IMG/VR virus record: IMGVR_UViG_3300044712_000171
Location: 1-22,983 of that record
From: a virus
DNA: 22,983 nucleotides
Strand: one strand, 5' to 3'
Shown here: piece after piece, positions 1 to 22,983 of the stretch
How the letters are laid out: every line of letters begins with the position of its first letter
Numbering within the stretch: position 1 is the stretch's first letter
Translations under genes and position numbers: made by a program
The notes under the pieces: model-generated
Told to the model about the DNA's origin: nothing
Database searches by the model: none
Seen by the model: the letters and a program-made list of their open reading frames with translations, nothing else

Positions 1-87
1 GTATCTTGGAAAAACCACGTAAGGTTGCCGCATCTGTTTGATATGCCCAATAATCCCTTAGATTCGGATTTTAGTATATCGTTTTGA
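1..87 (+). CDS. C-terminal end of an upstream gene (partial)
   Basis: Frame 1 is open from the first base and ends at TGA 85-87, giving 28 residues that finish LDSDFSISF. A promoter begins two bases after the stop, which is how genes end elsewhere in this window. The fragment is too short to identify. It could be chance, but its composition looks coding. Confidence 0.5.
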   Translation, partial: VSWKNHVRLPHLFDMPNNPLDSDFSISF

Positions 88-88
88 G

Positions 89-117
89 TTGACATAAATT
101 CAATTATCAAATACAAT
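89..117 (+). promoter_or_regulatory. sigma70-like promoter ahead of tRNA-Arg
   Basis: TTGACA (89-94), a 17-bp spacer and TACAAT (112-117). The tRNA-Arg gene begins nine bases after the -10 box. The trailing AATACATAC is half of the palindrome seen after other promoters in the window. Confidence 0.8.
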
Positions 118-125
118 ACATACTT

Positions 126-200
126 CTGGCGTTAGTTCAACGGATAGAACAAAGGTCTTCTAAACCTTAAATAGTGGTTCGATTCCACTACGCCGGACCA
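126..200 (+). tRNA. tRNA-Arg(UCU)
   Basis: Full cloverleaf: acceptor CTGGCGT/ACGCCGG with one G-U pair, D stem GTTC/GAAC, anticodon stem AAGGT/ACCTT, loop CTTCTAA with anticodon TCT, T arm with TTCGATT, and encoded CCA (198-200). It reads AGA. Confidence 0.95.
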
Positions 201-207
201 ATTAACT

Positions 208-939
208 ATGAGTAAAATACTAATAACAGGTGGATGCAGTTTCAGCGAATGTATAAGCACCAACATTGATACTTGGCCCAGGCATTTAGCAAAATCATTG
301 CCTGATTATACACATGTTTCTACTGCTATGGGTAGTCAAGGTAATGGCTTGATAAGTCGCAGAGTTATTTACGAAATAGCAAATTACTTGAATAAAGGGA
401 CACATCCGAAAGATATTTTAGTTTGTATCATGTGGAGTGGACCTAATAGGTTTGATTCATATTTTCAGAAATCAGACTCTGATTATAGAAAAAATGCCGA
501 AGGGTGGATGGAGAACCCAACTTCGTTTGTCAAAGAAAACAATAATAAAAATTGGTATATATTCAACCAACACTGGCAAACTAGAATAAACACTATTTAC
601 TATAAAGAGTTGTACGACGGTGTTATGGCACAAATACAAACGTTGGAACATATTCTACGAGTTCAATGGTTTCTAAAAACGAATAACATTGATTATATGA
701 TGACCTCATATATGGGTCATGTCTTAGAAAACGTTAATCACCCTGAGTGTAAATATTTGTACGACATGATTGATATGGACAAATTTTTGCCTATAAAGGG
801 CGAATATGAGTGGTGTAAAGAGAAAGGATCACTACCCTTTCCAAATCTGAATGACCCTCATCCTGGAACAGGTCAGCATGGAGAGTTTACTGAAAAAGTA
901 ATACTTCCGTTTCTAAAAGAAAAAGGATACATCGCTTGA
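208..939 (+). CDS. SGNH/GDSL-like hydrolase
   Basis: 243 residues starting eight bases after tRNA-Arg. The GGCSF motif (Ser11 as nucleophile), the GSQGN segment (42-46), WSGPN (76-80) and a C-terminal DPHPGTGQH (216-224) match the four blocks of the SGNH esterase fold, with Asp216 and a nearby His completing the triad. Proteins of this type occur as small single-domain ORFs in T4-like phages, and their substrate is generally unknown. Esterase or lipase-like activity on a cell-surface acyl group is a family-level inference. No signal peptide is seen, so it is probably cytoplasmic. No good Shine-Dalgarno sequence precedes the start. The stop codon lies inside the -35 box of the next promoter. 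Confidence 0.75.
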   Translation: MSKILITGGCSFSECISTNIDTWPRHLAKSLPDYTHVSTAMGSQGNGLISRRVIYEIANYLNKGTHPKDILVCIMWSGPNRFDSYFQKSDSDYRKNAEGWMENPTSFVKENNNKNWYIFNQHWQTRINTIYYKELYDGVMAQIQTLEHILRVQWFLKTNNIDYMMTSYMGHVLENVNHPECKYLYDMIDMDKFLPIKGEYEWCKEKGSLPFPNLNDPHPGTGQHGEFTEKVILPFLKEKGYIA

Positions 940-964
940 CAATAAATCAAGTCGGTGCTACAAT
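936..964 (+). promoter_or_regulatory. sigma70-like promoter with a palindrome at the start site
   Basis: TTGACA (936-941), 17-bp spacer, TACAAT (959-964). The downstream AATACATGTAT is shared with promoters at 3686, 9483 and 18679 and forms a palindrome over the expected start site. The -35 box overlaps the stop of the SGNH gene. Confidence 0.85.
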
Positions 965-973
965 ACATGTATC

Positions 974-1004
974 GATTGAGAAATCAATCAAACGTTCTTT
1001 AACA
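974..1004 (+). promoter_or_regulatory. boxB/boxA-like antitermination leader, copy 1
   Basis: Hairpin GATTGA-GAAA-TCAATC (974-989) followed by GTTCTTTAACA (994-1004). The second part closely resembles the boxA of bacterial rRNA leaders (core TGCTCTTTAACA), and the hairpin-then-boxA order is that of rrn leaders. Three more promoters in the window have the same pair. A role in Nus-factor antitermination of stable-RNA transcription is inferred. Confidence 0.7.
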
Positions 1005-1007
1005 ATT

Positions 1008-1211
1008 TGTAGTGTAGTTTAGGCTGATGACGGCAATCTGAAAGCAGTCTGAAACTTGACCCCGATTCGTGTAGCTTTGCCGAGCGAAAGAGAAGGGAGT
1101 TGATATGATGGAAACTGGTAGACATGGGGCCGATATTAGGCCCTGCGGGAAACTGCGTGTAGGTTCGAGTCCTACTATCATTTATCAAGTATCAGCCTAA
1201 ACTACATTACA
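1008..1211 (+). other. 21-bp closing stem around a tRNA-like gene
   Basis: Positions 1008-1028 pair with 1191-1211 over 21 bp with one G-U. The loop contains a tRNA-like gene (1099-1182) and an upstream structured segment with CGGCAA pairing to TTGCCG. This resembles the RNase III processing stalks around rRNAs. It lies directly after the boxA element, so it is probably the first processing site of this transcript. Confidence 0.7.
1099..1182 (+). tRNA. divergent class II tRNA-like gene, anticodon position UAU
   Basis: A Leu-type D region (GAAACTGGTAGA between ATG and CAT), anticodon stem GGGCC/GGCCC, a variable arm GCGG-GAAA-CTGC, and a perfect T arm GTAGG/CCTAC with loop TTCGAGT are all present. 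The seven-base anticodon loop is GATATTA, so position 33 is A instead of U and positions 34-36 read TAT. The acceptor stem pairs over only about five solid base pairs (TGATA/TATCA), and no CCA is encoded. It may be a decayed tRNA, a tRNA with altered decoding, or a tRNA mimic. Confidence 0.55.
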
Positions 1212-1217
1212 AATCAG

Positions 1218-1246
1218 TTGACAATAATTCGGTGCTGTGATACACT
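1218..1246 (+). promoter_or_regulatory. sigma70-like promoter
   Basis: TTGACA (1218-1223), 17-bp spacer, TACACT (1241-1246). It is followed at once by a boxB/boxA-like leader. Confidence 0.75.
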
Positions 1247-1256
1247 CATAGCATGA

Positions 1257-1284
1257 GTTGAGAAATCAACATTGTTCTTTAAAA
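1257..1284 (+). promoter_or_regulatory. boxB/boxA-like antitermination leader, copy 2
   Basis: Hairpin GTTGA-GAAA-TCAAC (1257-1270) and GTTCTTTAAAA (1274-1284), spaced as in copy 1. Confidence 0.65.
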
Positions 1285-1319
1285 TTTAAGAATTGTATAT
1301 CCCTGTTAAGTTCAGGGCT

Positions 1320-1409
1320 CTATACACAAACACACTTCAAACAGTGGAGACACGAAAGTGTACAGTCTGTTCCGAAGAAAGAGCTGCAGGATAGTGTGTT
1401 TATGTATAG
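1320..1409 (+). ncRNA. structured RNA closed by a 17-bp stem
   Basis: CTATACACAAACACACT (1320-1336) pairs with 1393-1409 over 17 bp with one G-U. Inside are hairpin ACAC-GAAA-GTGT and an AACAG/CTGTT pair. Just downstream, near 1421-1437, is TGCCGAGCGGTCTAAGG, which looks like the D arm of a class II tRNA without the rest of the gene. Function unknown. It sits directly after leader copy 2. Confidence 0.5.
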
Positions 1410-1484
1410 TGTTTATGTTCTGCCGAGCGGTCTAAGGAAATGAGCGGTACGTAACTATACGAACAAAAACAAAAACAAATTTAT

Positions 1485-1559
1485 GGCGCCATCGTCTATC
1501 GGTTAGGACATCAGGTTTTCATCCTGAGAAGCGGGGTTCGACTCCCCGTGGCGCTTCCA
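1485..1559 (+). tRNA. tRNA-Glu(UUC)
   Basis: Acceptor GGCGCCA/TGGCGCT (G1-U72 wobble), anticodon stem TCAGG/CCTGA with loop TTTTCAT (anticodon TTC), T loop TTCGACT, CCA encoded. Confidence 0.93.
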
Positions 1560-1944
1560 AAAATACTAAGGCAATAACAAGTACTAGAGTAGATGGAAAC
1601 CGACCCCTGCCGGAGCGCGGGGGCTTCAATCAAGTGTGCATTGGTAGTTCAAGCAGATGCGATTGACGATGCTCAAAAGGTAAGTCGGTCCAGTAGGGTA
1701 AGGAAAAGTATTGTCGGCGGAAAAAGCTGCCGAAGGACAGAAGTTAAACGAGCAGAGGCTGACAGTTTAACGCCGTGTAATCCTTCAAAGTTTCTGAAAT
1801 CAGAGGAAAGACAGAGTGGCGACTGTTCACTGCCTTGAGTGCAGTGCAAGCACAAATGAGCTAATTTGTCATGTATCTTATACAGGGCAAAAATCATGTG
1901 TACTGGTTTCGATTTTTATAATGGTGCGTTAATTAGGTTAGAAT
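1560..1944 (+). other. about 385-nt gene-free region rich in hairpins
   Basis: No convincing reading frame. Likely helices are ACCGAC (1599-1604) with GTCGGT (1684-1689), CGGC/GCCG (1715-1732), GTTAAAC/GTTTAAC (1743-1771) and CACTGC/GCAGTG (1828-1846). The last has a seven-base loop CTTGAGT that resembles an anticodon loop. I considered RNase P RNA and tmRNA, but the conserved core elements are absent. This is a candidate uncharacterised structured RNA of up to about 300 nt. Confidence 0.4.
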
Positions 1945-1952
1945 GATAAATA
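1945..1952 (+). promoter_or_regulatory. T4-type late promoter motif GATAAATA
   Basis: It lies 20 nt before the ATG of the HNH gene at 1973, with a purine-rich AGAAAGG ribosome site between. It is one of ten such motifs upstream of genes here. Confidence 0.65.
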
Positions 1953-1972
1953 ATATCAGAAAGGTCTAACCT

Positions 1973-2386
1973 ATGCCAAAGAAGAATTGTTTAAATTGTG
2001 ATACTGAGTTTATGTGGCATCCGTCACAGAGCAGAGGCAAATATTGCTGTCAAAGTTGTTCGGCAGATCACAGATTAAAAGAGTTAATAAAAAGCGGAAC
2101 ATATACAAAGGCTAATGCTTCCTCTTATTTCAAGAGGTTCACTGAGTATAAATGTTCTGATTGTGGTATCAATGAGTACAATGGTAAACCCATTCGATTG
2201 CAAATTGACCATATAGATGGAAACAACAAAAACGATAAGATAGAAAATTATCGTTATTTGTGTCCTAACTGTCATTCCCAGACTGACACCTGGGGAGTTA
2301 AAAATGTCAGTGAGGAAGGTAGGAAAAGAATGAACGAAGGAGGCCATAAAGGCCGACTAGTTCAAGGAAAGATTACGGTGCGTTAG
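1973..2386 (+). CDS. HNH homing endonuclease
   Basis: 137 residues. Two N-terminal CxxC-type knuckles (CLNCDTEF, CCQSC) are followed by the HNH core: CSDCG, then QIDHIDGNNKNDKIENYRYLCPNCHSQTDTW. The core contains the metal-binding His and Asn residues and the structural zinc cysteines. Proteins of this form are free-standing homing endonucleases in T4-like phages. The location between tRNA genes fits insertion at a conserved tRNA target. Its own late promoter and ribosome site precede it. The last ten bases, including the stop codon, overlap the start of tRNA-Asp. Confidence 0.88.
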   Translation: MPKKNCLNCDTEFMWHPSQSRGKYCCQSCSADHRLKELIKSGTYTKANASSYFKRFTEYKCSDCGINEYNGKPIRLQIDHIDGNNKNDKIENYRYLCPNCHSQTDTWGVKNVSEEGRKRMNEGGHKGRLVQGKITVR

Positions 2387-2453
2387 TTCAGTTGGTTAGA
2401 ATACAACACTGTCACTGTTGTGGTCACCGGTTCGAGCCCGGTACGCATCGCCA
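2377..2453 (+). tRNA. tRNA-Asp(GUC)
   Basis: Acceptor GGTGCGT/ACGCATC (one G-U), anticodon stem CAACA/TGTTG, loop CTGTCAC (GTC), CCA encoded. Its 5' end overlaps the stop of the HNH gene. Confidence 0.94.
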
Positions 2454-2458
2454 AGTTT

Positions 2459-2547
2459 CGAGAGTGGGCAGGATGGTAATGCAGCAGATTGCTAATCTGT
2501 CGTTGTAGTGATACGGCGAGTGGGTTCGATTCCCACACTCTCGGCCA
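2459..2547 (+). tRNA. tRNA-Ser(GCU)
   Basis: Class II tRNA of 89 nt. Acceptor CGAGAGT/ACTCTCG, anticodon loop TTGCTAA (GCT), long variable arm, T loop TTCGATT, CCA encoded. Confidence 0.93.
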
Positions 2548-2553
2548 AACAAT

Positions 2554-2628
2554 GGTCAGGTGGCAGAGCGACTATGCATCGGATTGCAAACCCGATTTAG
2601 GTAGGTTTGACCCCTACCCTGACCTCCA
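2554..2628 (+). tRNA. tRNA-Cys(GCA)
   Basis: Acceptor GGTCAGG/CCTGACC, anticodon loop TTGCAAA (GCA). Stem TCGGA/CCCGA has an A31-C39 mismatch next to the loop. T loop TTTGACC, CCA encoded. Confidence 0.9.
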
Positions 2629-2636
2629 AGTTGTGG

Positions 2637-2665
2637 TTGACAACAAACCCTAATTGTTGTATAAT
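2637..2665 (+). promoter_or_regulatory. sigma70-like promoter
   Basis: TTGACA (2637-2642), 17-bp spacer, TATAAT (2660-2665). It lies within the tRNA array and faces the tRNA-Lys genes. Confidence 0.8.
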
Positions 2666-2685
2666 TTAATTTTAAAGGAAATGAC

Positions 2686-2709
2686 ATGAAACGTTCAGGT
2701 AAACGATAG
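2686..2709 (+). CDS. possible 7-residue peptide MKRSGKR
   Basis: ATG at 2686 follows AAAGGAA (2674-2680) at good spacing, just after a strong promoter. The frame closes with TAG 2707-2709, at the edge of a hairpin. It could be a leader peptide or chance. The very basic sequence and the promoter-SD-hairpin order are the reasons to list it. Confidence 0.3.
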   Translation: MKRSGKR

Positions 2710-2749
2710 TGTCATCTTTAGACTTCCAAGTATGGTCTAGGGATGGCAC
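2709..2749 (+). ncRNA. two-tier hairpin downstream of the promoter
   Basis: GTGTCATC (2709-2716) pairs with GATGGCAC (2742-2749) with one G-U. An inner TAGAC/GTCTA helix lies at 2719-2739. There is no U-tract, so it is not a terminator. It may be a small stable RNA or a processing hairpin for the following tRNA-Lys. Confidence 0.45.
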
Positions 2750-2776
2750 GTAAAAGAAAATTCTAATACTGCTTAT

Positions 2777-2850
2777 CCCTCGCAAACATTAAGGTGATGT
2801 AACCGGCTCTTAACCGGTAAAACACGGATCGTTACCGTGGCGTGGGACCA
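2777..2850 (+). tRNA. divergent tRNA-Lys(CUU)
   Basis: D stem ACAT/ATGT, anticodon stem ACCGG/CCGGT with loop CTCTTAA (CTT), T stem CACGG/CCGTG and CCA are present. Odd features are an acceptor with a T4-T69 mismatch (CCCTCGC/GCGTGGG), A at position 8, and T loop ATCGTTA instead of TTCGANN. It may be poorly functional or specialised. Confidence 0.75.
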
Positions 2851-2855
2851 TATTT

Positions 2856-2932
2856 GGGTTCATAGTTTAACGGCTAAAACATCAGACTTTTAATCTGTAA
2901 GACTCCCGGTTCGAATCCGGGTGGACTCACCA
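2856..2932 (+). tRNA. tRNA-Lys(UUU)
   Basis: Acceptor GGGTTCA/TGGACTC, loop CTTTTAA (TTT), T arm CCCGG-TTCGAAT-CCGGG, CCA encoded. This loop is repeated in the Y-like RNA at 8393. Confidence 0.95.
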
Positions 2933-2961
2933 AGCGATTTTTGATAAAATTGAACTGTAGG

Positions 2962-2969
2962 CATAAATA
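2962..2969 (+). promoter_or_regulatory. T4-type late promoter motif CATAAATA
   Basis: 28 nt before the start of the HNH gene at 2998, with GTGAGAG as a possible ribosome site. Confidence 0.55.
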
Positions 2970-2997
2970 AAGTATAGTCAAGTGAGAGTTCAATATT

Positions 2998-3570
2998 ATG
3001 AAAAATTGCCCAAAGTGTAATACACCGCACGATAAGCCTGGAATATTTTGTTCTAGGAAATGTGCTAACAGTCGAGTTTTTTCCGAAGAAAGCAAACAAA
3101 AGAAAAGTGTCGTGAACATCGGTAAGACCGCGAGAAAAACCCCCATTTCACCAGAAGAACGAGCAAGTAATATTGCCAAAACAAAAGCCTGGGCACTGAA
3201 CAAATATAAGACTACCCCGTTTGAACAACTAGGTAGTGAGAATAGGAAACGCAGGGTCTTGGAAGAACAAGAAGGCAAGTGTAATCATTGTGGAATTTCA
3301 GAGTGGAATGGTAATCCTCTGGTGCTTGAGTTAGAGCATAAGGATGGAAACACTAAGAACAATGAAAGGTCTAACTTAGAATGCCTTTGCCCTAATTGTC
3401 ATTCACAAACAGAAACATGGCGGGGAAGAAACAACAAGAAAGAAAAGGTAAGCGATGAACACTTACTAGAAGCCCTAAAGTCATACGACACCCCATCTGA
3501 GGCTTTGCGAAGTTTGGGGTTAGCGGACAAGGGAGCTAATTACAGACGAGTTAAAAGATTGCTAGGGTAG
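2998..3570 (+). CDS. HNH homing endonuclease with NUMOD-like segment
   Basis: 190 residues. An N-terminal zinc knuckle (CPKCNTPH, FCSRKC), a lysine-rich middle with SPEERASNIAKTKA (like NUMOD3 DNA-binding modules), then the HNH core CNHCG, ELEHKDGNTKNNERSN and CLCPNCHSQT. A C-terminal helix-turn-helix-like tail (EALRSLGLADKGANYRRVKR) may help target recognition. The core is close to that of the HNH protein at 1973, so the two are probably related copies with different flanking modules. Confidence 0.88.
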   Translation: MKNCPKCNTPHDKPGIFCSRKCANSRVFSEESKQKKSVVNIGKTARKTPISPEERASNIAKTKAWALNKYKTTPFEQLGSENRKRRVLEEQEGKCNHCGISEWNGNPLVLELEHKDGNTKNNERSNLECLCPNCHSQTETWRGRNNKKEKVSDEHLLEALKSYDTPSEALRSLGLADKGANYRRVKRLLG

Positions 3571-3588
3571 AGTCAAGTCCCTGTGCTT

Positions 3589-3672
3589 CTACCATATAAA
3601 AATACATTAGTTGGTCATGAGTGGCTGAGTGAAGATTGGCAAACCAATCACTAGTGTGTTTCTATATGGTAG
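3589..3672 (+). ncRNA. structured RNA with a closing stem of about 22 bp
   Basis: Positions 3589-3611 pair with 3650-3672, starting with the perfect CTACCATATA and continuing with two G-U pairs and one mismatch. The apex holds GAGTGGCTGAGTGAAG, which resembles a Ser-type D arm, and hairpin GATTGG-CAAA-CCAATC. No T arm or CCA is present. It looks like a tRNA fragment captured in a long hairpin. Function unknown. Confidence 0.5.
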
Positions 3673-3685
3673 GCAACAAAAGTTG

Positions 3686-3714
3686 TTGACAATAAATCAA
3701 AATATATGTACAAT
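3686..3714 (+). promoter_or_regulatory. sigma70-like promoter with palindrome CAATACATGTATTG
   Basis: TTGACA (3686-3691), 17-bp spacer, TACAAT (3709-3714). CAATACATGTATTG (3711-3724) is a perfect palindrome over the expected start site and may be an operator. Confidence 0.85.
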
Positions 3715-3725
3715 ACATGTATTGA

Positions 3726-3754
3726 CACTGAGAAATCGGTGATGTTCTTTAAAA
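3726..3754 (+). promoter_or_regulatory. boxB/boxA-like antitermination leader, copy 3
   Basis: Hairpin CACTGA-GAAA-TCGGTG (3726-3741, one G-U pair) followed by GTTCTTTAAAA (3744-3754). Confidence 0.65.
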
Positions 3755-3772
3755 ATTGAAGTATAAGACAAG

Positions 3773-3888
3773 TTCTTATACTCGCGTACATAAACGTATA
3801 GGCCATACGGATGTGAGCGGACACAGCTTTGCCCGGATACGAGCAAGGTAGACAATTTCAATATTGTAAGTGTACGCGGGTATAAGAA
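3773..3888 (+). ncRNA. structured RNA closed by a 17-bp stem
   Basis: TTCTTATACTCGCGTAC (3773-3789) pairs with 3872-3888 over 17 bp with one G-U. Inside are CGTAT-AGGCC-ATACG and ACAAT/ATTGT hairpins. It follows leader copy 3 in the same arrangement as the element at 1320. No tRNA is recognisable inside. Confidence 0.5.
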
Positions 3889-4019
3889 TTTGGGAGCATA
3901 GTCTCTTTAGAATAACTGTAGTGATACAGCCAAAGCAGAATCGTCCTACACGACTGCGCCAGTAATGGTTCATCTCAGCCTGACTGACCGTAGTAAATCG
4001 TGCTGACTTCAATACAAAA
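3889..4019 (+). other. gene-free segment after the structured RNA
   Basis: It contains hairpin CTGTA-GTGA-TACAG (GNRA loop) and no good ORF. It is probably a continuation of the transcript from the promoter at 3686. No further function seen. Confidence 0.3.
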
Positions 4020-4027
4020 GATAAATA
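4020..4027 (+). promoter_or_regulatory. T4-type late promoter motif GATAAATA
   Basis: It ends five bases before the ATG at 4033, and no ribosome site fits between. If active, the mRNA would be leaderless or nearly so. Confidence 0.5.
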
Positions 4028-4032
4028 AGTGT

Positions 4033-4674
4033 ATGACTTACTATCTTTATAAGAAAACGCATAATCAAACTGGTCTCAAATACTTGGGCAAAACTGAAAG
4101 TGATCCTTATACCTACAAAGGTTCCGGAACACGATGGAACAATCATCTAAGTGTTCACGGAAATGATGTTTCAACTGAGGTTTTGCGTGAGTGCGAATCC
4201 AATGACGAAATTCGGCAATGGGGAGAATATTACTCCACATTGTGGAATGTTGTTGAAAGCGATGAATGGGCTAACTTGAAGGCAGAATCAGGTGATGGTG
4301 GTTCATATCCGCACCGTGAAGAAACCAAACAGCGTTTGAGTCGGGTCAAAAAAGGACTTCCGGCACATAATAAAGGCGTCAAGTGGTCGCAGGAACGCAA
4401 AGACAGACAAGCAGGAATGAACTCTGGAGAGAACAATCCAATGTTTGGTCGCCGTGTGGTAAACAATGGCATAGAGAATCTTGTTATTCAAAACACAGAT
4501 CCTATACCAGAAGGTTATGTAGCAGGTGCTATTCAAAAGATGGGAAACAAAAAAGGTCGCCCCGGTGATTCAAATCCTAACTTTGGCAAGCACTGGATTA
4601 CTGACGGTGTTGCTAACAAAATGATCGGTCGTCAACAACCAATACCGGAAGGTTGGCGTAAAGGAAGAATGTAA
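4033..4674 (+). CDS. GIY-YIG homing endonuclease (Seg/Mob-like)
   Basis: 213 residues from ATG 4033. The N-terminal YYLYKKTHNQTGLKYLGKT and YKGSG are the two beta-strand motifs of the GIY-YIG nuclease. Lysine-rich NUMOD3-like segments follow (REETKQRLSRVKKGL, and ENNPMFGRR repeated as DSNPNFGKH). Two copies of an NNG...IPEGY/W motif (VNNGIENLV...PIPEGY and ITDGVANKM...PIPEGW) form the C-terminal half, as in many phage Seg-type enzymes. It lies between structured RNAs and probably targets this array. Confidence 0.85.
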   Translation: MTYYLYKKTHNQTGLKYLGKTESDPYTYKGSGTRWNNHLSVHGNDVSTEVLRECESNDEIRQWGEYYSTLWNVVESDEWANLKAESGDGGSYPHREETKQRLSRVKKGLPAHNKGVKWSQERKDRQAGMNSGENNPMFGRRVVNNGIENLVIQNTDPIPEGYVAGAIQKMGNKKGRPGDSNPNFGKHWITDGVANKMIGRQQPIPEGWRKGRM

Positions 4675-5207
4675 CCAGTTTCTGTAACACTAGAGGCTAC
4701 TGGGCCCTTCATGATGATGTGTTGCGGACTAGATGAGTTTCGGTGAGTAGTAGGGTCTTGTTGAAACCGACTCCATACTTCGGTATGTTTCAACGAGTAA
4801 TACGGGTATAACCTAAGGGCGATGGCAAGCCTCCCGTAGCCACCATACTGAAACACATTGGTGACTCTCGTATGAGGGTTATTATCTGGTTACAGGTGTA
4901 ACAGTGTGTTTCAGTATGGTGTAAACCAGAAGGCGGTTTCTGTTTTCCGTAACAGCTTTAGCAAGCACCTGTAAAGGACTTAAAACAGCGTACTGCTACA
5001 TTGACAACGAATGTCAAGCTGGAGAATGTAACCAGCAATTATTATAAAGCATATTCCATTGGGAACATACGTCACCGACGCATTCCAAAGAGTGCCCAGT
5101 TCTGTGTGTAATGTGCTTCATAATAGTTATTGTAAAACACATTTGGAAGATTGTGTACTGATAAGATCAGTGAAAGACTGACTAAAGTGTGTTTCAGTAT
5201 AGTAAAT
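4675..5207 (+). other. about 530-nt gene-free region of strong hairpins
   Basis: No ORF with coding character. The best elements are CCATACTGAAACACA (4843-4857), a perfect 15-bp match to the inverse at 4905-4919, and a GTTGAAAC/GTTTCAAC helix capped by CATAC-TTCG-GTATG (about 4760-4797). GTTAC-AGGT-GTAAC lies within the 15-bp stem. AAACACATTT (5135-5144) pairs with 5185-5194. The string GTGTGTTTCAGTAT occurs at 4906 and again at 5188, just before tRNA-Tyr. Probably one or more structured RNAs or tRNA-processing stalks. Confidence 0.45.
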
Positions 5208-5294
5208 GGAGATGTAGGAAAATTGGTAACCCCAGTGGACTGTAAATCCGCCGCCCGCAAGGCACTACTGGTTCGACTCCAGTCGTCTCCACCA
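5208..5294 (+). tRNA. tRNA-Tyr(GUA)
   Basis: Class II bacterial Tyr tRNA. Acceptor GGAGATG/CGTCTCC, stem GTGGA/TCCGC with loop CTGTAAA (GTA), variable arm GCCCGCAAGGC, T arm ACTGG-TTCGACT-CCAGT, CCA encoded. The same anticodon loop appears in the Y-like RNA at 13919. Confidence 0.95.
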
Positions 5295-5312
5295 AACATA
5301 AATCTACATTAT

Positions 5313-6482
5313 ATGAATAACATATTTTATCTGGATGTATTGGACAACAATATTCCGCTCAGAGATATTGACCTCTATTATGTAGACTTGATTAGGATTC
5401 AACAAACTAATCCTAACATTCCTTTTGAGCACACTCTTAGTGGAAAAGACAAAGACCAATTCAAGATGATGCTAGCCGTCAATGGGACATATTACTCACG
5501 GTTCGATTTAACGAATAACCTGTTTAATCTACATGATAATTTAGCCTTCAACTCCTCGTTTGATATTTTGAATAAGGATCACCGACTAGATTTCAATGAC
5601 ATAACAGATTCATTGGCGGTTGAGTTGTTAGAATATTCCATACAGTTTAACAATGTCTACTTGTTTTGGAGTGGTGGAATAGATTCTACTTTGATATTAA
5701 TTGCTATATTAAAAAATTGGCCTAAAGAATCATTAGATAGATTAACGGTAGTACTCAATCAATATTGCATTGACGAACATCCTGTTCTGTATAACAGCTA
5801 CATTAAGGATAAACTCAAGACAACCAGTGTTAATCTTTTCTTTCTAGGTATCACTAAGTTCAATAACAATGACTTGTATGTTACTGGGAATCACGGAGAT
5901 TGTATTTGTACACCGGGAGTTCATAGTGATTTACTGTGTCAAAAGTATCCAGAATCTCTAAACAAACCCTGGACAAAAAACAAAGATATAATCCTAGATT
6001 ATCTTTCTGCAAATGCAAATATAGATTCAGCCGATATTGCATATCAATATACAGTTGATTCTCTAACCAAATATGACATTCAGGCTGAAACAGTATATGA
6101 TTTCTTATCTTGGATAGAATTTGACAAAGGCTGGTGCGGGGATAGTGTTTATATGGGATGGGTTTACTCAACCTTAGACAATACGGTTAATGCACAAGAG
6201 TTCTTTAACAAGAATGTATTTAGGTGGTTTTCGGATGTTAGGTACCAGCAATGGTCAGTTTCGAAACACACCGATCCAAATTTAAAGTTCAGGAACACAA
6301 GCGAGTCCGTCAAATGGGTATATAAAAAGTATATTTTTGACTTTGACAAAGACCGTGATTATTTCCTGTATAAGAAAAAAGAACAATCCATACCTAAGAA
6401 CAAAAAGTTTGAAGCGAACCCGAGATTGGTCGCAGTAGATACCAGTTACAACTTGTATTATTGTAAACCAGTGGGGCTATGA
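5313..6482 (+). CDS. PP-loop ATP pyrophosphatase (asparagine synthase-like)
   Basis: 389 residues from ATG 5313. The frame is open further upstream but runs through tRNA-Tyr, so the first ATG after the tRNA was chosen. YLFWSGGIDSTLIL (SGGIDS at 120-125) is the PP-loop that binds ATP phosphates in N-type ATP pyrophosphatases such as asparagine synthase and QueC. The N-terminal 110 residues do not show the Cys1 glutaminase domain, so a full AsnB activity is not supported. Proteins like this sit in sugar-modification clusters of phages and bacteria, and here glycosyltransferase and Glf genes follow. The substrate is unknown. Confidence 0.75.
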   Translation: MNNIFYLDVLDNNIPLRDIDLYYVDLIRIQQTNPNIPFEHTLSGKDKDQFKMMLAVNGTYYSRFDLTNNLFNLHDNLAFNSSFDILNKDHRLDFNDITDSLAVELLEYSIQFNNVYLFWSGGIDSTLILIAILKNWPKESLDRLTVVLNQYCIDEHPVLYNSYIKDKLKTTSVNLFFLGITKFNNNDLYVTGNHGDCICTPGVHSDLLCQKYPESLNKPWTKNKDIILDYLSANANIDSADIAYQYTVDSLTKYDIQAETVYDFLSWIEFDKGWCGDSVYMGWVYSTLDNTVNAQEFFNKNVFRWFSDVRYQQWSVSKHTDPNLKFRNTSESVKWVYKKYIFDFDKDRDYFLYKKKEQSIPKNKKFEANPRLVAVDTSYNLYYCKPVGL

Positions 6483-6529
6483 ATTTCTAGTATTTTTAGG
6501 TATCAGTATATGTCATACTAAGTAATAGC

Positions 6530-7330
6530 ATGACCAAATTGCATGTTGTTTTAAGAACTTGTGACACTGCGAGTTTACAATCTAATCGTATCGTTCCTAA
6601 GAATGAATGTATAGTTAGGTGCCTAAACTCGCTAGTTACATCACTTAAAAATTTAAATAGTATGGAGCACACTCTCCATATCATTGATGACAGATCAACC
6701 GATGACACAGTGCAAGCAATTCGCAGAATTGCGCCTAACGCAAGTATTAACTTATTAGGTCAGCGTGATGATTCACAACTGAATCCAAAGCAAAAGTCAC
6801 GGTATAGTGCTAGTAAGGCACTTGAATACATATACAATCTGCCTCAGGACGATTTAGTTTATCTTGTAGAAGATGACTATCTACATTATCCTGATAGCAT
6901 GGAACGAATGATTGAAGCCTATCAGTATTTTGATAGGTATCTTCCAAACGTTGACGTTGGTATATTCACTCAGGACTTTCCTGAGTTGTACGCACATCCT
7001 AGAAATCTGCACAACGATACATATTTCAGAGAATGCTATGTGTTTCCTGGACCAGATAGATATTATAGGACAACGTGGTATACGCATGAGAGTTTCATGA
7101 TTCCAACAAGCGTCATGCACAAGTACAGAATGTTTTTTGATGCATTACTCACGATCGGCGATGAACCTCATCTTTGGGAAGGTAACACAATAAGTAACGT
7201 TTGGGCACAACCCGATGTTACTATGTTGATGCCTATGCGTACATTAGCAATTCATGTAAGCAAGACGGAAGACATTCCATTCTATAACAATGATTTTGAA
7301 ATGTTATGGGAACAAAACAAAATATCTTAA
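6530..7330 (+). CDS. GT2-family glycosyltransferase
   Basis: 266 residues. The N-terminal nucleotide-sugar fold begins LHVVLRTCD. IIDDRSTDDT (51-60) and the metal-binding VEDDYLH (113-119) are the hallmarks of GT-A, family 2 transferases. No membrane segment is seen. It overlaps the next gene (UDP-galactopyranose mutase) by 25 bp, so they are co-translated. The pairing suggests transfer of galactofuranose or a related sugar onto a surface glycan, but the acceptor is unknown. Confidence 0.82.
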   Translation: MTKLHVVLRTCDTASLQSNRIVPKNECIVRCLNSLVTSLKNLNSMEHTLHIIDDRSTDDTVQAIRRIAPNASINLLGQRDDSQLNPKQKSRYSASKALEYIYNLPQDDLVYLVEDDYLHYPDSMERMIEAYQYFDRYLPNVDVGIFTQDFPELYAHPRNLHNDTYFRECYVFPGPDRYYRTTWYTHESFMIPTSVMHKYRMFFDALLTIGDEPHLWEGNTISNVWAQPDVTMLMPMRTLAIHVSKTEDIPFYNNDFEMLWEQNKIS

Positions 7331-8322
7331 TCGTTGGCGCAGGATTCGCTGGCGCAACTGTTGCACGTGAGTTAGCAGTTAATGGTTGTAAAGTTACAGT
7401 TATTGACCAACGCAATCACATAGGTGGCAACGCATACGATTATATCAACGAACACGGCATATTGATTCACAAGTATGGAACACATATTTTTCATACTCAC
7501 AATGAAGTCGTATTTAAATGGGTAAGTCAATTCACTGATTGGGTTGAATACAAACACAAAGTAAAGGCTATGTTACATGACGGTACGTTAGTGACATTTC
7601 CTCCAACATATACGTTTGTAGAACAATATGGATTGAACTATGTCAAAGATACATTCTATGTACCCTACACTAAAAAAATGTGGGGCATAGACCTTCAGGA
7701 CATAGATGACAGTGTAATTCGCAGAGTGTCCATTCGTGAGGATGACACTGATTTATACTTTCCCAATGACACATATCAGTATATGCCTGCAAATGGCTAT
7801 ACGAAAATGTTTGAAAGAATTCTTGACCATGATAACATCACGGTCAAACTGAATACAAAATTTGATAGGTCTATAGAGTCCGAATACAGTCATGTATTCA
7901 ATTCGATGCCTATTGATGTTTATTACGATTACTGTTACGGTGAGTTGCCGTATAGGTCTATCAAGTTTACAACAGTAGACTTGCCCATGCCAAAGTTGTT
8001 TGATTATCCTGTTATCAACTTTACGCACAACGGACCTAATACTAGAATCACTGAATGGAAGAATCTACCTAATCACGGTATGAATGATTCTGTTACATCA
8101 GTAACGTATGAGACTCCTTGTGATTACAAGGACAATGATTACGAAAGATATTATCCTGTTAAGGATAGTGATGGTGTCAATCGTGCTAAATACAAACAGT
8201 ATGCAAACATAAAGAACGACAAAGTTACTTTTATAGGACGTTGCGGAATGTATGTCTACATTGACATGCACCAAGCAATATCTTCAAGTTTGTATATTGC
8301 CCACAGATACATATCTCCTTAG
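7306..8322 (+). CDS. glf: UDP-galactopyranose mutase
   Basis: 338 residues. It converts UDP-galactopyranose to UDP-galactofuranose with reduced FAD. The dinucleotide-binding GAGFAG (11-16), DQRNHIGGNAYD (34-45) and GTHIFHT segment are diagnostic, and VPYTKKMWG is a conserved block of Glf. Length is slightly below the usual 360-390. It starts inside the glycosyltransferase gene and its TAG overlaps tRNA-Trp. The enzyme would supply UDP-Galf to the upstream transferase and so modify the infected cell surface, or decorate the virion. Confidence 0.93.
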   Translation: MGTKQNILIVGAGFAGATVARELAVNGCKVTVIDQRNHIGGNAYDYINEHGILIHKYGTHIFHTHNEVVFKWVSQFTDWVEYKHKVKAMLHDGTLVTFPPTYTFVEQYGLNYVKDTFYVPYTKKMWGIDLQDIDDSVIRRVSIREDDTDLYFPNDTYQYMPANGYTKMFERILDHDNITVKLNTKFDRSIESEYSHVFNSMPIDVYYDYCYGELPYRSIKFTTVDLPMPKLFDYPVINFTHNGPNTRITEWKNLPNHGMNDSVTSVTYETPCDYKDNDYERYYPVKDSDGVNRAKYKQYANIKNDKVTFIGRCGMYVYIDMHQAISSSLYIAHRYISP

Positions 8323-8386
8323 TGTAATGGCAGCATACCGGTCTCCAAAACCGTTGGTGAGGGTTCGAATCCTTCAGGGGATGCCA
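8313..8386 (+). tRNA. tRNA-Trp(CCA)
   Basis: Acceptor ATCTCCT/AGGGGAT, anticodon stem CCGGT/ACCGT (C27-T43 mismatch), loop CTCCAAA (CCA), T loop TTCGAAT, CCA encoded. It starts ten bases inside the end of glf. Relevant to the UGA in the release-factor gene at 15691, since Trp tRNA is the usual UGA misreader. Confidence 0.92.
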
Positions 8387-8392
8387 AGTTTT

Positions 8393-8453
8393 AGGATGCG
8401 TTCAGCAACTTATATGCATTTGACTTTTAATCAAAAACGCAAAAAAGCATCCT
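8393..8453 (+). ncRNA. Y-like RNA 1, carries a Lys(UUU) anticodon arm
   Basis: Closing stem AGGATGC (8393-8399) with GCATCCT (8447-8453), then GTC. The 5' strand is followed by GTTCAGCAAC, shared with five other elements. The body is TTTGA-CTTTTAA-TCAAA (8419-8435), with the same loop as the tRNA-Lys at 2856 and a near copy of the anticodon arm of bacterial tRNA-Lys(UUU). GCGTT (8398-8402) could instead pair with AACGC (8436-8440). There is no T arm, D arm or CCA. Probably a small partner of the Ro60-like protein at 14004. Confidence 0.65.
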
Positions 8454-8461
8454 GTCATATT

Positions 8462-8561
8462 GCCCCTATAGCTTAATTGGTAAAGACGCGGCTTTATACT
8501 CCGCCAAAGCAGTGGCCAGATAAGCCACCGTGTGCAGGTTCGAGTCCTGCTAGGGGCACCA
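8462..8561 (+). tRNA. unusual 100-nt tRNA, probably Ile(UAU) with a long variable arm
   Basis: Acceptor GCCCCTA/TAGGGGC is perfect, with T arm GCAGG-TTCGAGT-CCTGC and CCA. Anticodon arm GCGGC-TTTATAC-TCCGC (one C-T mismatch) gives TAT. The variable region contains GTGGC-CAGATAA-GCCAC, a second anticodon-like hairpin (GAT at positions 34-36 if read that way). Alternatively that second hairpin is the real anticodon arm and the first is an insertion between D arm and anticodon arm. Ile tRNAs are normally class I, so either reading is odd. Confidence 0.75.
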
Positions 8562-8585
8562 AATCCAGCAGTAGACTCCGTAAAT

Positions 8586-8593
8586 GATAAATA
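8586..8593 (+). promoter_or_regulatory. T4-type late promoter motif GATAAATA
   Basis: 16 nt before ATG 8610, with ACGGAGA as ribosome site between. Confidence 0.65.
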
Positions 8594-8609
8594 CATTACG
8601 GAGACTACT

Positions 8610-9119
8610 ATGCCAAATCAATGGACTAAAGCTAAACAAACTGGAATTCCTTATGTAATTAAGGACGAGACCAGAAAGAAATTCAGTGAACACACAAAAA
8701 GTTTGAACAAGGAACGATGGAGTGATCCTGAAAACAAAGTCAAGCAATCACGGTCAATGAAAAAGGCTGTAGAAAAGTTTCCTGAATCGTATACTTCTTC
8801 CAATAGAGGAAGAACAAAACAGATTGAATACAATGGACTCAAGTTTCAAGGTAACTGGGAACTTGAGTTCTACAAATGGTGTGTGAATAATAACATTCCA
8901 TGCGAACGAAACACAGAAGGTTTCAGTTACACGTGGAATGGTGATAGGACATATTTTCCTGATTTCTACTTACCCGACCAAGATGTGTATGTAGAAGTTA
9001 AAGGATATCAGACTGAAAGAGATTTAGCAAAATGGAATCAGTTTCCCAAGAAGTTGCTAAAAATTCTGAAAGATGATATAATTCAGATTCAACAAAACAA
9101 GTTTAGTTTGAATTGTTAA
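8610..9119 (+). CDS. PD-(D/E)XK-type homing endonuclease
   Basis: 169 residues from ATG 8610, chosen because the frame upstream runs through a tRNA and a ribosome site fits here. The N-terminal half is basic and NUMOD-like (DETRKKFSEHTKS). The C-terminal half has the catalytic pattern of Vsr/PD-(D/E)XK nucleases: GLKFQGNWELEFYKWC, then TYFPDFYLPD and VYVEVKGYQ (the E-x-K strand). Phage enzymes of this build (I-Bth0305I/I-TslI-like) act as homing nucleases. The gene lies tightly between two tRNAs with its own late promoter. Confidence 0.75.
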   Translation: MPNQWTKAKQTGIPYVIKDETRKKFSEHTKSLNKERWSDPENKVKQSRSMKKAVEKFPESYTSSNRGRTKQIEYNGLKFQGNWELEFYKWCVNNNIPCERNTEGFSYTWNGDRTYFPDFYLPDQDVYVEVKGYQTERDLAKWNQFPKKLLKILKDDIIQIQQNKFSLNC

Positions 9120-9123
9120 AGAT

Positions 9124-9198
9124 GCGCCTATAGCTTAATGGTAAAGCAGCGGTCTCATAAACCGTTGAGTCTTGGTTCAATTCCAAGTGGGCGCACCA
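9124..9198 (+). tRNA. tRNA-Met(CAU), or Ile(CAU) if modified
   Basis: Acceptor GCGCCTA/TGGGCGC, D stem GCTT/AAGC, anticodon stem GCGGT/ACCGT, loop CTCATAA (CAT), T loop TTCAATT, CCA encoded. It has a G1-C72 pair and is not initiator-like. Whether it is elongator Met or lysidine-modified Ile cannot be told from sequence. Confidence 0.92.
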
Positions 9199-9363
9199 TT
9201 ATAATGAGTTGATAAACTCTTTGGCAGTCTCTTGGTCTGTAAAGAACTTCATCTCCATGTAATGAGTGTATAGGTCGTATACTAGGATGTAACATTCTGT
9301 GTTTTCATTCATTGATAAATGAATGTGTAACCCGGTTTTTGTGATAGCATCGTAAGTGTACAT
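9199..9363 (-). CDS. 54-residue protein of unknown function, minus strand
   Basis: The only convincing minus-strand gene in the window. The start codon is the complement of 9361-9363 and the stop the complement of 9199-9201. The protein begins MYTYDAITKTGLHIHLSMNE and continues through YILVYDLYTHYMEMKFF to ETAKEFINSL. This alternation of beta-strand and helix looks like a real small fold. The stop abuts the CCA end of tRNA-Met, so the two are convergent. A late motif lies five bases upstream of the start. No family recognised. Confidence 0.65.
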   Translation of the reverse strand: MYTYDAITKTGLHIHLSMNENTECYILVYDLYTHYMEMKFFTDQETAKEFINSL

Positions 9364-9368
9364 AAATA

Positions 9369-9376
9369 TATTTATT
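9369..9376 (-). promoter_or_regulatory. T4-type late promoter motif AATAAATA, minus strand
   Basis: It drives the small minus-strand gene, with its ATG five bases downstream and no ribosome site. It lies in the gap between that gene and tRNA-Gly. Confidence 0.5.
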
Positions 9377-9450
9377 GCGGGTGTCGTAAAATGGTATTAC
9401 CTTAGCCTTCCAAGCTAAAGTCGTGGGTTCGATTCCCATCGCCCGCTCCA
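9377..9450 (+). tRNA. tRNA-Gly(UCC)
   Basis: Acceptor GCGGGTG/CGCCCGC, anticodon stem TTAGC/GCTAA, loop CTTCCAA (TCC), T loop TTCGATT, CCA encoded. Confidence 0.95.
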
Positions 9451-9482
9451 ATAGATAGTTTCAGATAGTTATCCAAAACAGT

Positions 9483-9510
9483 TTGAAACAAATACAAGGT
9501 CTGATACAAT
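9483..9510 (+). promoter_or_regulatory. sigma70-like promoter with palindrome
   Basis: TTGAAA (9483-9488), 16-bp spacer, TACAAT (9505-9510), followed by CAATACATGTATTG across the start site. Confidence 0.75.
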
Positions 9511-9521
9511 ACATGTATTGA

Positions 9522-9551
9522 CAGTGAGAAATCACTGATTGTTCTTTAAAA
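9522..9551 (+). promoter_or_regulatory. boxB/boxA-like antitermination leader, copy 4
   Basis: Hairpin CAGTGA-GAAA-TCACTG (9522-9537, perfect) and GTTCTTTAAAA (9541-9551). tRNA-Leu follows 18 bases later. Confidence 0.7.
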
Positions 9552-9569
9552 AGTTGTTCGTTAGTTTAT

Positions 9570-9654
9570 GCCCAGGTGGCGAAATTGGTAGACGCCCTGG
9601 TCTTAGAAGCCAGTGTCGAAAGGCGTGTCGGTTCGAGTCCGACCCTGGGCACCA
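9570..9654 (+). tRNA. tRNA-Leu(UAG)
   Basis: Class II. Acceptor GCCCAGG/CCTGGGC, anticodon stem CTGGT/GCCAG, loop CTTAGAA (TAG), variable arm, T arm GTCGG-TTCGAGT-CCGAC, CCA encoded. The flanks TAGTTTAT (9562-9569) and ATAAACTA (9654-9661) pair and extend the acceptor stem, probably a processing stalk. Confidence 0.95.
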
Positions 9655-9659
9655 TAAAC

Positions 9660-9807
9660 TAGTGTACTTGGTTTAATATATTAATTAAATCTTTAAATAC
9701 ATCTGCCAGACTCCGGTGTTCGTATGGTTGCAAACGTACAAATACTATGATAATTCTACAATAGAATAAGAATTATCTCTTTACAGTCTGCCAACCCAAG
9801 TACACTA
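9660..9807 (+). ncRNA. structured RNA closed by a perfect 12-bp stem
   Basis: TAGTGTACTTGG (9660-9671) pairs with CCAAGTACACTA (9796-9807). Inside are GATAATTCT/AGAATTATC (9 bp) and GTATG-GTTGCAAA-CGTAC. The latter loop contains TTGCAAA, the anticodon loop of tRNA-Cys, but in an eight-base loop. It is co-transcribed with tRNA-Leu. Function unknown. Confidence 0.5.
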
Positions 9808-9814
9808 ATTTATG

Positions 9815-9992
9815 GTTATAGTATAGTACATTCTTGTCAAATATAGGGGACTCAACTTGCCCACGTAGTCTTAGGGTTTGAACTTAACGGTTACCTTTGA
9901 CGAGTGCTACATCTCAGAGGTTCGAAACTCTGATTACGGTGTACTACAAAGCTACAAGACTTGACAATCTTGGGAATGTACTGTACTATAAC
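9815..9992 (+). ncRNA. tRNA-derived structured RNA with a 19-bp closing stem
   Basis: GTTATAGTATAGTACATTC (9815-9833) pairs with 9974-9992 with one G-U, extended by TTGTCAA/TTGACAA inside. The body contains a T-arm-like hairpin CAGAG-GTTCGAAA-CTCTG, but no matching acceptor, anticodon arm or CCA could be folded. Probably a decayed or mimic tRNA. Confidence 0.45.
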
Positions 9993-10031
9993 TATAAGTA
10001 GACACCAAATCATTTATTTTCTTGTGTTTAG

Positions 10032-10039
10032 TATAAATA
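10032..10039 (+). promoter_or_regulatory. T4 consensus late promoter TATAAATA
   Basis: Exact T4 late consensus, 17 nt before ATG 10057, with GAGGAG (10045-10050) as ribosome site. Confidence 0.7.
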
Positions 10040-10056
10040 GATATGAGGAGATAGCT

Positions 10057-10473
10057 ATGAAATTGGTAGAAGAATGGATCAAAGAATCTAGGGAAAGCAG
10101 AACACAACACTTAGACCTTACTGAACCTTGTATTGAGCGAGGCGGAAACAGTACAGTTCATCGCGGTGTTTTAGCACAATACCTAGATACAAACTTGCCC
10201 AGTAAAGTTGATTTGTGTCATGCTTGTCATAATGACAAGTGTTCAAATCCAAAGCATCTTTATTGGGGCACAAGAAAAGAAAATGTGCAAGATGCAAAAG
10301 ATAATGGTACTTGGAAGAGCCCTTGGCATGCTCAAGTCGAGAAGTATGGTTACGAAGAAGCCTGTAAGCGTCAAAGCAGAATAGGCAACAGTAACGGTAC
10401 TGGTAATAAAGGCAAACCCAAGACTGATGAACATAAACAGAATATTTCTCGCAGTTTGCAGGGAAATAAGTAA
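10057..10473 (+). CDS. HNH homing endonuclease (CHxCHND type)
   Basis: 138 residues from ATG 10057, which has a clear GAGGAG and late promoter; a longer in-frame start at 9961 lies inside the upstream structured RNA and is not used. The core CHACHNDKCSNPKHLYWGTR, followed by ENVQDAKDNGT, is the HNH_3/pectin-lyase-like phage homing motif. The C-terminal KGKPKTDEHKQNISRSL is a NUMOD3-like DNA-binding repeat. It sits between an RNA element and tRNA-Leu(UAA). Confidence 0.87.
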   Translation: MKLVEEWIKESRESRTQHLDLTEPCIERGGNSTVHRGVLAQYLDTNLPSKVDLCHACHNDKCSNPKHLYWGTRKENVQDAKDNGTWKSPWHAQVEKYGYEEACKRQSRIGNSNGTGNKGKPKTDEHKQNISRSLQGNK

Positions 10474-10480
10474 GAATAAT

Positions 10481-10565
10481 GCGAGTGTGGTGGAATCGGC
10501 ATACACACAAGACTTAAAATCTTGCACCGTAAGGTTTGAGGGTTCAAGTCCCTCCACTCGCACCA
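10481..10565 (+). tRNA. tRNA-Leu(UAA)
   Basis: Class II. Acceptor GCGAGTG/CACTCGC, stem CAAGA/TCTTG, loop CTTAAAA (TAA), variable arm ACCGTAAGGT, T loop TTCAAGT, CCA encoded. Confidence 0.95.
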
Positions 10566-10567
10566 AT

Positions 10568-10575
10568 GATAAATA
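10568..10575 (+). promoter_or_regulatory. T4-type late promoter motif GATAAATA
   Basis: Eight bases before ATG 10584, with no ribosome site, so a very short leader is predicted. Confidence 0.45.
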
Positions 10576-10583
10576 ATGTTACT

Positions 10584-10757
10584 ATGCAATTAAAAATTTA
10601 CATCAACGAAAAAATTTGGAAAACAGTGACATTAGAAACTGAAACCTACGAACCTAACGATTATTGGCCAGTCATTGCTGCCGAAAAAGAACAAGGTTTG
10701 TTAGCAGATTTCAACCTAGACTCTGGTATGAAAGTAGAGTTTAGGCGAGTGAATTAA
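10584..10757 (+). CDS. 57-residue protein of unknown function
   Basis: It begins MQLKIYINEKIWKTVTLETE and ends MKVEFRRVN, with beta-strand-like alternation and acidic character. An alternative in-frame ATG at 10566 overlaps the CCA of the preceding tRNA and the late motif, so 10584 is preferred. The stop is followed after one base by tRNA-Leu(CAA). No family recognised. Confidence 0.6.
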   Translation: MQLKIYINEKIWKTVTLETETYEPNDYWPVIAAEKEQGLLADFNLDSGMKVEFRRVN

Positions 10758-10758
10758 T

Positions 10759-10835
10759 GCCCTTGTGATGGAATTGGTATACGTGTCGGATTCAAAATCC
10801 GAATTTTGGGAGTTCGACTCTCCCCGGGGGCACCA
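10759..10835 (+). tRNA. tRNA-Leu(CAA) without a long variable arm
   Basis: Acceptor GCCCTTG/CGGGGGC (two G-U), Leu-like D loop GAATTGGTATA, stem TCGGA/TCCGA with loop TTCAAAA (CAA), T arm GGGAG-TTCGACT-CTCCC, CCA encoded. Only about six bases (ATTTTG) stand where Leu tRNAs normally have a class II arm, giving 77 nt in total. Confidence 0.88.
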
Positions 10836-10840
10836 CTTTT

Positions 10841-10951
10841 GGGATACATACAGCAAACTACATCAAACGATGTGTTACTGGTTCGAGTCCAGTATTACGC
10901 TTCATGCGTGATTAGCCAAATGGTAAAGGCATTCGTCAAGAAACGTATCCC
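10841..10951 (+). ncRNA. Y-like RNA 3 with a permuted tRNA domain (YrlA-like)
   Basis: Closing stem GGGATAC (10841-10847) with GTATCCC (10945-10951), then GTTT. The shared ATACAGCAAAC follows the 5' strand. Then come hairpin ACATC-AAAC-GATGT, T arm ACTGG-TTCGAGT-CCAGT (10877-10893), a 7-bp acceptor-like stem ATTACGC/GCGTGAT closed by TTCAT, and a Gln-type D arm GCC/GGC (10915-10930). TTCGT (10932-10936) could alternatively pair with ACGAT as an anticodon-like stem. T arm, closed acceptor and D arm in this order is the tRNA mimicry described for bacterial YrlA RNAs. Confidence 0.75.
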
Positions 10952-10961
10952 GTTTAATTAT

Positions 10962-11037
10962 TGCGGAGTGGAGAAGTGGTATCTCATGAGTCTCATAAGC
11001 TCAGGGTCGGTGGTTCGATTCCATCCTCTCGCAACCA
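10962..11037 (+). tRNA. tRNA-Met(CAU) with a bulged acceptor stem
   Basis: D stem GAGA/TCTC, anticodon stem TGAGT/GCTCA, loop CTCATAA (CAT), T arm GGTGG-TTCGATT-CCATC, CCA encoded. Acceptor TGCGGAG pairs with CTC-CGCA only if one T is bulged out on the 3' strand. Otherwise complete. Confidence 0.82.
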
Positions 11038-11049
11038 GTTTTGACCGTT

Positions 11050-11164
11050 AGGTTCTTTTCAGCAATTTTTATAATCTTTCTGAAAAAAAGAGGGTCCGGG
11101 TTCGAATCCCGGCACTAGGTTGGTCGCTAGTGTAGTGTAATGGCAGCACGAAAAAAGAGAACCT
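11050..11164 (+). ncRNA. Y-like RNA 4, permuted tRNA-Phe mimic
   Basis: Closing stem AGGTTCT (11050-11056) with AGAACCT (11158-11164), then GTT. The shared TTTCAGCAA is followed 18 nt after the stem by a complete Phe anticodon arm TCTTT-CTGAAAA-AAAGA (GAA). Then come GGGT, T arm CCGGG-TTCGAAT-CCCGG, acceptor-like CACTAG/CTAGTG with a short loop, and D arm GTGT-AATGGCA-GCAC. Every arm of a tRNA is present, but the chain is opened between D arm and anticodon arm and the acceptor end is closed, so it cannot be charged. Strong candidate for a Ro60-bound tRNA mimic. Confidence 0.78.
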
Positions 11165-11187
11165 GTTATAATTCAAGTAAATATCTA

Positions 11188-11256
11188 CGCGGGAAATCAG
11201 GTGATAGGTCAGTCTCATAAGCTCGGCCCAGAGGTTCGAATCCTTACCCGCAACCA
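11188..11256 (+). tRNA. degenerate initiator-like tRNA (CAU)
   Basis: It begins CGCGGGA and ends CCCGCA-A-CCA, so it has the C1-A72 mismatch of initiator tRNA. The loop is CTCATAA (CAT) and the T loop TTCGAAT. The anticodon stem TCAGT/GCTCG has a C-C mismatch and two wobbles and lacks the three G-C pairs of real initiators. The D stem is short, and the molecule is about 69 nt with weak T and acceptor pairing at the junction. Possibly a decaying tRNA-fMet. Confidence 0.65.
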
Positions 11257-11272
11257 ACAATATTAGGAAATC

Positions 11273-11467
11273 ATGAAAACTGTCATTCAAGAAAACGAAG
11301 CATACAAAACATTTGCAGAGATTCGTCCTTGCATTAACCCAAGTGATTTAGTAGAATTGAGATTCTTGTCTAAATACGAAGGTGCAAGAAATGCTGACGA
11401 ATTGCAAGTAAAGTTTTCGTTGATATTGACTCCAGAAGAACGTCAACGTTTGAAGGATTTTCTGTAA
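11273..11467 (+). CDS. 64-residue protein of unknown function
   Basis: Ribosome site AGGAAA (11265-11270) precedes the ATG. The sequence is mixed alpha/beta (KTVIQENEAYKTFAEI early) and ends LTPEERQRLKDFL, a typical helical C-terminus. It lies between two tRNAs. No family recognised. Confidence 0.65.
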   Translation: MKTVIQENEAYKTFAEIRPCINPSDLVELRFLSKYEGARNADELQVKFSLILTPEERQRLKDFL

Positions 11468-11474
11468 GAATATT

Positions 11475-11552
11475 CGGGGTGTAGCGCAGTCTGGTTAGCG
11501 CATCTGCTTTGGGAGCAGAGGGTCGTGAGTTCGAATCCCACCACCCCGACCA
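11475..11552 (+). tRNA. tRNA-Pro(UGG)
   Basis: Acceptor CGGGGTG/CACCCCG, stem TCTGC/GCAGA, loop TTTGGGA (TGG), T loop TTCGAAT, CCA encoded. Confidence 0.95.
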
Positions 11553-11572
11553 ATTAACTAAAAGAGGAAAAC

Positions 11573-11698
11573 ATGGCAAAACTAAATGATGGTAATCGCA
11601 AGCGTGTAGTTAAGAATACTTGTCAGAATGGTAGCAAGACCAGTACTGCTAACAAGTCTCGCAAAACACATAAGGCATACAGGGGTCAAGGAAAATGA
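11573..11698 (+). CDS. 41-residue basic protein, conserved phage type
   Basis: AAAGAGGAAAAC precedes the ATG. The protein starts MAKLNDGNRKRVV and ends KTHKAYRGQGK. It is highly basic with one Cys. Small basic proteins ending in a YRGQG motif are familiar hypothetical proteins in phage genomes; function unknown. Its TGA overlaps the next ATG (ATGA), so translation is coupled to the protein at 11695. Confidence 0.7.
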   Translation: MAKLNDGNRKRVVKNTCQNGSKTSTANKSRKTHKAYRGQGK

Positions 11699-11874
11699 GT
11701 AAAGGTTCTAGACCTCGCCCATACAGCGTAAGTCAAGACGAATTCGCTGATAACTTTGATAGAATTTTTCGTAAGCCTGATCCTAAAGTAATAGACGATC
11801 AACAAAACGAAGATGATGAATTTGAGCGTATTGCTCGACAAACAGAAATTAAAGACTCCGAACAAGGGGGCTAA
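11695..11874 (+). CDS. 59-residue acidic phage protein (GSRPRP type)
   Basis: ATGA overlap with the upstream gene. The N-terminus MSKGSRPRPYSVSQDEFADN, followed by FDRIF, is a recognisable small phage/bacterial hypothetical family. The C-terminal half is acidic. The pairing of a basic and an acidic small protein in one coupled unit suggests they may bind each other, which is inference. tRNA-Val follows. Confidence 0.7.
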   Translation: MSKGSRPRPYSVSQDEFADNFDRIFRKPDPKVIDDQQNEDDEFERIARQTEIKDSEQGG

Positions 11875-11884
11875 ATAGAATATC

Positions 11885-11959
11885 GGATCCTTAGCTCAGT
11901 GGTAGAGCAACGCCCTTACAAGGCGAAGGTCAGTGGTTCGACCCCACTAGGATCCACCA
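11885..11959 (+). tRNA. tRNA-Val(UAC)
   Basis: Acceptor GGATCCT/AGGATCC, stem CGCC/GGCG, loop CTTACAA (TAC), T loop TTCGACC, CCA encoded. Confidence 0.95.
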
Positions 11960-11966
11960 GTAACAT

Positions 11967-12041
11967 GCGGGATTGGTGCTAATGGTAACACGAGACCTTG
12001 CCAAGGTTTAGTCACGAGTTCGATCCTCGTATCCCGCTCCA
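11967..12041 (+). tRNA. tRNA-Gly(GCC)
   Basis: Acceptor GCGGGAT/ATCCCGC, stem AGACC/GGTTT (one G-U), loop TTGCCAA (GCC), T loop TTCGATC, CCA encoded. Confidence 0.93.
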
Positions 12042-12056
12042 AAACAGAAAGTAAAT

Positions 12057-12263
12057 ATGTCACGTATTAGTAGTGAAAAAGCAGTGAATCAAGTCGGTAA
12101 CAGATATGATTTAATCTTGATTGCGTCACAGCGAGTAAGAGAATTGCGTAGAGGACATAGACCTAAAATGGAAACAAAGAATGGTCCTGTTCTTACTGCA
12201 CTAACTGAAATCGAAGAAGGTCATGTTGGTCGTGACTATTTAAAGAGAATTAGAGACAAATAA
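12057..12263 (+). CDS. rpoZ: RNA polymerase omega subunit homologue
   Basis: 68 residues. The segment AVNQVGNRYDLILIASQRVREL matches the signature of bacterial omega ([20 protein letters not shown] in E. coli), and ALTEIEEGHVG matches ALREIEEGLI. The variable C-terminal tail of cellular omega is missing, so it is a minimal core. Omega folds around the beta' C-terminus and supports RNAP assembly and, in many bacteria, ppGpp binding at site 1. A phage copy could replace host omega and alter promoter choice or ppGpp response. It sits between tRNA-Gly and tRNA-Ala; the ribosome site is weak (AGAAAG). Confidence 0.85.
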   Translation: MSRISSEKAVNQVGNRYDLILIASQRVRELRRGHRPKMETKNGPVLTALTEIEEGHVGRDYLKRIRDK

Positions 12264-12268
12264 CAATT

Positions 12269-12343
12269 GGGCTGATAGTGATAACGGGAGCACAGTGGCT
12301 TTGCAAGCCTCGGGTCGGGGTTCGATTCCCCGTCGGTCCACCA
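12269..12343 (+). tRNA. tRNA-Ala(UGC)
   Basis: Acceptor GGGCTGA/TCGGTCC has the G3-U70 pair that marks Ala tRNAs. Stem GTGGC/GCCTC (one mismatch), loop TTTGCAA (TGC), T loop TTCGATT, CCA encoded. Confidence 0.93.
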
Positions 12344-12350
12344 AACAAAT

Positions 12351-13145
12351 ATGTTTAATATAGGTGATAGTCTACGTAGAAACATTTTAGTTTCATGTGA
12401 CCATGGTCTAATGATAATCAATCGTTTTGATCGTGGTCCCGACGGAGTAAGCGTCGGTAGTTTTTTACTGGATCACGGTAACAATAATACAGTAGAAGCG
12501 GACATTGCTTTTAGAGCATTGTCAACCGTTGATAGTCCAGTAGTGTTAGACATTGGAGCAAACATAGGAACTTTTGCTACATGGGTAGCACGTTTCTTAT
12601 CTACAAAAAACGGTAAGGTATATTGTTTTGAGCCACAACGACAAGTGTTTCAAATGCTCTGTGGTAATATGGCAATCAACAATATTTTCAATGTTTATGC
12701 CCATGAACTTGCATTAGGTAACGAAGAAAAGTTCATCGAAATTGATGAAGTAGATTATGAAACTCAAGGGAGTTTTGCCGCATTTTCTGTAGCAGACATA
12801 GACTTGTCTAACACCTATAAGTCTATCCCTACGATAAAGCAAAGAATCAAAATGACAACCGTTGATAAGTTTGTCATGGATTACCAGCTTGAAAAAGTAG
12901 ACTACATAAAAGTAGATGCAGAAGGTCTTGACATAGAAGTATTAGATGGGGCAAAGAAAACTATTGAAACTTATAGTCCTGATCTGTACGTAGAATATTT
13001 GAACTTAGGTTCAAGTAAAAAAGATGATACTAAGGATGAGGGAAGAGTTCGATTAGAACAATACCTACATAACTTAGGATATAAAACCATAGTAGTACAC
13101 CATGATATCTTTGCAACAAAGAGACCAGGTGTAATACTAGAATAA
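12351..13145 (+). CDS. FkbM-family methyltransferase
   Basis: 264 residues starting seven bases after tRNA-Ala. VLDIGANIGTFATW (65-78) is the SAM-binding motif I, and VYCFEPQRQVFQML holds the acidic ribose-binding residue. VDYIKVDAEGLDIEVLDGA is the characteristic FkbM motif (KIDVEGxExxVLxG). FkbM enzymes O-methylate sugars or polyketides. In a phage with glf and a GT2 gene, methylation of a surface glycan or virion sugar is likely, but the substrate is not shown. Confidence 0.87.
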   Translation: MFNIGDSLRRNILVSCDHGLMIINRFDRGPDGVSVGSFLLDHGNNNTVEADIAFRALSTVDSPVVLDIGANIGTFATWVARFLSTKNGKVYCFEPQRQVFQMLCGNMAINNIFNVYAHELALGNEEKFIEIDEVDYETQGSFAAFSVADIDLSNTYKSIPTIKQRIKMTTVDKFVMDYQLEKVDYIKVDAEGLDIEVLDGAKKTIETYSPDLYVEYLNLGSSKKDDTKDEGRVRLEQYLHNLGYKTIVVHHDIFATKRPGVILE

Positions 13146-13147
13146 TT

Positions 13148-13237
13148 GGAAGTGTGGATGAGTGGTTTATATCAGCAGTCTTGAAAACTGCCGAACATGA
13201 AAGTGTTCCGTGAGTTCGAATCTCACCGCTTCCGCCA
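13148..13237 (+). tRNA. tRNA-Ser(UGA)
   Basis: Class II. Acceptor GGAAGTG/CGCTTCC, stem GCAGT/ACTGC, loop CTTGAAA (TGA), variable arm GAACATGAAAGTGTTC, T loop TTCGAAT, CCA encoded. Confidence 0.95.
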
Positions 13238-13241
13238 ACAT

Positions 13242-13331
13242 AGTGAGTTGCCTGAGAGGCCTAAGGGCGCTGATTGGAAATCAGATGGTCGCGTAAGCGG
13301 CACTAGGGTTCGAATCCCTAACTCACTGCCA
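13242..13331 (+). tRNA. tRNA-Ser(GGA)
   Basis: Class II. Acceptor AGTGAGT/ACTCACT, loop TTGGAAA (GGA) on CTGA/TCAG, variable arm GGTCGCGTAAGCGGC, T loop TTCGAAT, CCA encoded. Last canonical tRNA of the array. Confidence 0.94.
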
Positions 13332-13440
13332 GAAGTTTAAATCCTTTTGCGGTTCAAGGTAAAGCGGATCCGTGACAAAAGAAAAATCTAAAACATATTG
13401 CCGCAAAGCTAGGGACAAGGACGACCTAGCAAGTTTACCC
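13332..13440 (+). other. short structured segment after the tRNA array
   Basis: No ORF. CTTTTGCGG can pair with CCGCAAAG (one bulge), and GCTAGG with CCTAGC. TTCAAGG follows the first strand, faintly like the NTTCAGCA of the Y-like RNAs, but the motif is not matched. Possibly a degenerate member or the 3' end of the tRNA transcript. Confidence 0.3.
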
Positions 13441-13448
13441 AAAACTTT

Positions 13449-13476
13449 TTGACAACTAATCAAACGGTGATACAAT
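13449..13476 (+). promoter_or_regulatory. sigma70-like promoter for Y-like RNA 6
   Basis: TTGACA (13449-13454), 16-bp spacer, TACAAT (13471-13476), then AATAC-TT-GTATT, a variant of the palindrome at other promoters. The RNA element begins about 15 bases after the expected start. Confidence 0.8.
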
Positions 13477-13497
13477 ACTTGTATTAAATGATTTGTA

Positions 13498-13751
13498 GGG
13501 ATGATTGCAGCATTTAAAAATACTTGTAGCAACTAATGCAGTAGAAAGTGGCCCGCAAGGCATAGTGTTCGCACTATTTCTAGGAAACTAGACGCTCATG
13601 GAACTGACGACTTATGGAAAGACATATATGATGTTTGTACAGACACAACACAAACTAGCCAACATGAATGTTGGTATGCGTCTAAGGAACTATATCCGAA
13701 AGGTGACTAGATTAGAGCAGACAGAAAAACTTTATCGGTTCCGAACATCCC
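13498..13751 (+). ncRNA. Y-like RNA 6, about 254 nt, large structured RNA
   Basis: Closing stem GGGATG (13498-13503) with CATCCC (13746-13751), then GTTTAA. TTGCAGCAT after the 5' strand matches the shared motif. The body folds into GCATT/AATGC (13510-13539), ATAGTG-TTCG-CACTAT (13562-13577), TAGACGC/GCGTCTA (13589-13684), CCAACA-TGAA-TGTTGG (13659-13674) and ATCC-GAAA-GGT. Stable UUCG and GNRA loops indicate a real RNA. No tRNA arms are evident. It has its own promoter and lies first of three tandem elements before the Ro60-like gene. Confidence 0.65.
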
Positions 13752-13763
13752 GTTTAACTTATT

Positions 13764-13880
13764 AGGATAGGTTCAGCAAACTTCTAACGGCTAATACCCG
13801 TAACTGATCGATGGACAGCGATAACTTCAAGTCTATCAAAACTGTTTGCTATTTCAGTCAAAAGTGGCACCAACTATCCT
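13764..13880 (+). ncRNA. Y-like RNA 5
   Basis: Closing stem AGGATAG (13764-13770) with CTATCCT (13874-13880), then GTTG. GTTCAGCAAAC follows the 5' strand. Its AGCAAAC (13775-13781) can pair with GTTTGCT (13844-13850). ACGG-CTAATAC-CCGT (13787-13801) sits where other members have an anticodon arm and has a seven-base C-U-N-N-N-A loop. The 3' end abuts the next promoter. Confidence 0.62.
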
Positions 13881-13881
13881 G

Positions 13882-13910
13882 TTGACAAATAAACAAAGCT
13901 GTGTTATAAT
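13882..13910 (+). promoter_or_regulatory. sigma70-like promoter of the Ro60-like gene
   Basis: TTGACA (13882-13887), 17-bp spacer, TATAAT (13905-13910): a perfect consensus, the strongest promoter seen here. The transcript would start within a few bases of Y-like RNA 2. Confidence 0.88.
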
Positions 13911-13918
13911 CATTTTTT

Positions 13919-13979
13919 AGGATGCATTCAGCAACTTTAAAATTTCACTGTAAATGAAACTAAAAGCGCATCCTGTTGC
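13919..13979 (+). ncRNA. Y-like RNA 2 in the 5' UTR, carries a Tyr(GUA) anticodon arm
   Basis: Closing stem AGGATGC (13919-13925) with GCATCCT (13968-13974). ATTCAGCAAC follows, then TTTCA-CTGTAAA-TGAAA (13943-13959), whose loop is identical to that of tRNA-Tyr at 5208. GCAAC (13931-13935) can pair with GTTGC (13975-13979) to form a pseudoknot. It begins at the 5' end of the Ro60-like mRNA and ends about 20 bases before its ribosome site. It could be processed into a free Y RNA or act as an autoregulatory site. Confidence 0.68.
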
Positions 13980-14003
13980 ATAAAATCATAGAAAGGAGAA
14001 CCT

Positions 14004-15428
14004 ATGCAATTCGCAGAAGCAATCAAGAACCAAGAAACTCGTACCACTAACGGTATGAAGGCTCGCAAATCCAGTGCTAACGCATGTGTGGATTTGTTCT
14101 ATAACATCGGTGCAAGCCGTGGCAAGAACATCGTTCCTGCTTTCACTGCGGCTTACGTAGAAAACTCCGATCTGGCTCTCCGTATCGCACAATGGGCACG
14201 TGATGCTCGTGGTGGTTCCGGTGAACGTCAACTCTTCCGTGATATCTTGCAGTATCTGGAAAAGACAAACCCTGAGGATGCTATGCGTCTGATGGCGAAG
14301 ATTCCTGAAATCGGTCGTTACGATGACTTGCTTGTCTTTAAGACTAAGCCTGTCAAAGAAAAGGCATACACCATGCTTGGTGACGCACTGCGTAACCGAA
14401 ATGGTCTTGCTGCTAAGTGGACTCCTCGTAAGGGCGAAGTCGCACGTGAAATCCGTGAATTCTTCGGAATGACTCCTAAGCAATATCGTAAGTCATTGGT
14501 ATCTTTGACCAACGTTGTGGAAACACAAATGTGTGCTAAGGACTGGGACAACATCAACTTCTCACATGTACCTTCAGTGGCACATGCACGTTACAAGAAA
14601 GCGTTTGGTCGTAATGGCACAACTTACGCTGACTATGTAGCTAAGTTGGTGAAGGGCGAAGCTGGCGTTAAAATCAACGCTGGTGCAGTTTTCCCCTACG
14701 ATGTGTTGAAGGGTCGTATCGGTTACGGTACACGCAACATGTCTAAGCAAGAGTTGGATGTTATCCAAGCTCAGTGGGACGCATTGCCTAACTACATTGG
14801 TGACGCTAACGTGTTGCCAATGGTTGACTCTAGCGGCTCCATGACATGTTCTGCTGGTGGTTACAACTCTAAGTCTGGCTTGACTTGCTTAGAAGTTGCA
14901 ATCTCTTTGGGCTTGTACTTCGCTGACAAGAACAAGGGTAAGTTCGCTGATTGTTTCTTGACATTCAGCCGTTCTCCTAAGTTGGTAAACTTGAAGGGTA
15001 ACATCAATCAAAAGATTGATCAAATGAACACTGGTGAAGTTGCTAACACCAACTTGAACGCGGCATTTGACTTGATCTTGAAGACAGCGAAGGACAACAG
15101 TGTTCCTCAAGCAGAAATGCCTGAAACATTGGTGATCTTCTCTGACATGCAGTTTGATGGTGCAGTAGACGGCAAGGACGAAAGTGCTATCAAGATGATG
15201 GAACGCAAGTACGCGGAAGCAGGTTACACTCTTCCAAAGGTTGTGTTCTGGAACTTGAACGCCGCATACGGCAACACTCCTGTCAAGTTTGACAAGGTTG
15301 GTACTGCAATGGTCTCTGGTTTCAGCCCTGCTGTTGCCGGTGGTATCTTGAGCGGTAGCATGGATGACTTCACCCCAGAAGCTATCATGTTGAAGACTGT
15401 CATGAAGGATCGTTACGATCTTGCTTGA
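14004..15428 (+). CDS. Ro60-like TROVE/vWA RNA-binding protein (DUF2828-like)
   Basis: 474 residues with GAAAGGAG ribosome site. The N-terminal ~260 residues have the repeat-rich pattern of TROVE/DUF2828 proteins: LRIAQWARDARGGSGERQLF (59-78), AKWTPRKG (137-144), VVETQMCAKDW (171-181), FSHVPSVAHARYKKAF (186-201). The C-terminal vWA domain has MIDAS DSSGS (275-279) and FSDMQFD (379-385). Ro60 rings bind the ends of misfolded RNAs in the central hole and Y RNAs on the outside. In bacteria they work with PNPase or repair proteins. Codons are strongly biased to GC-ending and common ones compared with neighbours, as in highly expressed genes. Three Y-like RNAs precede it. DUF2828 and TROVE are related families, and which fits better cannot be settled here. 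Confidence 0.85.
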   Translation: MQFAEAIKNQETRTTNGMKARKSSANACVDLFYNIGASRGKNIVPAFTAAYVENSDLALRIAQWARDARGGSGERQLFRDILQYLEKTNPEDAMRLMAKIPEIGRYDDLLVFKTKPVKEKAYTMLGDALRNRNGLAAKWTPRKGEVAREIREFFGMTPKQYRKSLVSLTNVVETQMCAKDWDNINFSHVPSVAHARYKKAFGRNGTTYADYVAKLVKGEAGVKINAGAVFPYDVLKGRIGYGTRNMSKQELDVIQAQWDALPNYIGDANVLPMVDSSGSMTCSAGGYNSKSGLTCLEVAISLGLYFADKNKGKFADCFLTFSRSPKLVNLKGNINQKIDQMNTGEVANTNLNAAFDLILKTAKDNSVPQAEMPETLVIFSDMQFDGAVDGKDESAIKMMERKYAEAGYTLPKVVFWNLNAAYGNTPVKFDKVGTAMVSGFSPAVAGGILSGSMDDFTPEAIMLKTVMKDRYDLA

Positions 15429-15431
15429 TTA

Positions 15432-15560
15432 ACCCGGCTACACTTCTCCGTTAAAGAAGTGGGTGATAGCCATCACCAAAGACCGGCTGGGTACGCTAGA
15501 ACCCGACCCTACGGCCTGATTTAACGGGCACGAAAACTATCTAGGGAAGTTGAACGCTAA
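15432..15560 (+). ncRNA. structured RNA downstream of the Ro60-like gene
   Basis: ACCCGGC (15432-15438) pairs with 15486-15492. GGTGAT-AGCC-ATCACC lies at 15462-15477. CCGTTAAA (15448-15455) has a perfect complement TTTAACGG (15520-15527) that would form a pseudoknot or an alternative to hairpin ACTTCT/AGAAGT. It lacks the CAGCA motif, so it is not grouped with the Y-like RNAs. Possibly a 3' UTR RNA or another Ro ligand. Confidence 0.4.
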
Positions 15561-15605
15561 CAACTGCCATAAGAAATAAAATACGTAAACGACATAGGTT
15601 TGTCC

Positions 15606-15650
15606 TGGCCGGTGACTCTTGTGGTGAGAGTTGACCGGCCATTCTTATTT
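15606..15650 (+). terminator. strong hairpin, probable terminator
   Basis: TGGCCGGT (15606-15613) and ACCGGCCA (15634-15641) form a perfect 8-bp stem with inner ACTCT/AGAGT, followed by TTCTTATTT. The U-tract is interrupted, so termination may be partial. It separates the Ro60 unit from the release-factor unit. Confidence 0.6.
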
Positions 15651-15657
15651 GTGCTAA

Positions 15658-15665
15658 AATAAATA
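15658..15665 (+). promoter_or_regulatory. T4-type late promoter motif AATAAATA
   Basis: 25 nt before ATG 15691, with AAAGGAG (15678-15684) as ribosome site. Confidence 0.6.
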
Positions 15666-15690
15666 CTCAACGTTTATAAAGGAGAATATC

Positions 15691-16362
15691 ATGAAACGTG
15701 TAATTGAGATTAGAGCCGCAGAAGGCGGCGATGACAGTAAGTTGTTTGTAAAAGATTTAGCGAAGTCTTACATTCGCATGGCTAGCAAGCTCGGCTGAAC
15801 TACCCGCCTGATAAATGAGTATCAAGGCGAAATCCATCTAGAGATAGAGGGTACTGATTTATCCGGCTTATACAACGAGTCAGGAGGACACCGAATACAG
15901 CGTGTGCCTCCAACAGAGCGAAAGGGACGAGTGCATACAAGCACAGTCACAGTCGCTGTTATTGACCCTGCTGAAATCAAAACAACTATACAACAAAAAG
16001 ACCTTAGAGTTGAGTGGTATAGTGGCACTGGAGCAGGAGGTCAACATCGTAACAAGCATCAAAACAGTTGCAGAATAACACACATACCAAGTGGCGTTGT
16101 TGCAACGGCACAGTGTCGCAGTCGTGAGAATAGCTACAATGAAGCATTGAATGCAATACAGGAACGTGTTGACAACAATACCCAAACAGTGTACAATGAC
16201 GCAGTAGCTAGTGATAGAAAGAAACAAGTTGGTTCTGGCATGCGCGGTGACAAGATTCGCACATATCGTTTCCAAGATGATAAAGTTCAAGATCACTTAA
16301 CTGGTAAAGTTGCCAATGCTACAAAAGTGTTAGCTGGCAACTTTGATTTACTTTGGAGATAA
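15691..16362 (+). CDS. short RF1-like release factor with in-frame UGA at codon 36
   Basis: One reading frame of 223 codons is broken only by TGA 15796-15798. Upstream it encodes MKRVIEIRAAEGGDDSKLF, the start of release-factor domain 2. Downstream it continues without frame change into SGGHRIQRVPPTERKGR (PxT at 73-75, the RF1 codon-recognition motif) and GTGAGGQHRNKHQN (GGQ at 116-118, peptidyl-tRNA hydrolysis). Domain 1 is absent, so it is a short RF, comparable in size to PrfH-type repair factors. The UGA falls after SKLG, where RFs usually have Trp or another aromatic. It may be translated by UGA readthrough as Trp, or be a nonsense mutation. A good ribosome site precedes ATG 15691. Confidence 0.8.
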
Positions 16363-16363
16363 T

Positions 16364-16873
16364 ATGTGGATTCAAAACGTAGCACTTGCTGATATACCAA
16401 AAGGTCAACACGTTCGTGTTGGCGAGAATTCTATGCTGATTCAGATTGTGGATCCATGCATGGAGTTTCCTACACCACTGTACAAGTTCAAAGAAGTTCA
16501 TCAGTTTGAGTTCTTGGACTTAGAACGTGATGACCCTTGGGGCGAAGAGTTCAAAATCACTGACGAGCAGGCTGCTGATTTAGTTCGCTTACTCCAACAT
16601 GCCCTTGCTAATCGCATGGATGTTGTCGTGCATTGTGTTGCTGGCGTCTGTCGAAGTGGCGCAGTATGCGAAGTTGGTGTAATGATGGGCTTTCAAGATA
16701 CCGAAGCCTACCGTAGCCCTAACCTAATGGTCAAGCACAAGATGATGCGTGTCTTGGGTTGGACTTACGATGAAGACGAACCGCACACTATCAACGGTGT
16801 GCCGTTCGAATATGATGAACTGGGGAACAAAAAGATTTGGGTTCCTCCACAAAAAGAAGATAATTATGATTAA
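16364..16873 (+). CDS. Cys-based phosphatase (PTP/dual-specificity-like)
   Basis: 169 residues from ATG 16364, which has GGAG seven bases upstream inside the end of the release-factor gene. VVVHCVAGVCRSGA contains the CX5R loop (Cys91 to Arg97) of protein tyrosine and dual-specificity phosphatases. An upstream LDLERDDP could supply the general acid. Targets may be phosphoproteins or RNA 5'/3' ends. The setting among RNA-repair genes makes an RNA substrate worth testing, but family knowledge alone points to phosphotyrosine/phosphoserine. It overlaps the next gene by eight bases. Confidence 0.78.
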   Translation: MWIQNVALADIPKGQHVRVGENSMLIQIVDPCMEFPTPLYKFKEVHQFEFLDLERDDPWGEEFKITDEQAADLVRLLQHALANRMDVVVHCVAGVCRSGAVCEVGVMMGFQDTEAYRSPNLMVKHKMMRVLGWTYDEDEPHTINGVPFEYDELGNKKIWVPPQKEDNYD

Positions 16874-17087
16874 AGTAAAAGATTTAGAATTTGTAGACTT
16901 AGCATCCGCAATGGATTATGCTAAGTCATTGAATGAATTTGTTGCCATCGTTGGTGATGGATTTGAGATTGTTGGCATGTTCGGTGTTGACAGTGTGAAA
17001 GATGGCAAGACACCTGATGGTGTCGTGTATGATTGGAACAAGGCTAGCCGAATAGGGCGAGTGAAGAAGGAACGGGTAGTACTGTAA
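16866..17087 (+). CDS. 73-residue protein of unknown function
   Basis: The frame is open upstream, but ATG 16866 overlaps the end of the phosphatase gene and gives MIKVKDLEFVDLASAMDYAK. A strand-helix-strand pattern follows (EFVAIVGDGFEIVGMFGVDSV), ending in a basic tail RVKKERVVL. The last codons form part of the terminator hairpin. No family recognised. Confidence 0.65.
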   Translation: MIKVKDLEFVDLASAMDYAKSLNEFVAIVGDGFEIVGMFGVDSVKDGKTPDGVVYDWNKASRIGRVKKERVVL

Positions 17088-17102
17088 AAGTACTACCTTT
17101 TT
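17075..17102 (+). terminator. Rho-independent terminator
   Basis: GGTAGTAC (17075-17082), loop TGTAAAA, GTACTACC (17090-17097), then TTTTT. It ends the release-factor/phosphatase unit. Confidence 0.92.
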
Positions 17103-17107
17103 CCATA

Positions 17108-17136
17108 TTGACAAATAATCTTTTTGGTACTATAAT
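17108..17136 (+). promoter_or_regulatory. sigma70-like promoter
   Basis: TTGACA (17108-17113), 17-bp spacer, TATAAT (17131-17136), placed directly after the terminator. Confidence 0.9.
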
Positions 17137-17163
17137 AGTGTTTTAGATAGAAAGGAGCACGAT

Positions 17164-17376
17164 ATGGCTAAGTTTTTCTGGCAAGAAGCCAAAGGTCTCA
17201 AAGCCGATGTTGAACGCCATCGTGCCCAAGAGAAAGAACTACAAGATAAGATTCAGGAACTGGAAGGCAAAGATGATGAAATGAGCATTGCCGCATTGCG
17301 GGTCTATCGCAATTTCTTGAATCAACTGCAACAAAGCAAGGCTGATGTTGTAAGCAAGATTGGAAAAAGAAAATGA
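17164..17376 (+). CDS. 70-residue coiled-coil protein
   Basis: GAAAGGAG ribosome site at good spacing. After MAKFFWQEAKGLKADVERH the middle is charged heptad-like sequence (AQEKELQDKIQELEGKDDE), predicting a coiled coil. Its stop overlaps the start of the metallophosphoesterase by four bases. No family recognised. Confidence 0.7.
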   Translation: MAKFFWQEAKGLKADVERHRAQEKELQDKIQELEGKDDEMSIAALRVYRNFLNQLQQSKADVVSKIGKRK

Positions 17377-17915
17377 AAAAGTGGATTACAAGTGACCTGC
17401 ATTTTGGTCACGCAAATATTATGAAGTTCTGCCCAGTAACACGGGCAGGCTTCACTGACACGGATCACATGCGTGAGCAAATGATCCATGAATGGAACCG
17501 TGATGTAAAGCCTGAGGATGAAGTTTTCATTCTTGGTGACTTTGCGTTCTTACCTGCTAAAGATGCAGTTGAAATTCTTCGCCGTTTGAACGGTAGTAAG
17601 ATTTTGATTGAAGGCAATCATGACCGCAAGCTGTTGAATGATCCTGCATTCCGTAAGGAGTTCAAAGAGATTCACCAGTATCTGCGTTACAACCATGACG
17701 GTCAAATCGTCATTATGATGCACTATCCTATCTATGAATGGGACCAGATGCATCGTGGTGCAGTACATTTCTACGGACATGTACACGGTAAGTCTACTGG
17801 CATGGAAAAGTATCGTGCCCGTGATGTTGCGTTTGACAGTACTGGGCGAGTTGTTAGCGATTTTGATATGATGGTTGCCGACGCATTGAAGGGTGACATT
17901 CGTAGTCACCACTAA
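17373..17915 (+). CDS. calcineurin-like metallophosphoesterase
   Basis: 180 residues with the full set of motifs: SDLHFGH (7-13), GDFAF (55-59), GNHD (81-84), MHYP (116-119) and GHVHG (135-139), the His/Asp ligands of a binuclear metal site. Relatives act on phosphodiesters, including 2',3'-cyclic nucleotides or RNA ends, or are phosphatases of unknown substrate. It is translationally coupled to the coiled-coil gene and stands just ahead of a polynucleotide-kinase-like gene, so a role in trimming RNA ends is possible. Confidence 0.87.
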   Translation: MKKWITSDLHFGHANIMKFCPVTRAGFTDTDHMREQMIHEWNRDVKPEDEVFILGDFAFLPAKDAVEILRRLNGSKILIEGNHDRKLLNDPAFRKEFKEIHQYLRYNHDGQIVIMMHYPIYEWDQMHRGAVHFYGHVHGKSTGMEKYRARDVAFDSTGRVVSDFDMMVADALKGDIRSHH

Positions 17916-17916
17916 G

Positions 17917-18036
17917 ATGGTTTTTGCTATGATCGCAATGGTGATTGTTATCAATCACCAACCTGAAATAAAAGAAACACCTTATCGTCAACCTTGGGTT
18001 TTGTGTAAGGTTGCATACTGTACCGGAGAAGAATGA
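17917..18036 (+). CDS. 39-residue protein with an N-terminal membrane segment
   Basis: The frame starts two bases after the metallophosphoesterase stop, and its TGA is followed directly by the ATG of the kinase. MVFAMIAMVIVINHQPE has a short hydrophobic stretch. The rest (QPWVLCKVAYCTGEE) holds two Cys. Either a tiny membrane protein or a translational bridge between its neighbours. Confidence 0.5.
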   Translation: MVFAMIAMVIVINHQPEIKETPYRQPWVLCKVAYCTGEE

Positions 18037-18501
18037 ATGGCTAAGTGTTATCAATTAGTTGGCGTGCCGGGTTCTGGTAAATCTACATGGATTCAGAATC
18101 AAGAGTGGGCAAAGGATTGTGTGGTTGTCAGTACAGATGCCTTTGTTGAAAGATACGCTAAAGAGCAAGGACTAACTTATAACGAGGTCTTTAATGATTA
18201 TATGCATAAGGCGGTAATCTTAATGGCTAAGCAAGTAGTAGAAGCCCGCGAAGCAGGCAAGGACATTATCTGGGATCAGACCTCTGTCTCTGCAAAGAGC
18301 CGCACAAAGAAGTTTAACATGCTACCGGATTATGAGCATATTGCTGTAGTGTTTGCCACTCCTGAGAAAGAAGAATTAGATCGCCGTTTGGCAAGTCGTC
18401 CTGGAAAGAATATTCCAGACGGTGTTATGCGTAGTATGATCGAGAATTTTGAAATCCCTACTGAGGACGAAGGCTTCAAGGAGATTTGGTTTGCGAGTTA
18501 A
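18037..18501 (+). CDS. P-loop kinase, polynucleotide-kinase-like (AAA_33)
   Basis: 154 residues. GVPGSGKST (9-17) is the Walker A loop. VVVSTDAF (29-36) supplies the acidic residue expected of a 5'-OH kinase (Asp34). IIWDQTSVSAKSRTKK and RPGKNIPDGVMRSM resemble the strand and lid of the T4 Pnkp kinase domain (SDTNLN..., VPIDVLRSM). The phosphatase half of T4 Pnkp is missing, but two phosphatase-type genes lie just upstream. Likely role: 5'-phosphorylation of cleaved RNA before ligation by the ligase at 19786. A small-molecule or toxin-type kinase is the alternative. Confidence 0.75.
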   Translation: MAKCYQLVGVPGSGKSTWIQNQEWAKDCVVVSTDAFVERYAKEQGLTYNEVFNDYMHKAVILMAKQVVEAREAGKDIIWDQTSVSAKSRTKKFNMLPDYEHIAVVFATPEKEELDRRLASRPGKNIPDGVMRSMIENFEIPTEDEGFKEIWFAS

Positions 18502-18682
18502 ACTAACTGCATACGAACGTATTAGTCTAAAATTACTGAAAGGCCAGCCCAAAGCGAAACCCTTTGGTAAACTGATCGGTAATACTTTTGTTACTGGAAC
18601 TCAAAGTCTGCATTGGACAAAACAGTCTAGGACTTGGAGACTTTTCTGGAGACTGAAACAAAATCGTATGCCCAAAATTTGA
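18491..18682 (+). CDS. 63-residue basic protein, TTG start
   Basis: AAGGAG (18478-18483) is spaced seven bases from TTG 18491, which makes TTG a better start than the in-frame ATG at 18449 inside the kinase gene. The protein is very basic and Trp-rich (SLHWTKQSRTWRLFWRLKQN), suggesting nucleic-acid or membrane contact. Its stop lies in the -35 box of the next promoter. No family recognised. Confidence 0.55.
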   Translation: MRVKLTAYERISLKLLKGQPKAKPFGKLIGNTFVTGTQSLHWTKQSRTWRLFWRLKQNRMPKI

Positions 18683-18707
18683 CAATAAATCGTTTTGGGC
18701 ATATAAT
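18679..18707 (+). promoter_or_regulatory. sigma70-like promoter with palindrome
   Basis: TTGACA (18679-18684), 17-bp spacer, TATAAT (18702-18707), followed by AATACATGTATT over the start site, as at the tRNA promoters. Confidence 0.9.
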
Positions 18708-18736
18708 ACATGTATTGATTGATTAAAGGAGTGAGC

Positions 18737-19273
18737 ATGGAAGGTTTCACAATGCAACTTGATAGCGTGGATATCGTGCATAAGGCACAAGTCTATGCCA
18801 TGGCTGCTCACGCCGCAGTCCAACAAAAGCGTAAGTACACTGGTCAGCCCTACATTGTTCACCCTGCTGAGGTCGCAAGTATCGTAGCAAGTGTACCTGG
18901 TAGTACTCCTGACATGGTAGCTGCCGCTTGGCTTCACGATGTTGTGGAAGACACTGGTTGCACTTACACTGACATTCACCTTGCTTTTGGTGCTGACATT
19001 GCCGCCCTTGTTGGTTGGCTTACTGATGTGAGCAAGCCCGAAGATGGCAACAGAGCAAAGCGCAAGGCAATGGATCGTGAGCATACTGCACAGGCACCTG
19101 CTGAGGCACAGACGATCAAACTTGCTGACCTTATCAGTAACAGTAAGTCTATCATGGAACATGACCCTGAGTTTGCTAAGACTTACCTCGAAGAAAAGCG
19201 TATGCTCCTCGAAGTGATGACTAAAGGTGACCGAGGTCTTCACGCTGAGGCAAGCAAGTATGTTGGAGTTTAA
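18737..19273 (+). CDS. (p)ppGpp hydrolase, MESH1/SpoT-HD-like
   Basis: 178 residues from ATG 18737, five bases after AAAGGAG. The HD-domain ligands of the SpoT family are present: YIVHP (His42), AWLHDVVEDT (His67-Asp68, Glu71-Asp72) and KLADLISN (Asp131, Asn135). There is no synthetase domain, so it is a small alarmone hydrolase. It would remove ppGpp and relieve the stringent response during infection. It is first in the operon that leads to the RNA ligase. Confidence 0.87.
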   Translation: MEGFTMQLDSVDIVHKAQVYAMAAHAAVQQKRKYTGQPYIVHPAEVASIVASVPGSTPDMVAAAWLHDVVEDTGCTYTDIHLAFGADIAALVGWLTDVSKPEDGNRAKRKAMDREHTAQAPAEAQTIKLADLISNSKSIMEHDPEFAKTYLEEKRMLLEVMTKGDRGLHAEASKYVGV

Positions 19274-19274
19274 A

Positions 19275-19559
19275 ATGAACGAACGAATTAAAGAACTTGC
19301 TGAACAGGCTAATGCTCATGAAACTGGTCATGCGTATTATCGTGGAGAAAAGAAGCCCGAAAATGCAGTCACATTACATTCAGTTGATTTAGAACTGTTC
19401 GCCGAGTTGATTGTTCGGGAATGTGCCAAGATTGCTGATTCGGCTGATGAAAGCGCATGTGAATGGATTGGCGGAAATATTCTAACACATTTCGGAGTTG
19501 GAGACGCTCCGGTAAATGATGTAGACAGAATCCTACGAACAGTAAGAACTCGGGGTTGA
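19275..19559 (+). CDS. 94-residue conserved phage protein (ELIVRECA type)
   Basis: GGAG (19264-19267) within the end of the hydrolase gene serves ATG 19275. MNERIKELAEQAN at the N-terminus and LFAELIVRECAKIADSADE in the middle are hallmarks of a very common small protein of T4-like and jumbo phages. Function unknown. Confidence 0.75.
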   Translation: MNERIKELAEQANAHETGHAYYRGEKKPENAVTLHSVDLELFAELIVRECAKIADSADESACEWIGGNILTHFGVGDAPVNDVDRILRTVRTRG

Positions 19560-19562
19560 AAC

Positions 19563-19793
19563 ATGAACAAGAGGCTACTAAACAAAGCATACTACAATGG
19601 CATTCGTGAAGGGATTGAGCAATACGCTCATTGGAAAGACGGTGTACAGTACGTAGGTTCTTGCGGCACTACGCTCAGTGACGCACTGAAAAGAATTGAC
19701 TCCGAAGAAAAACGTGCGGAAGAACTGTTAGAAGACCGCAAAGAAATCAAAAGCAATCTGGGTTATTCAAGAATTGGATTGGGAAATGTTTAA
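19563..19793 (+). CDS. 76-residue protein of unknown function
   Basis: It starts three bases after the previous stop and overlaps the ligase start. MNKRLLNKAYYNGIREGIEQ begins a helical segment. The C-terminal third (SEEKRAEELLEDRKEIKSN) is charged and coiled-coil-like. No family recognised. Confidence 0.65.
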   Translation: MNKRLLNKAYYNGIREGIEQYAHWKDGVQYVGSCGTTLSDALKRIDSEEKRAEELLEDRKEIKSNLGYSRIGLGNV

Positions 19794-20688
19794 AGAAGAA
19801 TTGAAAAAGTATGTAGAGACTTCAGGCCTAGTGAATATGAAAGAGGCTGGCGAAGGTATCTACGTATTGAAGTATAAGAAGAAGGTGTTCTACGATAACC
19901 TGTGGAACGAATATATCGCTGAGTGTCGTGGTACGATTGTTGACAAGGATTTCAACCTGGTTGCTTATCCTTTCACAAAAATCTACAACTATGGCATTGA
20001 AAAGGAAGCGCCTGTATTGGACGACCAAACTCAAGTGACTGCTTTCCGTAAGGTTAACGGTTTCATGGTGTCTGTGTCGTATCATAACGGTGACGTTCTA
20101 GTGTCCACTACTGGTTCTACCTCTGGCGACTTTGTTGCTATGGCAAAAGAAATGATGCTAAAGCACATGTGCTGGGCAGACTGGCAAATGGCACTGATGG
20201 CTGATGACTGTCGTGATATGACTTTCATGTTTGAATGCGTACATCCTAACGATCCTCATATCGTGGTTGAAAAGCCTGGTATGTACATCTTGGGTTATCG
20301 TGAAAAGGAATGGGGGTCTAAGGTAGGACATGATGTTTTCATGCTACAAGAACTTGGTCGTATGTTCAACTGTTTTGTTCCAGAAAGTGTAACAACTAAC
20401 CTGGCTCAACTAAAGAACATGGTCAAGGAATGTAAGCACGAAGGCTTTGTGTTCTATACCGAAGACGGAGTTAGCTCCAAGATCAAGAGCCCTTACTACC
20501 TGACTTCAAAGTGGGTAGCACGTAACCCTCGTACCGATAAGCTGGTTGACCTGAACAAGGACATCAAGCACAACCTGGACGAAGAGTACTATCCTCTTGT
20601 TGACGCAATTCGTGCTAACATCGTTGAATACACTGCTATGGACGAGCAAGCCCGTCTAGAGTGGGTGCGTAACTTTGTTGGTGCATAA
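19786..20688 (+). CDS. T4 Rnl1-like RNA ligase
   Basis: 300 residues from ATG 19786 (a TTG at 19774 is an alternative). ATP-dependent RNA ligase motifs in order: AECRGTIVD (45-53, as ALECRGIMF of T4 Rnl1), motif I KVNGFMVSVSY with Lys89 as the likely AMP-accepting residue, motif IIIa FMFECVHPNDPHIVV, motif IV EGFVFY, motif V SSKIKSPYYL. The C-terminal domain is shorter than in T4 Rnl1 (374 residues). T4 Rnl1 with Pnkp repairs tRNA-Lys cut by the anticodon nuclease PrrC; here a kinase and phosphatases lie upstream, so a similar repair role is likely. GC-ending codons dominate, suggesting high expression. Confidence 0.87.
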   Translation: MFKEELKKYVETSGLVNMKEAGEGIYVLKYKKKVFYDNLWNEYIAECRGTIVDKDFNLVAYPFTKIYNYGIEKEAPVLDDQTQVTAFRKVNGFMVSVSYHNGDVLVSTTGSTSGDFVAMAKEMMLKHMCWADWQMALMADDCRDMTFMFECVHPNDPHIVVEKPGMYILGYREKEWGSKVGHDVFMLQELGRMFNCFVPESVTTNLAQLKNMVKECKHEGFVFYTEDGVSSKIKSPYYLTSKWVARNPRTDKLVDLNKDIKHNLDEEYYPLVDAIRANIVEYTAMDEQARLEWVRNFVGA

Positions 20689-20996
20689 TGGCTATCAAAC
20701 CCAATGATTGTGTAATCAAAATCGAGGACCTGGTCATTGGGTTTGAAAGAAGCAAGGACGTTTATAACGGTCGTGTATATGAAACTCCGGTGTATGAATC
20801 ATACTGGGCAAACTTTTTACAACATGTAAAAGACACAACTGATTGGAAATCTGGCTGGGATGCATACGATAAAAACTTTGAAAAGCAACTGACAAAGTTT
20901 AATGCAATCTACAAAAACACCAAGAAGCATGACGACCGTTATATCAAATTCAAGTCGCACAGCGATCTAACATTTTTTGTATTGAAGTGGGCATGA
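20688..20996 (+). CDS. 102-residue protein of unknown function
   Basis: TAATG overlap with the ligase. MAIKPNDCVIKIEDLVIGFE is strand-like, and the middle is Trp/Tyr-rich (YWANFLQHVKDTTDWKSGWD). The end HSDLTFFVLKWA resembles the ends of the next two proteins (HATLFSLRWQ, DATYFLLRFS), suggesting that the three share a C-terminal strand-helix unit. Confidence 0.65.
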   Translation: MAIKPNDCVIKIEDLVIGFERSKDVYNGRVYETPVYESYWANFLQHVKDTTDWKSGWDAYDKNFEKQLTKFNAIYKNTKKHDDRYIKFKSHSDLTFFVLKWA

Positions 20997-21202
20997 AATT
21001 CACAAAGATTGATATCCCGGAAGATCGTAGGATAGAAGCGACAAAGTGGACGCGGGAGTTTATCGGTAGAGCCAAGGGTGAAAACGGTGAACTCCATATT
21101 AGCGAAATCATTTGGTACAAAACTAGTCTTCCAAACGGTATAGCTAGATTTTATTTCCGTGATCCAAAACACGCTACATTGTTTTCATTGAGGTGGCAAT
21201 GA
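20993..21202 (+). CDS. 69-residue protein, paralogue of its neighbours
   Basis: ATGA overlap with the previous stop. The C-terminal IARFYFRDPKHATLFSLRWQ closely parallels the end of the protein at 21199 (HLFYFEDSKDATYFLLRFS). Function unknown. Confidence 0.65.
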   Translation: MKFTKIDIPEDRRIEATKWTREFIGRAKGENGELHISEIIWYKTSLPNGIARFYFRDPKHATLFSLRWQ

Positions 21203-21474
21203 ATTTTGAACTACAGGAAGGGTATACTAAACGAGTTGAGTTAAGTGATGCAATGCATCGCTATATTCACTATACTTGGACGCAAGTCAAAGTAACCAGG
21301 GCAATGGCTGAACAGATGGTACCAGAACCTGTAGAGTACAGACCATCAAAAGGATATCCACGAATTAGAAAATGGATTGACAATAACATTCAAGGTCGCT
21401 GGGCAAGTCATATCCACTTGTTTTATTTTGAAGATTCTAAAGACGCAACATATTTTCTATTGAGGTTTTCATGA
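21199..21474 (+). CDS. 91-residue protein, paralogue of its neighbours
   Basis: ATGA overlap with the previous gene. It has the FYFEDSKDATYFLLRFS ending and a basic, aromatic N-terminal half (MHRYIHYTWTQVKVTRAMAE). With the genes at 20688 and 20993 it forms a coupled set of three related small proteins. Function unknown. Confidence 0.65.
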   Translation: MNFELQEGYTKRVELSDAMHRYIHYTWTQVKVTRAMAEQMVPEPVEYRPSKGYPRIRKWIDNNIQGRWASHIHLFYFEDSKDATYFLLRFS

Positions 21475-21653
21475 AAGACGAATCACATCTACCGGTCAGT
21501 GAACAAAGCCTAGTCTTCCGTCTTAGAAAACGAGCGGAGATTAGGCGACAGATTCAAGATAGAAAATCTGTTCAAGAGGGGAAACCCGATAGGATAGCTG
21601 ATTTACTAGAAGAAGCCGCAAACGAGATAGAGCGTTTACAAAAAGGGACTTAG
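21471..21653 (+). CDS. 60-residue helical phage protein
   Basis: ATGA overlap with the previous stop. ADLLEEAANEIERL near the end is a familiar helix of small phage proteins. Charged throughout. The last codons are part of the terminator. Function unknown. Confidence 0.65.
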   Translation: MKDESHLPVSEQSLVFRLRKRAEIRRQIQDRKSVQEGKPDRIADLLEEAANEIERLQKGT

Positions 21654-21665
21654 GTCCCTTTTTTT
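21641..21665 (+). terminator. Rho-independent terminator
   Basis: AAAGGGAC (21642-21649), loop TTAG, GTCCCTTT (21654-21661), with the U-tract to 21665. It ends the ppGpp hydrolase/ligase operon. Confidence 0.92.
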
Positions 21666-21708
21666 GTGGCTAGCCAATATTATTGACTACAGTATTGAAA
21701 TATGAAAA

Positions 21709-21716
21709 AATAAATA
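21709..21716 (+). promoter_or_regulatory. T4-type late promoter motif AATAAATA
   Basis: It ends four bases before ATG 21721, and no ribosome site is present. Confidence 0.55.
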
Positions 21717-21720
21717 TACT

Positions 21721-22482
21721 ATGCGTAAGTTTTTTCTATCATTATTGTTTTTGCCGTTAATGGCGCTGAGCCAACCCACTACTGTAGTATATGATATTAC
21801 AAATAATAAAGTAGTTGATGGCAGCTTGGATAACTCGGAATTGAGTATTGCTAGTATTAGTAAGTTTATGACTGTATATACAGTTTTACAGGAAAACCAA
21901 GACTTAAATGAACTACTAACTGTAACTAGTAAAAAGACTCCTAATACCAAACTATCCAAGGGTATGATATTGTCTAGATTGGATTTGATTAACTTAGCCC
22001 TTATCGGTAGTGATAATATCGCCGCATTGACATTGGCAGAAAATTTTCCTATGGGCTATAGCAACTTCATTCAACGAATGAATTACCACGCTAAAGAATT
22101 GAATATGTTTCATACTGGATTTGTAGAACCAACTGGATTAAGTCCAATGAACTACAGTACTATAACTGATATTGTTTTATTGTCTAAAGCCATGTATGAA
22201 TACGATATCGTAAGAGCGGCAGCAAAAGTTAAGTCTGTAACAGTCTACTCTAATCAGGGTAAAAAGAAAGTTAAGATCACATCTAACTCAACTAGTCAAT
22301 ATTTTGGTAGAGACGGTATTATAGCTATTAAGACAGGCTTTACTAAAGCAGCAGGGTTTTGTATTACCATGATTGTTAATGCAAATAATCAAATGTATAA
22401 CATTACTGTACTAGGTGCCAAGACAAAATATGAGCGCCAGCTTTTAGTCGAGAGATTTTTAAAATCAATTTATAACGTATAA
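21721..22482 (+). CDS. D-alanyl-D-alanine carboxypeptidase/endopeptidase (S11, PBP7-like)
   Basis: 253 residues with an N-terminal signal peptide (MRKFFLSLLFLPLMALSQ), so exported. The three penicillin-binding motifs are present: SISK (45-48, Ser45 nucleophile), SDN (97-99) and KTG (204-206). GTKTGFT-type context is replaced by AIKTGFTKAAG, normal for S11. The extra C-terminal domain of PBP5 is absent, as in PBP7. It would act on peptidoglycan in the periplasm. A late gene of this kind may help lysis or remodel the wall of the infected cell, and it is unusual for a phage. Confidence 0.85.
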   Translation: MRKFFLSLLFLPLMALSQPTTVVYDITNNKVVDGSLDNSELSIASISKFMTVYTVLQENQDLNELLTVTSKKTPNTKLSKGMILSRLDLINLALIGSDNIAALTLAENFPMGYSNFIQRMNYHAKELNMFHTGFVEPTGLSPMNYSTITDIVLLSKAMYEYDIVRAAAKVKSVTVYSNQGKKKVKITSNSTSQYFGRDGIIAIKTGFTKAAGFCITMIVNANNQMYNITVLGAKTKYERQLLVERFLKSIYNV

Positions 22483-22504
22483 TATACGCATTTTATACGT
22501 GTGG

Positions 22505-22512
22505 AATAAATA
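22505..22512 (+). promoter_or_regulatory. T4-type late promoter motif AATAAATA
   Basis: Eight bases before ATG 22521, with no ribosome site. A short inverted repeat (ATACGCATTTTATACGT) just upstream may end the preceding transcript weakly. Confidence 0.5.
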
Positions 22513-22520
22513 CGTATATT

Positions 22521-22982
22521 ATGCTAACCTTCATCAAAGACCTAACCCACAAACTTCTTGAATTCATTAAAGACGATCCTGTTCGTCCTGAAATACCTAC
22601 TGATTTTAGAGTCAGTAATGGCAGAATGGTTGCCGCATTAACTAATGATGAAGAAAAACCTGATGCAATGGTATGTGTTAGTTTCCATGATTTTGTCCCC
22701 GAAAATGTTAATGACTTAAACAACACTACTCAGGTTCCAACTACTGCGGTATTTTATACTATCTGGAGTTATAAAGCGGGTAAAGGTCAGGAGCTATTAA
22801 TCGAAGCAGTTAAAGGTATTCAACGTGATTATCCTAGTGTCACTAGATTTGTCACACTGAGTCCTAAAACTGAATTAGCACGTAGATTTCACTTACGTAA
22901 TGGGGCTATAGTATTCAGAGAAAACTTAGACACAGTTAATTATGAATACACTAAACCAATAGAGAAATCTACTAGTAATTAA
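22521..22982 (+). CDS. GNAT-like acyltransferase fold protein
   Basis: 153 residues, complete within the window. AVFYTIWSYKAGKGQELL carries a GKGQ turn like the acyl-CoA pyrophosphate loop of GNAT proteins. FVTLSPKTELARRFHLRNGA resembles the following helix and strand in GNAT/malonyl-CoA-decarboxylase-like folds. The N-terminal FIKDLTHKLLEFIKDD is an amphipathic helix. Conserved proteins of this sort occur in T4-like phages of aquatic bacteria; substrate unknown. Confidence 0.6.
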   Translation: MLTFIKDLTHKLLEFIKDDPVRPEIPTDFRVSNGRMVAALTNDEEKPDAMVCVSFHDFVPENVNDLNNTTQVPTTAVFYTIWSYKAGKGQELLIEAVKGIQRDYPSVTRFVTLSPKTELARRFHLRNGAIVFRENLDTVNYEYTKPIEKSTSN

Positions 22983-22983
22983 T

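What the first reader, a model, noticed from the sequence alone, without database searches (positions are those of the whole stretch)
13498..15428. Phage Ro60/Y-RNA system: TROVE/vWA protein with three tandem cognate-looking RNAs and three more among the tRNAs
Six RNA elements (8393, 10841, 11050, 13498, 13764, 13919) share a 6-7 bp closing stem whose sequence co-varies (AGGATGC/GCATCCT, GGGATAC/GTATCCC, AGGTTCT/AGAACCT, GGGATG/CATCCC, AGGATAG/CTATCCT). Directly inside the 5' strand is NTNCAGCA, and directly after the 3' strand GT(T/C). Covarying stems around fixed single-stranded motifs indicate a real RNA family. Three stand immediately upstream of a Ro60-like gene, where Y RNAs are expected; Y RNAs near Ro60 orthologues are known from bacteria and phages. 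The CAGCA/GTT signature is not one I can place, so this may be a new Y RNA subclass paired with a DUF2828-type protein.
Basis: partly seen in the sequence, partly recalled or inferred. Interest (0 to 1): 0.93.

Follow-up and report, generated by a model that had tools for sequence, protein, structure and literature searches.

The report
Phage Ro60-like RNP with tRNA mimics
Many tailed phages carry, among their tRNA genes, a family of small RNAs that share one end and vary in the middle, often imitating parts of a tRNA, in genomes that also encode a protein shaped like the human autoantigen Ro60; the pair looks like a phage-made particle that engages tRNA-handling enzymes, and its shared end closely resembles an unexplained RNA class of slime moulds.

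Summary
The six elements are real: expected 0.3 per strand, observed 6 on + and 0 on -. In 144 held-out loci around divergent DUF2828 genes the motif (6-bp stem, 4 nt, CAGCA, closing strand, GU) occurs 272 times on the gene strand and 19 on the other; shuffled motifs give 5-45, other spacings 21-50. The seventh stem pair, not used for selection, is paired in 60/60 with 29 double changes. The 14004-15428 protein is DUF2828+DUF7788, predicted to have the full Ro60 fold (Z 21.5 to Xenopus Ro/Y RNA). A covariance model rings in 13 of 17 DUF2828 phages, 0 of 4 without. Inner modules mimic tRNA: anticodon hairpins in 99/359 elements, T-arms in 77/203 long ones (null 0.09), some circularly permuted tRNAs. 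Promoters sit 7-8 nt upstream of many element starts. Best reading: a new Y RNA-like family bound by DUF2828 Ro60-fold proteins, probably decoys or tethers for tRNA-acting enzymes; binding is untested. Phage Y RNAs had been suspected (PMC12282133). The terminal module resembles dictyostelid Class I RNA, thought unique to social amoebas.

The parts
8393..8453 (+). short element (61 nt) between tRNA genes; 7-bp terminal stem, GTT, CAGCA, GTC after the stem; inner hairpin 8419-8435 TTTGA-CTTTTAA-TCAAA like a tRNA-Lys(UUU) anticodon arm
10841..10951 (+). elbow-type element (111 nt): T-arm 10877-10893, acceptor-like closed hairpin 10894-10912, D-arm 10915-10930, i.e. tRNA parts in circularly permuted order
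11050..11164 (+). permuted-tRNA element (115 nt): anticodon-type hairpin 11075-11091 (loop CTGAAAA), T-arm 11096-11112, acceptor-like hairpin 11113-11132, D-arm 11135-11149
13498..13751 (+). long element (254 nt), first of the three upstream of the gene; conserved structured inner module of unknown identity
   Evidence: no Rfam match
13764..13880 (+). second element upstream of the gene (117 nt); inner module of unknown identity
13882..13910 (+). consensus promoter TTGACA-N17-TATAAT ending 8 nt before the next element, so transcription would start at about its first base
13919..13974 (+). short element (56 nt) directly upstream of the gene; inner hairpin 13943-13959 (loop CTGTAAA); matched weakly by the Rfam Dicty Class I RNA model
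13994..13998 (+). Shine-Dalgarno AGGAG of the DUF2828 gene
   Evidence: sequence
14004..15428 (+). DUF2828+DUF7788 protein, 474 aa, Ro60 fold with vWA domain and MIDAS motif DSSGSM
19774..20688 (+). T4 Rnl1-type RNA ligase (PF09511) in the same region; possible functional partner, not shown

Best explanation
The elements encode a family of phage Y RNA-like RNAs. All share a terminal module (about 7 bp joining the two ends, 3 unpaired bases and CAGCA on the 5' side, GU after the 3' strand) that the Ro60-fold DUF2828 protein most likely binds. The inner modules are exchangeable, and many imitate tRNA: anticodon arm alone, anticodon arm plus T-arm, or a whole tRNA circularly permuted so that its D-arm/anticodon-arm junction is joined to the terminal stem. 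The resulting particle shows tRNA parts to tRNA-acting enzymes. I think it most likely (about 0.35 on its own) that they act as decoys for host anticodon nucleases and similar tRNA-directed defences; next most likely, they tether RNA repair or decay enzymes. Shown here: the family, its covariation, its link to the gene, the predicted Ro60 fold, the tRNA-like modules, the promoter placement. Inferred: binding, particle formation and decoy function. The confidence given is for the Y RNA-like particle with tRNA-mimic modules, not for the decoy role.
For: Held-out enrichment, strand bias, motif and spacing controls. Unselected seventh pair 60/60 with 29 double changes. Model R1 in 13/17 DUF2828 phages against 0/4 without; 7 of the positives were not in the training set. 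AlphaFold model pLDDT 86.9, pTM 0.87; best matches Xenopus Ro with Y RNA Z 21.5 over 411 residues, human Ro60, Thermus phage phiLo Ro60, Deinococcus Rsr. MIDAS residues invariant in 39 homologues. Inner modules: anticodon-arm hairpins 30/77 (null 1.1) and held-out 22/92 (null 1.3); T-arms 77/203 (null 0.09); permuted tRNA with covariation in T-arm, acceptor and D-arm; YrlA match of Enterococcus elements E 3e-9. Start sites: 71 of 194 promoter-bearing elements have the -10 box 7-8 nt upstream. In Listeria phage CKA15 the homologue was found in purified virions, and three highly transcribed non-coding regions lie within 2 kb upstream on the same strand (PMC12282133); three elements lie in the unannotated gap just upstream of that gene. 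The idea that a Y RNA's tRNA-like domain inhibits an anticodon nuclease is in PMC7790460.
Against: No binding or RNA-end data exist for this family; the CKA15 paper does not give coordinates for two of its three regions in the text read. Most short elements and the 13498/13764 types lack a recognised tRNA part. Four DUF2828 phages give no R1 match: Enterococcus EA1 (which has long elements), a Felix O1-like Salmonella phage, Campylobacter phage QDYZ and Lak-B2. In Xanthomonas phage XaC1 the elements lie about 200 kb from the gene. YrlA was reported not to be cut by the Salmonella anticodon nuclease, and no effect of any Y RNA on a defence system is shown.
Confidence: 0.75

Rival explanations
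1. The RNP works as in Deinococcus: the Y RNA tethers the Ro-like protein to an exonuclease such as host PNPase, and the tRNA-like module is only the docking surface; the purpose is decay or remodelling of structured RNA.
For: Known mechanism of Deinococcus Rsr/Y RNA/PNPase (PMC4726728); same protein fold; proposed by the authors for phage CKA15.
Against: It does not explain why inner modules are so varied, nor why many show anticodon arms with different triplets.
Confidence: 0.3
2. The elements are cis-acting leaders: the DUF2828 protein binds the copy just upstream of its gene and represses itself, and other copies are by-products.
For: The 13919 copy ends 29 nt upstream of the start codon behind a consensus promoter, so it would also be the mRNA leader.
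Against: Most copies are not in front of the gene; they lie among tRNA genes or far away, some with their own promoters and with different inner modules.
Confidence: 0.1
3. The elements are worn-out tRNA genes or chance products of the tRNA array.
For: They lie in tRNA arrays and contain T-arms and anticodon arms.
Against: Covarying terminal stem, fixed CAGCA at a fixed spacing, presence with DUF2828 genes in unrelated phages, permuted order of arms with compensatory changes.
Confidence: 0.03
4. The elements are DNA sites (for example recombination sites of a cassette system, where a GTT triplet is also found).
For: Short inverted repeats with a conserved GTT and variable cargo.
Against: Promoters are placed to start transcription at the element; inner modules fold as conserved RNA with compensatory changes; the linked gene is an RNA-binding fold. 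No recombinase was looked for.
Confidence: 0.03

Closest known systems
Bacterial Y RNAs of the YrlA type (Rfam RF02553) with Rsr
   Same: Ends joined by a protein-binding stem; inner module with T-arm, closed acceptor hairpin and D-arm; Enterococcus EA1 elements match the model (E 3e-9, below gathering).
   Different: Terminal module is CAGCA...GU, not the YrlA terminal stems; window elements do not match RF02553; several RNAs per phage; many have anticodon arms, which the RF02553 consensus lacks; protein is DUF2828, not Pfam TROVE.
Ro60/Rsr proteins (TROVE + vWA), including Ro60 of Thermus phage phiLo (PDB 9l5y)
   Same: Same fold over nearly the whole chain, MIDAS motif.
   Different: 12-14% identity; Pfam finds DUF2828/DUF7788, not TROVE.
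Dictyostelid Class I RNAs (Rfam RF01414; PMC7919456)
   Same: Short covarying terminal stem starting A-G and ending C-U followed by GU, CAGCAA 3-4 bases inside the 5' strand, variable middle, about 60 nt; 12 of 13 matches with E<0.01 in DUF2828 phages fall on these elements.
   Different: Linker one base longer in the amoebae; scores stay below the family cut-off; domains of life differ; a single T4 match at E 0.002 shows that weak scores alone prove nothing.
Putative Y RNAs of Listeria phage CKA15 (PMC12282133)
   Same: Same protein family; highly transcribed non-coding RNA upstream; authors suggested Y RNAs.
   Different: No sequence family, structure, tRNA mimicry or spread to other phages was described in the text read.

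Membership tests
Ro60/TROVE protein | Ro60 fold: helical-repeat ring plus vWA domain | tested here: met
   AlphaFold model, Z 21.5 to 1yvp over 411 residues, rmsd 3.9
Ro60/TROVE protein | Pfam TROVE (PF05731) sequence match | tested here: not met
   Pfam scan gave DUF2828, DUF7788 and VWA_2 only; hence filed as a Ro60-fold DUF2828 protein, not as a TROVE family member
Ro60/TROVE protein | MIDAS metal site DxSxS in the vWA domain | tested here: met
   D275, S277, S279 invariant in 39 homologues
Ro60/TROVE protein | binds Y RNA on the outer ring and RNA ends in the channel | not testable with these tools
   needs binding assays
Y RNA (functional class) | 5' and 3' ends paired in a conserved protein-binding stem | tested here: met
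   paired ends: (that the stem binds protein is not tested)
Y RNA (functional class) | encoded with a Ro60-type protein | tested here: met
   13/17 against 0/4 genomes; 103/144 loci
Y RNA (functional class) | bound by the Ro60-type protein in cells | not testable with these tools
   no pull-down data
YrlA RNA (RF02553) | Rfam gathering score | tested here: not met
   window: no match up to E 5; Enterococcus elements 45.9 and 35.8 bits against 69
YrlA RNA (RF02553) | tRNA-like module: T-arm, closed acceptor hairpin, D-arm | tested here: met
   alignment A3 with covariation, window 10841 and 11050
Dictyostelid Class I RNA (RF01414) | Rfam gathering score 41.5 bits | tested here: not met
   best 34.5 bits, E 1.4e-5 per genome; window 25.0 bits
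Dictyostelid Class I RNA (RF01414) | terminal stem starting AG / ending CU-GU, CAGCAA beside the 5' strand, variable middle, about 60 nt | tested here: met
   short elements only: against PMC7919456
Dictyostelid Class I RNA (RF01414) | a Ro60-fold or DUF2828 partner in dictyostelids | not testable with these tools
   no eukaryotic genomes held

The most novel reading that the evidence does not exclude
Dictyostelid Class I RNAs, unexplained and held to be unique to social amoebas, belong to the same RNA family as these phage RNAs and are the Y RNAs of a DUF2828 branch of Ro60 proteins; in phages the particle is an anti-defence device that presents tRNA parts to tRNA-cutting enzymes, perhaps carried in the virion.
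Probability: 0.3. Interest if true: 0.93.

Novelty: new variant of a known kind. Interest (0 to 1): 0.82.

Why it matters
It defines a widespread RNA partner for a protein family found in 682 of 50,697 phage records and often annotated as hypothetical. It suggests that phages carry sets of partial and permuted tRNA mimics, a possible answer to tRNA-cutting defences that can be tested. The likeness to dictyostelid Class I RNA would give that RNA class, whose mechanism is unknown, a candidate kind of protein partner.

Tried and rejected
RNase P likeness of the 13498 element: no Rfam match. A match of the window elements to YrlA or Y_RNA: none. Anticodon-arm reading for every short element: rejected; copies just upstream of the gene mostly have other loops, so the 13943-13959 hairpin is uncertain. 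KVP40 was picked as a phage without DUF2828 but has it, and an element. Vibrio phage pir03, reported with a Ro60-like protein, gave neither a TROVE match nor an element; uninformative. Mycobacteriophage Bxz1 and phage T5 are not held under the accessions tried. Pair counts of the first six stem pairs in A2 are circular, because pairing was used for selection; only the seventh pair and the inner helices are independent. ViennaRNA in the Python box failed. A direct Rfam scan of CKA15 did not return ROOL although the stretch is 98% identical to the one that did. Literature searches found no description of this RNA family, but most subscription papers are not held.

Full report
Observation. A script that asks for a 7-base 5' strand, three bases, CAGCA, a complementary 3' strand (at least 6 pairs) and GT finds exactly the six reported elements on the + strand of the window and none on -; a first-order Markov model gives 0.3 per strand. 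The window is a 22,983-base IMG/VR fragment with 22 ARAGORN tRNA calls.

The family is real and general. Eighty viral contigs with close homologues of the 14004 gene (67-92% identity) gave 266 elements on the gene strand and 17 on the other. Annotated phages with 31-48% identical homologues showed the same element beside the gene or in the tRNA array: mycobacteriophage MsGreen (three in tandem after the gene), Synechococcus, Cronobacter, Pseudomonas, Bacillus, Enterococcus, Staphylococcus and Listeria phages. The motif was then fixed and tested on 144 new loci: 272 against 19, while the other 29 arrangements of the letters of CAGCA gave 5 to 45 and other spacings 21 to 50. Many of these loci are related, so the counts are not independent events. 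In 60 diverse short elements the seventh stem pair, which was not asked for, is paired in all 60, with three pair types and 29 double changes. A covariance model R1 from these finds elements in 13 of 17 phage genomes with DUF2828 (best E 1e-9 to 3e-4) and in none of 4 without it: T4, phiKZ, SPO1, G1; the hypergeometric probability of no hit in those four is about 0.012 (my arithmetic). Seven of the positive genomes contributed nothing to the model.

The protein. Pfam gives DUF2828 and DUF7788; sequence search of the PDB finds nothing relevant. An AlphaFold model from 39 homologues has mean pLDDT 86.9 and pTM 0.87. Foldseek's first four matches are a TROVE crystal structure and human Ro60; VIA-align gives Z 21.5 to Xenopus Ro with Y RNA over 411 residues, 16.9 and 15.4 to 9kop and the phage phiLo Ro60, 11.9 to Deinococcus Rsr. 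The vertebrate Ro60 site on Y RNA is a seven-base-pair helix with bulges (PMC4726728), similar in size to the terminal module here.

Inner modules. Long elements such as 10841 and 11050 contain a T-arm, an acceptor-like hairpin closed by a loop and a D-arm, in permuted order. RNAalifold on 18 of them (alignment) predicts these helices with double changes in 15 of 20 pairs (the selected closing pairs are among the twenty). T-arm hairpins occur in 77 of 203 long elements against 0.09 in dinucleotide shuffles. The related Enterococcus elements match YrlA in this part but not at the ends. In 11050 an anticodon-type hairpin precedes the T-arm, so the whole reads as a tRNA circularly permuted at the D-arm/anticodon-arm junction and joined there to the terminal stem. 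Short elements often hold a 5-bp, 7-nt-loop hairpin with the U33 and purine-37 pattern of an anticodon arm: 30 of 77 (null 1.1, maximum 5 of 500; simple shuffles) in the first set, 22 of 92 (null 1.3, maximum 7 of 300; dinucleotide shuffles) in the held-out set; seven-base loops are favoured over other sizes. Over all, 99 of 359 non-redundant elements have one; the commonest triplets are UGU 16, UUU 14, UCU 10, GUA 6, GAA 6, several of them in different stems. The 13498 type has its own conserved structure, 19 of 34 pairs with double changes, and no known relative.

Expression. In 194 of 527 elements a promoter-like site with at most 3 mismatches lies within 60 nt upstream (random 60-mers: 121 of 1210). 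The distance from -10 box to element start peaks sharply at 8 (57) and 7 (14), as expected if transcription starts at the first stem base. In the window the site before 13919 is a perfect TTGACA-17-TATAAT. Tandem copies are most often spaced by 9-10 nt, which suggests processing. For Listeria phage CKA15, PMC12282133 reports the homologue CKA15_055 in purified virions (20 peptides, 57% coverage) and three highly transcribed non-coding regions within 2 kb upstream on the same strand, which its authors suggest may be Y RNAs. Three elements lie at 25552-25290 in the unannotated gap next to that gene; whether these are among the three regions is not stated in the text read.

Class I RNA. Rfam's Dicty Class I model, built on amoeba sequences, matches elements in DUF2828 phages with per-genome E-values down to 1.4e-5; 12 of the 13 matches under 0.01 fall on CAGCA elements (my comparison). 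The alignment shows the same order: stem, short linker, CAGCAA, variable middle, stem, UG. All scores are under the family's cut-off, and T4, which has no element, has one match at 0.0024, so the window's own 25-bit match is not proof. PMC7919456 found no such RNA outside dictyostelids. Common descent and convergence on a similar protein site both remain open.

Mechanism. The safest step is that the DUF2828 protein binds the shared terminal module. The varied tRNA-like middles then suggest a surface for tRNA-acting enzymes. Hughes et al. [quoted passage not shown] Anticodon arms with several triplets, tRNA-rich phage genomes, a nearby Rnl1-type ligase and a virion-borne homologue fit such an anti-defence role, but none of this shows it. 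Tethering of a nuclease or of repair enzymes is the main rival.

Verdict. Kind: a new variant of the Ro60/Y RNA system, with a previously undescribed RNA family as far as the searched literature tells.

Noticed in passing
window 15692-16362: Release-factor-like gene (GGQ motif) with an in-frame TGA at the place where Trp is expected after K/L-G; the same TGA is present in relatives L005 and L063, so it may be read through, although the DUF2828 gene itself ends in TGA.
   Followed up: partly
window 8462-8561: tRNA-like gene with an odd four-base anticodon call (ctcc) and a long anticodon region.
   Followed up: no
L098 4464-5015; L263 2696-3247: A ROOL RNA match upstream of the DUF2828 gene in Listeria phage LMTA-34; the 98% identical stretch of CKA15 covers the most transcribed region reported for that phage, 26236-26727. 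A direct Rfam scan of CKA15 did not return it.
   Followed up: partly
L083 9994-10107, L086 8002-8114, L088 10322-10435: Records of Citrobacter Ci1, Cronobacter S13 and Aeromonas Ahp1 list tRNA-Pseudo or tRNA-OTHER within a few kb of the DUF2828 gene; these may be tRNA-mimic RNAs of this family mis-called as tRNAs.
   Followed up: no
L254 (Xanthomonas phage XaC1, 328400-329900): Five elements within 1.5 kb, two with Lys-type anticodon arms and one permuted tRNA, about 200 kb from the DUF2828 gene.
   Followed up: partly
L096 2252-2602; L085 1771-2067: tmRNA genes in Enterococcus phage EA1 and a permuted tmRNA in Synechococcus phage BUCT-ZZ01, near the DUF2828 genes.
   Followed up: no
window 7306-8322: UDP-galactopyranose mutase gene (GLF) within the phage tRNA array.
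   Followed up: no
window 18037-19273: P-loop kinase (AAA_33) and HD-domain protein between the DUF2828 gene and the RNA ligase; possible RNA repair neighbourhood.
   Followed up: no
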